Assembly: GCA_002840095.1 (NCBI GenBank)
Contig: PGZL01000013.1
Coordinates: 1-64,000, forward strand
Direction of reading: 5' to 3'
From: Gammaproteobacteria bacterium HGW-Gammaproteobacteria-1
GTDB taxonomy: Bacteria; Pseudomonadota; Gammaproteobacteria; Thiohalomonadales; Thiohalomonadaceae
DNA: 64,000 nucleotides
The notes beneath the pieces were generated by a model, which had not been told where the DNA came from, did not search any database, and saw only the letters and a program-made list of their open reading frames with translations. Below are positions 1 to 64,000 of this stretch, one piece after another. Position 1 is the first letter of the stretch. Every line of letters begins with the position of its first letter. A program made the translations under genes and the position numbers.

Positions 1-95
1 CTATCTACAATGCGAGCGACGAGCTCCAGGATGGGTACGGCGTCCGACCTTCCTCTCGGGCGAACCCAAGTACAACAATTGCTCGGTTACAATAC

Positions 96-190
96 AAGGT
101 TGGGTTAGCGGCCTCATCGCGTAACCCAACAAACCGGATGCGGGCGGTTGTTGGGTTACGGCGCAAACCCCGCGCCTAACCCAACCTACA
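96..190. repeat. Compound inverted repeat, AGGTTGGGTTA family
   Basis: Two facing copies of a TTGGGTTA / TAACCCAA hairpin. The left arm has TTGGGTTA then TAACCCAAC, and the right arm has GTTGGGTTA then TAACCCAACC, so the whole block folds on itself twice. It lies just past the 3' end of the minus-strand lipoprotein gene. The rest of positions 1-197 shows no gene. The element has no coding capacity; function unknown. Confidence 0.7.
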
Positions 191-197
191 TTGATCT

Positions 198-524
198 TTA
201 GCGCGGAACGCAGCGGTAGACCGCAAAGGTCTGCCTGCCGTCTTCCACTGCACTCACCGGCACCACGGTATCGCCGTCCAGTTCCACCGCGCTGTTGCGC
301 GCCAGGACGTTGAGTTCGTCCTGCACCTTCTGCGCATTGCGTTCGATGCCGGCCAGCTTGGCCAGCAGTGATACGGTGGTCTGCCCCACCTTCTTGCACT
401 TGGTCACTTCCGCCGCGCTCAGCACGCGCACCTTCTCGCCCTGCGCCGTGGGCTCCACCCAGGTGCAGGCGGAGAGCAGGACCGCCGCCGCAATACCCGT
501 CCATACCCGTGTCGCCAGTTTCAT
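198..524 (-). CDS. DUF4156-like small lipoprotein
   Basis: A 108-residue envelope protein. An N-terminal signal peptide ends in the lipobox LSAC (Cys20), so it should be processed by signal peptidase II and anchored in a membrane. The mature part has a conserved-looking region around ELDGDTVVP and two further cysteines (about 43 and 105) that could pair. Length and layout match the DUF4156 lipoproteins of gammaproteobacteria, whose function is not known. It is divergent from the VOC gene at 605, with an 80-nt shared upstream region. Confidence 0.75.
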   Translation of the reverse strand: MKLATRVWTGIAAAVLLSACTWVEPTAQGEKVRVLSAAEVTKCKKVGQTTVSLLAKLAGIERNAQKVQDELNVLARNSAVELDGDTVVPVSAVEDGRQTFAVYRCVPR

Positions 525-604
525 CGCTCGATTCCTCCCCAGGGGCAGCGCAGCGCGCGCCGCGGACTAAACTCTCAGCTATCGTCACGCAAAGGAGACA
601 CGCC

Positions 605-1045
605 ATGCCGGAACTCGGTCACATCGTGCTCTACGTACGCAATCTCAAGCAGTCGCTCGACTTCTATTGCAAGGTGGTCGGACTGCATGAAGTCGGTACC
701 GTCTTCAACGGCCGCGCCGCCGTGCTGAGCGGCGGGCGCAGCCATCACGAATTGCTGCTCATCGAACAGGGCGACGCCCCCGGGCCGCTGGCCGGCCGCC
801 GCCTCGGCCTGTACCACGTCGGCTGGAAGATGGGCGATTCCCTCGCTGAGCTGCGCGCGGTCAAGGCGCGGCTGGAAGCGGCGGATGTCGAGATCGAAGG
901 GATGTCCGATCACACCGTCAGCCAGAGCCTCTACCTCAGCGATCCCGACGGCAACGAGGTGGAACTGTTCGTGGATGACCCCGCCTTCGACTGGCGTAAC
1001 GACTCGAGCTGGCTGGAGGCGCCGGTCAGGCCTCTGGATCTTTAG
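605..1045 (+). CDS. VOC-family (glyoxalase/dioxygenase fold) protein
   Basis: A 146-residue protein made of one vicinal-oxygen-chelate module pair. It opens with GHIVLYVRNLKQSLDFY, the typical first beta-alpha-beta unit with an early metal-ligand His6. Later come HHELLL, LYHVGW and DPDGNEVELF, where the His and Glu are the usual ligand positions. The family includes glyoxalase I and ring-cleaving dioxygenases, so the substrate cannot be assigned. The ATG at 605 follows AAGGAGA, a good ribosome-binding site. The TAG stop lies two bases before repeat element A1. Confidence 0.88.
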   Translation: MPELGHIVLYVRNLKQSLDFYCKVVGLHEVGTVFNGRAAVLSGGRSHHELLLIEQGDAPGPLAGRRLGLYHVGWKMGDSLAELRAVKARLEAADVEIEGMSDHTVSQSLYLSDPDGNEVELFVDDPAFDWRNDSSWLEAPVRPLDL

Positions 1046-1047
1046 GG

Positions 1048-1176
1048 CAGATACAAGATACAAGTGAAAAGATACAAGGGAATGAACTCGCTGCGCTCGT
1101 GCTGTTTCTGAATTCAAACAACCGTGCGCGCAGCGCACTCCTCCACTTGTATCTTGCAACTTGTATCTTGTATCTG
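1048..1176. repeat. Family A hairpin element A1 (7-nt GATACAA units)
   Basis: A 129-nt imperfect palindrome. The left arm is CAG followed by 7-nt units GATACAA, GATACAA, GTGAAAA, GATACAA and then GGG; the right arm is its inverted counterpart. The core is a second imperfect hairpin (GAACTCGCTGCGCTCGTGC against GTGCGCGCAGCGCACTC) with GAATTC in the loop. It fills the gap between two convergent genes almost exactly, starting 2 nt after one stop and ending 3 nt before the other. It may act as a bidirectional terminator. Confidence 0.9.
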
Positions 1177-1179
1177 GTT

Positions 1180-1497
1180 TTAGGCCCTGCCCACGTTGCT
1201 GTCGGTGGGGGAGTGGAAATATTCGCTGCCGGAGGCCAGCTCCTCGGTGGTCTGCAACAGCTCGGCCAGGCGCGCCTCGGCAGTGCTGAGCGGCGCGCAG
1301 TCCTCACAGCGCGGATCGCCGCAGGGCTGGCGGGAGAACAGCCAGTACTGGATGGCGCCGGCCAGCAGGCCGTCGGCGACATCCCAGATGTCGGCCTCGG
1401 GATCGTCGTTGGCGATGCGGTTGCCCAGCTCCACCGCTTCCCGTGCTGCCTCGTCGTATACGCTATCGTCTTCGTCCATCGAATCCATCGTCAGCAC
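1180..1497 (-). CDS. Small conserved acidic protein, unknown function
   Basis: A 105-residue soluble acidic protein with no signal peptide or membrane segment. A cluster CGDPRCEDC near the middle could bind a metal. I do not recognise the family. The next gene upstream on the same strand is the DUF2288 gene, 21 nt away, so the two are probably co-transcribed. In-frame ATGs lie at 1497 and 1488. The upstream sequence CTGAGAGAGTGCTG supplies only a weak ribosome-binding site. Confidence 0.65.
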   Translation of the reverse strand: MLTMDSMDEDDSVYDEAAREAVELGNRIANDDPEADIWDVADGLLAGAIQYWLFSRQPCGDPRCEDCAPLSTAEARLAELLQTTEELASGSEYFHSPTDSNVGRA

Positions 1498-1518
1498 TCT
1501 CTCAGGGAATTGAACAGT

Positions 1519-1833
1519 TCAGGAGTCCAGCCGCGGCTGCACTTCCTGGATCACCACCCAGGGCGCCACCACCACCGCCCAGAACACCGCCTGGCGCGCA
1601 TGCCAGTCGCGGGCCTGCTCCGCGTCGGCACGCGTCACCTGCCCCGCCTGCATCCAGGCAGCCAGCGCCGCGCTGTCGTCGCGGGCCATGGCATGGGCCA
1701 CGTCGATCAGGTCCATGCCCGGCGCCACCGCCACCACCACACCGCGGGCGAAATGGCGCTCCAGCTCGGGCCAGCCGATTTGGGCCGTCTCGCTGTTGAG
1801 CTTGGCCCGCAATTCCTGTTCCTGCTCACTCAT
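1519..1833 (-). CDS. DUF2288 family protein
   Basis: A 104-residue cytoplasmic protein. It matches the DUF2288 pattern by recognition: LRAKLNSETAQIGWPELERHFARG, then DLIDVAHAMARDD, and a C-terminal hydrophobic stretch AVFWAVVVAPWVVIQEV. The function of the family is unknown. It is the first gene of a probable two-gene unit with the acidic protein at 1180-1497, and is divergent from the cysteine-cluster gene at 2061. Confidence 0.82.
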   Translation of the reverse strand: MSEQEQELRAKLNSETAQIGWPELERHFARGVVVAVAPGMDLIDVAHAMARDDSAALAAWMQAGQVTRADAEQARDWHARQAVFWAVVVAPWVVIQEVQPRLDS

Positions 1834-2060
1834 GACATCACACCGCGAATCGGGCCGGCCATTCTAGCGCATAAATTCCCCGGCCCGTTCCCCGTCCATC
1901 CTGCCCAGCGGAATCGGGTGCCCGCCATTGGGCACAGGCCTTACGTCCGGACGCCGCCACGGCCGCTAAAAAATACCCCGCGCCCCTCTCCCCGCCGGTA
2001 AATCCCGGCGCTATAATCCGCGCGCCCTTCCCCCCGGGTCTTCTTGTCAGGAGGCTAGCC

Positions 2061-2441
2061 GTGGACAATCCCTGTCTGCGGTGCGGCGCGTGTTGCGCCC
2101 ATTATCGTGTGTCGTTCTACTGGACCGAGGCGGATCCCTTCCTCGGCGGCACCGTACCGCCCGAACTCACCGTCCCGCTCAATCCCACCCGCGCCGCCAT
2201 GCGCGGCACCCTGCATGCGCCGGTGCGCTGCGTCGCCCTCGACGGCCACATCGGCGAGACCGTGAGCTGCACCATCTATGCAGGCCGCTCCTCGCCCTGC
2301 CGCGAACTGGAGCCGTGGGAGGAGGACGGCCAACCCAACGAACGCTGCAACAGGGCGCGCGCCGCCCACGGCCTGCCGCCGCTGGACCCGCGCAGCGACA
2401 AGCCGGGACCGGGCCACTCGCCGCTGCCGCTAAGCGCGTGA
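2061..2441 (+). CDS. YkgJ-family cysteine cluster protein
   Basis: A 126-residue protein of the YkgJ zinc/iron-chelating family. The N-terminus carries a dense cluster C-x2-C-x2-CC, and the C-terminal half has further cysteines in CTIYAGRSSPC and ERC, the usual layout of the family. The start is GTG at 2061, chosen because AGGAGG lies six bases upstream. A perfect -10 hexamer TATAAT sits at 2012-2017, though no good -35 is visible. The physiological role is unknown. Confidence 0.85.
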   Translation: MDNPCLRCGACCAHYRVSFYWTEADPFLGGTVPPELTVPLNPTRAAMRGTLHAPVRCVALDGHIGETVSCTIYAGRSSPCRELEPWEEDGQPNERCNRARAAHGLPPLDPRSDKPGPGHSPLPLSA

Positions 2442-2516
2442 AATCGCAATTTTCCTAATTGCGGAAATTTTTCCGTTACCATGGCGCCTTCCCTGAACAA
2501 GCCGAAGAACACCGCC

Positions 2517-3716
2517 ATGAAACACCATGAACTGCTCGGCCAACTGAGCGTCCTGCACCAGATGATGAGCCACCTCATCGACTCCGTGCCCGAGGCCGAC
2601 TGCTACCGCCGCCATCATCCGCAACTGCCTCCCCTGGCCTGGCTGCTCGGCCGCGCGGTGTACCTGGAAACCTACTGGCTGCGCGAGGTGGTGCAACAGG
2701 ATGCCGACATGACGGCGCGGGTGCGCCCCCTGTTCGGCGCCGGTGTCGAACCCGACGCGGCGCTGCTGCAACAGCTGCCGCCGCGCGAACACCTGCTCAA
2801 CTGGGCGCTGGAATTGCAGGATCAGAACACCATGCTGCTGGCCAACCCGGCATTGCTGCCGGCCCATCCGCTGGTGCAGGAGGAACGTCTGCTGCCGTTG
2901 CTGCTGCAACAGCAGGCGCAGCTGTGCGAGCAGATGCTGGCGCAGCTCACCGAACGGCGCCTGCAACAGGACAACGACTACCGCGTGGCCACGCCGCTGG
3001 CCGCCACGCCGCCGTCGCAGGAACACGCCGACGTGCAACAGGGCCATTACCGTGTCGGCGCCAAGGACGATCCGGCGGCGCTGGACAACGAACTGCCGCC
3101 GCAGATGGTGGAGTTGCACGCCTACCGCATCGACAGCCGGCCGATCAGCAACGGCGCCTGGCTGGGCTTCATCGAGGCCGGCGGCTACGAGACGCAGACG
3201 TGGTGGAACGAGGCCGGCTGGCAATGGCGCGCGCAACACGCCCCCCATCCCCATCACTGGCGCCGTGATGCGCAGGGGCTGTGGTACGGCGTCGGCCTCA
3301 ACGGTCCCTTCGATCTGCTGGCCGATGATGCCGTCAACGGCATCAGCCTGCATGAGGCGCAGGCCTACGCCGCCTGGGTGTCCTCCCTCGGCGGCAAGCT
3401 GGCCGGTGCGGTGCTGCAACACGAGTATCAATGGGAAGTGGCGGCGCGCACCCAGGCCATCGCCGATTACGGCCGGGTGTGGGAATGGTGCGCCAATCCG
3501 TTCCACCACTATACCGGCTATCAGGCACCGGCCGAGGCCGAAGCGGCGACGCGGGATTTCGATGCCGGTCATCACAGCCTGCGCGGCGGCAGCCTGCACA
3601 GCCAGCGCATCCAGCGCCGCCGCAGCTACCGCCATCATGCCCTGCCCGAACAACGCCATCTGTTCAGCGGCGCGCGGCTGGTGTTTCCGCCCTCGAAAAT
3701 GCCGTGGCACAAATAG
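2517..3716 (+). CDS. EgtB/SUMF1-like nonheme-iron enzyme homologue with altered iron site
   Basis: About 399 residues: an N-terminal DinB-like helical domain (about 1-180) joined to a C-terminal formylglycine-generating-type (FGE) domain (about 200-399). The FGE part is shown by VWEWCANPF, SLRGGSL, RRRSYRHH and FSGARLVF. This is the architecture of ergothioneine-type sulfoxide synthases. The residues that bind iron in EgtB are not conserved: the LGH position reads LGR, and the HX3HXE position reads QQAQLCE. It may therefore be a divergent or non-iron member. An alternative ATG lies at 2481; 2517 fits the family N-terminus better. The DUF3820 gene starts 5 nt downstream. Confidence 0.78.
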   Translation: MKHHELLGQLSVLHQMMSHLIDSVPEADCYRRHHPQLPPLAWLLGRAVYLETYWLREVVQQDADMTARVRPLFGAGVEPDAALLQQLPPREHLLNWALELQDQNTMLLANPALLPAHPLVQEERLLPLLLQQQAQLCEQMLAQLTERRLQQDNDYRVATPLAATPPSQEHADVQQGHYRVGAKDDPAALDNELPPQMVELHAYRIDSRPISNGAWLGFIEAGGYETQTWWNEAGWQWRAQHAPHPHHWRRDAQGLWYGVGLNGPFDLLADDAVNGISLHEAQAYAAWVSSLGGKLAGAVLQHEYQWEVAARTQAIADYGRVWEWCANPFHHYTGYQAPAEAEAATRDFDAGHHSLRGGSLHSQRIQRRRSYRHHALPEQRHLFSGARLVFPPSKMPWHK

Positions 3717-3721
3717 GCGCC

Positions 3722-3940
3722 GTGTTCGAAAAAGAGGATCTGCACACCCTCGCCACCCTGGCGATGCCCTTCGGCAAGTACCGTGGCCGTCCGCTCATCG
3801 ACCTGCCCGAGGCCTACCTGCTCTGGTTCGAGGCCAAGGGCTTTCCCGCAGGAGACCTCGGCCGCCTGCTGGCACTGGCCCTGGAGATCAAGCGCAACGG
3901 CCTCGCCTACCTGCTGCAACCGCTGAAGCAACGCCGCTGA
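3722..3940 (+). CDS. DUF3820 family small protein
   Basis: A 72-residue cytoplasmic protein beginning at GTG 3722, with the DUF3820 signature MPFGKYRGRPLIDLPEAYLLWF. It starts 5 nt after the EgtB-like gene stops, so the two almost certainly share a transcript. The function of the family is unknown. No other start gives the family N-terminus MFEKEDL. Confidence 0.82.
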   Translation: MFEKEDLHTLATLAMPFGKYRGRPLIDLPEAYLLWFEAKGFPAGDLGRLLALALEIKRNGLAYLLQPLKQRR

Positions 3941-3978
3941 GGGCCGTTCCGTAGGGTAAGCGTCCAACACCTGACGCA

Positions 3979-4286
3979 GACGACTACATGGATGTAGTCG
4001 GTTGGAAATGTCTGGAACATATTTCCCAGACGCGGAGGCGCAGAGAAAATATATTCGTAAGCTCTGCGTTCTCCGCGTCTCCGCGACGGATGTTTTTGTT
4101 TTGAATTCCTCTGCGCCTGGCCGGAATACTCAAGTTCCGTAGGGTAGATAAGCGCAGCGCATCCACCAAGCATCGTATCTGCCGCGGAGACGCAGAGAAA
4201 ATCCATTCGTAAGCTCTGCGTTCTCCGCGTCTCTGCGACAGATGTTTTTGTTTTGAATTCCTTTGCGCCTGGCCGGAATACTCAAG
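3979..4286. repeat. Family D composite: 52-nt module and two CGCRGAGR hairpins (D1a, D1b)
   Basis: This region fills the gene-free stretch 3941-4281. It starts with a 52-nt module (3979-4030) that recurs at 37839-37890 with 47 of 52 bases identical. Hairpin D1a follows (arms 4031-4046 and 4062-4085), then a 44-nt tail with TTTGAATTCCT (4091-4134). A half element reading GTAGGGTAGATAAGCGCAGCG comes next, then a second hairpin D1b (4181-4237) with the same tail (4243-4286). The second tail overlaps the stop codon of the next gene. Apparent reading frames here are products of the repeat. Confidence 0.85.
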
Positions 4287-5445
4287 CCGGCCAATACTCC
4301 GTTGCGATGCCCTCGCCGAGGTCGGCCTCGATCAGGCGGCGGCGCACCTCCAGCAATCGTTCGATCAACTGCGGCTCACGCTGTTCGTAGGCCGCGGCGT
4401 CGGGCACGCGCTTGACCACTACGCCTAACAGTTCGGTGATGGCGTTACCGATGGAGTTCTGCGAAATGGTGACGATGAGCTTGCCCTGCTCGTTGCGGTA
4501 GATGAGCTGCTTGAAGGCCGGCTGCCAGCGGATGGCATTGGCGTAGGCCGGGTCCTTGATGCAGCGGTCGCGCACCATCTTCGCGGTCTTGAGAAAGTCG
4601 TTGTCGAACAGCAGCACGCTCTCCACCGGCGCGGGAAAATACAGGTCCGGCAGCATGGGCGCGTTGCGGCTGGACACCTGCGAGAAGAAGGTGCGGTAGA
4701 AATCGAGAAAGCCCTTCAGCACCAAATCGTATTCGTGCCAGAAGCGCACGTCCTGCAAGGCGGCGGCGCCGCCGGGCACCTCCCAGCTGGGCAGTCCCTG
4801 CGGATAACCGGTCAGGTCGATGCGCGCCGAGTCGTCGCTCACCGGCCGCAGCACCTCCAGATGCAAGGCCTTGCAGATGAATTCGCGGTACACGCCGTGC
4901 ATGTGTTTTTCGAACAGCGAATGCTGGCCGCCGTCGGTTAGATTGGGATTATTGGGCTCGGCCAGCTGGGCGTTGCGCAGTTCATCCATCGGGAAGACGA
5001 TGAAGTGGTTGTGCAGCATGCGGATGCTGGGAACGCCCGGCGAGGTGAGCGGCCAGGTGGCATCGAGGCTGGCCTCGCCGGCCAGCACCAGGTGCTGCTG
5101 CGGGTCCGGGTACTGTTCCAGCATGTAGTCGATGATGACCTGGTTCATGCGGTTCCACACGTGGCGCACGTGCTCCGGCACCTGGGTGCGGCGCACCGGG
5201 CGGCCGAGGGGATTGAGGATCGTCTGCGAGGTGTTGTAGATGATGGAGGTGTCGAACTCGGTGCTGTGACCCAGCGCCTTGCGGTACAGCAGCAGGTTTT
5301 CGGGATTGAGCAGCAGGCCGTTGTTGTGCACCAGGTCGTTGAGGTTCTCCGTGCTGTTGAAGAACTCGTTGGGCTTCATGCCCTCGGGCACTTCCAGCGG
5401 AATGGGACGGAACGGAGTGACGATTTCGCGCGGGCCGCACTGCAT
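4282..5445 (-). CDS. Conserved protein of unknown function (387 aa)
   Basis: A 387-residue soluble protein with ordinary codon use for this region, no signal peptide and no membrane segments. I do not recognise the family. A motif SIRMLHNHFIVFPMDELR near residue 145 has the flavour of a catalytic or metal-binding histidine pair (HxH), but no domain can be claimed. Its 3' end, GGCCAATACTC on the plus strand, resembles the tail of the adjacent repeat (GGCCGGAATACTC), and the stop codon lies inside that tail. It is divergent from the radical SAM gene at 5613. Confidence 0.72.
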   Translation of the reverse strand: MQCGPREIVTPFRPIPLEVPEGMKPNEFFNSTENLNDLVHNNGLLLNPENLLLYRKALGHSTEFDTSIIYNTSQTILNPLGRPVRRTQVPEHVRHVWNRMNQVIIDYMLEQYPDPQQHLVLAGEASLDATWPLTSPGVPSIRMLHNHFIVFPMDELRNAQLAEPNNPNLTDGGQHSLFEKHMHGVYREFICKALHLEVLRPVSDDSARIDLTGYPQGLPSWEVPGGAAALQDVRFWHEYDLVLKGFLDFYRTFFSQVSSRNAPMLPDLYFPAPVESVLLFDNDFLKTAKMVRDRCIKDPAYANAIRWQPAFKQLIYRNEQGKLIVTISQNSIGNAITELLGVVVKRVPDAAAYEQREPQLIERLLEVRRRLIEADLGEGIATEYWPA

Positions 5446-5612
5446 GATCTACACCTCAGGCATTCTTTTATGGGCGCATAAGCCGTTGAAATAGCGGGAA
5501 TTCAGGGGCTGCGCGCACCATAGCACCTTAGGCCGCGCGGGGGTATACGTCACAGGTGGCAAGCGTCCGCCGCTGTGGTTCAATGGGCGTACCGACGGAT
5601 ACCCGCACCCAC

Positions 5613-6494
5613 ATGCCCTTCGACTACGACCTGCCGCTCTACCGCCCGCCGGGCGAACGGGACAACCTGATCATCCAGGCCACCCTGGGCTGCAGCTACA
5701 ACCAGTGCAGCTTCTGCGCCATGTACCGGGACAAGCGTTACAGTGCGCGTCCGCTGGAGGCGGTATACGCCGACATCGACGCCGCCGCCCGCGACTGGCC
5801 GGATGCGCGCCGCGTGTTTCTCGCCGACGGCGACGCCCTGGCCCTGCCCACGCCGCACCTGCTGGCCTTGCTGCACAGGCTGGCGGCGGCCTTTCCCCGC
5901 CTCGCCCGGGTGTCCTGTTACGCCACGCCCGCCAACATCCGCCGCAAGACGGCCGCCGAGCTGGCGCAGCTGCGTGCGCACAGGCTCAGCCTGCTCTACG
6001 TCGGCATCGAGTCCGGCGCGCCGCTGATCCTGAAAAAGATCACCAAGGGGGCCACGACGCACGGCATCGCCGAGGCGCTGCACCGCGCCGCCGACGCCGG
6101 CATGAAGGTGTCGGCAACGGTGATACTCGGCCTGGGCGGGAAGGACTGCTGGCAGGAGCACATCGACGGTACCGTCGCGCTGCTGAACCGCGCGCCGGTA
6201 ACCCAGCTTTCCACCTTGCAGCTGTACCTGGATGCAGGCATACGCGACGAATTCGGCCGCAAGTTCGGTACGCCCTTTGTGATGCCTGACGACTTCGCCC
6301 TGCTGGGCGAACAGCAGCGGCTCATTGAGGGCCTCGAGCCGCCGCGGCCACTGCTGTTCCGCTCCAACCACGCCTCCAATGCGCTGGCGCTGGAGGGCAC
6401 TCTACCGAAGGATCGGGCACGCCTGCTGGCGTCTGTCGCACAGGCCCTGGCGGGGCGGCTGGATCTGCGTCCGCCGCACCTGCGCGGACTGTGA
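5613..6494 (+). CDS. Radical SAM protein
   Basis: A 293-residue radical SAM enzyme. The cluster-binding motif CSYNQCSFC (CxxxCxxC) lies near residue 33, followed by the partial TIM-barrel elements VGIESGAPLILKKITKG and VILGLGG. No additional cysteine-rich domain is present at the C-terminus. The reaction is unknown. ATG 5613 was chosen over an upstream start because the conserved N-terminus MPFDYDLPLYRPPGE begins there. Confidence 0.88.
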   Translation: MPFDYDLPLYRPPGERDNLIIQATLGCSYNQCSFCAMYRDKRYSARPLEAVYADIDAAARDWPDARRVFLADGDALALPTPHLLALLHRLAAAFPRLARVSCYATPANIRRKTAAELAQLRAHRLSLLYVGIESGAPLILKKITKGATTHGIAEALHRAADAGMKVSATVILGLGGKDCWQEHIDGTVALLNRAPVTQLSTLQLYLDAGIRDEFGRKFGTPFVMPDDFALLGEQQRLIEGLEPPRPLLFRSNHASNALALEGTLPKDRARLLASVAQALAGRLDLRPPHLRGL

Positions 6495-6508
6495 GACGGA
6501 CCGCGGAC

Positions 6509-6928
6509 TCAGGCCATCCACATGCCGCAGTCGCAGTCCTCCCGCGCCACATCGGGCGCGCTGCGTTGCAGGCCGTTTTCCAGGCCGCTTTTCCAGTCGG
6601 CCACGAACTGTTCGAGGGATTCGACGAAATCGGCCTCATGATCGGGCCGGTTGCTGGTGCAGTGCACGGTGACGCCGCCGGAGCCTTCGGCGGTGACGGT
6701 CCATTGCACGGCATTGATGCAGGCGGGCAGCATGAAGCGCACGCCGTCGCGGATCACGTCGCGACGCACGCGCATCTCGCCCCACACGCAATAGATGTCA
6801 CCGCGATCGCCCTCATGGGACAGCACCTTGTCGATCGAGGCGCACCATTGCGGCAGATTATCGATGCGCAGGTGGCGTTGCAGGTCTTCGGCGCGCAGGC
6901 GCACCGCAGTGGTGGCGAAAAACTCCAT
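6509..6928 (-). CDS. Hypothetical protein (139 aa)
   Basis: A soluble 139-residue protein beginning MEFFATTAVRLRAEDLQ and ending in a cysteine-rich tail, EDCDCGMW. The central part alternates beta-type segments such as GDIYCVWGEMRVRRDVI and FMLPACINAVQWTVTAE. The start at 6928 was chosen because AGGAGGAG lies a few bases upstream. I do not recognise the family. It is convergent with the radical SAM gene and divergent from the second radical SAM gene. Confidence 0.7.
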   Translation of the reverse strand: MEFFATTAVRLRAEDLQRHLRIDNLPQWCASIDKVLSHEGDRGDIYCVWGEMRVRRDVIRDGVRFMLPACINAVQWTVTAEGSGGVTVHCTSNRPDHEADFVESLEQFVADWKSGLENGLQRSAPDVAREDCDCGMWMA

Positions 6929-7097
6929 GGACTCCTCCTCACTGGATATCTGTGTTGTTCTTGCAGTGGCTCCCGACACCTATGATTTTTGTGGTCTTTT
7001 CCGCGCCGGGGGCGTCCGACTGTAACACGACTTTCCGGCGGGACGAAAAGCGCCGCTAACGTAGCGTAGAATGGCCTGCGCCACATTGATCCCGATC

Positions 7098-8618
7098 ATG
7101 ACCGACATCGTACTCGCCACCCTGAACGCCAAATACCAGCACGCCGCGCTGGGCCTGCGCTATCTGCTCGCCAACATGGGTGAGCTGCGGCCACGCACGC
7201 AGCTGCTGGAATTCGTCTGGGACCAGCGCAGCACCGAGATCGCCGAACAACTGCTGGCGCAACGGCCACTCATCATCGGCCTCGCGGTCTACATCTGGAA
7301 TGCGCGCGAAACCTTGCAGCTGGTGCAGGTATTGAAGGCGGTGGCACCGGAGGTGATCGTCGTCCTCGGCGGTCCCGAGGTAAGCTATGAACAGGAGCAG
7401 CAGGACATCGTCGCCGCGGCCGACTATGTGATCGCCGGGCCGGGTGATCTCGCCTTCGCCGCACTGTGCCGCGAACTGCTCGCCGGCAGCCGCCCCGCAC
7501 AGCGGGTCATCCAGGCGGAACCACCGCCGCTGGAGCAGATTGCCCTGCCCTACGACGAATACACCGACGAGGACGTCGCCCGGCGCCTGATCTACGTGGA
7601 GGCCTCGCGCGGCTGCCCGTTCAAGTGCGAGTTCTGCCTCTCCGCCCTGGACAAGACCGCCTGGCCCTTCGACCTGGATCGCTTTCTCGCCGCCATGGAG
7701 CGGCTGCACGCGCGCGGCGTGCGCCACTTCAAGTTCGTCGATCGCACCTTCAATCTCAACGTCAAGGCGAGCCGCCGCATCCTGCAATTCTTTCTCGATC
7801 GGCTGAGCGACGATCTGTTCCTGCACTTCGAGGTCATTCCCGATCACCTGCCCGACGGCCTGAAGGAACTGCTGGCGCAGTTCCCGCCCGGCACGCTGCA
7901 ACTGGAGGTGGGGATACAAAGCTTCAACGCGGAAGTGCAGCAGCTGCTCAGCCGCAGGCAGGACAACGCCGCGACGGAAGAGAATCTGCGCTGGCTGCGC
8001 GAGCACAGTCACGCCCATCTGCACGCCGATCTGATCATCGGCCTGCCCGGCGAAGCACTGGAGAGTTTCGCCGCCGGCTTCAACCGTCTGTGGGCACAGC
8101 GCCCGCACGAAATCCAGGTGGGCCTGCTGAAACGCCTGCGCGGTGCGCCCATCGCGCGCCACACGGCGGAGTTCGCCATGCGCTACGACCCGCAGCCGCC
8201 CTACACCCTGCTGGCCAACGCGCAGCTCGACTTCGCCACCATGCAGCGCCTGACCCGCTTTGCCCGCTACTGGGACATGATCGCCAACTCGGGACGCTTC
8301 GCCCATGCCCTGCCGCTGCTGCTGGGGGACGACGCCTTCGGCCGCTTCCTGAGCCTGTCCGACTGGCTGTACGCCACCACCGGGCAGACGCACCGCATCG
8401 CCCTGCCGCGGCTGTTCCAGCTGCTGCACCGGGCGCTGTGCGAGGTGTTTGCGGTGGACGAGGAAGCGGTGATGACGGCGCTGGCCCGCGACTGCGCGGC
8501 CTTCGGCGCCAAGGGTTGCCCCGACTTCCTGCACGGCCACCTGCAACAGGTGCAGGCGGCGGCGCGGCGCACGGAGAAGGGTGTGCCGGCGCGGCAGGCG
8601 CGGCACCTGGGGGAATGA
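7098..8618 (+). CDS. B12-binding-domain radical SAM protein (DUF4080-like)
   Basis: About 506 residues in three parts. The N-terminal cobalamin-binding-like Rossmann domain (about 1-140) includes VIVVLGGPEVSYE. The radical SAM domain has the motif CPFKCEFC near residue 181, followed by LEVGIQSFN and DLIIGLPGE. The C-terminal helical region (about 360-506) resembles DUF4080. Such enzymes usually methylate or rearrange unactivated carbons, but the substrate is unknown. The start at 7098 is the ATG just before the conserved DIVLATLNAKYQHAALGLRYL. Confidence 0.9.
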   Translation: MTDIVLATLNAKYQHAALGLRYLLANMGELRPRTQLLEFVWDQRSTEIAEQLLAQRPLIIGLAVYIWNARETLQLVQVLKAVAPEVIVVLGGPEVSYEQEQQDIVAAADYVIAGPGDLAFAALCRELLAGSRPAQRVIQAEPPPLEQIALPYDEYTDEDVARRLIYVEASRGCPFKCEFCLSALDKTAWPFDLDRFLAAMERLHARGVRHFKFVDRTFNLNVKASRRILQFFLDRLSDDLFLHFEVIPDHLPDGLKELLAQFPPGTLQLEVGIQSFNAEVQQLLSRRQDNAATEENLRWLREHSHAHLHADLIIGLPGEALESFAAGFNRLWAQRPHEIQVGLLKRLRGAPIARHTAEFAMRYDPQPPYTLLANAQLDFATMQRLTRFARYWDMIANSGRFAHALPLLLGDDAFGRFLSLSDWLYATTGQTHRIALPRLFQLLHRALCEVFAVDEEAVMTALARDCAAFGAKGCPDFLHGHLQQVQAAARRTEKGVPARQARHLGE

Positions 8619-9035
8619 CTACACGTCGTCGGTATCCATCTGGCCGCTGAGGCGGCGGCGCACGTGGGACCACGACAGGCCGGTACTGATCACCAGCGCC
8701 AGCAGGGTCAGGATCAGGTAGGTGATGACGCGGACGTTGTCGGCGGCGATGAGGCCCATGTCCACCACCAGCCACAGCAGGGTGCCGAAGAAGGCGGTGG
8801 CCAGCACCAGGCCCACCGCGCCGAGGGAGCGCAGGGCGGCGCGAATGTAGATGGCCCAGCCGACGACGAGGGCGACGCCGACGAAGGCCTCGAAGGCGGT
8901 GACCGCAGGGAAGTTGTGCTTGACCCAGTGGAAGTAGGAGTAGCCTTCCGGGTTGTAGGTGGAAAATACCAGCACCAGGCCGGCGACGAAGCGCAGCAGG
9001 AAACCGCGCCACCCGATATCGATGCTTTTGGCCAT
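8619..9035 (-). CDS. DUF6524-like integral membrane protein
   Basis: A 138-residue inner-membrane protein with about four hydrophobic helices. The N-terminus (MAKSIDIGWRGFLLRFV, then TYNPEGYSYFHW) matches the small membrane family DUF6524 by recognition. The function is unknown. The stop codon abuts the convergent radical SAM gene with no gap. The start at 9035 is supported by the family N-terminus. Confidence 0.8.
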   Translation of the reverse strand: MAKSIDIGWRGFLLRFVAGLVLVFSTYNPEGYSYFHWVKHNFPAVTAFEAFVGVALVVGWAIYIRAALRSLGAVGLVLATAFFGTLLWLVVDMGLIAADNVRVITYLILTLLALVISTGLSWSHVRRRLSGQMDTDDV

Positions 9036-9150
9036 GAAATCTCCCGCCCCTCTGCGCCGCGGCCGCCCCGTCGGCGGCCTGTCCATGGACAGCGATGTTA
9101 GCAGATGCCGATGGTGACGGACTGCCATCGGCCGCTGCTATGATTCCTCC

Positions 9151-9531
9151 ATGGCCCCCGTCATCACCACCCCGGATTTCCGCACCGCCGCCCTGCCGGT
9201 CGAAGGGAAGTTCGTCCATCTCTCCTGGCGCGACAACGAGTACCTGCTGTTTGCCGCCGCCGCCCAGCACAAATACCACAACCAGATGGTGGCGCAGTTT
9301 CTCGGCAACCACGGCATCCGCCACCGCTGGATCGGCGGCGACCGGCTGGAATGGGACGACGCCGGCCTGGCGGTGCGCGGCGGCGGTCGCTTCCGCCTCG
9401 ACCCGGCGGCGCGGCAGCTGTACCTGTGGGACCGCTCCACCGCCTACGGACCCTTCGATCCGGCCGCCGTGCGGGCGCGGCTGGAGGCCGACGGCCCCTG
9501 GCCCGGATTCGCCCTGCGGTTCGGGCCATAA
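9151..9531 (+). CDS. Hypothetical protein (126 aa)
   Basis: A soluble 126-residue protein with the segments HLSWRDNEYLLFAAAAQHKYHNQMVAQFL and WDRSTAYGPFDP. No signal peptide, membrane helix or known catalytic motif is visible. I do not recognise the family. It ends just before a G/C-rich hairpin whose U-run lies on the other strand. Confidence 0.65.
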   Translation: MAPVITTPDFRTAALPVEGKFVHLSWRDNEYLLFAAAAQHKYHNQMVAQFLGNHGIRHRWIGGDRLEWDDAGLAVRGGGRFRLDPAARQLYLWDRSTAYGPFDPAAVRARLEADGPWPGFALRFGP

Positions 9532-9532
9532 A

Positions 9533-9563
9533 AAAGGCCCGGGGGGTTCCCCCCCGGGCCCGG
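9533..9563 (-). terminator. Intrinsic terminator of the DsrC/TusE-like gene
   Basis: A strong GGCCCGGGGGG / CCCCCCGGGCC hairpin. On the minus strand it is followed by a run of six U residues, and it sits about 20 nt past the stop codon of the DsrC/TusE-like gene. The A-run rather than a T-run on the plus strand argues that it mainly serves the minus-strand gene. Confidence 0.8.
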
Positions 9564-9585
9564 GACTGCTTGCTCCGTCCGGATA

Positions 9586-9879
9586 TCAGACGCAACCGGT
9601 GGGCTTGGGCAGGCCGCCGTACTTGGTGATCGGCTTCATCGGGCCGGTCAGCCACAGCTTGAACATTTCCTTCTGGTCCGCTTCAAGGTACTTGGAGAAC
9701 TTGCGGATCGGCGGAACCGAACCGAACTCCTCGTAATACTCGCGGGCCTTCAGGATCTGTTCCCACTTCGTGTCGTCCAGCTCGATGCCGTCGGCCTCGG
9801 CCATGGCACGTCCGATTTCCGGGGTCCAGATGTTCATGTTCGTGAGGTAACCGTCACCGTCGCGATCTGGCAGTTGCAT
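9586..9879 (-). CDS. DsrC/TusE-family sulfur-carrier protein
   Basis: A 97-residue protein of the DsrC/TusE/DsvC family, small carriers that pass persulfide sulfur through a conserved C-terminal cysteine. The family core FGSVPPIRKFSKYL is present, and the C-terminus GLPKPTGCV carries the penultimate cysteine. The second cysteine, found about ten residues earlier in true DsrC, is absent, so it is closer to TusE or to a DsrC paralogue. It is a single-gene unit with its own promoter (9965-9994), ribosome-binding site (GGAGGG) and terminator. Confidence 0.9.
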   Translation of the reverse strand: MQLPDRDGDGYLTNMNIWTPEIGRAMAEADGIELDDTKWEQILKAREYYEEFGSVPPIRKFSKYLEADQKEMFKLWLTGPMKPITKYGGLPKPTGCV

Positions 9880-9964
9880 AGGATTCACCCTCCATATAGT
9901 TGATCTAAGACTGCAAAGGCCGCCGTAACCCGGCGCCCTCATACCTGAGTAACGTTGTTGGTTA

Positions 9965-9994
9965 TTAAAGCAAATACCTTGCTGGGTGGTCAAG
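9965..9994 (-). promoter_or_regulatory. Sigma-70-type promoter of the DsrC/TusE-like gene
   Basis: On the minus strand a -35 TTGACC (9989-9994) and a -10 TTTAAT (9965-9970) are separated by 18 bp; each differs from consensus by one base. The leader to the start at 9879 would be about 80 nt. The promoter is in an A+T-rich patch unusual for this window. Confidence 0.6.
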
Positions 9995-10009
9995 TATTAT
10001 TTTGACAAA

Positions 10010-10915
10010 TCACAGGCTCAGGAAATGGCGCAGCATGCGCTCACGCAACGCCGGCTCCGGCAAGGGGGACTGGGCACCCCCCATGTTCTCCTCCATATGG
10101 GCCACCCGGGAGGTAGCCGGAATGGCACAGGTGACGGCGGGGTGTGACACTGCAGAGCGCAGGAAAAACTGGGCCCAGTTGGCGCAGCCTGCCTCCGCCG
10201 CCCACGGCGGCAGCGCCTTGCCGCGTACGGCAGGGAACAGCCCGCCGCCATCGAAGGGCCGGTTGGCGATGACCGCGATGCCGCGCTCCTGCGCCAGGGG
10301 CAGCAGGCGCGCCTCCGCCTCGCGATCCCGCACGTTGTAGGTAAGTTGCACGAAGTCCAGCGCACGGCTGCGCATGATGCGCTCCAGCTCGGCATGGCGG
10401 CGGCCATGGGAGGTGGTGACACCCAGATAGCGGATGCGCCCGACCGCCTTCCATTCCTGCAAGGTCTCCAGGTGGGCCTCCCAATCCAGCAGGTTGTGCA
10501 CCTGCATCAGGTCGAACCGGGCCACGCCCCACAGCCGCCGCGAGGCCTCCATCTGATGCGCCCCCAGCCAGCGGCCCGGCGTCCACACCTTGCTCGCCGC
10601 GAACAGCTGCGACGGCCGCCCCAGGCGGGTCAGGCCCTCGCCGATGACCTCTTCGGCACGGCCGTACATGGGGGAGGAATCGATCAGCCGGCCGCCGAGG
10701 GCGAAGAAGATCTCCAGCACCTGCGTGCGCTGCTCCCGTTCGCCGGGTAGCCTGCCCACGTCGAAGGTGAGCCAGCTGCCCATGCCGATCACCGGCAGCG
10801 TCTCGCCGGACGACGGGATGGGCTTCTCCGCCACCGCCGTGGCCCTTGCCGGCCCCAGCGCCGCCAGGCCGAGCAGGCCGCCGCCGAGGCGCAGGAACCC
10901 GCGACGCGAAGTCAT
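10010..10915 (-). CDS. Tat-exported aldo/keto reductase
   Basis: A 301-residue NADPH-dependent-type aldo/keto reductase with a twin-arginine signal (SRRGFLRLGG) and an Ala-rich cleavage region near residue 25, so it probably works in the periplasm. The catalytic tetrad is visible: Asp and Tyr in DSSPMYGRAEEVIG, Lys in ASKVW, and His in MQVHNLLDW. The substrate is unknown. It follows the dienelactone hydrolase gene on the same strand, separated by repeat D2. Confidence 0.88.
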   Translation of the reverse strand: MTSRRGFLRLGGGLLGLAALGPARATAVAEKPIPSSGETLPVIGMGSWLTFDVGRLPGEREQRTQVLEIFFALGGRLIDSSPMYGRAEEVIGEGLTRLGRPSQLFAASKVWTPGRWLGAHQMEASRRLWGVARFDLMQVHNLLDWEAHLETLQEWKAVGRIRYLGVTTSHGRRHAELERIMRSRALDFVQLTYNVRDREAEARLLPLAQERGIAVIANRPFDGGGLFPAVRGKALPPWAAEAGCANWAQFFLRSAVSHPAVTCAIPATSRVAHMEENMGGAQSPLPEPALRERMLRHFLSL

Positions 10916-10918
10916 AAA

Positions 10919-10985
10919 CCCGTCGCTGAGACGCAGAGACCCGGAGGGTACTCGTTCATGCTCTCTGCGCCTCTGTGTCGAGGGT
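10919..10985. repeat. Family D hairpin element D2
   Basis: Inverted arms CGCTGAGACGCAGAGA (10924-10939) and TCTCTGCGCCTCTGTGTCG (10962-10980) around a 22-nt core. The left arm has diverged from the CGCRGAGR unit. It lies between the start of the aldo/keto reductase gene and the stop of the dienelactone hydrolase gene. Confidence 0.75.
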
Positions 10986-11012
10986 TAGACGTTTCCGGCG
11001 TTCTTTGCGCGG

Positions 11013-11801
<789 letters not shown>

Positions 11802-11906
11802 GTGATTTTCCTCCAGGGGATTATTGGTATCGCACAAGAATAGGCGCCACGACGGCACGCTGCCACGGCGAAAGGCGCGTTCACCCCAAAGGTACAAAGA
11901 ACTTCC

Positions 11907-11983
11907 AACACTTGACGCAGAGACGCGGAGGCGCAGAGAAGGATTTTTCCCCTCTGCGTCTCCGCGTCTCTGCGGCAGGTGTT
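11907..11983. repeat. Family D hairpin element D3
   Basis: A near-perfect palindrome. The left arm (11908-11939) reads CGCAGAGA, CGCGGAGG, CGCAGAGA as 8-nt units, and the right arm (11952-11982) is its inverse. The flanks ACACTTG and CAGGTGT also pair, which extends the stem to about 30 bp. It is intergenic, downstream of the diguanylate cyclase gene. Confidence 0.88.
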
Positions 11984-12015
11984 TGGCTTTTCCCCTGGTG
12001 AGGATGGAGGGTTGT

Positions 12016-13851
12016 TCAGGCGTCGCCGGCGGCGCGGCAGCAGTTGCGGCCGGCGGCCTTGGCGCGGTACATGGCGGCGTCGGCGCGGGCAAACACGCTG
12101 TCCGGTTCGTCGTCGCCGGCAAACACCGCCAGGCCGCAGGAGATGGTGATCAGCACACGCTCGTTGCGGTAGTGGAACTCGCACTTTTCCACCGCCATGC
12201 GGATCTTCTCCGCCACCGTGCGGGCGTGCGCCAGCTCCGTTTCCGGCAACAGGATGACGAACTCCTCGCCGCCGTAGCGGGCGACGAAGTCGGTCTCCCG
12301 CACCTGGCTGGTCAGCAGTTTCGCCACCACCTTGAGCACCTTGTCACCGGCCTGGTGGCCGTAGGTGTCGTTGATCTTCTTGAAGTTGTCCACGTCCCAC
12401 ACGGTGAACACCAGCGGCGCCTGGTAGCGCTTCCAGCGGGCGTATTCCTGGGCGATGCGTTCGTTGTAGGCGAGGCGGTTGTTGATTTCGGTCAGCGGAT
12501 CGATCAGCGCCAGGTTGCGTTCCTGCTGGATGCGTCCGCGCAGCGATTCGGATTCAGCCTCCAGCCGGCGCAGGCGGTCATTGAGTTTCTCCACCTCCCG
12601 CTCGGCGCGCTCGATGCGTTCGTCCTCGGAGCGGCGAAACACGTCCATGTGACGGCGGATGGTGTCGACGCGGTCCTGCACCACGTGCTTCAGCTGATCC
12701 AGATTCTGCGCCCGCTGCACCGACTCCTCGATGCCCTGCACCTGCACCTGCACCAGGGCGCGGCCATCCTCTACCGTGTCGCGGTGCGCAGCCACCGCGC
12801 TTTGCAGATTGTTGTCCAGCTCACGCAGATTTTCGGTGAGCTGCTGGAGGAAGGATTCGATCTCCGCCTTTTCGCTCTGCACGCGGGTGCGCATGGCGGT
12901 AATCAGTTCGGCGATGCGCCCCAGCATCGGCTCCAGATCGCTGTCGCGCAGGGGCACGGTCAGGGCCGTCTTGATGGCCTCGACCTGGTCATGCAGTTCG
13001 GACGGAACACCCAGCCGCTCCAGCAGCTGCAACAGCACTTCCTGCGGCGATACCGGAATGGAAGCGGGCGGTGCAGCGGGCTCCAGCTGCGCCAGCATTC
13101 CCGCCAAATCGGCAGTCACCCGCTGCAACTCCTCGGCCCGGTGTGCAGCACGCAGCGCACCCGTAATCCCGGCCATCCCCGCTTCCGACGGCGCGACCAC
13201 CGAGGTCAGCAACTGGCCCAGCAGGCTCTTTGCCAGCGCCACACCGTCGTCCGCCGTGCGCGCGGCCGGTGCTGCCGGCGCGGCCTCCACCGAGGGTGCC
13301 TCATCGCGCCTTAACAACCGGCCCAGCAAACCCTTGCCGGCCGCCGGAGCCTCTTCCCCACCGCCCTGCCCGGCCAGCCAGTCGAAGGCCTCGCCGATGA
13401 GGGTGATCAATTCTTGCAGATGGGGCTGGAAATCGCTGTCGGGGGCGGCTGCATCGAGCGCCTTGCCATAGGCCTTGGCCTTGTGGCCGAGTCCGCGCGG
13501 AAAGGTGATGCCGCCGGCGAGGCGGCGCAACACGTCCAGGGGAGCGACCGGCATGCGGCGGCTGCGCCGCTGCTGATCCAGCCGCATCAGATGATCGGAA
13601 AGGGACTGGATCAGGACTTCCAGATCCGCGCTGCTGCTGTTCTTGCGGATGGCGTTGCGCAGCCGATCCAGCTGCTCGTTAAGTCCTTTGTCGCTGTCGT
13701 CCGCCGCCAGGGTCAGGCGCGAAATGCACTGACGCAGCACGTTTTCCGTCTGCCGCCATTCCTTTTCCCTGCGATCGAGCTGCGCCACGCCGTCGTAATA
13801 CTTGCCGCGCCACTGCTCCATCTCGCGCGTTATGCGCTCGTCCTCCGCCAT
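12016..13851 (-). CDS. Diguanylate cyclase (GGDEF domain)
   Basis: A 611-residue cytoplasmic enzyme predicted to make cyclic di-GMP. An N-terminal regulatory region (about 1-280) and a long coiled coil (about 320-440) precede a GGDEF domain whose active-site loop GGEEF is at residues 527-531. The inhibitory site RETD lies five residues before it, so product feedback is expected. There is no membrane segment, so its signal is probably cytoplasmic. It is probably the last gene of dsbA - acetolactate synthase - EEP nuclease - cyclase. Confidence 0.92.
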   Translation of the reverse strand: MAEDERITREMEQWRGKYYDGVAQLDRREKEWRQTENVLRQCISRLTLAADDSDKGLNEQLDRLRNAIRKNSSSADLEVLIQSLSDHLMRLDQQRRSRRMPVAPLDVLRRLAGGITFPRGLGHKAKAYGKALDAAAPDSDFQPHLQELITLIGEAFDWLAGQGGGEEAPAAGKGLLGRLLRRDEAPSVEAAPAAPAARTADDGVALAKSLLGQLLTSVVAPSEAGMAGITGALRAAHRAEELQRVTADLAGMLAQLEPAAPPASIPVSPQEVLLQLLERLGVPSELHDQVEAIKTALTVPLRDSDLEPMLGRIAELITAMRTRVQSEKAEIESFLQQLTENLRELDNNLQSAVAAHRDTVEDGRALVQVQVQGIEESVQRAQNLDQLKHVVQDRVDTIRRHMDVFRRSEDERIERAEREVEKLNDRLRRLEAESESLRGRIQQERNLALIDPLTEINNRLAYNERIAQEYARWKRYQAPLVFTVWDVDNFKKINDTYGHQAGDKVLKVVAKLLTSQVRETDFVARYGGEEFVILLPETELAHARTVAEKIRMAVEKCEFHYRNERVLITISCGLAVFAGDDEPDSVFARADAAMYRAKAAGRNCCRAAGDA

Positions 13852-13905
13852 GGTTTCTCCCTGTCTATTCGCTACGCTGCCGCCCGGCTCGCACCACCCT
13901 GGTCC

Positions 13906-14703
13906 CTAGGACGGCAGATGCACGTCCTCCGGCAGAATGAGTTCCATTGCCACAGGCAAATGGTCCGAACAGGCGTGGTTGACCACATGGCAACTCGACA
14001 CGGACAGTTCCGGCGTCACCAGGATGTGGTCGATGCTGCGGTTCGGGCGCCAGCTTGGAAAGGTGCACTTTTCATCCGTCGGCTCGCACAGCCGCGTCCG
14101 CTGGAACAGGCGGTTCATTTCCGCGCTGCCCGGAGCGCAGTTCATGTCGCCCATCAGAATGGTATGGCGATAGTCGCTCAGCAGCTCGCTGATGAAATCG
14201 AGCTGCAGCAGGCGTGAACGCTGGCCCAGGGCCAGATGGATCAGCATCACCACCAGCGCGGTCTCGCCGTGACCGTAGCGCACCAGCAGGGCGCCGCGTC
14301 CGGGCACCATGCCGGGCAGGCGGTGTTCGGTGACCTCGCTGGGCAAGGTGCGCGACAACAGGCCGTTGCCGTGCTGCGCCAGCTGGCCGAGGTCGCGGTT
14401 GAGCTGATGATGCCAGAAGGGAAAGCCCGCCTTTTGCGCCAGATACTCCGTCATGTGGACGTAGCCGGTGCGGTGCGAGCCCGCGTCCAGCTCCTGCAAC
14501 GCGACGATGTCGAAGTCGGCGATGAGCTGGGCGACGCGATCCAGGTTGCGGAAGCGGCAGCTGGCCGGCAGCAGATGCTTCCAGATGTTGGTGACGTAAT
14601 GATGCGGGCGGCTGCTGCTGATACCCATCTGCACGTTGTAGCTGAGCAGGCGCAGACGGCGCCCGGGCGGCTGCAGATCCGCGTCCAGGAGAGGCTCCGT
14701 CAT
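13906..14703 (-). CDS. Endonuclease/exonuclease/phosphatase-family protein
   Basis: A 265-residue protein with the EEP fold: LSYNVQMG near the N-terminus, LQELDAGS (catalytic Glu), MGDMNCAPGS (Asp-x-Asn) and SDHLPV (Asp-His) at the C-terminus. All residues of the metal-dependent phosphoesterase site are present. It may act on nucleic acid or phospholipid. It starts 7 nt after the acetolactate synthase gene, so the two are in one operon. Confidence 0.9.
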   Translation of the reverse strand: MTEPLLDADLQPPGRRLRLLSYNVQMGISSSRPHHYVTNIWKHLLPASCRFRNLDRVAQLIADFDIVALQELDAGSHRTGYVHMTEYLAQKAGFPFWHHQLNRDLGQLAQHGNGLLSRTLPSEVTEHRLPGMVPGRGALLVRYGHGETALVVMLIHLALGQRSRLLQLDFISELLSDYRHTILMGDMNCAPGSAEMNRLFQRTRLCEPTDEKCTFPSWRPNRSIDHILVTPELSVSSCHVVNHACSDHLPVAMELILPEDVHLPS

Positions 14704-14710
14704 GGCCGCC

Positions 14711-16345
14711 TCAGATGGGGCAGACCATTTCGCCGAGCTTGGCGGTAAGCTTGAGGTTTTCACCATAGTCCACCGGACAGTCGATGATGCTCACGGTATT
14801 GTCGGCCAGCGCCTGCTGCAGGGTCGGCAGCAGATCGGCCACGCGCTCGATGCGATAGCCCTTGGCGCCAAAGGATTCGGCATACTTGATGAAATCGGGA
14901 TTGGTGAAGTCCACATTGGAAGCACGGCCGAACTGGTTCAACTGCTTCCACTTGATCAGGCCGTAACCGTTGTCGCTCCAGATCAATACCACCAGCGACA
15001 GCCCCAGGCGCATTGCCGTTTCGATTTCCTGGCTGTTCATCAGGAAGCCGGCATCACCGGTCACCGCCACCACCTTGCGATCAGGATAGGCCAGTTTGGC
15101 GGCGATGGCGCCGGGCAAGGCGATGCCCATGCTGGCAAAACCGTTGGAAATGATGCAGGTATTGGGATACTCGCAGCGGAACATGCGCGCCATCCACATC
15201 TTGTGCGCGCCCACATCGCAGATGACGGTATCTTCCATGTCCAGCGCAGTACGCAGATCCCAGATGATCTTCTGCGGCTTGACCGGGAAGCTGTCGTCGT
15301 TGCGGCAGCCGGCCATCTCTTCCACCAGCGCGTCGCGCAGCGGGCGCATGCGATGCCCCTGGTGCGGCGTGGCCATCTCGCCGACGCGTACCAGCGAGTG
15401 CTTGATGTCGCCCACCACACCCACCGCCACCGGATAATAGGCATCCACTTCCGCCGGCGTGCTGTCCACGTGCACGATGATGCGGTCACGGGTCGGGTGC
15501 CACAGGTAGGGATGGTATTCCACCAGGTCGTAGCCGACGCAGATGATGACGTCGGCGGTGTCGAAGCCGCAGGTGACGTAATCGCGAGCCTGCAGACCGA
15601 CGCTGCCCAGGGCCAGCGGATTCTTGCCGAACGGTATCACGCCCTTGGCCATGAAGGTGTTGGCCACCGGGATATTGAGCCGTTCGGCGAAATCGGTCAG
15701 TTGCTGCCAGGCCTTGGCGCGCACCACGCCGTTGCCGGCAAGGATCAATGGCGCCTTGGCATTGGAGATCAGCTCCGCCGCGTAGTTCACGCGATCGGCC
15801 GACGGTTCCGGCTGGGATGGATTCTTGACCGGCAGCGGTTCCTCATCCACTTCGTACTTGGCGATGTTTTCCGGGAATTCGATAAACGTCGCGCCGGTTT
15901 TCTCGGTCTGCGCCAGCTTGAACGCTTTGCGCACCACTTCGGGGATCACGTTGGGCGTCAGCAGGCGCGAGGAATACTTGGTGATGGGATGGAACATCAG
16001 TTCCAGGTCCAGTACCTGGTGCGATTCCTTGTGCAGCCGCGTGGTTGCCGCCTGGCCGGCGATGGCCACCAGCGGCGCGTGGTCCATGTTGGCGTCCGCC
16101 ACACCGGTGATCAGGTTGGTGGCGCCGGGACCGAGGGTGGCGAGGCAGACGCCGGCGCGCCCGGTGAGGCGGCCGTAGACGTCGGCCATGAAGGCGGCGC
16201 CCTGTTCGTGGCGCGTGGTAATGAACTTGATGGGCGAATCCTGCAAGGCATCCATCAGGTCGAGGTTTTCCTCGCCGGGGATGCCGAAGATGTATTCGAT
16301 GCCCTCGTTTTCCAGGCACCGGACGAACAGTTGCGCCGCCTTCAT
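14711..16345 (-). CDS. Acetolactate synthase large subunit (AlsS/IlvB family)
   Basis: A 544-residue ThDP enzyme expected to condense two pyruvates to acetolactate. The catalytic Glu47 is in TTRHEQGAAFMAD, and the ThDP-binding motif GDAGFLMNSQEIETA is near residue 440. Length and sequence resemble catabolic, single-subunit acetolactate synthases; no small subunit gene is nearby. It lies 5 nt after dsbA and 7 nt before the EEP gene, an unexpected metabolic enzyme in an envelope-type operon. An oxalyl-CoA decarboxylase-type role is less likely. Confidence 0.88.
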   Translation of the reverse strand: MKAAQLFVRCLENEGIEYIFGIPGEENLDLMDALQDSPIKFITTRHEQGAAFMADVYGRLTGRAGVCLATLGPGATNLITGVADANMDHAPLVAIAGQAATTRLHKESHQVLDLELMFHPITKYSSRLLTPNVIPEVVRKAFKLAQTEKTGATFIEFPENIAKYEVDEEPLPVKNPSQPEPSADRVNYAAELISNAKAPLILAGNGVVRAKAWQQLTDFAERLNIPVANTFMAKGVIPFGKNPLALGSVGLQARDYVTCGFDTADVIICVGYDLVEYHPYLWHPTRDRIIVHVDSTPAEVDAYYPVAVGVVGDIKHSLVRVGEMATPHQGHRMRPLRDALVEEMAGCRNDDSFPVKPQKIIWDLRTALDMEDTVICDVGAHKMWMARMFRCEYPNTCIISNGFASMGIALPGAIAAKLAYPDRKVVAVTGDAGFLMNSQEIETAMRLGLSLVVLIWSDNGYGLIKWKQLNQFGRASNVDFTNPDFIKYAESFGAKGYRIERVADLLPTLQQALADNTVSIIDCPVDYGENLKLTAKLGEMVCPI

Positions 16346-16350
16346 GATGT

Positions 16351-17016
16351 CTACTTGCTGATGGCGGCCGTGCTGGCTGCCTGATGCTCACGGGCGACCA
16401 GATGGTCCACCACATCGAGCATGCCCTGGTAGCTCTGCGCCATGGGGCCGTCGGTGCGGAACTTGCCGGCCACGACCATGGCAGGAACACCGCTGATGCC
16501 GTAGCGCTGGGTCAGGCGCTCGGCCCGGTTCACCTTCACGTCCACGGCAAACGACTTGAAGGTATCCAGGAACTTCTTCTCCTCGACCCCGAATTCGGCA
16601 AAGAAGGTCGCCAGCTGCTGCTCGGTATTCAGGGTGCGCTTCTGCTCGTGGATGGCATGGAACATGGGGGCATGAATCTTGTCGACCACGCCCAGCACCT
16701 CGGCGGTATAGTAGGCGCGGGCATGGAGGCGCCACAGCGCGCTGCTGAATATGGCCGGAATGCGGATGAATTCCACATGGGCCGGCTTGCGCTGCAGCCA
16801 TTCGTGCAGGAAGGGCTCGAAACTGTTGCAGTGGCCGCAGCCGTACCAGAACAGCTCCACCACCTCGACCTTGCCGGCGGCGCTGGGCGCCGGCTCCACC
16901 GGCGTCTCCAGACGGGCGTACTGGAAACCTTCATAAATCTCGTCCGCGGCATGGGCGGTCAGCGCCGCCAGCGGCAGCAACAGCGCCAGGACGACCCGGG
17001 CGACGTACTTTTTCAT
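16351..17016 (-). CDS. dsbA: Periplasmic thiol:disulfide oxidoreductase DsbA
   Basis: A 221-residue DsbA with a signal peptide ending in AHAA. The thioredoxin active site is CGHC at Cys60-Cys63 (E. coli DsbA has CPHC). The cis-proline loop GVPA lies near residue 170. It oxidises cysteines of exported proteins, likely including apocytochromes made nearby. AGGAG upstream supports the start. It is divergent from the cNMP-binding gene and first in a probable four-gene operon. Confidence 0.93.
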   Translation of the reverse strand: MKKYVARVVLALLLPLAALTAHAADEIYEGFQYARLETPVEPAPSAAGKVEVVELFWYGCGHCNSFEPFLHEWLQRKPAHVEFIRIPAIFSSALWRLHARAYYTAEVLGVVDKIHAPMFHAIHEQKRTLNTEQQLATFFAEFGVEEKKFLDTFKSFAVDVKVNRAERLTQRYGISGVPAMVVAGKFRTDGPMAQSYQGMLDVVDHLVAREHQAASTAAISK

Positions 17017-17173
17017 CGTTTTGACTCCTGCTCGAGAGGGCGGACGGGCCGCCTGGTGGTGTTGTAACTATACCTCACGACCGCGGCACGGCTACAGGCT
17101 GGCGGTGGGGCGCGCCTTCCCCGCCGGTACCCGGCGTTCTATGCTATGACACAGGCTAAACCGGGGAGTTGCC

Positions 17174-17662
17174 ATGTCTGCGGACAATACCATAAACCTG
17201 ACCGAGTTCCTGAGCCAGCAGTACCTGTGCGAGTCGCTCACCCTGCGCGAGGTGCAGATCCTGCTGGAATTCACCGAACTGGTCACGTTCAAGAAGAACG
17301 CCATCATCGCCGACATCGGCGAGGTGGGCGAGGCGCTGTACTTCATGATCAAGGGTGAAGTGGCACTGATCTACGAGGCGGACGGCCAGTCGGTGGAAAT
17401 CGGCGGCATCAAGGAAGGCGAACTGGTGGGCGAAATGTCCTTCTTCGACCGCGAGCCGCGCTCGGTGCGGCTGCTGGCGAAATCGGCCGACACCCGCCTG
17501 CTGCGCCTGTCCCGCACCCGCTACCAGCGGCTGCGGGTGGAACACCCCTTCATCGCCGTCAACCTGCTGGAACACGCGGTCATCAACCTCGACCACCTGT
17601 TCCGACGGGTAAGCCAGGATGTGGCCACGTTTTCGCGTTACGTGTACGGCGGGAAGAAATAG
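17174..17662 (+). CDS. Cyclic-nucleotide-binding-domain protein without HTH
   Basis: A 162-residue protein made of a single Crp-type cNMP-binding domain: GEVGEALYFMIKGEVALI, then GELVGEMSFFDREPRSV, which is the phosphate-binding cassette. A C-terminal helix follows, but no winged-helix DNA-binding domain. It may be a stand-alone sensor. A GGGGAG ribosome-binding site precedes the ATG. The TAG stop merges with the first bases of repeat A2. Confidence 0.85.
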   Translation: MSADNTINLTEFLSQQYLCESLTLREVQILLEFTELVTFKKNAIIADIGEVGEALYFMIKGEVALIYEADGQSVEIGGIKEGELVGEMSFFDREPRSVRLLAKSADTRLLRLSRTRYQRLRVEHPFIAVNLLEHAVINLDHLFRRVSQDVATFSRYVYGGKK

Positions 17663-17768
17663 ATACAAGAGAAAAGTTACAAGATACAAGTTAAAAACAG
17701 CGTGCGTGTCAGCGCACTCATTCCCTTGTATCTTTGCTCTTTACTCTTGTATCTGACGTTTGTATCTG
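17661..17768. repeat. Family A hairpin element A2
   Basis: The left arm has units GATACAA, GAGAAAA, GTTACAA, GATACAA. The right arm, read inverted, has GATACAA, GAGTAAA, GAGCAAA, GATACAA, GGG. The core is shortened and lies in the opposite orientation to A1. The element fills the gap between the cNMP-binding gene and the convergent ccsA gene and shares bases with the first gene's stop codon. Confidence 0.85.
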
Positions 17769-17771
17769 CCG

Positions 17772-18947
17772 TTAAAGCGTACCGTAGGAGTGCAGGCCCG
17801 AGAGGAACATGTTCACCCCGATGAAGGCGAACAGGGTGATGAACAGGCCGGCGACGGACCACCACGCCAGCGGGCGGCCGCGCCAGCCCTTGGTCAGGCG
17901 CAGGTGCAGCCAGGCGGCATAGTTGAGCCAGACGATGAGCGCCCAGGTCTCCTTGGGATCCCACGACCAGTACCCACCCCAAGCCTCGGCCGCCCACATG
18001 GCGCCCAGCACCGTGGCCACGGTGAAGAAGGCAAATCCCAGGGCGATGGCCTTGTACATCACATCGTCCATCTGCTCCAGGCTGGGCAGGCGGCTGGCCA
18101 GCATGCCCGCGGGACGGCGCTCCACCAGCAGATAGGCCACGGCCACCATCGCCGCCAGGGCAAAGCCGCCGTAACCGACGAAATTGGCCGGCACGTGTAT
18201 CTTCATCCAGTAGCTCTGCAGGGCCGGCACCAGCGGCTGGATCTCGTGCGCGCCGCGGGCATAGGCATACCACAGCAGAAACGCCACGGCAGCGGAGATC
18301 ACGGTGAGCACGAAACCGCCCAGCTGGCGGCTCTTGTAGCGACCTTCGTAGAACAGGTACATCAGCGCAGTGATTACCGCGAACAGGATGAACACCTCGT
18401 ACAGGTTGCTGACCGGGATATGACCGACGTCATGACTGATCAGATAGGATTCGCGCCAGCGCACCATCAGGCCGGCGAGGCCCATGGCGGTGGCGGACCA
18501 AGTCAGGGCGCTGCCGACACGGTTGGAAAAATCGGAACGGGCGAACATGCCGAAGAAATAGGCGAAGGTGGCCATCACGTAGAGTGCGCTCATCCACATG
18601 ATCGCCGACTGGCTGCTGACCAGGAACTTGAGGAAGAAACTGGTTTCGCCGCGCGCCAGATCATCGCCGTACAGTCCGACGGCGGAGAGGCTGAGCAGGG
18701 CGACGGCCAGACTCAGCTGCCGCGCCGGCTTCCAGGACCAACCCAGCCAGATGAGGCTGGCCGTCGTGCCGTACAGAATACCGACTTCGTAACCGTCCAT
18801 CAGTACGGCGTAATAGGTGTGGGCGTACGCCGCACCGGCCGCGGCCAGGGCCGCAAACAGCCAGTCGAACCAGCCCAGGCGCTTGAGCAGCGGCGGGCGC
18901 TTGAAGTTCTGTTCCAGATAATCGGTCGATACGGACATCACTGCCAC
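17772..18947 (-). CDS. ccsA: System II cytochrome c biogenesis protein CcsA (CcsB-type)
   Basis: A 391-residue polytopic inner-membrane protein. The heme-handling WWD-type motif (WGGYWSWDPKETWALIVW) is near residue 320, with conserved histidines in flanking periplasmic loops. With ResB it carries heme across the membrane and ligates it to CXXCH apocytochromes. It follows resB by 30 nt on the same strand. Some annotations use the name CcsB for this protein. Confidence 0.93.
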   Translation of the reverse strand: MAVMSVSTDYLEQNFKRPPLLKRLGWFDWLFAALAAAGAAYAHTYYAVLMDGYEVGILYGTTASLIWLGWSWKPARQLSLAVALLSLSAVGLYGDDLARGETSFFLKFLVSSQSAIMWMSALYVMATFAYFFGMFARSDFSNRVGSALTWSATAMGLAGLMVRWRESYLISHDVGHIPVSNLYEVFILFAVITALMYLFYEGRYKSRQLGGFVLTVISAAVAFLLWYAYARGAHEIQPLVPALQSYWMKIHVPANFVGYGGFALAAMVAVAYLLVERRPAGMLASRLPSLEQMDDVMYKAIALGFAFFTVATVLGAMWAAEAWGGYWSWDPKETWALIVWLNYAAWLHLRLTKGWRGRPLAWWSVAGLFITLFAFIGVNMFLSGLHSYGTL

Positions 18948-18977
18948 CTCTTCAATATCGTTGCAACAGAGCGCCGG

Positions 18978-20996
18978 TCAGGCTGAAGCCGGATGCGGCG
19001 GCACCGCCTGTTCCAGTTCCGCCTGCAGGGCACGGAATTCGCGCTCGAACTCCAGGCGGTTACGGTGGCCGCTGCCGGCAAACAGCAACGCCGTGCCGCC
19101 ATCCCGTTGTTCCAGCCGCACCCAGATACGGCGCTGGTGCATGTAGAACATCATGAATACGCCGGCCATCAGCATAGCGCATCCGAGATACACAATATCC
19201 TTGCCGGGGGCGCGTGAAATCTGCAGGCCGCTGGCCTCGATGTGCTTGAACTCGGCCAGCTGCAGGTAGAACGGCGAGCCGTATGCCACCAGCATGGACA
19301 GGGTATTGAGGGTGTCGTCGAAGAACCGGCTGTCCTCCTCGCTCACACCCTGCTCCAGATTGACGCCTTCGTCACGCAACAGTTCCACGTACACTGCACC
19401 CAGCACGCCCTGCAACACGTTCACGTACGAATTGATCGCTTCCTGGCGCTGCTCGGGGGGCAGGCTCGCCTCGGCCTGCCTGGCTACGCCCTCAATCCCC
19501 TCTTCCACGAACAGCACCACCAGCTTGCCGATGGAATCGATCATCGTGCTGCGTACATCCTTGCCCGCCTTGTCGGCGCTCAGGGTGTCGCCAATCTGGG
19601 CCTCGATCACCCGGCGCACGCGCGCCGCATCGTGCACGGCGGCCAGCACGCGCATGAAACGCTGCGGCGTACCCGCGGCATCCGCCGGAATGTAGAGATA
19701 ACGGTACTCTTCACCGGGCGTGGCGCGCATGCCGCTCATGAAAAAGCGCCGCCCCTCCAGTTCCACAGGCAGCATGTAGTTGACGTACTCCAGCGCCTCG
19801 CCGGCAGGATTGCGCAACTTGAACACCATGCTCGGTCCGTAGTTGTGGAATTTCTTGCCGCTGGTGTCGTCTTCGCCGACGGGGAAGATGTTGTAGAGCT
19901 TGAAGTCGGTAAATTCCAGCGTGCGTTCGCCGCGGGTGGTCATCAGGCGCCGGAAGCGGTTCACGCCGCTGTCCAGCTCCAGCGGCTCCTGTTGCGGCAT
20001 GTCCAGCGACCAGGCGCGGGTCTTCAGTTCCGAACCGCCGTCGCCGAAACTGGACTGGTAAATGGCGTAGCCCTTGTAGAGCAGGGGATGGTTGACCTTG
20101 ATGGTCTGCCGCAACGGCTCCTTCAGCTCGTCGTCGTGAATGATCAGATCACTCTCGAACGACTTCGGCATGCCCGAGGGATAGTGTTCGATACGGAACT
20201 GTTCCAGTTCGATGGAGAACGGCAGCTGCTGGATCAGGTAACCGTCACGCAGCGCCAGGTAGACCACCTTGGCGCTGGCGCCCTCGGGAATGCTGATGCT
20301 GCCGCGGAACGACAGGTTGTCGGTACCGAGGACGCTCTCTGCCGGCACCTCGCTGGCAGGGATGTCGCGGGTCTCGGCACGCAGTTCGCCGCCCAGTTCC
20401 TTCAGCTTGAGCGGCAGGTTGCCGTCGATGAGACCGCCGATACAGATCACCACGATGGAGGCGTGCGACAGGATGTAGCCGAGACGCCCCAACCCGCCTT
20501 TCATCGCCGCCACGGTGGCCTGCCCGTCCTGGGCGCGCTTGCGCACACGGTAGCCGCGCGCACCCAACAGGGATTCGGCGTGCGCCGTTGCGTCACCTAG
20601 CGCCTGGGTGGAATCCCATTCCGCCTTGAGGTGGAAGCTGCGCAGGGACTTCTCCTGCACGTCGAGTCGGGAATGGCGCATGTCGCGCAGGATGTGCGGC
20701 GTATTGCGCCAGACGCAAATGGAGGTGGAAACCAGCAGGAATCCCAGCAGCACCAGAAACCAGGCCGCGCCGTAGATATCGAACAGGCCCAGCGACTTGA
20801 ACACCTCGAACCAGAACGGGCCGAATTTCATGACGTAGTTGGTGTAGGGCTCGTTCTGCTTCAGCACCGTGCCGATGACCGAGGCAATGGCAATCACCAC
20901 CAGCAGGGTGATGGCGAGATTCATGGAGCCCAGGAACTCGAGTGCGATGGCGCCCGTGCCGCGCCGGGTCCGCACGGGTGATGTCTTGTCGTTCAA
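18978..20996 (-). CDS. resB: System II cytochrome c biogenesis protein ResB (Ccs1)
   Basis: About 672 residues. Hydrophobic segments near the N-terminus (SMNLAITLLVVIAIASVIGTVL, then GAAWFLVLLGFLLVSTSIC) and a third near residue 170 precede a long periplasmic domain. A last helix near residue 610 is followed by a cytoplasmic tail. TTG at 20996 is proposed as start because it begins the family-like N-terminus. The more distal ATG at 21107 would begin against the upstream terminator stem, and a further perfect 8-bp hairpin sits at 21063-21087. It works with CcsA. Confidence 0.88.
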   Translation of the reverse strand: MNDKTSPVRTRRGTGAIALEFLGSMNLAITLLVVIAIASVIGTVLKQNEPYTNYVMKFGPFWFEVFKSLGLFDIYGAAWFLVLLGFLLVSTSICVWRNTPHILRDMRHSRLDVQEKSLRSFHLKAEWDSTQALGDATAHAESLLGARGYRVRKRAQDGQATVAAMKGGLGRLGYILSHASIVVICIGGLIDGNLPLKLKELGGELRAETRDIPASEVPAESVLGTDNLSFRGSISIPEGASAKVVYLALRDGYLIQQLPFSIELEQFRIEHYPSGMPKSFESDLIIHDDELKEPLRQTIKVNHPLLYKGYAIYQSSFGDGGSELKTRAWSLDMPQQEPLELDSGVNRFRRLMTTRGERTLEFTDFKLYNIFPVGEDDTSGKKFHNYGPSMVFKLRNPAGEALEYVNYMLPVELEGRRFFMSGMRATPGEEYRYLYIPADAAGTPQRFMRVLAAVHDAARVRRVIEAQIGDTLSADKAGKDVRSTMIDSIGKLVVLFVEEGIEGVARQAEASLPPEQRQEAINSYVNVLQGVLGAVYVELLRDEGVNLEQGVSEEDSRFFDDTLNTLSMLVAYGSPFYLQLAEFKHIEASGLQISRAPGKDIVYLGCAMLMAGVFMMFYMHQRRIWVRLEQRDGGTALLFAGSGHRNRLEFEREFRALQAELEQAVPPHPASA

Positions 20997-21105
20997 CTGA
21001 GCCCTGCCCCTGATGATTATTGTGTGGTGTTTGAGCCGCAGAAACGGCGGAAGTTGCGCTGTGCCGGCCGATAATATCACGGCCGGCGCCGGTCTCACCG
21101 CGCCC

Positions 21106-21144
21106 AAAACGAAGAAGGGCGGCCCTGGGGCCGCCCTTCTTCGT
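21106..21144 (-). terminator. Strong terminator after the cytochrome c4 gene
   Basis: A perfect 16-bp stem (21109-21124 with 21129-21144), four-base loop and a TTTT run on the minus strand, about 30 nt past the cytochrome c4 stop. It separates the cytochrome operon from resB-ccsA. Confidence 0.85.
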
Positions 21145-21174
21145 ACACACTACAACTGGTGCTGCTGCCAGCGA

Positions 21175-21774
21175 TCAGTGCAGGCCGGCGATGTACTCCG
21201 CCACTGCATCGATCTGCGCGTCGCTCATCTTGCCGGCAACGTCACGCATCATGCTGGCCGGGTCGTTGCTGCGCGTACCCGCACGGAAGTCCTTCAGCGC
21301 CTTCGCGGTATAGGTCGGATGCTGACCGGCCAGGGCGGGGAACTTCGCTGCCGGATTGCCGGCACCATTGGGACCGTGGCAGGCCATACAGGCGGCAACG
21401 CCGTTGGCGGCATCACCGGCACGGTACAGCTTCTCGCCCGGAGCGGCCTTTTCGGCGTTGGCGGAAGCGACAACGCGCTTCTGGCTGGCGAACCAGGCTG
21501 CCAGATCGGCCACGTCCTGATCGCTCAGGGGGGCGGCCATGGCGGTCATGGTGTCGTCCTTGCGGGCGCCGGACTTGAAGTCCATCAGCTGCTTGCTGAT
21601 GAACTGCTCGGACTGGCCGGCCAGGCTCGGCCAGATGGGAACAACGCTGTTACCGTCCATGCCGTGGCAGGCGGAGCACACAGCGGCTTTGCCCTGGCCT
21701 GCGCTGGCGCTGCCGGCCGCGTGAGCGGAACCGAGGGCACCCAGCAGCAGGGCTGCAATCGCTAGTCTGTTCAT
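21175..21774 (-). CDS. Diheme cytochrome c4
   Basis: A 199-residue periplasmic cytochrome with a signal peptide ending in AHAA. The two heme-binding motifs are CSACH and CMACH, one in each of two similar domains, with later methionines as likely axial ligands. Cytochrome c4 carries electrons to terminal oxidases. It lies 22 nt downstream of the cytochrome c5 gene, in the same operon. An in-frame TTG at 21786 is a possible but less likely start. Confidence 0.93.
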   Translation of the reverse strand: MNRLAIAALLLGALGSAHAAGSASAGQGKAAVCSACHGMDGNSVVPIWPSLAGQSEQFISKQLMDFKSGARKDDTMTAMAAPLSDQDVADLAAWFASQKRVVASANAEKAAPGEKLYRAGDAANGVAACMACHGPNGAGNPAAKFPALAGQHPTYTAKALKDFRAGTRSNDPASMMRDVAGKMSDAQIDAVAEYIAGLH

Positions 21775-21796
21775 TAAATTACCCAACTTGGAGTGA

Positions 21797-22105
21797 TTAC
21801 TTGCTCTGGGAGACCATGTAGTCCACGGCAGCCTTCAGATCCGGCTCGGTGCAGGCGGCGCAGGTGCCCTTCGGCAGCATTGCGGTGCCCGGCTTGCCGT
21901 TCACGGCCACGCCGTACAGCTTGTCCATACCCTGGGCGATACGGGGAGCCCAGGCAGCCTTGTCACCAATGCGGGGAGCGCCGGCAGCGCCGGAAGCGTG
22001 GCAGGCTACGCAGGCCTTGTCATACACGGCCTTGCCGTCTGCGGCTACGGCTGAAACGGATACCATCATTGCGCCAGCGGCGCAGGCAACCAGGAACTTG
22101 TTCAT
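21797..22105 (-). CDS. Monoheme cytochrome c5-type protein
   Basis: A 102-residue periplasmic cytochrome with a signal peptide (MNKFLVACAAGAMMVSVSAVAA) and one heme motif CVACH. The conserved GTCAACTEPDLKAAVDYM carries the extra cysteine pair typical of cytochrome c5. It is first gene of the c5-c4 operon, with TAGGAG upstream and a good promoter at 22148-22177. Confidence 0.92.
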   Translation of the reverse strand: MNKFLVACAAGAMMVSVSAVAADGKAVYDKACVACHASGAAGAPRIGDKAAWAPRIAQGMDKLYGVAVNGKPGTAMLPKGTCAACTEPDLKAAVDYMVSQSK

Positions 22106-22147
22106 TTAGCGGGCTCCTAACTCGAAATCAATTCAATAAAGCGATTA

Positions 22148-22190
22148 ATTATGCGGGTCGGCGTACAATAATGCCAACATTGTCCGACCC
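22148..22190 (-). promoter_or_regulatory. Promoter of the cytochrome c5-c4 operon with overlapping inverted repeat
   Basis: On the minus strand a -35 TTGGCA (22172-22177) and a -10 CATAAT (22148-22153) are 18 bp apart. An inverted repeat GGGTCGG / CCGACCC (22155-22161 and 22184-22190) brackets the -35, which suggests an operator for an unidentified regulator. The rest of the 22106-22299 gap is A+T-rich and serves the divergent engB. Confidence 0.5.
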
Positions 22191-22299
22191 ATCCTGAAAG
22201 ACAGGGCTATATACCAATATTAGGATTCGCTGGTCAACAGCAACGGCCGAAAACACGCGCCGATCCCACCGCAACCCCACAAAACGACCCTATTTACCG

Positions 22300-22944
22300 A
22301 TGAATCCCGTCAATCATTATCGCCAGGCCCAGTTCCTGCTCGGTGCCCAGCACCTGCGCCAGCTACCGGCGGACAACGGCATCGAGGTGGCCTTTGCCGG
22401 CCGCTCCAATGCCGGCAAATCCAGCGCGCTCAACACCATTACCGCCATCAAGGGCCTGGCGCGCACCAGCAAGACGCCGGGGCGCACCCAGCAGATCAAC
22501 CTGTTCGGCCTGGGTGAGGGCCATCGCCTGGCCGACCTGCCGGGCTATGGCTATGCCAAGGTGCCGCCGGCCATGAAGGAGCACTGGCGCAAAACCCTGG
22601 AGCAATACTTCAACACCCGTGACTGCCTGCGCGGCCTGATCCTGCTGATGGACGTACGCCATCCCCTCACCGAGTTCGACCAGGTCATGCTGCAATGGTG
22701 TCGTCACCGCAACATGCCGGTGCACGTGCTGCTGACCAAGGCGGACAAGTTCAAACGCGGCCCGGCCTCCGCCGCCCTGCAACAGGTGAAGCGCTTTCTG
22801 GCCGACTATCCGGAGGCCTCGGTACAGCTGTTCTCGGCCCACAACGGCCAGGGCGTGGACGAGGCGCGGGCGCTGCTGGACCGGTGGTTCGGCTATGACG
22901 GCGCTGAGCCGGCGCCTGCCGATCCGCTGCAACCGGCAGGCTGA
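22300..22944 (+). CDS. engB: Ribosome-biogenesis GTPase EngB (YsxC/YihA)
   Basis: A 214-residue GTPase of the TrmE-Era-EngA-EngB family. The P-loop is [10 protein letters not shown]3 is DLPGYG and G4 is TKADK. It acts in large-subunit ribosome assembly. The C-terminal extension ([13 protein letters not shown]) is variable in the family. It is divergent from the cytochrome operon and convergent with the candidate small RNA. Confidence 0.95.
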
Positions 22945-22962
22945 CGCCGGCTTCACGGGGAC

Positions 22963-23006
22963 AAAAAAAACCCCGGCGCCAAAAAAGGGGGGTAGGCGGC
23001 CGGGGT
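22963..23006 (-). terminator. Intrinsic terminator of the candidate small RNA
   Basis: On the minus strand an ACCCCGGC...GCCGGGGT stem, extended by GCC/GGC across a bulge, closes a loop containing CCCCCC and TTTTTT and is followed by a run of eight U residues. No minus-strand protein gene ends nearby (the next upstream one stops 330 nt away), which points to a non-coding transcript. Confidence 0.7.
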
Positions 23007-23142
23007 CTATCAAGTCGCCCGGCTTAGGGGGAGCAAGCCGGGCCGTTGTTCCCACCAGGGAGAGAAGAGTGGGAAAGCGCAGTGCGCTTGCAAGATGAGA
23101 CTGGGCCGTTCCGGAAAAGTTCTGCAATCCGCCAATTGCACC
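22963..23142 (-). ncRNA. Candidate small RNA at the polA-engB locus (Spot 42/ErsA position)
   Basis: Roughly 180 nt on the minus strand, inside the 398-nt gene-free stretch 22945-23342. Going 5' to 3', it has a small hairpin (23075-23089), a hairpin CCCAC/GTGGG with loop TCTTCTCTCCCTG (23051-23073), a perfect 9-bp hairpin with loop GCTCCCCCT (23017-23043), and a terminator with eight U residues. C-rich loops of this kind pair with ribosome-binding sites in known regulators. Gene order matches the Spot 42 locus of enterobacteria and the ErsA locus of Pseudomonas. The 5' end is inferred from the promoter. No conserved reading frame is evident. Confidence 0.55.
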
Positions 23143-23149
23143 ATTAAAT

Positions 23150-23177
23150 ATATTAATGAGTAGATTAGTCTGACCAA
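23150..23177 (-). promoter_or_regulatory. Putative promoter of the candidate small RNA
   Basis: On the minus strand TTGGTC (23172-23177) and TAATAT (23150-23155) are separated by 16 bp, in an A+T-rich patch. Transcription would begin near 23142 and end at the terminator around 22963. Confidence 0.4.
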
Positions 23178-23342
23178 TAGACACCTCTGTCGGTCACCAC
23201 CTCGCCCGGTAAACGGCAGTGGGCTGTGCAGCTGCAGACGACTTATCGCAGCCGGCCTCCTTCCTATCCGGAAAGAAAACGAGACAGGCGTATTCACCGA
23301 CGCCCTAAATTTGGCACGCTTCAGACGGCATCCATTCCGGGT

Positions 23343-24701
23343 TCAATCCTGATTCGTCATAAAATCCAAGACATACTGTCGCATCAGGCGCGACCGGCTC
23401 GATTCAAGGCGCGCCAAATCCAGGCGCCCTTCTCTCTTGGCCTCCAATAACTGGTAAATAAGCGGATAGCACTGCTCGGGCTCGTAGCTGACGAGGATGA
23501 GATCGACACCCGCGCCAAGTGCGCTCACCGCTGCCTTTCCCATACCGCCGTCGAGATAATACAGCCCAGCCATCGTGAAATCGTCGGTGATCAATATGCC
23601 ATCAAACAGCCATTGTTTACGTAACACATCCGTGACAACCGATGCCGAGATTGAAACCGGATTTTCCGGATCGACGGTGGCAAGATGCACGTGGGAAAGC
23701 ATGATGGCAACACCAGGATTCTTTGCCAACTCTTGGAATGGAATCCAGTCGGTCCGTAGAAGCTCCGCCATAGAGGTAGTCAATGCTGCATTTTCCTGAT
23801 GCGTGTCGTTATATACGCGACCGATACCCGGAAAGTGCTTTGCGGTGCAGTGAATCCCTGCGCGCAGCAGTTCACCACAATAGATACTGGCCACTTCCGC
23901 AATCTGTACCGGATCATCTGCAATGGCCCGACTGTAGATGCGCGAATACTTGTCAGCCGGATTGATAACGCCATGATTTACGTCAACCACCGGCGCAAGG
24001 TTGAGATTCACCCCGATCTGACTGAGTTCAGTGGCGTGAATGCGGGCATAATTCGCGATCGCCTCGGTGCGCTGTGCCAGATCAGCATTGGCAGAGACGA
24101 TCGATGCGAGAGGCGGAAGCTGTGTCAACGGCGGCGACAGTCTCGAAACGAAACCACCCTCCTGGTCGGCTGCTATCCATAACTGGACCAACTCCGCTCC
24201 TGACAACTGCCTCAATTTTTTCAGTTCGGCAATTTCGGCGGCAACCATGTCCATGGTTTTGCCGCGTACATTCCGCGCGGTGATGAATACACCACCTACA
24301 GCCCGTTTTTCGAGAAGGGTTCGCAACTCATCAAGATCGGTATATCCGACAACAATGTGGTTTCCTATTGCCTCTAACTCCAATGGGTCGGCAGAGAGAA
24401 CCTGATATCGCATCCACTGGAATCGACCTTCTCGCATTACGAACGCTGCAAAAGCAGCCAAGGCTACCACTGCAACAAACCTGCCGGACCACTGCAGCCA
24501 ACGGCTCCGCCCGAGAGCCAGAAACACGCCAATCCAGACGAAAACAGCCGTCGCAGACAATAAGCCGCCGAGCAGGCCATAACGCCAGTCAGGCGATAGC
24601 GGGGAACGCCAATCCAGGGCGACAACCAGCAGCGGGACAACAACGACTACGGCTGCTACTGCGATGGCCGATTGAAGGACATATCTGGATTTTTCGTCCA
24701 T
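23343..24701 (-). CDS. Membrane-anchored glycoside hydrolase family 3 protein (NagZ-like)
   Basis: A 452-residue protein. About three N-terminal membrane segments (residues 8-105) are followed by a GH3 domain with IAADQEGGFVSRL, KHFPGIG and the nucleophile region ILITDDFTMAGL. It resembles beta-N-acetylhexosaminidases that trim peptidoglycan fragments, though NagZ itself is cytoplasmic and lacks the anchor. Its base composition is clearly lower in G+C than its neighbours, which suggests acquisition. It lies between polA and the candidate small RNA. GGAGAT precedes ATG 24701. Confidence 0.85.
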   Translation of the reverse strand: MDEKSRYVLQSAIAVAAVVVVVPLLVVALDWRSPLSPDWRYGLLGGLLSATAVFVWIGVFLALGRSRWLQWSGRFVAVVALAAFAAFVMREGRFQWMRYQVLSADPLELEAIGNHIVVGYTDLDELRTLLEKRAVGGVFITARNVRGKTMDMVAAEIAELKKLRQLSGAELVQLWIAADQEGGFVSRLSPPLTQLPPLASIVSANADLAQRTEAIANYARIHATELSQIGVNLNLAPVVDVNHGVINPADKYSRIYSRAIADDPVQIAEVASIYCGELLRAGIHCTAKHFPGIGRVYNDTHQENAALTTSMAELLRTDWIPFQELAKNPGVAIMLSHVHLATVDPENPVSISASVVTDVLRKQWLFDGILITDDFTMAGLYYLDGGMGKAAVSALGAGVDLILVSYEPEQCYPLIYQLLEAKREGRLDLARLESSRSRLMRQYVLDFMTNQD

Positions 24702-24862
24702 GGCATCTCCACTTGCCAGCAGCTTGTCAACCGTCCATGTGGGAACAATCCAATAGACGCCATCCCACCACCACACATCTCTTCTGCTTATCCACGTCCT
24801 GCGCTTCGAGCATGCACCCTGTGCAGCGGGAAGTTGATGGAACGCGATGCGCCCCGCAAAAT

Positions 24863-27580
24863 TCAGTGGGCCTCGTCCCAGTTGTTGCCCACCCCAGCCT
24901 CCACCAACAGCGGCACCTTGAGGTCCGCAGCGCCCGCCATCAGGCGCGGAATCTCCACCCTGGCCTTGTCCACGTAATCCTCCGCCACCTCGAACACCAG
25001 TTCGTCGTGCACCTGCATGATCATGCGCACCTTGCCCGCCGTGTCCTGCTGCCAGGGATCCACGGCCAGCATGGCGCGCTTGATGATATCGGCGGCGGTG
25101 CCCTGCATGGGCGCGTTGATGGCGGTGCGTTCGGCGTACTGGCGGCGCTGGGCGTTGCTGGCCTTGATGTCCGGCACGTAGAGGCGGCGGCCGAACACCG
25201 TTTCCACGTAGCCCTGCTCGCGCGCCCGCTCGCGGGTCTCGTCCATGTAGCGGCGCACGCCGGGGTAGCGCTCGAAATAACGGTCGACATAGGTCTGCGC
25301 CGCGGCGCGATCGATACCCAGCTGGCGCGCCAGCCCGAAGGCGGACATGCCGTAGATCAGGCCGAAGTTGATGGCCTTGGCGGAGCGGCGCATGTCGGCA
25401 TCCACTGCCTCCGGTGTGACGCCGAACACCTCGGCGGCGGTGGCGCGGTGAATGTCTTCGCCGGCGGCGAAGGCCTTGAGCAATCCCTCGTCACCGGAGA
25501 GGTGTGCCATGATGCGCAGTTCGATCTGCGAATAGTCGGCGGCCAGTAATTTGTAGCCGGGCGGGGCGATGAAGGCCTGGCGGATGCGGCGGCCCTCGGC
25601 GGTGCGCACCGGGATGTTCTGCAGGTTGGGGTCGGTGGACGACAGGCGGCCAGTGGCGGCCACTGCCTGCTGATAGGAGGTGTGCACCCGGCCGCTGCGT
25701 CGGTCCACCTGCTCGGGCAGGCGATCCGTATAGGTGGACTTGAGCTTGGCCATGCCGCGGTGGTCCAGGATCAGGCGCGGTAGGTCGTAGCCGTCCAGGG
25801 CCAGCTCCTGCAACACCTCCTCCGCCGTGGAGGGCTGGCCCTTGGGGGTCTTCTTCAGTACCGGCAATTGCAGGCGCTCGAACAGGATCTCCTGGATCTG
25901 CTTGGGCGAGCCCAGGTTGAACGGGCCTTCCGCCACCTTGTAGGCCGCCTGCTCAATTTCGTTCATGCGCAGGGCCAGTTCGCCGCTCTGGCGCCGGAGC
26001 ATGGCCACATCCACCAGCACGCCGGTGCGCTCCATGCGCGAGAGGATCGGCACCAGGGGCAGTTCGATCTCCTCATATACCCGCTTCAGCGCCGGCTCCG
26101 CGGCGACCCGCGGCCACAGGGTCTGGTGCAGTTGCAGGGTGATGTCCGCGTCTTCGGCGGCATATTCCGCCGCCTGCTCCAGGGGCACCTGGTTGAAGGT
26201 GAGCTGTTTGGCGCCCTTGCCCGCCACCTCCTCGAAGCTGATGGTCTTGCGCCCCAGGTATTTGAGGGCCAGGGAATCCATGTCGTGGCGGGTGGCGGTG
26301 GAGTCCAGCACATAGGACTGCAACATGGAGTCATGGGCGATGCCGCGCAGGGTGATGTCGTGGTTGGCCAGCACGCTCATGTCGTATTTGAGGTTCTGCC
26401 CCAGCTTGGGGACGGCCTGGTCTTCCAGCAAGGGGCGCAGCCGTTCCAGCACCGCGCTGCGGTCAAGCTGATCGGGGGCGCCGGGATAGTCGTGCGCCAG
26501 GGGCACATAGGCGGCCTGCCCCGGGATCACCGCAAAGGACACACCGACGATCTCCGCCTCCATATAGTCCAGGCTGGTGGTCTCCGTATCGAAGGCAAAC
26601 AGGTCGGCGGCGGCCAGGCGTTCCAGCCAGGCATCCAGCTGTGCCGTGGTCAGCACGGTGTCGTACTGCCGTTCCACGGCCGAAGCCTCCGGTGTCTGCG
26701 GCGCTTCCGGGGCCTCCTTCCCCTCCAGCAGGTCGCCCAGCCAGGTCTTGAACTCCATGCGCCCGTACCACTCACGCAGGGCGGCGGTGTCGGGTGCGCT
26801 GCGCCGCAAGTCCTGCGGACGCTGTTCCAGCGGCACATCGCACTTGATGGTCACCAGGCGGCGCGACAGCGGCAGGAAGCCGAGGCTTTCCCGCAAGTTG
26901 TCGCCAATCTTGCCCTTGATGGCATCCGCATGGGCGACGATGGCATCCAGCGAGCCGTATTCCTGCAACCATTTTACCGCCGTCTTCGGTCCCACCTTGG
27001 GCACCCCGGGCACGTTGTCGCTGGTGTCGCCGATGAGGGCGAGGTAGTCGACGATGCGCTCCGGCGGCACGCCGAATTTCTCCTCCACCCCGGCCGGGTC
27101 CAGCACGGTGTCGGTCATGGTGTTGACCAGGGTGACGTGGCCGTCCACCAGCTGGGCCATGTCCTTGTCGCCGGTGGAGATGAGCACCGGCATCCCGGCG
27201 GCGGCGGCCTGCCGCGCCAGGGTGCCGATGACGTCGTCCGCCTCCACGCCCTCGACCATCAGCAGCGGCAGGCCCATGGCGCGCACGATGTCGTGCAGCG
27301 GTGCGATCTGGCCCGCCAGCTCCGCCGGCATGGGCGGACGATGGGCCTTGTACTCGGCATAGAGCTCGTCGCGGAAGGTCTTGCCCTTGGCGTCGAACAC
27401 CACCGCCACGTGCGTCGGGTCATAATCGTTGAGCAGGCGGCGCAGCATGTTGACCACGCCGTAGACCGCCCCGGTGGGCTCGCCGCGGGAGTTGGTCAGG
27501 GCCGGCAGGGCGTGAAAGGCACGGTAGAGATAGGAGGAGCCGTCCACCAGGACCAGCGGTTTGCGCTTTGTATCGGACAT
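24863..27580 (-). CDS. polA: DNA polymerase I
   Basis: A 905-residue polymerase. The N-terminal 5' nuclease domain (about 1-290) includes [16 protein letters not shown]. The 3'-5' exonuclease domain (about 310-500) keeps [10 protein letters not shown]. The polymerase domain has [16 protein letters not shown] and the C-terminal [10 protein letters not shown]. Length and motifs are complete. It fills Okazaki-fragment gaps and acts in repair. It is divergent from the LOG-family gene. Confidence 0.97.
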
Positions 27581-27653
27581 GGGTGAATTGTTGTCTGTAG
27601 ATTGGGGATTGCGACTACAATAGCCGCTTTGCCGTTACCCGCGCGACACTTCC

Positions 27654-28379
27654 ATGAGCGACGATCACAAATCCCATCATCCGGGCATGACCCCCATCGA
27701 CGACTCCGCGCTCAGCCGCGAGTCGTGGAAGATCTTCCAGATCATGGCGGAATTCGTCGAAGGCTTCGAACGCCTGGCGCGCATCAGCCCTTCGGTATCC
27801 ATCTTCGGCTCGGCCCGCTTTGCGCCCGACAACCCCTATTACACGCTCACCGAGGATATCGCCCGCGCCCTGTCCGACGCCGGCTTCTCGGTGGTGAGCG
27901 GCGGCGGACCCGGCATCATGGAGGCAGCCAACAAGGGCGCCTTTGCCGGCAAGTCGCCCTCGGTGGGCCTCAACATCCAACTGCCCCATGAGCAGGCCGG
28001 CAACCCCTACCAGGACATCCGCCTGTCCTTCCGCCACTTCTTCTCGCGCAAGGTGATGTTCGTGAAGTATGCCGCCGCCTATGTGGTGATGCCCGGCGGC
28101 TTCGGCACCCTGGACGAACTGGCGGAGATCCTCACCCTGGTGCAGACCGGCAAAACCCGCCGCATCCCCATCATCCTGGTGCACAGCCCGTTCTGGAACG
28201 GGCTCATCGACTGGTTCCGCGACACCCTGGTGGCGGAGAAGACCATCAGCCCGGAAGACCTGGATCTGTTCCAGGTGCTGGACCACCCCCAGGACGTGGT
28301 CAATGCTATCTTCAACCACTACGAACACCGTGGTTTCGAACCCTCCGCCGAAGAGCGGGAAATCCTCCTCGACCTGTGA
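27654..28379 (+). CDS. LOG-family (TIGR00730) Rossmann-fold protein
   Basis: A 241-residue protein with SGGGPGIMEAANKGAF and the catalytic motif MPGGFGTLDELAEIL of the LOG family. The family includes cytokinin-riboside phosphoribohydrolases and nucleotide 5'-monophosphate nucleosidases (PpnN-like), so release of a base from a nucleotide is a reasonable guess. A -10-like TACAAT lies at about 27615. Its stop overlaps a possible GTG start of the next gene. Confidence 0.88.
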   Translation: MSDDHKSHHPGMTPIDDSALSRESWKIFQIMAEFVEGFERLARISPSVSIFGSARFAPDNPYYTLTEDIARALSDAGFSVVSGGGPGIMEAANKGAFAGKSPSVGLNIQLPHEQAGNPYQDIRLSFRHFFSRKVMFVKYAAAYVVMPGGFGTLDELAEILTLVQTGKTRRIPIILVHSPFWNGLIDWFRDTLVAEKTISPEDLDLFQVLDHPQDVVNAIFNHYEHRGFEPSAEEREILLDL

Positions 28380-28387
28380 GCCGCCCC

Positions 28388-28717
28388 ATGCGCCCGATCC
28401 TGCTTGCCGCCGCCCTGCTGCTCGCCTGCCCCGCCCTGGCCCAGGAAAAGCCGGAGCCGCTGCCGCCGCCGCCGCTGCCCGACGAGGCCGCCATCGAAGA
28501 GGCTGAGGAGCTGCAGCCGGAGGTCACCATCCGCAGCCGCGGCGACGCCACGGTGGAGGAATACCGCAGCAACGGCCGCCTCTACATGGTCAAGATCACG
28601 CCCAACCGCGGTTATCCCTATTACCTCATCGACAGCGACGGCGACGGCAGCTTCGACACCCGCCGCAACGAGCTGGATCCGCCCAACATCAACCGCTGGA
28701 TCCTGTTTCGCTGGTAA
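28388..28717 (+). CDS. DUF2782 family periplasmic protein
   Basis: A 109-residue exported protein with a signal peptide MRPILLAAALLLACPALAQ. A proline-rich acidic linker precedes the DUF2782 core (EVTIRSRGDATVEEYRSNG, then PYYLIDSDGDGSFD). The function is unknown. In pseudomonads a DUF2782 gene lies beside polA, so the context is conserved. An in-frame GTG at 28376 overlaps the preceding stop and is an alternative start. Confidence 0.85.
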   Translation: MRPILLAAALLLACPALAQEKPEPLPPPPLPDEAAIEEAEELQPEVTIRSRGDATVEEYRSNGRLYMVKITPNRGYPYYLIDSDGDGSFDTRRNELDPPNINRWILFRW

Positions 28718-28757
28718 GTCCCTGATCCGGTTGCAACGCCCGAATTCCTTCCGTTCT

Positions 28758-28970
28758 TTATCCACAAAACCTGTGGATAAGTCTGTGCATGAAGTGGTGA
28801 CAGTCGGTGCAAGAGCGCATCACTACTGACCCGGTCTTAAATCGGTCACACTTTAACCGTTTTGAAATAGTGCTTTTTATTCAATACATTAGCGTCATTC
28901 ATGCGCCCTGCGGCGCAAGCGGACACTCACTTTTACCGCCCGTCGCATCAATCTGACCCGCTGTGCATAA
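28758..28970. promoter_or_regulatory. Cluster of DnaA-box-like 9-mers with A+T-rich stretch
   Basis: Part of the 360-nt gene-free stretch 28718-29077. TTATCCACA (28758-28766) and its inverse TGTGGATAA (28772-28780) form a 23-bp palindrome. TGTGCATGA (28784) is a one-mismatch copy, and TGTGCATAA (28962-28970) is another perfect match to the TTATNCACA consensus. About 60 A+T-rich bases (28834-28897) lie between. It might be a DnaA titration or regulatory site. There is no dnaA or dnaN nearby, so an origin is not claimed. Confidence 0.45.
28862..28890 (+). promoter_or_regulatory. Putative promoter of the TRAP permease genes
   Basis: TTGAAA (28862-28867) and TACATT (28885-28890) with 17-bp spacing in the A+T-rich stretch. 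The leader to dctQ would be about 180 nt and contains a GCGCC/GGCGC hairpin (about 28903-28917) and a TAGGAATATTCCTA palindrome (about 28986-28999). Confidence 0.4.
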
Positions 28971-29077
28971 CAGCCGGCGCTGATATAGGAATATTCCTAC
29001 AAATCCAGCGGCTGTTGGCGCCGCGAAGGGCGCTTCCGTACAATGGCCCGCTGTTTTCTCCCACCCGACACACGCCC

Positions 29078-29626
29078 ATGCAGCAGCAACTGGAACAGAT
29101 TGCCGCATTCATCGACGGCCTGAACGAATGGACCGGGCGGCTGGTCGCCTGGCTGACGCTGGCCATGGTGCTGGTGACCGGTGCCGTCGTCCTGCTGCGC
29201 TATGCCTTCGACCTGGGCTGGATCGCCGTACAGGAATCCATCACCTACCTGCACGCCCTGGTGTTCATGCTGGGCGCCGCCTACACCCTGCGCCACGACG
29301 GCCACGTGCGCGTGGACATCTTCTACCGTCGCCTTGCCCCGCGCGGCCAAGCCTGGGTCGACCTGCTGGGCGCCCTGCTGCTGCTGCTGCCGGTGTGCGT
29401 GTTCATCCTGTGGATCAGCTGGGACTACGTGGCCGCCTCCTGGTCCCTGTGGGAGGGCTCGCGCGATGCCGGCGGCCTGCCCCTGGTCTACCTGCTGAAG
29501 GGCATCATTCCGGCCATGGCCCTGCTGCTGCTGTTGCAGGGCGTCAGCCAGGCGCTGCGCAGCCTGCTGGTGCTGCTGGGTCATGCGGAAGACGCGCCGG
29601 CCCACGACGCCAAGGTGGAAGTGTGA
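29078..29626 (+). CDS. TRAP transporter small permease (DctQ family)
   Basis: A 182-residue inner-membrane protein with four predicted helices and the DctQ feature LHALVFMLGAAYTLRHDGHVRVDIFY. It pairs with the large permease DctM to form a sodium-driven carboxylate importer fed by a periplasmic binding protein. It overlaps dctM in TGATG. ATG 29078 was chosen because the protein alignable to the family begins there. Confidence 0.92.
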   Translation: MQQQLEQIAAFIDGLNEWTGRLVAWLTLAMVLVTGAVVLLRYAFDLGWIAVQESITYLHALVFMLGAAYTLRHDGHVRVDIFYRRLAPRGQAWVDLLGALLLLLPVCVFILWISWDYVAASWSLWEGSRDAGGLPLVYLLKGIIPAMALLLLLQGVSQALRSLLVLLGHAEDAPAHDAKVEV

Positions 29627-31011
29627 TGGCCGAGTGGCTGCCGCTGCTGCTGTTCCTCGCCGTCTGCCTGGTGCTGCTGGCCGGCTATCCGGTGGCCCTC
29701 AGCCTGGCAGGCACCGCCCTGATCTTCGCCCTGGGCGGCGCGGCGGCGGAGGTGTTCGACGCCAGCCTGCTGGAGGCCTTCCCCAACCGCCTGTACGGCA
29801 TCATGACCAACGAGACCCTCATCGCCGTGCCGCTGTTCGTGTTCATGGGGGTGATGCTGGAACGGTCGAAGGTGGCGGAGAACCTGCTCGACACCATGGC
29901 GGCGCTGTTCGGCCCGCTGCGCGGCGGCCTGGGCCTGTCGGTCATCGTGGTGGGGATGCTGCTCGCCGCCAGCACCGGTATCGTCGGCGCCACCGTGGTC
30001 ACCATGGGCCTGCTGTCCCTGCCCACCATGCTCAAGCGCGGCTACAGCCCCAGTCTTGCCGCCGGCGCCATCTGCGCCTCGGGTACCCTGGGACAGATCA
30101 TTCCGCCCTCCATCATCCTGATCCTGCTCGGCGACGTGCTGTCCTCCGCCTATCAGCAGGCGCAGCTGGACATGGGCATCTTCTCGCCGGAAACGATATC
30201 GGTGGGCGACCTGTTTGCCGGCGCCCTGATCCCGGGGCTGGTGCTGGTGCTGCTGTATGCGATCTACCTGGTCGGCGTCGCGATACTGCAACCGGCGGCC
30301 ATGCCGGCCCTGCCGCCGGAGGATCGCGCCCTGCGCGGCCGTGCCCTGGCCGAGCGCCTGTTCAAGGTGCTGCTGCCGCCGCTGCTGCTGATCCTGGCGG
30401 TACTGGGTTCCATCCTCGGCGGTATCGCCACGCCCACCGAGGCGGCGGCGGTGGGCGCCATCGGCGCCATCCTGCTGGCCGGCGGCCAGCGTCAGCTGGC
30501 CCTGCCCATGCTCAACGAGGTGATGCGCAGCACCACCCAAATCACCGCCATGGTGTTTCTGATTTTCGTCGGCGCCTCGCTGTTTTCGCTGGTGTTTCGC
30601 GGCTACGGCGGCGACGAGCTGATCGAACGCCTGCTGTCCGATCTGCCCGGCGGCGTGATCGGCGCCATGCTGGTGGTGATGCTGGTGATGTTCCTGCTCG
30701 GTTTCATTCTCGACTTCATCGAGATCACCTTCGTGGTGGTGCCCATCGTCGCCCCCATCCTGCTGGCCATGGGCCTCGATCCGGTGTGGCTGGGCGTGAT
30801 GATCGCCATCAACCTGCAAACCTCCTTCCTCACCCCGCCCTTCGGCTTCGCCCTGTTCTATCTGCGCGGCGTCGCGCCGCCGGAACTGAGCACGGTACAG
30901 ATCTATCGCGGCGTGATTCCCTTCATCATCATCCAACTGCTGATGCTGGGCCTGCTGGCGTGGTGGCCGACCCTGGCCACCTGGCTACCGGGCGTGGTGT
31001 ACGGACGCTAG
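29626..31011 (+). CDS. TRAP transporter large permease (DctM family)
   Basis: A 461-residue protein with about a dozen membrane segments, containing [33 protein letters not shown] and [20 protein letters not shown], which mark the transport core of DctM permeases. It should move an organic acid such as a 2-oxo acid or C4-dicarboxylate; the specificity lies in the binding protein. Translationally coupled to dctQ. The likely binding protein is encoded at 32455-33534 on the other strand. Confidence 0.94.
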
Positions 31012-31018
31012 TCCGGCC

Positions 31019-31516
31019 ATGGGAAGATACCGCCCACCGCAGCCGCCCAGCTCGCTGTATATCACCGCGGCCGGCTACCAGCGCCTGCAGGAGGAGTTGC
31101 AGGCACTGTGGCGGCGGCGTGCCGACGTGGTCAAGGCGCTGTCCGCCGCCGCCGCCGAGGGCGATCGTTCGGAGAACGCCGAATACATCTACCGCAAGAA
31201 GGAATTGCGCGAGATCGATCGGCGCATCCGCTATCTGCAAAAGCGCCTGCCGGAACTGACCGTGGTGAGCGCCGCGCCCAGCGATCCGTCGCGGGTCTAT
31301 TTCGGCGCCTGGGTGACGCTGGAGGATGACGACGGCGCGGAGCACACCTGGCGCATCGTCGGCCCGGACGAGTTCGATGCCGAACAGGGCTGGATCAGCA
31401 TGGATGCGCCGCTGGCGCGCGCATTGATGAAGAAGAATCTGGACGACGAAGTGGAAATCATGCTGCCCAAGGGCAAAGCTCACTATTACATCACCGCCAT
31501 ACGCTATACCCCATGA
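31019..31516 (+). CDS. greB: Transcription elongation factor GreB
   Basis: A 165-residue Gre factor. An N-terminal coiled coil carries the acidic tip [20 protein letters not shown], which stimulates RNA cleavage in backtracked RNA polymerase, and is followed by a C-terminal FKBP-like domain. The basic patch in the coiled coil and the sequence favour GreB over GreA. It ends in an ATGA overlap with the YqcC-family gene. Confidence 0.93.
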
Positions 31517-31848
31517 CCACCGACACCCGACGCCAGCGCATCACCGACCTGCTGCATTCCATCGAAGCGGAAATGCGCCGCAGCGGACTGTGGGAGGAGA
31601 TCGCGCCCAACCCGCAAGCGCTCGCCAGCAGCGCGCCCTTCTGCTACGACACCCTGCAGTTCCAGCAATGGCTGCAATGGGTGTTTCTGGCGCGCATGCG
31701 CGCACTGCTGGACGCAGGCGCCCCGCTGCCCGGCGCCTGCGACATCCAGCCGCTGGCCGAACACAGCTTTGCCGAACTGCCACAGGACACCACGCACCTG
31801 GTGCAACTGTGCGGCGAGATCGATCGCGCAATCAGCGAGAGAAATTGA
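31513..31848 (+). CDS. YqcC family protein
   Basis: A 111-residue helical protein of the YqcC (DUF446) family, recognised from [18 protein letters not shown]-like and [20 protein letters not shown] segments. The function is unknown. Its ATG overlaps the greB stop codon, so it is translationally coupled. It is convergent with the DsrE-like gene. Confidence 0.85.
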
Positions 31849-31867
31849 TCGCACACCTCCGGCACCG

Positions 31868-32368
31868 TCAGCGAATATCGTCGATGGTGTGGTTGCGCTC
31901 CGGCACCTGGGGCGTGATCAGGGCATACCCCTGCATCTGCCAGTGCACCAGCTCGGTGAAGGCCGAGGGCACGATCTCGATGAACTCGTGGAAATCGGCC
32001 GCGGTGTAGTGATACTCCTCCGCGGCCAGAGCGCAGACCTTGAACTCCACGCCCAGCGCGGCGTAGTAACGCATGCGCTCCACCTCGTCGCGATACTTTT
32101 CGTAGTTCTTGCGTGCCACGGTCACCAGCTCGGTGCCGTGAATCACCACCTTGATCGACATCATCTCCGGCGCGAAGCCGTAAGGCTCTTCCGACAGGGG
32201 ATTGAGCAGGGCACGGATCCAGTACAGCGCCGCGCCCATCTTGGCGGGATTGTCGAGATAGAAGTCGTACACCACCTGCGGCGGCTCGTAGGGCGGCGTG
32301 GTGTAGCGCGCTTCGGCGACAACGGGTAATGGCAGCAACAACAGCAGGGAAATAAGTGCAGTACGCAT
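31868..32368 (-). CDS. Exported DsrE-like protein
   Basis: A 166-residue protein with a signal peptide (MRTALISLLLLLPLPVVAEA) and a DsrE/DsrF-like fold: KVVIHGTELVTVARKNYEKY, then GVEFKVCALAAEEY, where the Cys occupies the position of the reactive cysteine. Such proteins bind or transfer sulfur, here in the periplasm. Sulfur transfer is inferred, not shown. Confidence 0.75.
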   Translation of the reverse strand: MRTALISLLLLLPLPVVAEARYTTPPYEPPQVVYDFYLDNPAKMGAALYWIRALLNPLSEEPYGFAPEMMSIKVVIHGTELVTVARKNYEKYRDEVERMRYYAALGVEFKVCALAAEEYHYTAADFHEFIEIVPSAFTELVHWQMQGYALITPQVPERNHTIDDIR

Positions 32369-32407
32369 AATGGCCTCCGGCGGGTGGGCCTGATACTGCA
32401 ACTATAG

Positions 32408-32439
32408 TCCGTGGGCCGGGCACAAACCCGGCCCACGGA
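32408..32439 (-). terminator. Hairpin after the TRAP binding-protein gene
   Basis: A perfect 13-bp stem (TCCGTGGGCCGGG against CCCGGCCCACGGA) with a six-base loop, 16 nt past the dctP stop. There is no U-run, so it may be a Rho-dependent or RNA-stabilising hairpin. Confidence 0.6.
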
Positions 32440-32454
32440 AACAGCCGATGGAAC

Positions 32455-33534
32455 TCAGCCGGCGCGTGCGTTGAGGAAGGCCCGCTCCGACACATCGTGC
32501 CAGGCCACCACCTGATCGCGGAAACGGACGAAGGACTCGTACACCTTTTTCGACATCGGGTCCTTGGCCGCAATCTCCGCCACCACCTCGTCGGACACCG
32601 ACTTGAGCCGTCGCAGCACGTCATCGGGGAATTTCTTCAATTGCACCTTGTGCTTGCCCACCAGGGTATGCAGCGCCTCGTTGTTGCGCGCGGTGTACTC
32701 GGACAGGCCGTCCATGTTGGCCGCCTTGCAGGCCGTAAGCACGATGGTCTGCAAGTCCTTGGGCAGGGCGGCAAAGGCCTGCTCGTTGATGAAGCACTCC
32801 AGCACCGTGCCGGGCTCGTGCCAGCCGGGGTAGTAATAGAACTTGGCCGCCTTGTACAGGCCGAAGGCGAGATCATTGTAGGGGCCGACCCATTCCGTGG
32901 CATCGATGTTGCCCGATTGCAGGGCCTGGAAGATTTCGCCGCCGGGCAGGTTCACCGGCGTGCCGCCCAGGCGCTTCAGCACTTCGCCGCCGAGGCCGGG
33001 GATACGCATCTTGAGCCCCTTCAGGTCATCGACGCTCTTGATCTCCTTGTTGAACCAGCCACCCATCTGCACGCCGGTATTGATCGCTGCCGTGGGAATC
33101 AAGCCAAAGGGCTTATATGTTTCCTCCCACAGTGCCATGCCGCCGCCGTGATACAGCCAGGCATTCATCTCCTGTGCCGTCATGCCGAAGGGCACCGCGG
33201 CAAAGAACTGCGCCGCCTCGCTCTTGCCCTTCCAGTAATAGGCCGCGCCGTGCCCCATCTCCGCCGTACCGCGCGACACCGCATCGAAGATCTCGAAGGC
33301 CGGCACCAGCTCGCCCGCGCCGTACACCTTCACCTCGATGCGCCCGCCGCTCATCTCCTCGATGAGCTTGGCCAGGTGATTGGCGCCTGTGCCCATGCCG
33401 GGAAAGTTCTTCGGCCAGGTGGTCACCATCTTCCACTTGTGTTGCGCCTTGGCCTGCACCCCCGGCGCCGCCAGCGCCGCACCCGCAGCCACCGCACCGG
33501 CGCCCGCACCCTTGATGAAGTCACGACGTTTCAT
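32455..33534 (-). CDS. TRAP transporter substrate-binding protein (DctP family), Tat-exported
   Basis: A 359-residue periplasmic binding protein with a twin-arginine signal (KRRDFIKGAGAGAVAAGAALAAP). The mature part has WPKNFPGMGTGANHLAKLIEEMSGGRIEVKVYGAGELVPAF and KGLKMRIPGLGGEVL, typical of DctP proteins close to the 2-oxo acid binding type. It probably serves the DctQM permease at 29078-31011, though it lies on the opposite strand. It follows uvrD by 27 nt. Confidence 0.92.
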   Translation of the reverse strand: MKRRDFIKGAGAGAVAAGAALAAPGVQAKAQHKWKMVTTWPKNFPGMGTGANHLAKLIEEMSGGRIEVKVYGAGELVPAFEIFDAVSRGTAEMGHGAAYYWKGKSEAAQFFAAVPFGMTAQEMNAWLYHGGGMALWEETYKPFGLIPTAAINTGVQMGGWFNKEIKSVDDLKGLKMRIPGLGGEVLKRLGGTPVNLPGGEIFQALQSGNIDATEWVGPYNDLAFGLYKAAKFYYYPGWHEPGTVLECFINEQAFAALPKDLQTIVLTACKAANMDGLSEYTARNNEALHTLVGKHKVQLKKFPDDVLRRLKSVSDEVVAEIAAKDPMSKKVYESFVRFRDQVVAWHDVSERAFLNARAG

Positions 33535-33561
33535 TGCTGTGTCCCTCGCGTTGTTGCTTAG

Positions 33562-35721
33562 TCAAACCGCTTCCAGATTGGCATAGGCCAGCACCAGCCA
33601 CTTGCTGCCCACATGGGTGAAATTGACCTGCACGCGCGCCTGCGCGCCCTGCCCTTCGTAGGCCAGCAGCACGCCTTCGCCGAACTTCGGGTGCATCACG
33701 CGCTGGCCGAGGCGCATGCCTTCCGGGGCGGCGCTGCCCTTGCTGCCGCCGTGAAAGGCCGGCTGGCTGACGCCGCCGCGCAGGCGCACCTCCTCGATGA
33801 ATTCCGCCGGCACCTCGCGGATGAAACGCGAGGGCCGCGTGTAATGTTCCTCGCCGTAGAGACGACGCACCTCGGCATAGGTGAGAAACAGCCTGCGCAT
33901 GGCGCGGGTCATGCCCACGTAGGCCAGGCGCCGTTCCTCTTCCAGGCGCCCCGGCTCGTCCATGGAGCGCTGGTGGGGAAACAGTCCTTCTTCCATGCCG
34001 CAGAGAAACACCAGGGGAAACTCCAGGCCCTTGGCCGAGTGCAGTGTCATCAGCTGCACCGCGTCTTCCCATTCGTCGGCCTGCCCCTCGCCCGACTCCA
34101 GGGCGGCGTGGGCGAGGAAGGCATCGAGGGGACGCATGTCGCCGTGCTCTTCTTCGCTGAACTCGAACTGGCGCGCGGCGTTGACCAGTTCCTCCAGGTT
34201 CTCGATGCGCGCCTGGCCTTTTTCGCCCTTTTCCTTGCGGTAGTGTTCGATCAGCCCGCTGAGCTGCACCACGTGCTGCGCCTGCTCGTGCAGTTCCAGT
34301 GCCGCGATGTCGGCGGCCAGTGTCTCGATGAGATCGAGAAAGGCCTTGAGCGCATTGGCGGCACGTGCCGCCAGCATGTTGCGCTCGATGATCTCCTGTG
34401 CCGCACGCCACAGTGACAGGCTGAAGGCGCGGGCATGCTCGCGCACCGCCTGCACGGTGCGCTCACCGATACCGCGCGTCGGCGTGTTTACTGCGCGCTC
34501 GAAGGACGCGTCGTCATGGCGGTTGGCCACCAGGCGCAGGTAGGCCAGTGCATCCTTGATTTCCTGCCGTTCAAAGAAACGCAGGCCGCCGTAGATGCGG
34601 TAGGGCATCTGTGCCTGCATCAGCGCCTCTTCCAGCACGCGCGACTGGGCGTTGGAACGATACAGCAGCGCCGCCTCGTCGCGCCGGTTGCCCTCGTTGA
34701 CCCACAGGCGGATCTGCTCGACCACGAAGCGCGCCTCTTCCAGTTCGTTGAAGGCGCCGTACAGGCGGATCGGCTCGCCCTTCTCGCCCTCGGTCCACAG
34801 TTCCTTGCCGAGGCGATCCTCGTTGTGATCGATGAGGGCATTGGCGGCGGAAAGTATGGTGGCGGTGGAGCGGTAGTTCTGCTCCAGGCGGATCAGCTGC
34901 ACGTCGCTCAAATCCTTGCGGAACTGGTGCAGGTTCTCCACCTTGGCGCCGCGCCAGCCGTAGATGGACTGATCGTCATCGCCCACCGCAAACACCTTGC
35001 CGCTGTCGCCGGCGATCTGGCGCAGCCAGGCATACTGGATGGCGTTGGTGTCCTGGAATTCATCCACCAGGATGTGGCGGAAACGTTCGCGGTAGTGCTG
35101 CAACACATCGGGACGTTTGGCAAACAGCTCGTGGGCGCGCAGCAACAGCTCGGCGAAGTCCACCTGGCCGCTGCGCTGGCAGGCCTCTTCGTAGGCCTGG
35201 TACAGCTGAACCATCATGCGCAGATAGGGATCGCCGTAGTGCTCCACCGCGGCCGGACGCACGCCCTCGTCCTTGCGCGCATTGATGAAGCCCACCACTT
35301 GGCGCGGCGGCCAGCGCGCGTCGTCGACGTTGGCCTCGCGCATCAGGCGCTTGACCAGGCGCAGCTGATCCTCGCCGTCCATGATCTGGAATGACTGCGG
35401 CAGGCCCGCCTCACGCCAGTGGGCGCGCAGCAGGCGGTGGGCCAGGCCGTGAAAGGTGCCCACCCACATGCCGCCGATGGGCGCCTGCAACAGGGCCTCG
35501 ATGCGGCCGCGCATTTCGTGCGCCGCCTTGTTGGTGAAGGTGACCGCGAGTATCGACCAGGGCGAGACGTTCTCGGCGCGGATCAGCCAGGCGATGCGGT
35601 GGGTCAGCACGCGGGTCTTGCCGCAGCCGGCGCCGGCCAGGATCAGCAGGTTGCCCGGCGCTGCGCAGACCGCTTCGCGCTGGGCCGGATTGAGGTGTTC
35701 AAGCAGGTCGGAGACATCCAT
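33562..35721 (-). CDS. uvrD: DNA helicase II UvrD
   Basis: A 719-residue superfamily 1A helicase. Walker A is AGAGCGKT at residues 29-36, with Cys in place of the usual Ser. Later motifs include VDEFQDTN, GDDDQSIYGWRGA, LEQNYRS and VQLMTLHSAKGLEF. It unwinds DNA in nucleotide-excision and mismatch repair. The C-terminal part ends in the typical GEGVLLAYEGQG / KWLVLAYANL segment. The start at 35721 fits the family N-terminus MDVSDLLEHLNPAQREAV. Confidence 0.95.
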   Translation of the reverse strand: MDVSDLLEHLNPAQREAVCAAPGNLLILAGAGCGKTRVLTHRIAWLIRAENVSPWSILAVTFTNKAAHEMRGRIEALLQAPIGGMWVGTFHGLAHRLLRAHWREAGLPQSFQIMDGEDQLRLVKRLMREANVDDARWPPRQVVGFINARKDEGVRPAAVEHYGDPYLRMMVQLYQAYEEACQRSGQVDFAELLLRAHELFAKRPDVLQHYRERFRHILVDEFQDTNAIQYAWLRQIAGDSGKVFAVGDDDQSIYGWRGAKVENLHQFRKDLSDVQLIRLEQNYRSTATILSAANALIDHNEDRLGKELWTEGEKGEPIRLYGAFNELEEARFVVEQIRLWVNEGNRRDEAALLYRSNAQSRVLEEALMQAQMPYRIYGGLRFFERQEIKDALAYLRLVANRHDDASFERAVNTPTRGIGERTVQAVREHARAFSLSLWRAAQEIIERNMLAARAANALKAFLDLIETLAADIAALELHEQAQHVVQLSGLIEHYRKEKGEKGQARIENLEELVNAARQFEFSEEEHGDMRPLDAFLAHAALESGEGQADEWEDAVQLMTLHSAKGLEFPLVFLCGMEEGLFPHQRSMDEPGRLEEERRLAYVGMTRAMRRLFLTYAEVRRLYGEEHYTRPSRFIREVPAEFIEEVRLRGGVSQPAFHGGSKGSAAPEGMRLGQRVMHPKFGEGVLLAYEGQGAQARVQVNFTHVGSKWLVLAYANLEAV

Positions 35722-35802
35722 GGGCCGATTGTAACAAATGACCCGGAACGGGTTGTGAAAACGCAATGCGGCCTTGGCGCGCTTTGCGCTAGGATGGCCG
35801 CC

Positions 35803-36183
35803 ATGGACACTACACACTACCAACGCCTGGGCGGCGAGGTTGGCATCCGCGCCCTGGTCACCCGCTTCTATGAGCTGATGGATACCCTGCCGGAGACGGC
35901 GGAGATCCGTGCCATGCACGCGCGCAACCTCAAGGGCTCGGAGGCCAAGCTGTTCGATTTTCTCTCCGGCTGGACCGGCGGCCCGCCGCTTTATGTGGAG
36001 AAACACGGCCACCCACGCCTGCGCCAGCGCCACATGCCGTTCCCCATCGACGGCGCGGCGCGGGATCAGTGGATGCTGTGCATGCACCGCGCCCTGGAGG
36101 ATACGGTGGCCGACGCCGCCCTGCGCGACGAACTGGAGGCGGCCTTCCGCAAGGTCGCCGACTTCATGCTCAACCGCGGGTGA
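35803..36183 (+). CDS. Truncated hemoglobin (group II)
   Basis: A 126-residue 2-on-2 globin. LFDFLSGWTGGPPLYVEKHGHP contains the group II Trp at G8-type position, and RLRQRHMPFPI holds the proximal histidine region. It may bind oxygen or nitric oxide. AGGA precedes ATG 35803; another in-frame ATG lies at 35794. It is divergent from uvrD. Confidence 0.9.
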   Translation: MDTTHYQRLGGEVGIRALVTRFYELMDTLPETAEIRAMHARNLKGSEAKLFDFLSGWTGGPPLYVEKHGHPRLRQRHMPFPIDGAARDQWMLCMHRALEDTVADAALRDELEAAFRKVADFMLNRG

Positions 36184-36236
36184 AGAAAAAGCAGCTTGTC
36201 CACCGATAGGTGCCAGGAACGCCGTGATAATCCGAA

Positions 36237-36304
36237 TGTCGCAGAGACGCGGAGGCGCAGAGAACGAGATTGCTGGTCCTCTGCGCCTCCGCGTCTCTGC
36301 GGCG
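36237..36304. repeat. Family D hairpin element D4
   Basis: A perfect inverted repeat of CGCAGAGA, CGCGGAGG, CGCAGAG units (arms 36239-36263 and 36278-36303), with a short core. It sits between the convergent globin and hemF genes, where it could stop transcription from both sides. Confidence 0.9.
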
Positions 36305-36333
36305 GGTTTTGGTGTTCATCCCGCGTTAAAAAC

Positions 36334-37828
<1,495 letters not shown>

Positions 37829-37838
37829 CTTTGCCGCA

Positions 37839-37953
37839 GACGATTACAGGGACGTAGTCGGTTGGAAATCTCTGGAACATATTTCCCGGACGCAGAGGCG
37901 CGGAGTTGTATCGATGTACAAATCGCTGCATATCTCTGCGCCTCCGCGGCAGG
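37839..37953. repeat. Family D element D5 with 52-nt module
   Basis: Positions 37839-37890 match the module at 3979-4030 in 47 of 52 bases, with an internal GACTAC/GTAGTC-type hairpin and GGAAAT/ATTTCC. A CGCRGAGR hairpin follows (37891-37905 with 37932-37953). It lies between tsaC and purE, ending 10 nt before the purE stop codon. Confidence 0.85.
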
Positions 37954-37963
37954 TTGGTTGCCG

Positions 37964-38473
37964 TCAGGCCAGGCCGAGTTCTTTTTGCACCTCGGCATTG
38001 CGCGCAAGAATCTTGTCGGCGTTGGCCTTGCGCTCGTCGCGCAGTTTCTGCGCCAGTGCCGCGTCGGACACCGCCATGATCTGCGCGGCCAGATAGCCCG
38101 CATTCTTGGCGCCGGTCTTGCCGATGGCGACGGTGGCCACCGGAATGCCGGCCGGCATCTGTACGGTGGACAACAGCGCGTCCTGGCCCTGGAGCGGACC
38201 GCCGTCCATGGGCACCCCGATGACCGGGCGCACGGTGATGGCCGATACCGCACCGGCCAGATGGGCGGCGAGGCCGGCGGCACAGATGAAAGCCTGGCAG
38301 CCGCGCAGTTCGGCGTCCTTCACGTAGCTGTGGGTGGCCTCCGGCGTGCGGTGGGCGGAATGCACGCGCACTTCGTAGCGGATGCCGAAAGACTTCAGCA
38401 CCTCGAAGGTGGCCTGCATGGTGGGCAGGTCGGAATCGGACCCCATCAGGATGGCAACAAACGGCTGGGACAT
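37964..38473 (-). CDS. purE: 5-(carboxyamino)imidazole ribonucleotide mutase PurE
   Basis: A 169-residue class I PurE. MGSDSDLP and SAHRTPE bind the substrate, and the length and motifs fit bacterial enzymes that act with PurK in purine synthesis. No purK lies in the window. The gene is followed by repeat D5, which separates it from tsaC. Confidence 0.95.
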
Positions 38474-38583
38474 GGAGCATACCTCGGTTGAAATTTCCGC
38501 ACGAATTTACCGCAATCTTCCGCCGTACTCACGTCAGGAGTTCTTATGCTGCGCGCCTGCACAACTTATGATTCTAAAAAACC

Positions 38584-38668
38584 AACGCAGAGGCGCAGAG
38601 ACGCGGAGGTCGCAGAGGAAATATCATCCTGGCCTTGGTCTTCTCTGCGTCTCTGCGCCTCTGCGTTA
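38584..38668. repeat. Family D hairpin element D6
   Basis: The left arm has four 8-nt units: CGCAGAGG, CGCAGAGA, CGCGGAGGT (with an inserted T) and CGCAGAGG (38584-38618). The right arm (38642-38667) is the inverse of the first three. It lies between the purE start and the topA stop. The rest of the 38474-38696 gap has no gene. Confidence 0.88.
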
Positions 38669-38696
38669 GGGGTCTGAAGTTCTTTACGGCCCTGCT

Positions 38697-41015
38697 TTAT
38701 TCTTCGCTTTCTTCCGCCCCGCCCGGCGGCGCCACCTGCTCGGTGTAGCCGCATTCCTTCTGCGGGCAGACCTTTTCGGTGCCGCGGCGCTTGGTGGTCT
38801 TGAGGGTGAGGATCGGCCAGCCGCACTGGGGGCAGGGTTCGTTGATGGGCGGATTCCACACGGCGTACTTGCAGTCCGGATAGGTATTGCACGAGTAGAA
38901 CAGCTTGCCGTAGCGCGACTTGCGTTGCACCAGCGAACCCTTCTTGCATTCGGGACAGGTGACGCCGGTGTCGGCCGGCTTTTCCAGCGGCTCGATGAAC
39001 TTGCACTTGGGGTAGGCGGAACAGCCGATGAACTTGCCGTAGCGGCCCTGGCGGATGATTAGCGGCGAGTCGCACTTGGGACAGGTGCGGCCCTCGACGA
39101 TCTCCGGCGGCGCCTCTTCCTTCTGTTCGGCGGTTTCGTTCAGGTTGCGCGTGTAGTCGCACTCCGGATAGCCGCTGCAGCCGATGAAGCGGCCGCGCCG
39201 GCCGAGACGGATGGACAGCGGCTTGCCGCACTTGGGACAGGCCTCGTCCAGCGCTTCCTGGGTGACGTCCTTGCGGCTGACGTCCTTTTCCTTTGTCTCC
39301 ACCAGCTCCTTGAACGGCCCCCAGAACTCGTCCATCACCGGCACCCAGTCCTTTTCGCCGCGCGACACTTCGTCCAGCTCGTCTTCGAGACGGGCGGTGA
39401 AGTCGTAGTCGACGTACTTGGTGAAATGTTCGGTGAGGAACTTGTTGACGATGCGGCCGACGTCGGTAGGGATGAAGCGCTTCTTGTCCATCTCCACGTA
39501 TTCGCGCTGCTGCAAGGTGGAGATGATCGACGCATAGGTGGAAGGACGGCCGATGCCGTACTCTTCCAGCGCCTTGACCAGGCTGGCTTCGGAATAGCGC
39601 GGCGGCGGCTCGGTGAAGTGCTGTTCGGTACGGATTGCCTTGAGCTCGACGGTTTCCCCTTCCTGCAACGGCGGCAACAGGCGGTTGTCCTCGTCGTCAT
39701 CCTTCTTGGCGTCATCCACGCTCTCTTCGTACACCGCCATGAAGCCGGGATGGACCACGGTGGAGCCGTTGGCACGGAAGGTATTGCCTTCGCCGGCGGA
39801 CAGATCCACCGCCACCGTATCGATGGTGGCGTGCACCATCTGGCAGGCGAGGGTGCGCTTCCAGATCAGCTCATACAGCTTGTGCTGTTCCTTGGTGAGA
39901 TGATCCTTCAGCGTATCGGGCTCGCGCAGCACGGAGGTGGGGCGCACCGCTTCATGCGCCTCCTGGGCATTCTTCGATTTGGTCTTGTAAACGCGCGGTT
40001 CCTTCGGCACGTTGTCGGCGCCGAAACGCTGGGCGATGTAGTCGCGGATCTCATCCAGCGCTTCCTGCGCCAGGTTGACGGAGTCGGTACGCATGTAGGA
40101 GATCAGACCGACGGTTTCGCCGCCGATGTCGATACCTTCATATAGCTGCTGCGCGGTACGCATGGTGCGCTGCGCGGTGAAACCCAGCTTGCGCGAGGCC
40201 TCCTGCTGCAGGGTCGACGTGGTGAACGGCGCGGTGGGATTGCGCTTGCGCTGTTTCTTTTCCACCTTGCTCACCACCAGCTTGCCGCCGGCGGCCTTGG
40301 TCAGGGTCTTTTCCGCAGCCTTGGCACCCTTGCTGTCGGTGATGGAGAACTGCGTCAGCTTCTCCCCTTTGAGGAAGGTCAGCTTGGCGTTGAACGCCTG
40401 TTTGGCCGCCACGGTATCGGCCTCGATGGTCCAATACTCGCGCGCCGTGAATGCCTCGATCTCCAGCTCGCGTTCGACGATCAGGCGCAGCGCCGGGCTC
40501 TGCACGCGGCCGGCGGAAAGACCGCGACGGATCTTCTTCCACAACAGCGGCGACAGGTTGAAGCCCACCAGGTAATCAAGGGCACGGCGCGCCTGCTGTG
40601 CGTTGACCAGGTCCATGGCCAACTCGCGCGGATTTTCGGCGGCTTCCTGAATCGCCTTCTTGGTGATTTCGTGGAACACCACGCGCGCGACCTGCTTGTC
40701 CTTGAGCAGGTCGCGCTCCTTCAGGATTTCCAGCAGGTGCCAGGAGATGGCTTCGCCTTCGCGATCCGGGTCAGTCGCCAGATAGAGGCTGTCGGCCTTT
40801 TTCAGCGCCTTGGCGATGGCATCGACGTGTTTTTCGTTCTTGTCGATGAGCTGGTACTTCATCGCGAAACCATGGCCGGGGTCCACGGCCCCTTCCTTGG
40901 GCAGCAGGTCGCGCACATGGCCATAGGAGGCCAGCACCTCGAAATCCTTGCCCAGGTATTTCTTGATGGTCTTGGCCTTGGCCGGTGATTCAACGATGAC
41001 GAGGTGCTTGCTCAT
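38697..41015 (-). CDS. topA: DNA topoisomerase I
   Basis: A 772-residue type IA topoisomerase. The N-terminal TOPRIM domain opens with LVIVESPAKAKTIKKYLG; the active-site Tyr is in GLISYMRTDS. Four C-terminal cysteine-rich zinc ribbons begin CPKCGKPLSIRLGRRGRFIGCSGYPEC. It relaxes negative supercoils. Terminates near the D6 repeat and is transcribed after smg; a terminator lies between smg and topA. Confidence 0.97.
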   Translation of the reverse strand: MSKHLVIVESPAKAKTIKKYLGKDFEVLASYGHVRDLLPKEGAVDPGHGFAMKYQLIDKNEKHVDAIAKALKKADSLYLATDPDREGEAISWHLLEILKERDLLKDKQVARVVFHEITKKAIQEAAENPRELAMDLVNAQQARRALDYLVGFNLSPLLWKKIRRGLSAGRVQSPALRLIVERELEIEAFTAREYWTIEADTVAAKQAFNAKLTFLKGEKLTQFSITDSKGAKAAEKTLTKAAGGKLVVSKVEKKQRKRNPTAPFTTSTLQQEASRKLGFTAQRTMRTAQQLYEGIDIGGETVGLISYMRTDSVNLAQEALDEIRDYIAQRFGADNVPKEPRVYKTKSKNAQEAHEAVRPTSVLREPDTLKDHLTKEQHKLYELIWKRTLACQMVHATIDTVAVDLSAGEGNTFRANGSTVVHPGFMAVYEESVDDAKKDDDEDNRLLPPLQEGETVELKAIRTEQHFTEPPPRYSEASLVKALEEYGIGRPSTYASIISTLQQREYVEMDKKRFIPTDVGRIVNKFLTEHFTKYVDYDFTARLEDELDEVSRGEKDWVPVMDEFWGPFKELVETKEKDVSRKDVTQEALDEACPKCGKPLSIRLGRRGRFIGCSGYPECDYTRNLNETAEQKEEAPPEIVEGRTCPKCDSPLIIRQGRYGKFIGCSAYPKCKFIEPLEKPADTGVTCPECKKGSLVQRKSRYGKLFYSCNTYPDCKYAVWNPPINEPCPQCGWPILTLKTTKRRGTEKVCPQKECGYTEQVAPPGGAEESEE

Positions 41016-41072
41016 ACCGCTCCCTTGGAGCCCGTCCTACGATGTCGGCAATGCATCACATCGTGCCGACGC

Positions 41073-41104
41073 TCTAAAAAACAATGCCCGCGTTACGCGG
41101 GCAT
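41073..41104 (-). terminator. Intrinsic terminator between smg and topA
   Basis: A perfect ATGCCCGCG/CGCGGGCAT hairpin (41084-41104) followed on the minus strand by TGTTTTTTA, about 27 nt after the smg stop. topA therefore probably has its own promoter in 41016-41072, where a GTCGGCA/TGCCGAC hairpin is also found. Confidence 0.8.
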
Positions 41105-41130
41105 ACCTTGTGTCGGATGGGGCGTCGCGC

Positions 41131-41607
41131 TCAGTGCAGCACGCCCGCCGTCTCATCCAGGACCAGATCTTCCATCCACGCAAATGCAGCCTCACGGCCG
41201 GGCTGGTTGAACAGGACCATCAGGATCACCCACTTGAGCTGCTCCAGATCCACCTCGTCCTCTTCCAGCGCCATGACCCGATCGATCACCATCTCCCGCG
41301 TGGCGGAGTCGAGCACGCCCATCTGTTCCATGAACAGGATGAAGCCGCGGCATTCGGTGTTGATCTTCTCCAGTTCCGGCTCCGAATAGAGACGGATGGA
41401 GCCGGACGGCACCGCCGGCGGCGGCGCATCGTCCTGCAGGTCGGCCAGGCCTTCGAGCCAGTCGAATGCCTTGCGGATTTCGTTCTGCCTGAAACCCGCC
41501 TCCAGCAGCACCTCTTTCAAAGCGTCCTGATCTTCGTCGAACTCGGTGTCATCATCCATATAGTTCTCGAACAGATACATAAGGACGTCAAACACGTTTT
41601 GCTTCAT
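41131..41607 (-). CDS. smg: Smg family protein (DUF494)
   Basis: A 158-residue protein of the Smg/DUF494 family, with MKQNVFDVLMYLFENYMD at the N-terminus and WVILMVLFNQPG near the C-terminus. The role is uncertain; smg is regularly linked to dprA, as here. The dprA stop abuts it, so the two are co-transcribed. Confidence 0.93.
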   Translation of the reverse strand: MKQNVFDVLMYLFENYMDDDTEFDEDQDALKEVLLEAGFRQNEIRKAFDWLEGLADLQDDAPPPAVPSGSIRLYSEPELEKINTECRGFILFMEQMGVLDSATREMVIDRVMALEEDEVDLEQLKWVILMVLFNQPGREAAFAWMEDLVLDETAGVLH

Positions 41608-42711
41608 TCAGAGGCTCTCTTTGCTGGTTCGGGCATAACCCCCGCCCGCCGCGGAGGCCACATAACCCTCAAGTTCCAGTAATAACAGCATGGAGGAAAC
41701 AGCATCGGCCGTCAATCCGCTGCGTTCCACCAGGATGTCCACGGCCGTGGGCGCGAAATCCAGGCATTCGAGCAGACGGCGATAGTCCGCGTCGAGCGCG
41801 AATTCACTTATCGATGACGCGGTTTCTTCCGCCAGTACGGCGCGCAGTTGCGGCGCCAGTTCCTCCAGTACGTCCTGCGCCGTCTCCACCAGCTTGGCTC
41901 CGTCACGGATCAGGCGGTGGCAACCGCGCGCCAGTGGATTGTGGATGGAACCGGGGATGGCGAACACCTCGCGCCCCTGCTCCGAGGCGCTCCTGGCGGT
42001 GAGCAGCGATCCGCTGCGCAGCGCAGCCTCCACCACCAGCGTACCCAAAGCCAGGCCACTGATGATGCGGTTGCGGCGCGGGAAGTGTCCCGGCAGCGGC
42101 GCGGTGCCCGGCGGGTACTCGCTCACCAGCGCACCGCCGCCGTCGACGATGGCATGGGCGAGATCGTGGTGCCGCGCCGGGTAGATTCGGTCCGGACCGG
42201 TGCCGAACACGGCGACGGTCTGCCCCTTGCCGGCCAGTGCGCCGCGATGGGCCGCCGCGTCGATGCCCAGCGCCAGCCCGCTGGTGATGGTGAGCCCGGC
42301 CCCGGCCAGCGCCTTGGCGAACTGCTGCGCCGTTTCCTCACCCAGCGGCGTCGGATTGCGGCTGCCGACGATGGCCAGTTGCGGCTGCACCAGGGCCTCG
42401 GTATCGCCGTGCACGAACAGCAACGGCGGCGCGTCGCTGATTTGCGCCAACAGCGGGGGATATGAGGGATCGGCCAGGGTGAGTATGCGGCGCTGGCCGC
42501 CGACCCAGGCCAGATCGTTCTCCACGGCCTCCCACGCCGGCTCGCGCAATGCGGCGCGCAGATCGGGCTCCAGCACGCCGTCGCGCGCCCCGTGTTCGAA
42601 CAGTCCCTGCGGACTGCCGTAGTTTGCCAGCAGTTCGCGCACCCGCACGGGTCCGACACCGGGCAGGTGCAACAGGGCCAGCCAATAGTGGAGTTCGTCG
42701 CGTGTGGTCAT
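41608..42711 (-). CDS. dprA: DNA-processing protein DprA
   Basis: A 367-residue protein. An N-terminal helical (SAM-like) part precedes a Rossmann domain with GSRNPTPLGEETAQQFA and TSGLALGIDAAAHRGAL; a C-terminal winged helix (about 300-367) follows. It loads RecA on incoming single-stranded DNA during natural transformation. Directly upstream of smg. Confidence 0.95.
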   Translation of the reverse strand: MTTRDELHYWLALLHLPGVGPVRVRELLANYGSPQGLFEHGARDGVLEPDLRAALREPAWEAVENDLAWVGGQRRILTLADPSYPPLLAQISDAPPLLFVHGDTEALVQPQLAIVGSRNPTPLGEETAQQFAKALAGAGLTITSGLALGIDAAAHRGALAGKGQTVAVFGTGPDRIYPARHHDLAHAIVDGGGALVSEYPPGTAPLPGHFPRRNRIISGLALGTLVVEAALRSGSLLTARSASEQGREVFAIPGSIHNPLARGCHRLIRDGAKLVETAQDVLEELAPQLRAVLAEETASSISEFALDADYRRLLECLDFAPTAVDILVERSGLTADAVSSMLLLLELEGYVASAAGGGYARTSKESL

Positions 42712-42765
42712 CGTCGTTCAGCCATGTCCCTATAGCCAGGCCGCAGTATACCCGAAGCCCAAATA

Positions 42766-42791
42766 CAAACGGCGCCCGCAGGCGCCGTTTG
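42766..42791 (-). terminator. Terminator after the LysM lipoprotein gene
   Basis: A perfect 11-bp stem CAAACGGCGCC/GGCGCCGTTTG with four-base loop, about 24 nt past the LysM gene stop on the minus strand. Only TATTT follows, so a weak U-tract. Confidence 0.7.
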
Positions 42792-42814
42792 TCCGGCTTT
42801 CAGGTGCCCCTAAA

Positions 42815-43942
42815 TCAGGGATTGGTAACGACGTCCATCACGTGCATGGTACGGGTCGCCTTCATCACCAGCCCGTAGCTGACACGCTCGAAAGTGCGGA
42901 ACACCATCAGGTTGCCGGCGTGCTCATCCGGCATCTTCACCCACTCGTTGTCGCGCTGCCGATCACGGATTGTTTCACCGGCCTGATAGATGGCCAGGAC
43001 GTGGCCCGGCTCCATGCCTTCGCGCTGGCCCATGCTGATGGTCACCACCTGGTACTGGCCGATGAGGGAGACGCCGCCGGGCACGGCGATGATCTTCCCC
43101 TTCACCTTGTCCTTGGGCGCCCGCGGGATGAAGCTGGTGTCGGGCAGGATATCGTTGGCCGGCAGGAGGCGGTCACCGTTGAGTATCTCGCGGGTCGCCT
43201 TTTCGATCTGCAGGGTGGAAACGTCGGCAAATTCCTTCAGCCGCACGTCGCCCACGTGTATGGCCTCGTAACCAAGGATTTCGTCCGGGTTTTCCGGGTT
43301 GCGGTAGACATCGCCGGGGCGCACCACCACATAGTCGATCACATCCGCATCACTCAGTCCGCGTACATAGACGCGGTGGCCGGGACCGGCGATCAGGTGC
43401 TTGTCGGCGGTGGACAGAATATAGGGCGCCGCCTCCAGTTCCTTTTCGGTCACCACCCGCGGCCGGGTCAGGAACGGGCGGATGGCGGTGATGGGGATGG
43501 TGGGAATGGCACGGTCCAGGCCTTCCACCCGCACCTTTGGCGACAGGCGCTGCTCGGGAATGCCCGGCGCGGTGGTGCTGATGACGCCGCCACGGTGAAT
43601 TTGAATGATCGGGCGTCCATCCTTATAGGCAAGGATCAGGACATCGCCGGGATAGATCAGGTGCGGATTGGCAATCTGCGGGTTGCTGTCCCACAACTCG
43701 GGCCAGCGCCACGGGTCGCTCAGGAAGCGCGAGGAAATATCCCACAGGGTATCGCCCTTGACCACCACATAGCGCTGCGGGGCATCGGGCTTTATCTCCA
43801 GCGGAGCCGGCGCGGGGGCGGCCACGGGTTCGGGTTGCGGCTCGGGAACCGGCTGTTGCGGTGCACTGGCACAACCGACGACAATGACTGCCGCTGCCAG
43901 GGAGGAAAGCAGTCGGGAGATACGGAGCGGATTCTTTTCCAT
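42815..43942 (-). CDS. LysM-domain lipoprotein
   Basis: A 375-residue envelope protein. The signal peptide ends in the lipobox VVGC near residue 23, followed by a Pro-rich linker. A LysM domain (about 55-105) has YVVVKGDTLWDISSRFL and NPHLIYPGDVL, so it should bind peptidoglycan. The remaining 270 residues are an uncharacterised beta-rich region. In pseudomonads a similar gene lies between dprA and def, as here. It is divergent from def. Confidence 0.9.
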   Translation of the reverse strand: MEKNPLRISRLLSSLAAAVIVVGCASAPQQPVPEPQPEPVAAPAPAPLEIKPDAPQRYVVVKGDTLWDISSRFLSDPWRWPELWDSNPQIANPHLIYPGDVLILAYKDGRPIIQIHRGGVISTTAPGIPEQRLSPKVRVEGLDRAIPTIPITAIRPFLTRPRVVTEKELEAAPYILSTADKHLIAGPGHRVYVRGLSDADVIDYVVVRPGDVYRNPENPDEILGYEAIHVGDVRLKEFADVSTLQIEKATREILNGDRLLPANDILPDTSFIPRAPKDKVKGKIIAVPGGVSLIGQYQVVTISMGQREGMEPGHVLAIYQAGETIRDRQRDNEWVKMPDEHAGNLMVFRTFERVSYGLVMKATRTMHVMDVVTNP

Positions 43943-44122
43943 GGGCGTCCCGTAGAGGTTTGTGTCGAATTCTTTGCCCGTCCCGGCGGGAACGGTTTCT
44001 CCGGCCTGACCCCTACCCGCGGTATCGGTTTGCGGGTCGTCCTGGGAGCCAGAACCTAGTATCATCATTACTTTAGCAGCAAGTCTTGCGCAATTACTAT
44101 AGGTTTGTCACGGAAAACCGCC

Positions 44123-44626
44123 ATGGCCATCCTCAGCATCCTTCATTTCCCCGATCCGCGCCTGCGCACCCGTGCCGCGCCGGTGACCCACGTGGACGAC
44201 AAAATCCGCCGCCTGGTGGACGACATGTTCGACACCATGTACGACGCGCCCGGCATCGGCCTGGCCGCCACCCAGGTGAATGAACACCAGCGGGTCATCG
44301 TCATCGACGTGTCGGAAGAAAGGAATGATCCGCGGGTGTTCATCAACCCCGAGATCCTCTCCCGCGACGGCGTGGAGCAGATGGACGAGGGCTGCCTGTC
44401 GGTGCCCGGCGTCTATGAGACGGTGGAACGGGCCGAGCGGGTGCAGGTACGCGCCCTCAACCGTGACGGCCAGCCCTTCGAACTGGACGCCGACGGCCTG
44501 CTGGCGGTGTGCATCCAGCACGAAATGGATCACCTGGAGGGCAAGCTGTTCGTGGACTATCTCTCCAGCCTGAAGCGCGAGCGCATCCGCAAGAAGCTGG
44601 AAAAAATGCGCCGCCAGACGCTGTAA
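44123..44626 (+). CDS. def: Peptide deformylase
   Basis: A 167-residue metallohydrolase. It has all three motifs: [16 protein letters not shown] and QHEMDHLEG, where Cys and the two His bind the metal. It removes formyl from nascent proteins. An in-frame TTG at 44105 is unlikely to be the start. A possible -10 TACTAT lies near 44095. First gene of a def-fmt-rsmB run, separated from fmt by repeat D7. Confidence 0.96.
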
Positions 44627-44640
44627 ACCCATAAAAACCT

Positions 44641-44753
44641 GACGCAGAGACGCGGAGGCACAGAGCTATTGTTGCAGGAGCGGCAAACTGCTTGACCAGG
44701 CAGCGACCCCACTCCGGACTGTACAATTCTCTGCGTCTCTGCGCCTCCGCGGC
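44641..44753. repeat. Family D hairpin element D7
   Basis: Arms CGCAGAGA, CGCGGAGG, CACAGAG (44641-44665) and the inverse (44728-44753), with an enlarged 62-nt core. It separates def from fmt. The right end runs into GAGGA, the ribosome-binding site of fmt, so the element lies within the def-fmt transcript. Confidence 0.88.
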
Positions 44754-44765
44754 GAGGATTTCTGT

Positions 44766-45707
44766 ATGTCACCCCTGAATATTGTTTTTGCCGGCACGCC
44801 GGAGTTTGCCGCCGTGGCCCTCAAGGCGCTGCTGGCCTCGCGCCACCGGGTCATCGCCGCCTATACCCAGCCCGATCGCCCGGCCGGGCGCGGCCGCAAA
44901 CTTACGCCCGGCCCGGTCAAGGCCCTGGCCCTGGAACATGGCGTGCCGGTCCACCAGCCGCTGTCCCTAAAGGATGCCTCCGCGCAACAGGAGCTGGCGG
45001 CGCTCAACGCCGACGTGATGGTCGTCGCCGCCTACGGCCTGCTGCTGCCCAAGGCCGTGCTGGAGATGCCGCGCCACGGCTGTCTCAACATCCATGGCTC
45101 CCTCCTGCCGCGCTGGCGCGGCGCCGCGCCCATCCAGCGCGCCATCCTCGCCGGCGACAGCGAAACCGGCATCACCATCATGCAGATGGACGTGGGCCTG
45201 GACACCGGCGCCATGCTGCACAAGGTCAGCACGCCGATCGGCGACACCGACACCGCAGCCACCCTGCACGACCGCCTCGCCACCCTCGGCGCCGAGGCGA
45301 TCCTCACCGCCCTCGATCAGCTCCAGGCCGGTACCCTGCGCGGCGAGGCGCAGGACGACGCCCTGGCCAACTACGCCAAAAAGCTCGACAAGGCCGAGGC
45401 CGCCATGGACTGGGCGCGCAGCGCCGTGGAACTGTCGCGCCAGGTACGCGCCTTCAATCCCTGGCCGGTGGCCCAGGCCAGGCTGGGCGAGGAGGTGCTG
45501 CGCGTATGGGAGGCGGTAGCCCTGGATGAACCCGGCAACGCCGCCCCCGGCCGCGTGGTACGCAGCGGACGGGACGGCATCGACGTGGCCACCGGCCACG
45601 GCCTGCTGCGCCTGCTGCGGGTGCAGCTGCCCGGCGGCAAGCCCCTGGCTGCCGCGGACTTCCTCAATGCCCACACCCTCGACGCGGTGACCCTCGGCAA
45701 TGGCTAA
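44766..45707 (+). CDS. fmt: Methionyl-tRNA formyltransferase
   Basis: A 313-residue enzyme. It has [14 protein letters not shown], the catalytic [20 protein letters not shown] region and DTGAML, then a C-terminal OB-like domain. It formylates initiator Met-tRNA. It overlaps rsmB by 8 nt. GAGGA lies 9 nt before the ATG, at the end of repeat D7. Confidence 0.97.
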
Positions 45708-47010
45708 GAGCAAGAAAGACGACGCCCGCAGCGCCGCGGCCAGGGTCATCACCCTGGTGCTGGAGGAGGGACGCTCCCTCGCCGCCGCCCTGCCTCCGGC
45801 CCTGGCCGCCCTGCCCCCCGCCGAGCGCGGACTGGCGCAGGAGCTGTGCTACGGCACCCTGCGCTGGGCACCGCGCCTGGAGGCCCTGGCGGACAAGTTG
45901 CTGGACAAGCCGCTGCGCGCCCGCGACCGCGACGTGCACGCCCTGCTGCTGACCGGGCTGTACCAGCTGCTCTACCTCAACGTGCCGGTCCACGCCGCCG
46001 TTTCCCTCACCGTCGATGCCACCGCGCGCCTGGGCAAGGACTGGGCACGCGGCCTGCTCAACGGCGTACTGCGCCGGCTGCAACGGGAGCAGGAGGAACT
46101 GCTCGCCGCCGTGGACGCCGGCGAAACCGCCGCCCTGGCCCACCCCGCCTGGCTGCTGGCGCGGCTGCAACAGGACTGGCCGGAACACTGGCGCGACATC
46201 GCCGCCGCCAACAACGCCCGCCCGCCCATGACCCTGCGCGTCAACCGCCTGCGCGGCAGCCGCGAGCAATACCTGGAGCGGCTGCAACAGGCCGGGCTCC
46301 CCGCTGCCGCCCCGCCCCACGCCCCCGACGCGCTGACCCTGGAGACGCCGGTGGCGGTGGAACGGCTGCCGGGTTTCGCTGACGGCGACGTCTCGGTGCA
46401 GGACGCCGCGGCGCAACTGGCCGCCGGCCTGTTGCAGCTGGCGCCGGGGCAGCGGGTACTGGACGCCTGCGCCGCCCCCGGCGGCAAGACCGGCCACATC
46501 CTGGAAGCCTGCCCCGAGGTCGAGCTGCTGGCCCTGGACAGCGACGCGGAGCGGCTGGCGCGGGTGCAGGAAAACCTGACGCGGCTGGGGCTCACGGCGG
46601 AGCTGTGTGCCGGCGACGCCGGCGACCCGGCCGCCTGGTGGGACGGCCGCCCCTACGATCGCATCCTGCTCGACGCCCCCTGCTCCGGCAGCGGCGTCAT
46701 CCGCCGTCATCCCGATATCAAATCGCTGCGCCGCGCCGAAGACATTGCGGCGCTCAACCTGCAGCAGGGGCGTCTGCTGCGGGCGCTGTGGCCCTTGCTG
46801 GCGCCGGGCGGTATCCTTGTCTACGCCACCTGCTCCATACTCACGGCGGAAAATGCCGGGCAGGTGACGGCATTCCTGCGCAACGAGGCGCAGGCACGCG
46901 AACTCCCCATTTCCGCCGCCTGGGGCCTGGCGGCGGCGGCGGGGCGGCAGATCCTGCCCGGCGAGAATGGAATGGATGGCTTTTATTACGCAGCTCTCGG
47001 CAAGGCATGA
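45700..47010 (+). CDS. rsmB: 16S rRNA m5C967 methyltransferase RsmB
   Basis: A 436-residue enzyme. A NusB-like N-terminal domain (about 1-140) is followed by a SAM-dependent methyltransferase domain with [34 protein letters not shown] and YATCSI, where the two cysteines form the catalytic pair. It methylates C967 of 16S rRNA. It overlaps both fmt and the DUF4390 gene. Confidence 0.96.
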
Positions 47011-47572
47011 CTCACGGCCCGCCGGCTGGCGCCGGCTGCTGTGCGCGCTCGCCTTCGGGCTGTGCGCGGCGGCCGCCCATGCCGACGGTTTCGAGGTCAG
47101 CTCCGCCGCCACCCAGCTGGAAAACGACACCTACCAGCTCAATGCCCGCATCGACTACCAATTCAGCGGCGAGGTGCTCGAAGCCCTCAACAACGGCGTC
47201 CCCCTCACCCTGCGGCTGGAAGTTGAGGTGCAGCGCCTGCGGCGCTGGTGGCCCAACGAGACCGTGGTCCAGCGGGAGCTGCGCCACCAGCTCACCTACC
47301 ACGCCTTTTCCGATCAGTACCTGCTGCGCGATCTGAACAGCGACAAGCTCACCATCTACCACACTCTCAACCTGGCGCTGCTGGCGCTGGGCGCCGTGGA
47401 CGGATACCCGCTGCTGGACGCCGGCCGCGTCGAGCCGGACCAGGAATACCGGGTGCAACTGCGCACCGCCCTGGACATCGAGGCCCTGCCGGCGCCGCTG
47501 CGGCCGGTGGCCTACGTCACTCCCGCCTGGCGCCTGTCCAGTGAATGGTTCACATGTTCCTTGACGCCCTGA
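46976..47572 (+). CDS. DUF4390 family exported protein
   Basis: A 198-residue protein with a signal peptide ending in AHADG, and RRWWPNETVVQRELRHQLTYHAFSDQYLL typical of DUF4390. In several proteobacteria DUF4390 sits between rsmB and ntrY, as here, so it may act with the NtrY sensor. ATGs at 46967 and 46976 are in frame, and both overlap the rsmB end. Function unknown. Confidence 0.85.
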   Translation: MAFITQLSARHDSRPAGWRRLLCALAFGLCAAAAHADGFEVSSAATQLENDTYQLNARIDYQFSGEVLEALNNGVPLTLRLEVEVQRLRRWWPNETVVQRELRHQLTYHAFSDQYLLRDLNSDKLTIYHTLNLALLALGAVDGYPLLDAGRVEPDQEYRVQLRTALDIEALPAPLRPVAYVTPAWRLSSEWFTCSLTP

Positions 47573-49872
47573 GACGCCTCACCTCCGGACCGCGGCCGGT
47601 GGCACTGCTGTTCGTGCTGCTGCTGGCCTCGTTCTACCTGATCAGCGGCGCCACCCAGAACACCGCCCTGTTCGGCCGGCTCTATTCGCTGCTGCTGGTG
47701 GTGAACATCCTGGCCCTGCTGCTGCTGCTGGCCCTCATCGGTCGCCACCTGATCCACCTGCTGCACCAGTACCGCGAACACGCGCCCGGCTCGCGCCTGA
47801 CCCTGCGCCTGGTGGTGATGTTCGTGCTGCTGGCCCTGGCGCCGGTGTCGGTGGTGTATTACTTCTCGCTGCAATTCCTCCATCGCGGCATCGACAGCTG
47901 GTTCGACCTGCGGGTGGAAAAATCCCTGGAGGACGCCCTGGAGCTGGGCCGCTCCTCCCTCGACGGCCGCCTGCGCGAACTGCTGCGCCAGACCCGCCAG
48001 GCCGCCAACGAACTGGGACCGGTGCCGGACAGCGCCGCTGCGCTGAAGCTCAACGAGCTGCGCCAGAACAGCGAGGCGGCGGAGATGACCCTGCTCACCC
48101 TGCGCGGCCGCGCCATCGTCAGCGCCAGCATGGACCCCAGTGCCATCGTGCCGACCATGCCCAGCGAGGCGGTGCTGCAGCAGCTGCGCCAGGGCCTGGA
48201 TTACGCCCGGCTGGAGCCTCTGGGCGACGTGGGCATGCACGTGCGCGTCGCCGTCAACCTGCCGGTCCTGGAGCCCGGCGCCGAACCGCGCGTGCTGCAC
48301 GCCCTGTTCCCGGTGGCGGAACGCCTCAGCCTGCTGGCCGACTCGGTGCAGGAGGCCTTTTCCCAATACAAGGAACTGGCCTTTCTGCGCCAGCCGCTCA
48401 AGTACAGCTTCACCCTCACCCTGTCGCTGATCCTGCTGCTGTCCCTGCTCACCGCGGTGTGGGCCGCCTTCTTCTCGGCGCGGCGCCTGGTGGCGCCGAT
48501 CCGCGATCTTGCCGAGGGCACCCGCGCCGTGGCGGCGGGCGATTACGACAAGCGCCTGCCCCTGCCCGGCCGCGACGAGCTGGGCTTTCTGGTGCGCTCC
48601 TTCAACGAAATGACCTACAAGATCGCCCAGAGCCAGCAGGCGGCACGTCACAGCCAGCGCCAGGCCGAGGAGCAGCGCACCTATCTGGAGGCGGTGCTGG
48701 GCCGCCTGTCCTCCGGCGTGCTCACCCTGGACGGCGACGGCGTGGTGCACACCGTCAACGCCGCCGCCGGCCAGATCCTGGGCACCGCCCTGGACGACGC
48801 CGTAGGCCGGCTCCTGCAGGAACTGCCGGGCCGCCACCCGGCCCTGGACCAGTTCGTCGAGGCCCTGCTGCCGCACCTGACCCCGGCCGAGCCGGAGTGG
48901 CGTGCCGAACTGGTGCTGTTCGGCCAGAAGGGCCGCCAGGTGCTCATGTGCCGCGGCGCCCTGCTGCCGGGCAGTGAGCAAGCCGGGCAGGAAGGCCCTT
49001 TGGGGGAACAGATGCAACCGGCCCGACCGGACTTCACTTCGACGCAGCAGCTCCCGTCAGACTCCACCCCCGCCACCCGGCTCGCGGTGTCGCGCAGCGG
49101 CGGCCACGTCATCGTATTCGACGACATCACCGCCCTGATCCAGGCACAGCGCGACGCCGCCTGGGGCGAAGTGGCGCGGCGCCTGGCCCACGAGATCAAG
49201 AACCCGCTCACGCCGATCCAGCTCTCCGCCGAACGGCTGCGCCACAAATACCTCGCCACCATGCCGGCGGAAGATGCCGAGGTGCTGGACCGCTCCACCC
49301 ACACCATCGTGCAGCAGGTGGAGGCCATGAAGGAGATGGTGAAGGCCTTCTCCGATTACGCCCGCCCACCGCAAATCCGCCTGGACATGGTGGGCATGAA
49401 CCGCGTCATCAGCGAGGTGGTGGAGCTGTACCGCACCGAACACCGCCCGGTCACCTTCGACCTGCAGCTGGACCCGCGCACCCCGGCCATCCAGGCTGAT
49501 GCCGGCCGCTTGCGCCAGGTCTTGCACAACCTGATCAAGAACGCGCTGGAGGCCTGCGGCCGCGACGGCGCCCATATCCGCATCACCACCCGTTGCGCCG
49601 AGGAAACCGGCTGCCGCTTCGTCGAGCTGGGCGTGTGCGACGACGGCCCCGGCATACCCGAGGAGATGCTGGCCAACCTGTTCGAGCCCTACGTCACCAG
49701 CAAGCCCAAGGGCACCGGGCTCGGCCTCGCCATCGTCAAGAAGATCGTGGAGGAGCACGGCGGCATGCTGTGGGTGGAGAACATGCCCGAAGGCGGCGCG
49801 TGCATTATCATTCGCTTGCCGGTAAAGGCTAAAGGAGAGGGGCTGGGGACTAGAAATCAGATACAAGAGTAA
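47554..49872 (+). CDS. ntrY: NtrY-like sensor histidine kinase
   Basis: A 772-residue membrane kinase: two N-terminal helices, another near 75-110, a periplasmic region, a further helix near 285, a HAMP-like segment (LVAPIRDLAEGTRAVAAGDYD), a PAS domain, then HisKA with His546 in RRLAHEIKNPL and an ATPase domain with GLGLAIVKKIVEEHGG. An insertion of about 38 residues (about 472-510) breaks the PAS region. The last codons and the TAA stop lie inside repeat A3. Signals to the NtrX-like regulator. Confidence 0.92.
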   Translation: MFLDALRRLTSGPRPVALLFVLLLASFYLISGATQNTALFGRLYSLLLVVNILALLLLLALIGRHLIHLLHQYREHAPGSRLTLRLVVMFVLLALAPVSVVYYFSLQFLHRGIDSWFDLRVEKSLEDALELGRSSLDGRLRELLRQTRQAANELGPVPDSAAALKLNELRQNSEAAEMTLLTLRGRAIVSASMDPSAIVPTMPSEAVLQQLRQGLDYARLEPLGDVGMHVRVAVNLPVLEPGAEPRVLHALFPVAERLSLLADSVQEAFSQYKELAFLRQPLKYSFTLTLSLILLLSLLTAVWAAFFSARRLVAPIRDLAEGTRAVAAGDYDKRLPLPGRDELGFLVRSFNEMTYKIAQSQQAARHSQRQAEEQRTYLEAVLGRLSSGVLTLDGDGVVHTVNAAAGQILGTALDDAVGRLLQELPGRHPALDQFVEALLPHLTPAEPEWRAELVLFGQKGRQVLMCRGALLPGSEQAGQEGPLGEQMQPARPDFTSTQQLPSDSTPATRLAVSRSGGHVIVFDDITALIQAQRDAAWGEVARRLAHEIKNPLTPIQLSAERLRHKYLATMPAEDAEVLDRSTHTIVQQVEAMKEMVKAFSDYARPPQIRLDMVGMNRVISEVVELYRTEHRPVTFDLQLDPRTPAIQADAGRLRQVLHNLIKNALEACGRDGAHIRITTRCAEETGCRFVELGVCDDGPGIPEEMLANLFEPYVTSKPKGTGLGLAIVKKIVEEHGGMLWVENMPEGGACIIIRLPVKAKGEGLGTRNQIQE

Positions 49873-49987
49873 AGAGGAAAGATACAAGGGAAGGTGTGCG
49901 CTGCGCGCACGGTGGTTTGAATTCAAAACAGCATGAGCGCAGCGAATTCATTCCCTTGTATCTTGTCACTCGTATCTTGTATCTCTG
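49858..49987. repeat. Family A hairpin element A3 (inside ntrYX)
   Basis: Units GATACAA, GAGTAAA, GAGGAAA, GATACAA, GGG form the left arm; the inverted right arm has GATACAA, GATACGA, GTGACAA, GATACAA. The core is in the reverse orientation to A1. It lies between ntrY and ntrX on the same strand and supplies the last four codons and stop of ntrY. Confidence 0.9.
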
Positions 49988-50022
49988 CTCCAACCCCTGA
50001 TTCACACTGAGGAACGCAAACG

Positions 50023-51384
<1,362 letters not shown>

Positions 51385-51386
51385 GG

Positions 51387-51514
51387 CAGATACAAGTTAC
51401 AAGTGGCAAGATACAAGGGAGTGAACTCGCTGCGCTCGTGCTGTTTTGAATCCGAATAGCCGTGCGCACAGCGCGCTCCTCCCCTTGTATCTTGCCACTT
51501 GTAACTTGTATCTG
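51387..51514. repeat. Family A hairpin element A4 with perfect 33-bp arms
   Basis: The arms (51387-51419 and 51482-51514) are exact inverse complements, with units GATACAA, GTTACAA, GTGGCAA, GATACAA, GGG. Its second and third units differ from those of A1, but both arms changed together. The core matches A1 in orientation. It lies between ntrX and trkA. Confidence 0.92.
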
Positions 51515-51565
51515 CTTCTAAGCCTCAACTACAATTCGCGCCCAACGCACAGCGGACTCTCGGCC

Positions 51566-52939
51566 ATGAAGATCATCATCCTCGGTGCCGGCCAGGTGGG
51601 TTCCTCCCTCGCCAACAACCTCGCCAGCGAAGCCAACGACATCACCGTCGTCGACACGGACCCGCAACGGTTGCAGGCATTGCAGGACCGCCTCGACCTG
51701 CGCACCGTGACCGGCGAGGCCTCCCATCCGGAGGTGTTGCTGCGTGCCGGCGCCGAGGACGCCGACATGCTGATCGCCGTCACCAACTCCGACGAGACCA
51801 ACATGGTCGCCTGCCAGGTGGCCTATTCCCTGTTCCGCACACCTACAAAAATCGCCCGCGTCCGCGCCCTCGAATACCTGGTCCACCCGCAGCTGTTCGG
51901 CCCCGAGTCCATACCCATCGACGTATTGATCAGCCCCGAACAGCTGGTCACCGACTACATCCACCGCCTGATCGAGTATCCCGGCGCCTTGCAGGTGCTC
52001 AATTTCGCCGAGGGCAAGGTACAGCTGGTGGCCATCAAGGCCTATTACGGCGGGCCGCTGGTGGGACAGGAACTGCAGAAGCTGCGCCAGCATATGCCCA
52101 ACATCGATACCCGCGTCGCCGCCATCTACCGCCGCAACCGCCCCATCATCCCGGAAGGCACCACCGTCATCGAGGCCGACGACGAAGTGTTCTTCATCGC
52201 CGCCAAGAAGGACATCCGCGCCGTGATGAGCGAGCTGCGCCGCCAGGAAAAACCCGCGCGCCACGTCATCATCGCCGGCGGCGGCAACATCGGCAAACGC
52301 CTCGCCGCCGCGCTGGAAAACGATTACCAGGTCAAGCTCATCGATCACAACCCGGCGCGCGCCCGCGCCGTCTCGGAAGAACTGTCGCGCACCATCGTGT
52401 TGCAGGGCGACGCCGCCGACGCCGACCTGCTGCTGGCGGAGAACATCGAGGAAACCGACGTGTTCTGCGCCCTCACCAACGACGACGAGGCCAACATCCT
52501 GTCGTCGATGCTGGCCAAGCGTCTCGGCGCGCGCAAGGTGATGACGCTGATCAACCGCGCCGCCTACGTGGACTTGGTGGAGAGCGGCGAAATCGACGTG
52601 GCCATCTCGCCGCAGCAGGCCACCATCGGCTCGCTGCTCACCCACGTTCGCCGCGGCGACGTGGCCGCGGTGCATTCGCTGCGCCGTGGCGCGGCGGAGG
52701 CCATCGAGGCCGTGGCCCACGGCGACAAAAACTCGTCCAAGGTGGTGGGGCGTGCCGTCGAGGCCATCAAGCTGCCGCACGGCACCACCATCGGTGCCAT
52801 CGTGCGCGACAGCGAGGTGCTCATCGCCCACCACGACACGGTGATCGAGGCGGAGGACCACGTGATCCTGTTCGTGGTGGACAAGAAGCGCATCGCCGAA
52901 GTGGAACGCCTGTTCCAGGTCGGCGTGACCTTCCTCTAG
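51566..52939 (+). CDS. trkA: Trk system potassium transporter peripheral subunit TrkA
   Basis: A 457-residue protein with two RCK modules. Each has an NAD-binding Rossmann fold ([17 protein letters not shown], then [17 protein letters not shown]) and a TrkA-C domain. It gates TrkH in response to nucleotides. The start at 51566 was chosen because upstream codons come from repeat A4. TrkH starts 9 nt downstream. Confidence 0.96.
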
Positions 52940-52948
52940 GCCGCCGCC

Positions 52949-54394
52949 ATGCGCCTGCCCCTGATCGCGCGCCTGCTCGGCATTTTCCTTGTCATCTTTG
53001 CCGCCACGCTGTTTCCCCCCGCGGCCATCGCCTGGTTCACCAACGACGGCCAGCTCGGCAACTTCCTGCTCAGCCAGGGCCTGCTTGTACTGCTGGGACT
53101 GACCTTCTGGCTACCGGGCCGGGGCCAAACCGGCAACCTGCGTACCCGCGAAGCCTTCGTGGTGGTGACGCTGTTCTGGAGCGTGCTCGGCCTCACCGCC
53201 GCGCTGCCGCTGGTGCTCGGCCTGCACATCTCCATCACCGACGCCGCCTTCGAGGCGGTGTCGGCCTTCACCACCACCGGCGCCACGGTGCTCTCCGGCC
53301 TGGACACCATGCCGCCGTCGATCCTCATGTACCGCCAGCAGCTGCAATGGCTGGGCGGCGCAGGCGTGGTGGTGCTGGCCATCGCCATCCTGCCCATGCT
53401 GGGCGTCGGCGGCATGCAACTGTTCCGCGCCGAGACGGCGGGCCCCATGAAGGACGAAAAGATCACCCCGCGCATCGCGCAGACGGCCCGTACCCTGTGG
53501 GGCATCTACGTAGGCTTCACCATCGCCTGCGCCCTGGCCTACTGGGCCGCCGGCATGTCGGTCTTCGACGCCATCGCCCACAGCTTCAGTACTGTTTCCA
53601 CCGGAGGCTTCTCCACCCACGATGCCAGCATCGCCCACTTCGACAGCGCGACCATAGAGGGTATCGCCATCACCTTCATGCTGCTCGGCAGCATCAGCTT
53701 CAACGTCCATTTCGTGGTGCTACGCCTGCGCAGTGCAAATCCCTATCGGCATGACACGCAAACGGCCGTGTTCCTGGCCATTGTCGCCGTCCTGATTTTC
53801 ATCATCGCGGCGACCCTCTATGCGACCGGCGCCTATACCGCGCCGAGCACCGCATTGCGTTATGCGGCATTCCAGGTCGTTACGGTAATTTCCTCCACCG
53901 GTTTCGGCACCGCCGACTTCTCGGTCTGGCCGCTGTTCCTGCCGGTGCTGCTGATCTTCTCCAGCTTCATCGGCGGCTGCGCCGGCTCCACCTCGGGCGG
54001 CATGAAAGTCATCCGCATCATCATCCTGGCCAAGGAGGGCTCGCGCGAGCTGTGGCGCCTGATCCACCCCAGCATCATCCGCCCCATCAAGCTGGGCGGC
54101 CGCGCCCTGCCCGAGCGCGTCATCGACGCGGTGTGGGGCTTCTTCGCCCTGTATATCGCGGTGTTCGCCTTCCTCATGCTGCTGGTGATGGCCACCGGCG
54201 TCGATCAGGTCACCGCCTTCGGCGCCGTGGCCTCCGCCATCAACAACCTCGGTCCCGGCCTGGGCGCAGTGGGCACCAGCTTCGCCCCGCTCAACGACGC
54301 CGCCACCTGGATCTGCACCTTCGCCATGCTGCTGGGCCGCCTGGAGATCTTCACCGTCCTGGCGTTGCTGTCGCCCATGTTCTGGCGGAAATAG
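52949..54394 (+). CDS. trkH: Potassium uptake protein TrkH
   Basis: A 481-residue membrane protein with repeated helix-pore loop-helix units. Selectivity-filter-type loops include TTTGATVLSGLD, STVSTGGFSTHD, ISSTGFGTADF and INNLGPGLGAVG. It forms the potassium channel gated by TrkA, with which it is co-transcribed. Its TAG stop is 9 nt before the family B repeat. Confidence 0.96.
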   Translation: MRLPLIARLLGIFLVIFAATLFPPAAIAWFTNDGQLGNFLLSQGLLVLLGLTFWLPGRGQTGNLRTREAFVVVTLFWSVLGLTAALPLVLGLHISITDAAFEAVSAFTTTGATVLSGLDTMPPSILMYRQQLQWLGGAGVVVLAIAILPMLGVGGMQLFRAETAGPMKDEKITPRIAQTARTLWGIYVGFTIACALAYWAAGMSVFDAIAHSFSTVSTGGFSTHDASIAHFDSATIEGIAITFMLLGSISFNVHFVVLRLRSANPYRHDTQTAVFLAIVAVLIFIIAATLYATGAYTAPSTALRYAAFQVVTVISSTGFGTADFSVWPLFLPVLLIFSSFIGGCAGSTSGGMKVIRIIILAKEGSRELWRLIHPSIIRPIKLGGRALPERVIDAVWGFFALYIAVFAFLMLLVMATGVDQVTAFGAVASAINNLGPGLGAVGTSFAPLNDAATWICTFAMLLGRLEIFTVLALLSPMFWRK

Positions 54395-54403
54395 AAAACG
54401 GCA

Positions 54404-54520
54404 GTTTCGAGTTGCGGGTTTCGAGTTTCGAATAACCGCAACTCGAAACTCGAAACTCGAAACTCGAAACTCGAAACTCGAAACTCGAAACTCGAAACTC
54501 GAAACTCGAAACTCGAAACC
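54404..54520. repeat. Family B tandem 7-nt array (ACTCGAA) with inverted left arm
   Basis: Eleven exact tandem ACTCGAA units (54441-54517) follow a left arm GTTTCGA, GTTGCGG, GTTTCGA, GTTTCGA (54404-54431) in the opposite orientation. An AGTTTCGAGTTGCGG / CCGCAACTCGAAACT stem joins the arms. It fills the gap between trkH and the methyltransferase gene and ends 6 nt before its GTG start. Confidence 0.95.
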
Positions 54521-54525
54521 AAAAA

Positions 54526-55104
54526 GTGTCCGACGCCGATAAATGGAACCGCCGCTACCTCGACGCCCAGGTCGGGGACAGCCGCCCGGTGCAGGTGCTG
54601 AGCGATTATGCCCACCTGCTGCCGACGCACGGTGCCGCACTCGATCTGGCCTGCGGCCTGGGCGCCAATGCCCTGCTGCTGGCGGCGCGCGGCCTCGACA
54701 CCGTGGCCTGGGACATCTCCACCGTCGCCGTGGGCAAGCTCAACCACCATGCCCAGGGCCACGACCTGCCCCTGCGTGCCGAGGTGCGCGACCTGCCGCG
54801 CCACCCGCCCGCGGAAAATCACTTCGACGTCATCGTGGTCGGCCGCTACCTGGAGCGCAGCCTCTGCCCCGCCATCACGGCGGCCCTCAAGCCCGGCGGC
54901 CTGCTCTATTACCAGACCTACACCCGCAGTCAGGTTCATCCCGGCGGCCCGTCCAACCCGGCCTTCCGCCTGGCGCGCAACGAGCTGCTGTACCTGTTCG
55001 CCGAACTGGAGGTCGTCGCCTACCGCGAGGAAGACACCCTGGGCGACACCGCCCGCGGCCTGCGCGACGAGGCCTGGCTGGTGGCCCAGCGGCCGATGGT
55101 TTGA
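54526..55104 (+). CDS. Class I SAM-dependent methyltransferase (TehB-like)
   Basis: A 192-residue protein with LDLACGLGANALLLAARG (SAM-binding) and DVIVVGRYLERSL. It resembles the small TehB/thiopurine-type methyltransferases, but the substrate is unknown. The likely start is GTG 54526, since the family N-terminus SDADKWNRRY follows. No Shine-Dalgarno is visible because the family B array lies immediately upstream. Its stop codon abuts repeat D8. Confidence 0.88.
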   Translation: MSDADKWNRRYLDAQVGDSRPVQVLSDYAHLLPTHGAALDLACGLGANALLLAARGLDTVAWDISTVAVGKLNHHAQGHDLPLRAEVRDLPRHPPAENHFDVIVVGRYLERSLCPAITAALKPGGLLYYQTYTRSQVHPGGPSNPAFRLARNELLYLFAELEVVAYREEDTLGDTARGLRDEAWLVAQRPMV

Positions 55105-55105
55105 A

Positions 55106-55238
55106 AACCCTGCTGGCGCAGAGGCGCGGAGATTATTTTGCGAACACCTGAAGCGTGCGGCTGAACGGCATCGTTGGGGGCCGATGATGCATCCGCCCCG
55201 CCAACTCCGCGTCTCCGCGTCTCTGCGCCAATAGGGTT
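55106..55238. repeat. Family D hairpin element D8
   Basis: Arms AACCCTGCTGGCGCAGAGGCGCGGAG (about 55106-55131) and the inverse (55204-55238) around a large core. It starts just after the methyltransferase stop and lies upstream of the TPR gene. Confidence 0.87.
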
Positions 55239-55283
55239 TTGCCGTACCTTGCCGCGGCAACCGACAGGCCCCATGTCCTGTCC

Positions 55284-55604
55284 ATGGACGTCTCCATACT
55301 GGAAAAACTGCTGGCCGCCGGCCAGGACAACCTGATGCTGCGCTTCGGCCTCGGCAACGCCTGCCTGCAACAGGGCGAGTACGGGCGCGCCGTGGAGCAC
55401 CTGCGCGCCGCCCTGCGTCACGACCCCGCCCACTCCGCCAGCCACAAGCTGCTGGGCAAGGCCCTCGCCGCCGCCGGACGCAACGATGAAGCCGTCGCCG
55501 CCTATGAGGCCGGCATACGCAGTGCGGGGGAAAAGGGGGATATCCAGGCGGCGAAGGAGATGAAGGTGTTTCTCAAGCGACTGCAAAAGCCCGCCGCATC
55601 CTGA
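55284..55604 (+). CDS. Small tetratricopeptide-repeat protein
   Basis: A 106-residue protein with two or three TPR units (RFGLGNACLQQGEYGRAVEHLRAALRHDP, then KLLGKALAAAGRNDEAVAAYEAGI). It should be a soluble protein-interaction module. The start at 55284 fits the sequence MDVSILEKLLAAGQDN; an upstream in-frame ATG at 55239 would translate repeat-flank sequence. Partner unknown. Confidence 0.8.
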   Translation: MDVSILEKLLAAGQDNLMLRFGLGNACLQQGEYGRAVEHLRAALRHDPAHSASHKLLGKALAAAGRNDEAVAAYEAGIRSAGEKGDIQAAKEMKVFLKRLQKPAAS

Positions 55605-55608
55605 GCGG

Positions 55609-55821
55609 TCAGGGCGCCGGCGCGAGGGCCCGCCGTCCGGCGTCGGTCAGGCGATAATGGTAGTGCCATGCCATGCCCGGCAGGGGCAGCGCGGCCTGGC
55701 GCTCCAGCAGGCCGCGCGCCACCAGGTCGTCGAGCGTGGCGCTGCCGCAGCCCTGCCCTACGCCGTCGGGATGCAGCGCCAGGGATTCCAGGCAGGTCCG
55801 TTCATGTTCGCTGAGTTGCAT
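55609..55821 (-). CDS. Small winged-helix-like protein
   Basis: A 70-residue protein with LDDLVARGLLERQ and YHYRLTDAGRRAL, which resembles a short winged-helix fold. No clear family assignment. It is divergent from the TauE/SafE-type gene and convergent with the TPR gene. Confidence 0.6.
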   Translation of the reverse strand: MQLSEHERTCLESLALHPDGVGQGCGSATLDDLVARGLLERQAALPLPGMAWHYHYRLTDAGRRALAPAP

Positions 55822-55918
55822 CGCTTCTCCACCGATGGCCGCTGCGTTTCACTGTAGCGCATAAATCCGCCCCATGGTGCGGTGTATAGTACGCACCCCG
55901 CCCCATGGAACCGCTGTC

Positions 55919-56656
55919 GTGCTGCTGCATTTCGATCCCGCCCAGACCCTGCTCGTCGCCCTGCTGTTCCTGTGGACCGGCTTCGTGCGCTCGGGGCTAG
56001 GATTCGGCGGCGCGGCCCTGGGCCTGCCCCTGCTGCTGTTCGTGGACGGCCAGCCGCTGCTGTGGCTGCCCATCATCGGCGTGCACCTGCTGTTCTTCTC
56101 CGGCCTGACCCTGGGCACGCGCCTGCACAACGTCGACTGGGGCTACCTGCGCCGCTCCGCGCTGTTCATCATTCCCGCCGCCATGGTCGGCGTGCTGGGG
56201 CTGGTGAACCTGCCCGCCTACTGGCTCAACCTGTTCATCTATTCCATCAGCCTGTTCTACGGTCTCATGTGGCTGGCGGGACGGGCGATACAAAGCAATC
56301 ACGCGGCGGTGGATCGCGTCCTGCTGATCCTCGGCGGCTACATCGCCGGCACCTCGCTCACCGGCGCGCCGCTGATGGTGGCGGTGTACATGCGCCACGT
56401 CGCCAGGGAGCAGCTGCGCAACACCCTGTTCGTGCTGTGGTTCATCCTGGTGAGCATCAAGATGGCGACCTTCGTCGCCCTCGGCGTCGAGTTGCATTTC
56501 CTCGCCGCCCTGGCGCTGATCCCCGTCGCCGCCGTCGGCCACTGGCTGGGCCTCAAGGCCCACGACGCCATCCTCGCCAACGATGCACGCTTCAAGCGCG
56601 TGGTGGGCGCCGGGCTGGCGCTGGTCAGCGCCCTGGGTCTGTGGAATCTGGGCTGA
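55919..56656 (+). CDS. TauE/SafE (TSUP) family permease
   Basis: A 245-residue inner-membrane protein with about eight helices. GFVRSGLGFGGAALGLPLLLF is the TSUP signature and recurs in GGYIAGTSLTGAPLMVAVYM. Such permeases export sulfite, sulfoacetate or other anions. The GTG at 55919 begins the family-like N-terminus; an upstream ATG at 55874 is possible. The substrate is unknown. Confidence 0.85.
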   Translation: MLLHFDPAQTLLVALLFLWTGFVRSGLGFGGAALGLPLLLFVDGQPLLWLPIIGVHLLFFSGLTLGTRLHNVDWGYLRRSALFIIPAAMVGVLGLVNLPAYWLNLFIYSISLFYGLMWLAGRAIQSNHAAVDRVLLILGGYIAGTSLTGAPLMVAVYMRHVAREQLRNTLFVLWFILVSIKMATFVALGVELHFLAALALIPVAAVGHWLGLKAHDAILANDARFKRVVGAGLALVSALGLWNLG

Positions 56657-56659
56657 GGG

Positions 56660-57340
56660 TCAGCGCCGCAAGATCGCCAGCCAGCGCCACAGGTTCAACA
56701 CGCTGAACAGCGAGGCGGCGACGTAGGTGAAGGCACAGGCGGTGAGGATCTGCCGCGCCGGACGCAGGTCCACCTGCGGAAGGTATCCATTGGCCAGCAG
56801 CGGCAGGGCGCGGCGATAGCTGGCGTCCAGTTCCACCGGCAGGGTGACGAGGTGGACCAGGATGGCTCCGCCGAAACTGGCCAGCCCCGCGAGAAACACC
56901 ACCAGGCCGGCGGACGGCGCGCGCGTCGCCAGGGTCAGCACCGGCAGCAACAGCATCAGCGCCGCACCGGCCTTCTCCGCGCCCTGGGCGACACGTACCA
57001 GGCGCGTGCGCCAGGCCAGGGGCGCGTAGCCGGCATGGTCCTGCAGGGCATGTCCCACCTCGTGCGCGGCCACCGTCACCGCGGTGAGCGAGCGGCCGCC
57101 GAAATTCTCCGCCGACAGCCGCACGGCCTTGTCCGCCGGGTCGTAGTGATCGCCCTGTGCCGTGCTTTCCACCGCCACGTGGTGCAGGCCGTGGCGATCC
57201 AGCAGGTGCCGCGCCAGTTCGCCGCCGCTGCCGGGATAGTCGCGGCGCTCGCCGCCGTAACGGCGCAGCACCGCCCGGGCCCACAGCGCGGGGAGCAGGG
57301 TCAGGGCGAGGAACAGGACGGCGATGATCGCGGGGAGCAT
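56660..57340 (-). CDS. Zinc metallopeptidase (YugP family)
   Basis: A 226-residue membrane protein with a helix at each end and a core containing the metal site HEVGHALQD in VTVAAHEVGHALQDHAGYAPLAWR. Matches the YugP-like zinc metallopeptidases. Substrate unknown. The start codon lies only 6 nt from the family C repeat array, which leaves no ribosome-binding site visible. Confidence 0.87.
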   Translation of the reverse strand: MLPAIIAVLFLALTLLPALWARAVLRRYGGERRDYPGSGGELARHLLDRHGLHHVAVESTAQGDHYDPADKAVRLSAENFGGRSLTAVTVAAHEVGHALQDHAGYAPLAWRTRLVRVAQGAEKAGAALMLLLPVLTLATRAPSAGLVVFLAGLASFGGAILVHLVTLPVELDASYRRALPLLANGYLPQVDLRPARQILTACAFTYVAASLFSVLNLWRWLAILRR

Positions 57341-57346
57341 GGGTTC

Positions 57347-57489
57347 GGTTCAAGGTTCAAGGTTCAAGGTTCAAGGTTCAAGGTTCAAGGTTCAAGGTTC
57401 AAGGTTCAAGGTTCAAGGTTCAAGGTTCAAGGTTCAAGGTTCAAGCAAGAGTGTGCCCCGCATTTCTTCAACTTTGAACCTTGAACTTG
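57347..57489. repeat. Family C tandem 7-nt array (GGTTCAA) with a short inverted arm
   Basis: Fourteen exact tandem GGTTCAA units (57347-57444), a 28-nt core and an inverted tail TTTGAACCTTGAACTTG (57473-57489). It sits between two divergent genes, 6 nt from the metallopeptidase start and about 60 nt from the TraB-like start. Confidence 0.95.
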
Positions 57490-57549
57490 TTTTGTCATGT
57501 CCTCCCCTAGCGGGGATAATCACGCTTCCATCGCCAACGAACTCCATTC

Positions 57550-58764
57550 ATGTCCGAAGAATCGATCCGTACCAGCGGCCCCCTGCACACCCTTAGCCGC
57601 GACGGCACCTCCTACACCCTGCTCGGCACCGCCCATGTCTCGCGCGCCAGCGCCGAGGACGTGAACGCCCTGCTGGCAACCGGCGCCTTCGATGCGGTAG
57701 CGGTGGAGCTGTGCCCGGCGCGGCACCAGGCCCTGGTCAATCCCGACGTGTGGGGCCAGACCGATCTGTACCAGGTGTTCCGCCAGGGCCGCACCACCAT
57801 GATGGCGGCGAGCCTGGCGCTGGGCGCCTACCAGCAGCGACTGGCCGAGCAGTTCAACGTGCGCCCCGGCGAAGAGATGCGCACGGCGATGGAAGGGGCG
57901 CTGCAACGGGGGTTGCCGGTGCTCCTCATCGATCGCGACGTCGGCACCACCCTGCGCCGCGTCTACCGCAACGTGCCCTGGTGGCAGCGCCTGGGCATCG
58001 TCGGCGGCCTGCTGGGCAGCGTGCTGTCGCGCGAGCAGGTGAGCGAACAGGAGATCGAACGGCTCAAGGAAGGCGACCTGCTGGAAACCACCTTCGCCGA
58101 ATTCGCCGATCGCAACACCGTGCTGTATCAGCCGCTCATCGCCGAGCGCGACGAATACATGGCGGCGCGACTGTGCGAGGAGGCGCAGGACGGCGGCCAT
58201 AGGAACGTCCTCGCCGTCATCGGCGCCGGCCACCTCAAGGGCATTGCCGCCCACCTGGAAAGCGGCAGCGCCTGCGCCGATCCCAAGGCGGTGGTGCAGC
58301 GGCTGGAGCAACGCCCGCCGGCGGCGCGCTGGCCGAAACTCATCCCCTGGCTGATCGTCGCCATAATCCTCGCCGGCTTCGTCATCGGCTTCAGCCGCAG
58401 CCCGGAACTGGGCTGGGCCATGGTATGGGACTGGCTGCTCATCAACGGCGTGCTGTCGGCGCTGGGCGCGCTCATCGCCGCCGGCCATCCGGTCACGGTG
58501 CTCACCGCCTTTCTCGCTGCGCCGTGGACCTCGCTCAATCCCATGATCGGCGCCGGCATGGTGGCCGGCGCGGTGGAGCTGTATTTCCGCAAGCCGCGCG
58601 TGGCCGACTTCAACAACCTGCGCCACGACGTCACCCACTGGCGCGGCTGGTGGAAGAACCGTGTCTCGCGCACCCTGCTGGTGTTTTTCCTGGCCAGCTT
58701 CGGCTCCGCCATCGGCACCTACGTCGCCGGCTTCCTGATCTACGACCGCGTCATCGGCGCGTAG
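57550..58764 (+). CDS. TraB/GumN-family protein
   Basis: A 404-residue protein. The N-terminal TraB domain (about 1-240) has the paired motifs GTAHVS and GAGHLKG, which form the presumed metal-dependent hydrolase site. The C-terminal part (about 255-404) carries several membrane segments. It resembles the pheromone-shutdown (TraB) family of inner-membrane proteins. Substrate unknown. Confidence 0.87.
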   Translation: MSEESIRTSGPLHTLSRDGTSYTLLGTAHVSRASAEDVNALLATGAFDAVAVELCPARHQALVNPDVWGQTDLYQVFRQGRTTMMAASLALGAYQQRLAEQFNVRPGEEMRTAMEGALQRGLPVLLIDRDVGTTLRRVYRNVPWWQRLGIVGGLLGSVLSREQVSEQEIERLKEGDLLETTFAEFADRNTVLYQPLIAERDEYMAARLCEEAQDGGHRNVLAVIGAGHLKGIAAHLESGSACADPKAVVQRLEQRPPAARWPKLIPWLIVAIILAGFVIGFSRSPELGWAMVWDWLLINGVLSALGALIAAGHPVTVLTAFLAAPWTSLNPMIGAGMVAGAVELYFRKPRVADFNNLRHDVTHWRGWWKNRVSRTLLVFFLASFGSAIGTYVAGFLIYDRVIGA

Positions 58765-58793
58765 TACACCCCCGCATTCCCCCGCGGATTCCC

Positions 58794-58859
58794 GTAGGCC
58801 CGATAAAGCGCAGCGGTATCGGGCAAGGCGTGCCGGACACCGCTGTCGCTCTGTCCGGC
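58794..58859. repeat. Compound inverted repeat (GCCCGATA / TATCGGGC)
   Basis: A GCCCGATA...TATCGGGC stem (58798-58824) with core AAGCGCAGCGG, followed by a GCCGGACA...TGTCCGGC hairpin (58832-58859). It lies in the 58765-58936 gap after the TraB-like gene. Confidence 0.65.
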
Positions 58860-58936
58860 CTGTGTCCGACCCACGGCGGGTCGGCGGGAACGTGCTACAT
58901 TTTTCCGAACCACAACAACGAGGGAGGGATGCCGCG

Positions 58937-59509
58937 ATGCTCATGTTCGTCATCGGCCTGCTGCTGTTTTTCGCCGCACACTCGGTGTCCATCATCGACG
59001 AGGAATGGCGCAACCGCATGGCCGCCCGCCTGGGCGAGCCGCTGTGGCAGGGCCTTTACTCGCTGGTCTCGCTGGCGGGACTGGCCCTGATCATCTGGGG
59101 CTACGCCATGGCGCGGCAGGTGGCGCTGCCGCTGTATGCGCCGCCGGTGTGGACGCGCCATGTGGCGCTGCTGGTGATGCTGCCGGTGTTTCCCCTGCTC
59201 ATCGCCACCTACTTCCCCGGCCGCATCCAGCATGCCGCGCGCCATCCCATGCTGCTCGCCGTCCTGCTGTGGGCCGTCGCCCACCTGCTCGCCAACGGCA
59301 ACCTGGCGGACGTGGTGCTGTTCGGCTCCTTCCTCACCTGGGCGGCAGTGGATCGCCTGTCGCTGATCCGGCGCACGCCGCGGCCGCAGCCCATGCTTCC
59401 CGCCTGGAAACTCAACGACCTCATCGCCGTGGCGGGCGGCACGGGAATCTACCTGGCCTTTCTGTTCGGCCTGCACCAGTGGCTCATCGGCGTGCCGGTG
59501 CTGCCTTAG
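58937..59509 (+). CDS. NnrU family integral membrane protein
   Basis: A 190-residue membrane protein with five to six helices. HSVSIIDEEWRNRM, YSLVSLAGLALIIWGY and HAARHPMLLAVLLWAVAHLLANG match the NnrU family, which is linked to nitric oxide or nitrite reductase genes and to carotenoid-type methyltransferases in other bacteria. GGGAGGGAT precedes ATG 58937. Function in this organism unknown. Its stop lies 4 nt before repeat A5. Confidence 0.87.
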   Translation: MLMFVIGLLLFFAAHSVSIIDEEWRNRMAARLGEPLWQGLYSLVSLAGLALIIWGYAMARQVALPLYAPPVWTRHVALLVMLPVFPLLIATYFPGRIQHAARHPMLLAVLLWAVAHLLANGNLADVVLFGSFLTWAAVDRLSLIRRTPRPQPMLPAWKLNDLIAVAGGTGIYLAFLFGLHQWLIGVPVLP

Positions 59510-59513
59510 AAAC

Positions 59514-59579
59514 CAGATACAAGAGGACGAGTGCAGCGAGTTCCTGCCCTTGTATCTTTCCTCTTGTATCTTTTCTCTG
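59514..59579. repeat. Family A hairpin element A5 (truncated)
   Basis: A short derivative. The left arm keeps only CAGATACAAGAG, and the right arm (inverted) has GAGAAAA, GATACAA, GAGGAAA, GATACAA, GGG. It lies between the NnrU-like gene and the convergent membrane protein gene. A deletion of most of the left arm and core is likely. Confidence 0.82.
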
Positions 59580-59583
59580 AGTA

Positions 59584-60207
59584 TTAGCGGCGGCGGCGGA
59601 TGAATTCCTCGTTGCGCGGCCAGCGGCCGCTGCGCAGGCGCTGCCATAGAACGCCCAGCGCCACCGGCAGCAGCGCCATCACCAGCACCAGCAGCAAAAG
59701 AGGCGACAGAGTCAGCAGCAGCAGACCCTGCGCCGCCTTCGTCGTGCGCGCCAGTTGGGGTGCACCGCCCAGGGCCTGCTGCAACAGCATGACCGCAGCC
59801 AGGATCAGAAAGGCATCGACGATCACCGCCCCCAGGCCGAAGGGCACGCGGCAGGCCACTCCGGCATAGCCGCTGTCCGCCGCAAACCAGAGAAAGGTCA
59901 TCGTCCCGGCACAGGCCCGCTCGCCCGCGCCGAAGGCGATCCAGTTGCCCAGGGCCGCCAGCCCGGCCAGCACCAGCAGGGCGAACACGTTCTTCAGCGC
60001 CGGCACGGCGTCGCCCACCAGCACCGCCATGCCCGCGGCGATGAACACACCGCCGCCGGCCAGCCCCAGCCAGGGCGGGCCGTGGATGTCCGCGGCGTGC
60101 AGCGGCCCGATGTCGAAAGCCGCCAGCGCCGGGAACAGGCCGGCCAGGACAAATAGCGCGCCGAAGATCAACCGGCCGGCAGGAGAGAGCTTGTGGGAGG
60201 CGGCCAT
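59584..60207 (-). CDS. Putative integral membrane protein
   Basis: A 207-residue protein with five or so helices, such as LIFGALFVLAGLFPALAAF and VIVDAFLILAAVMLLQQAL. It ends in a basic tail EEFIRRRR. No family is recognised. In-frame starts lie at 60207 (ATG) and 60222 (GTG); 60207 is preferred. It is convergent with the NnrU-like gene across repeat A5. Confidence 0.6.
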   Translation of the reverse strand: MAASHKLSPAGRLIFGALFVLAGLFPALAAFDIGPLHAADIHGPPWLGLAGGGVFIAAGMAVLVGDAVPALKNVFALLVLAGLAALGNWIAFGAGERACAGTMTFLWFAADSGYAGVACRVPFGLGAVIVDAFLILAAVMLLQQALGGAPQLARTTKAAQGLLLLTLSPLLLLVLVMALLPVALGVLWQRLRSGRWPRNEEFIRRRR

Positions 60208-60282
60208 GGCACCAGTTTTCACTCCGGGCGGAGCTCATTAAGCGGCCACACGGAATTGCGTGGACACGGAGGGAAGAAATCT

Positions 60283-60366
60283 TCTCTCGCCAAGGACGCC
60301 AAGCTCGCCAAGGCAATCCATGGCCGTGTTTTCTTGGCGTACTTGGCGTCCTGGCGAGAGTACAAG
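60283..60366. repeat. Family E hairpin element (9-nt CGCCAAGNN units)
   Basis: The left arm has CGCCAAGGA, CGCCAAGCT, CGCCAAGGC (60283-60313); the right arm (60333-60366) is the inverse. Same design as families A-D but with a 9-nt unit. It lies just beyond the stop of the exonuclease gene. Confidence 0.87.
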
Positions 60367-60369
60367 GAC

Positions 60370-60888
60370 TTATCTTGTCCCTGGTTCCGCATGACGCCAG
60401 CCGGCCTGCTCGGCGGCAATGACGATGCGGGCGCAGGCCTCGGCATCGGAGTCGGCCTGATGGTGGCTCAGGTCGATGCCGAGATAGCGGCACACGTCGG
60501 GCAGCTTGGTCGGGCGGATGTCCCACTGCGCCCGCGCCAGCCGCACGGTGCAGACGAAGGGCTGCGCCGGCGGCGGCAGGCCGTAGGTGGCGCAGCAGGC
60601 GTTGAGCACGCCCTTGTCGAAGGGTGCGTTGTGCGCGGCGAGAAACTCCACCTCCGCCAGCACCGGCGCCATGGCGGCCCACACCGCGTCGAACAGCGCG
60701 GCGTCCTTGACGTCGCTCCAGCTGAGGCCGTGGATGTGGGTGAAGGAAAACTGCCGCGCGGGCGGGCGGATCAGTTCATACAACTGCTGCACGATGCGGC
60801 CGTCCTCCACCACCGTCACGCCCAGGGCGCAGGCGCTGTCGCCGCGGTAACTGGCCGTTTCGAAGTCGATGGCGGCGAAGCGGCTCAC
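60370..60888 (-). CDS. DnaQ-like 3'-5' exonuclease (DEDDh)
   Basis: A 172-residue exonuclease-family protein. Exo I AIDFETA, Exo II AHNAPFD and Exo III HHQADSDAEA (DEDDh) are present. It resembles small DnaQ/RNase T-type nucleases, not the polymerase III epsilon subunit. Its substrate may be DNA or RNA. The stop lies 4 nt from the family E repeat. Confidence 0.87.
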   Translation of the reverse strand: MSRFAAIDFETASYRGDSACALGVTVVEDGRIVQQLYELIRPPARQFSFTHIHGLSWSDVKDAALFDAVWAAMAPVLAEVEFLAAHNAPFDKGVLNACCATYGLPPPAQPFVCTVRLARAQWDIRPTKLPDVCRYLGIDLSHHQADSDAEACARIVIAAEQAGWRHAEPGTR

Positions 60889-60891
60889 GGT

Positions 60892-61305
60892 TCAGTCCAC
60901 TACCGTCCGGCGCAACGCCTTGTTGCGCCCGCGCTGTTTCTTTTCGTCGACGCGCCGTTGCTGCGAGCCGCGCGTCGGCTTGGTGGGGCGGCGTTTTTTC
61001 TGCACCACGCCCGCCTCGCGGATCAGCCCCTGCAGGCGCGCCAGGGCCGCCGCGCGATTCTTTTCCAGACTGCGATGTTCCTGCGACTTGATCACCACCA
61101 CGCCCTCGGCGGTGATGCGCTGATCGGACAGCGCCAGCAGGCGCTCCTTGTAGAAATCCGGCAGCGACGAGGCGCGGATGTCGAAGCGCAGGTGCACCGC
61201 GCTGGATACCTTGTTGACGTTCTGGCCGCCCGCGCCCTGCGCGCGGATGGCGCTGAGTTCGATCTCCTCGTCCGGGATCTCCACCTGGCGCGAGATCGAC
61301 AACAT
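60892..61305 (-). CDS. arfB: Alternative ribosome-rescue factor ArfB (YaeJ)
   Basis: A 137-residue peptidyl-tRNA hydrolase domain protein with the catalytic GGQ ([21 protein letters not shown]) and a basic C-terminal tail ([25 protein letters not shown], split here as a description) that enters the mRNA channel. It frees stalled ribosomes. The yaeQ gene ends two bases upstream, so the two are in one operon. Confidence 0.94.
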
Positions 61306-61307
61306 GC

Positions 61308-61853
61308 TCAGGCCGCGCCCATCCAGCGCTGCGGTTCGATCAGCACCGTGGCATCGGCATTGCCCAGCCACACCTGGCCTTCCTGCACCGTGCATTGCAG
61401 CTGCATGGTGCGGCTCACCAGCCCGGTCAGGGCCCGCGTCGCCTCCTGCGGCAGGCTGAACACCTGCAAATTGTCGAAGCGGCGCAGCTCCGGCGCCGTG
61501 CGCTCCCACCACTGCTCCGCGGTGCGGCCGCCGTAGGCATACAGCAGCACCTGGCGTGCGCGGTTGCAGGCCTTGCGCAGGCGCCGCTCGTCGGGCATGC
61601 CCACCTCGATCCACAGCAGGATTTCGTCGCTCAGGCTGCGCTCCCACAGCTGCGGCTCGTCGTCGGCACACACGCCCTTGGTGAATTGCAGGCTTTCGCT
61701 CGCGTTGAGGGCGAAGGCCAGCAGCCGCACCATCATGCGCTCGTCGGTTTCCGAGGGGTGGCGCGCGAGGGTCAGGCTGTGGTCGGCGTAGTAGCCCCGA
61801 TCCATGTCGGCGATCTGCAGCTCGGTCTTGAAGATGGTAGCGGTAAGGGCCAT
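61308..61853 (-). CDS. yaeQ: YaeQ family protein
   Basis: A 181-residue protein of the YaeQ family (PD-(D/E)XK-like fold): [42 protein letters not shown] and [10 protein letters not shown]. The exact biochemistry is not known. It lies immediately upstream of arfB, as in other gammaproteobacteria. Confidence 0.92.
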
Positions 61854-61940
61854 GTCAGGATTCTTGCGGTTGAAATCGCCGCGCGGCCGCGCGGCTCAGA
61901 TACAAGCGTACCACGCCGCCGCGCTGGACAAGGACGGGCC

Positions 61941-62753
61941 ATGGATCACACTGAGGGGACGGGCGCCGCGGCGCCGTCGGAGGAACACAGCGCCATGCAG
62001 CAAGTGAAGGACACGGCCGCGCCGACGGTGCGCCGCTGGCTGGCCGCCGGCTGGCGCGACTACCGCGCCACCGCCGCGATCAGCAGCGCCTTCAGCCTGA
62101 TCTTCGTGCTCTTCGGCGCCCTCGCCGTGTGGGCGCTGCTGCGCCGCGATCTCGGCCTGCTGGTATTTCCCCTCTTCGGCGGCTTCGTGGTGGTCGCGCC
62201 CATCCTGGTCACCGGCTACCAGCGCGCCGCGCGCCTGTTGCGCCAGGGCCGTACGCCGCGCTTTGCGGACCTGCTGCTCGGCATCGGCGAGGGCACGCCG
62301 GGCATCTGGTTTCTCACCTTCCTCCTCGGCCTCGGCTACCTCATCTGGATCACCGACGCCCTGATCATCTACGGCATGTATTTCGGCCGGCGCAGCGTCC
62401 CCTTCGATTACGCGCTGTTCACCGACCCGGCCCTGCGCCGGCCGCTGTTCGCCTATCTGTTCTATGGCGGTCTCCTCGGCCTGGGCCTGGCCGCCATGAG
62501 CTACGCCGTGGCGGTGTTCTCCATTCCGCTGATCCTGCACCGTCGCCTCGGCTTCGTCGCCGCCGTCAGCCGCAGCGTCGCCACCGTGTTCCGCCACCCG
62601 CTGCTGATGCTGCGCTGGGCGCTGACCCTGGCCGTTGCCACCCTGCTCACCCTGGTCGTCGCGCTGCCGCTGCTGGCCGTGGTGCTGCCGGTGCTGGCCT
62701 ATGCCAGCCACGCCGCCTACCTGGCGCTGTTTCCCGACGACGGCGCCGCGTAG
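61941..62753 (+). CDS. DUF2189 domain membrane protein
   Basis: A 270-residue inner-membrane protein with a soluble N-terminus and about six helices. WLAAGWRDYRATAAISSAFSLIFVL and GFVVVAPILVTGYQRAARLL match DUF2189. Function unknown. AAGGAC precedes ATG 61941. A CAGATACAAG fragment at about 61897, identical to the start of family A arms, lies just upstream. Confidence 0.85.
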   Translation: MDHTEGTGAAAPSEEHSAMQQVKDTAAPTVRRWLAAGWRDYRATAAISSAFSLIFVLFGALAVWALLRRDLGLLVFPLFGGFVVVAPILVTGYQRAARLLRQGRTPRFADLLLGIGEGTPGIWFLTFLLGLGYLIWITDALIIYGMYFGRRSVPFDYALFTDPALRRPLFAYLFYGGLLGLGLAAMSYAVAVFSIPLILHRRLGFVAAVSRSVATVFRHPLLMLRWALTLAVATLLTLVVALPLLAVVLPVLAYASHAAYLALFPDDGAA

Positions 62754-62788
62754 GCGCGCGGCGGCCGGCTGGTGCACAATAGTCGGCG

Positions 62789-63757
62789 ATGGCCGACCAA
62801 CAGGAAATCGTGATCTGCGGACTCGACGGCGTACTCGCCCTCATCGAGCACCGCCTGCACCACCTCTACAACGAGGAGGGGGTGAAACACTGGGACCGCT
62901 TCCTCGAAGCCTGCGGCGACGACATGCCCAACCTGCCCCTCATCGACCGCCTCAACCAGGCGCGCGCCGAAGGCATTCCCGTGATCCTGCTCACCGGCCG
63001 CAGCGCGGCGGTGCGCGAGCAGACCCTGGCCTGGCTGCGCCAGTGGCAGATCGGCTACGACGGCCTGTGGATGCGCCCGGCCAACGACTTCAAGCCCGCC
63101 GCCGAATTCAAGGCCGCGGTGCTGGCGCAACAGTTTCCCCATGTCGTCATCCGCCGCATCTACGAATCGGACACCCATCTCGACTTCGCCCACTGGTGCA
63201 CCGAACAGAACATCCCGTGCACCCTCATCGGCCACAACCAGGGCAACGGCGAATCGCGCGAATTGTTCGACCTCAAGATCATCCGCCATGCCTGCGGCCA
63301 CACCGTGCTCTATCCCTTTTACGGCGACGACGACTTCACCTGGCCCGACCGCGTACAGCAACTGGGCGAAGGCAGCTGCCGCCTGTGCCAGGTGGAGGAA
63401 CAGCGCAAGGAACAAAGGCAGAAGAGCGAACAGGCGCGCGTCCAGGCGCAGCAGCGCGGCCTGCCGCCGCTGGAAGGCTCCGACAAGCAGGTGGCCTGGG
63501 CCGAGACCGTACGCCTCAACGCCTTCGGCGCCATCGACAAGGTACTGAAGTGGATGGACCAGGTCAGTGCACAGGCGGAAGAGGAAGACCCGGACCACTG
63601 GCACACGATGCAGCAGGGCGTGCGCAGATCCATCGAATACCTGGAAAACCAAATCGACGCCAAGTGGTGGATCGACCATCGCCACGGCATGTACAACAGC
63701 CTCGACGGCGGCCGCTCCCTGCTGTCGTCCATCGCGCAGGAACTGGGGTATTACTGA
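62789..63757 (+). CDS. HAD-like protein with altered catalytic Asp and a zinc-ribbon-like motif
   Basis: A 322-residue protein. An N-terminal HAD fold begins IVICGLDGVL, where the usual nucleophile Asp is Gly11 and Asp13 is kept; motif II is VILLTGRS. A HACGH and CRLCQ pair (about 170-200) could bind zinc. A coiled, charged region (about 200-235) and a helical C-terminal part follow. The catalytic change suggests a non-phosphatase role. I do not recognise the full family. Confidence 0.72.
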   Translation: MADQQEIVICGLDGVLALIEHRLHHLYNEEGVKHWDRFLEACGDDMPNLPLIDRLNQARAEGIPVILLTGRSAAVREQTLAWLRQWQIGYDGLWMRPANDFKPAAEFKAAVLAQQFPHVVIRRIYESDTHLDFAHWCTEQNIPCTLIGHNQGNGESRELFDLKIIRHACGHTVLYPFYGDDDFTWPDRVQQLGEGSCRLCQVEEQRKEQRQKSEQARVQAQQRGLPPLEGSDKQVAWAETVRLNAFGAIDKVLKWMDQVSAQAEEEDPDHWHTMQQGVRRSIEYLENQIDAKWWIDHRHGMYNSLDGGRSLLSSIAQELGYY

Positions 63758-63760
63758 CTC

Positions 63761-63832
63761 TGTGGGAGTCCGGCTACGCCGGGCGATGCGGCCTGTCCGG
63801 CGCCGCTGCGCCCGATGAATCGGGCTCCCACC
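63761..63832. repeat. Compound inverted repeat (GTGGGAG / CTCCCAC)
   Basis: Arms GTGGGAG (63762) and CTCCCAC (63825) enclose a GC-rich core. It lies in the 63758-64000 stretch, which has no gene. Similar short palindromes are common in gammaproteobacterial intergenic regions. Confidence 0.65.
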
Positions 63833-63847
63833 ACTCTGGCTGTTTTC

Positions 63848-63951
63848 GTAGGGTGCGCACCGCGCACCGTTGCGTCGAAACGCAAGGCACTTGCCGCCGT
63901 CACACGCCTACACCGATCGACACGGCTTTCGGTGCGCAATGCGCACCCTAC
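63848..63951. repeat. Compound inverted repeat (GTAGGGTGCGCA / TGCGCACCCTAC)
   Basis: GTAGGGTGCGCACCGCGCACC (63848-63868, shown here as a short motif) faces its inverse at 63931-63951. A further partial copy, GTAGGGTGCGCGCC, begins at 63987 and runs to the end of the window. Confidence 0.75.
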
Positions 63952-64000
63952 CCGGATGATTCCCGCATGCAGCGCCTACCGCTTTCGTAGGGTGCGCGCC

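Follow-up and report, generated by a model that had tools for sequence, protein, structure and literature searches.

Which gene occupies the gap that faces the 3' end of engB in the 64,000-nucleotide stretch of DNA analysed here (the window), and to which of the small RNAs (sRNAs) known from this address in other bacteria is it related? A sequence-only reading had placed a candidate sRNA with C-rich loops on the minus strand between polA and engB, spanning 22963-23177, and had drawn attention to Spot 42 and ErsA, which are encoded at the corresponding position elsewhere. Comparison with relatives leads us to conclude that positions 22963-23090 of the minus strand are a real, conserved sRNA gene with C-rich loops, for which the fold, promoter class, synteny and kinship could all be established computationally (Table 1).

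Table 1. Features of the sRNA locus, ordered along the forward strand of the window
Feature	Position	Strand	Evidence and remarks
engB (yihA) GTPase gene	22300-22944	plus	Pfam MMR_HSR1 and engB search; convergent neighbour of the sRNA
sRNA gene, ~128 nt	22963-23090	minus	Start inferred from the -10 element, +/-2 nt; R1/R2 match, fold, covariation
Intrinsic terminator	22963-23006	minus	Hairpin 22971-23006 with CCCCCC in the loop (22987-22992), then T8 (22963-22970)
Hairpin 2	23017-23043	minus	Loop with CUCCCCCU at 23026-23033; fold and covariation
Hairpin 1	23050-23074	minus	Loop with CUCUCCCU at 23057-23064; fold and covariation
5' hairpin AAGCGC-ACU-GCGCUU	23075-23089	minus	Fold; covariation in 6/6 pairs
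-10 element TCTCA, 16-nt spacer	23096-23100	minus	Conserved in relatives
-35 element GAACTT, sigma-E/AlgU-type	23117-23122	minus	Fixed distance conserved in relatives
Glycoside hydrolase family 3 gene	23343-24776	minus	Pfam Glyco_hydro_3; between polA and the sRNA
polA	24863-27580	minus	Pfam DNA_pol_A and exonuclease domains; upstream of the sRNA, same strand

The proposed polA–engB location is right in that the sRNA faces the 3' end of engB and has polA upstream, but a glycoside hydrolase gene intervenes on the polA side. Among the loci read, this insertion occurs in this genome only; in relatives, L011, L012 and L013 among them, polA stands immediately upstream of the sRNA. Both of the described hairpins with their C-rich loops, and the terminator with CCCCCC in its loop, are present on the minus strand where the sequence-only reading had put them, and the terminator with its eight T residues serves that strand only. 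The minimum fold of 22963-23100 reaches -58.7 kcal/mol (z = -4.7), a stability equalled by none of 200 dinucleotide shuffles. A standard terminator scan of the window missed the sRNA terminator, probably because its loop is larger than the 8-nt limit of the scan.

Conservation was assessed with two covariance models, both of which match the window at 22962-23090. MAFFT alignment of all transcripts, tried as the first seed, mispaired the stems, and we therefore started from a five-sequence seed that was extended with its own model. The narrower model, R1, was built from five same-genus transcripts; it recognises the RNA in the remaining family copies that were tested, and also at the majority of the loci that the Rfam ErsA model had picked out, the Pseudomonas-like locus L039 being one of the latter in which it found no match. 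The broader model, R2, comprises 31 sequences, the window RNA and its relatives. Searched at E <= 0.01 against 274 gammaproteobacterial genomes spread over the class, R2 has matches in 139. Where both a match and engB were listed, the match lay within 0.7 kb of engB in 69 of 86 genomes, and 64 of these 69 were convergent at the engB 3' end; the matches in the other 17 were mostly on a different contig from engB, as in the Pseudomonas-like genome G180, where the match adjoins polA.

The stems are maintained by compensatory change. Two-sided changes occur in 28 of 33 stem pairs of the R2 alignment, in which 94% of cells pair (75% when shuffled), and in 31 of 33 pairs of a second sequence set (90% against 60%), counts that lean upward because both alignments were fitted to the structure. 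An alignment of five sequences made by MAFFT only holds four two-sided pairs, with 1.3 expected. The loops are likewise kept: CUCC is found in loop 1 of 30 of the 31 relatives (11 expected), CCC in loop 2 of 30 (24 expected) and in loop 3 of 29 (22 expected). Loss of the loops and terminator in relatives with the same gene order had been named as an outcome that would speak against the candidate; both are conserved in such relatives, and on the side of conservation the proposal thus stands.

Some genomes carry more than one copy. Four tandem copies lie at 1089-1842 (-) of locus L040 (genome G189); the promoter reads GAACTC-N16/17-TCTGA in three of them and is weaker in the fourth. The sX13 model gives one of these copies 48.3 bits, and others are matched by the anti-hemB or ErsA models. 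Groups of two or three adjacent copies are found in G040:C49, G187:C35, G280:C3, G168:C7, G279:C1, G143, G146, G259, G091 and G258, and in multi-copy genomes some copies are distant from engB. At 2260-2376 (+) of L021 (genome G033) the gene is inverted to the strand of engB and has its own promoter, GAACTT-N16-TCATA.

The promoter is the point at which our account departs from the sequence-only reading, which had assigned TGGTCA/TATATT (23176-23147). This pattern is present, with a sigma-70-like score of 9/12, but four same-genus relatives have not retained it: their counterparts of the -35 read TGGTTA, TGGCCG or TGGCTG, and in L011 and L013 runs of A stand in place of the -10; as the sRNA promoter it is probably wrong. 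GAACTT-N16-TCTCA, by contrast, is conserved even in distant relatives, and all four same-genus relatives have GAACTT-N16-TCNNA just 5' of the first hairpin. The sigma-E/AlgU consensus is GAACTT, 16 nt, TCNNA. Given this conserved promoter, an sRNA gene does lie within the span first proposed, but its extent is ~22963-23090 rather than 22963-23177. Exact sites of this strict promoter form number only three in the whole genome, the sRNA promoter among them. Over 58 copies of the RNA, a count in which four genomes enter twice and the own-family copies were first chosen with help of the promoter motif, 29 promoters match all nine scored bases (0.05 expected) and 47 match at least eight (1.3 expected). 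Among 24 independent copies in named genomes, found by the RNA model alone, 18 score at least eight of nine (0.35 expected); the promoter lies outside that model, mostly 4-9 nt ahead of its first position. We consider the sigma-E-type promoter well supported by these comparisons.

The genome has the corresponding regulatory setting. It encodes RpoE (312 bits), with genes downstream of rpoE that resemble mucA/rseA, mucB, mucC and mucD (muc names from sequence and gene order), and rpoE itself has a promoter of the same type, GAACTC-N16-TCTAT; an Hfq gene is also present. It would appear that the sRNA is induced by the sigma factor of the envelope stress response. An AT-rich inverted repeat (ATTAATATATTTAAT, 23143-23157), located upstream of the -35, could be an UP element or a site for a regulator; same-genus relatives have ATTAA-N5-TTAAT or a similar sequence. 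A short dispersed element, GGACTTAT or ATAAGTCC plus GTCCATCC, recurs intergenically in the genus, with sites downstream of engB in L010 and L011 and upstream of rpoE in L191.

Because the sRNA shares its strand with polA and the hydrolase gene, the hairpins could instead be the 3' untranslated region or terminator of that transcript, and the RNA a processed or untranslated tail lacking a promoter of its own. We regard this as highly improbable in view of the conserved promoter at a fixed distance inside the gap, the tandem copies of L040 that each have their own promoter, the presence of four helices rather than a single terminator, and the status of ErsA and sX13 as experimentally known RNAs.

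The identity of the RNA is less evident from existing families, since Rfam at its curated cut-offs returned no match anywhere in the window. Below those cut-offs, the window RNA scores 23.5 bits (E 0.024) with ErsA of Pseudomonas (Pseudomon-1, RF01719; gathering cut-off 50), 29.0 bits with anti-hemB (Burkholderia RNA 7, RF02837; cut-off 49.5) and 19.8 bits with sX13 of Xanthomonadaceae (RF02232; cut-off 50). The search nevertheless works in both directions for ErsA. Of 20 loci fetched with the Rfam ErsA model, mostly below its cut-off, 16 have the match adjacent to engB or polA, and R2, whose training set was free of any identifiable Pseudomonas sequence, detects a copy next to engB at seven named loci of Pseudomonas, at four of which, all that were scanned, Rfam calls ErsA. 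Like the window RNA, ErsA is convergent with engB in the polA–engB gap with the same polarity, has a sigma-E/AlgU-type promoter (GAACTT-N17-TCATA in L039) and carries C-rich loops in its last two hairpins. They differ in that ErsA has a U-rich unstructured domain between its first two stem-loops, which it uses for amrZ and anr, whereas the window RNA has hairpin 1 with CUCUCCCU instead (PMC8575079 for ErsA). ErsA depends on AlgU and is a repressor of algC and oprD (PMC8395346, PMC6321483). Orthology of the window RNA to ErsA is, on these grounds, well supported. At 23.5 bits the RNA falls short of the gathering score and is therefore not filed as a member of RF01719; it belongs to the ErsA-orthologous lineage, yet lies outside RF01719, RF02232 and RF02837 by their curated cut-offs.

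Of the two relatives that genomic position had suggested, ErsA is thus borne out by models in both directions, by synteny and by promoter type, while Spot 42 (spf, RF00021) is not. In Pantoea and Vibrio loci, Spot 42 is encoded in the corresponding gap and, with respect to polA and engB, on the corresponding strand, but its covariance model gave no match to the window at a limit as loose as E <= 10, nor did R2 match Spot 42. Sequence kinship between the two is undetectable, and a relationship is not supported beyond position.

The same models draw in two further families. R2 matches the sX13 of genome G183 at 42.6 bits, at the coordinates of the 116.7-bit Rfam match, and did not recover the sX13 place in G031, the other sX13 genome. 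sX13 resembles the window RNA in its three stem-loops with C-rich apical loops and in adjoining polA; loop 1 has CCCC in sX13 and CCC in the window RNA. Unlike the window RNA, the two sX13 loci read (L102 and L103) have no clear sigma-E promoter. They share a conserved upstream block, TTCACGAACCATCAATGT...GGTGGTGTTATAG, distinct from the sigma-E consensus, and control may for that reason have switched in the sX13 lineage. All 15 places above the Rfam cut-off for anti-hemB are also R2 matches, the R2 training set having included two loci above that cut-off, L046 and L048, both engB-linked. In Gallionella and Nitrosomonas (L168, L177) the RNA lies between engB and hemB (named from sequence), convergent with engB as in the window and, at both loci, with a sigma-E-type promoter; one anti-hemB locus that we read has no clear sigma-E site. 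The anti-hemB RNA also resembles the window RNA in a hairpin loop, CCUCCCU. On its far side anti-hemB adjoins hemB, where the window RNA has the hydrolase gene and polA; the sRNA thus kept its place beside engB as the neighbourhood changed. The alphaproteobacterial RNAs alpha r7 and alpha r14 likewise have three stem-loops and C-rich apical motifs, alpha r7 lying near polA (PMC3771888); their models (RF02342, RF02344) score 22.7 and 32.8 bits with the window RNA, both below cut-off.

Taken together, ErsA, sX13 and anti-hemB look like branches of a single sRNA family of Gammaproteobacteria and Betaproteobacteria that is linked to engB and largely under sigma-E control. Rfam 15 gives the three no common clan, and a literature search covering few subscription journals found no earlier published link between them. 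Shared locus and fold could in principle arise without homology, if C-rich loops and GC-rich terminators evolved repeatedly and the models cross-detect by composition; weak matches to the unrelated C-rich Rfam families ar14, 6C and Scr3202, and weak anti-hemB matches in 5 of 14 control genomes, point that way. Composition does not, however, predict the concentration beside engB, on one strand and with one promoter type, and the ErsA and sX13 models match none of the 14 controls, so that we hold independent origins to be unlikely. A still wider scenario would have the gene tied to engB since the common ancestor of Gammaproteobacteria and Betaproteobacteria as an arm of the sigma-E response, with ErsA, anti-hemB, sX13 and the window RNA as descendants and Spot 42 as a highly diverged, CRP-switched one (Spot 42 is CRP-repressed in E. 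coli; PMC8672173); this we put forward as a doubtful, if conceivable, extension.

Our preferred explanation, which we judge probable as a whole, is that the window encodes a sigma-E-induced, trans-acting sRNA, orthologous to ErsA, anti-hemB and sX13, whose C-rich loops repress mRNAs. Envelope stress would free sigma-E (AlgU/RpoE), which would transcribe the RNA from GAACTT-N16-TCTCA; the RNA would then fold into the 5' hairpin and three hairpins that expose CUCUCCCU, CUCCCCCU and the terminator CCCCCC as single strands. These loops would base-pair with G-rich stretches, either ribosome-binding sites or enhancers, in several mRNAs whose translation would then fall, with net repression; experiments have shown this mode of action for sX13 and, at the algC site, for ErsA. 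Expression, sigma-E dependence, loop–mRNA pairing and the existence of targets are all attributed to the window sRNA by analogy with its relatives. Repression by ErsA is Hfq-dependent. That the C-rich loops bind ribosome-binding sites, as the sequence-only reading had proposed, is plausible in the light of ErsA and sX13. Duplexes of the loops with the start sites of hfq, a porin, two PGM/PMM genes, rpoE and rseA had energies inside the background range given by 52 window ORFs, the best-ranked start site being that of rpoE (top 12%), and we therefore claim no target. The loops might alternatively titrate a protein or another RNA, given that repeated similar loops resemble multi-site decoys and that several genomes hold multiple copies. 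Yet reporter repression by the sX13 loops goes through G-rich motifs in mRNA, independently of Hfq (PMC3771888), ErsA pairs with mRNA (PMC5819304, PMC8575079), and the GGA carried by decoys of Csr/Rsm proteins is missing from the loops, which makes titration very unlikely.

The significance of the window RNA extends beyond this genome. About half of the 274 sampled genomes carry such an RNA, usually beside engB and for the most part preceded by a sigma-E-type promoter, and three Rfam families that were named separately in different bacteria are now joined. This suggests that an envelope-stress sRNA resides at a predictable address in many bacteria in which no sRNA has been studied, a prediction that the covariance model and the promoter rule make directly testable.
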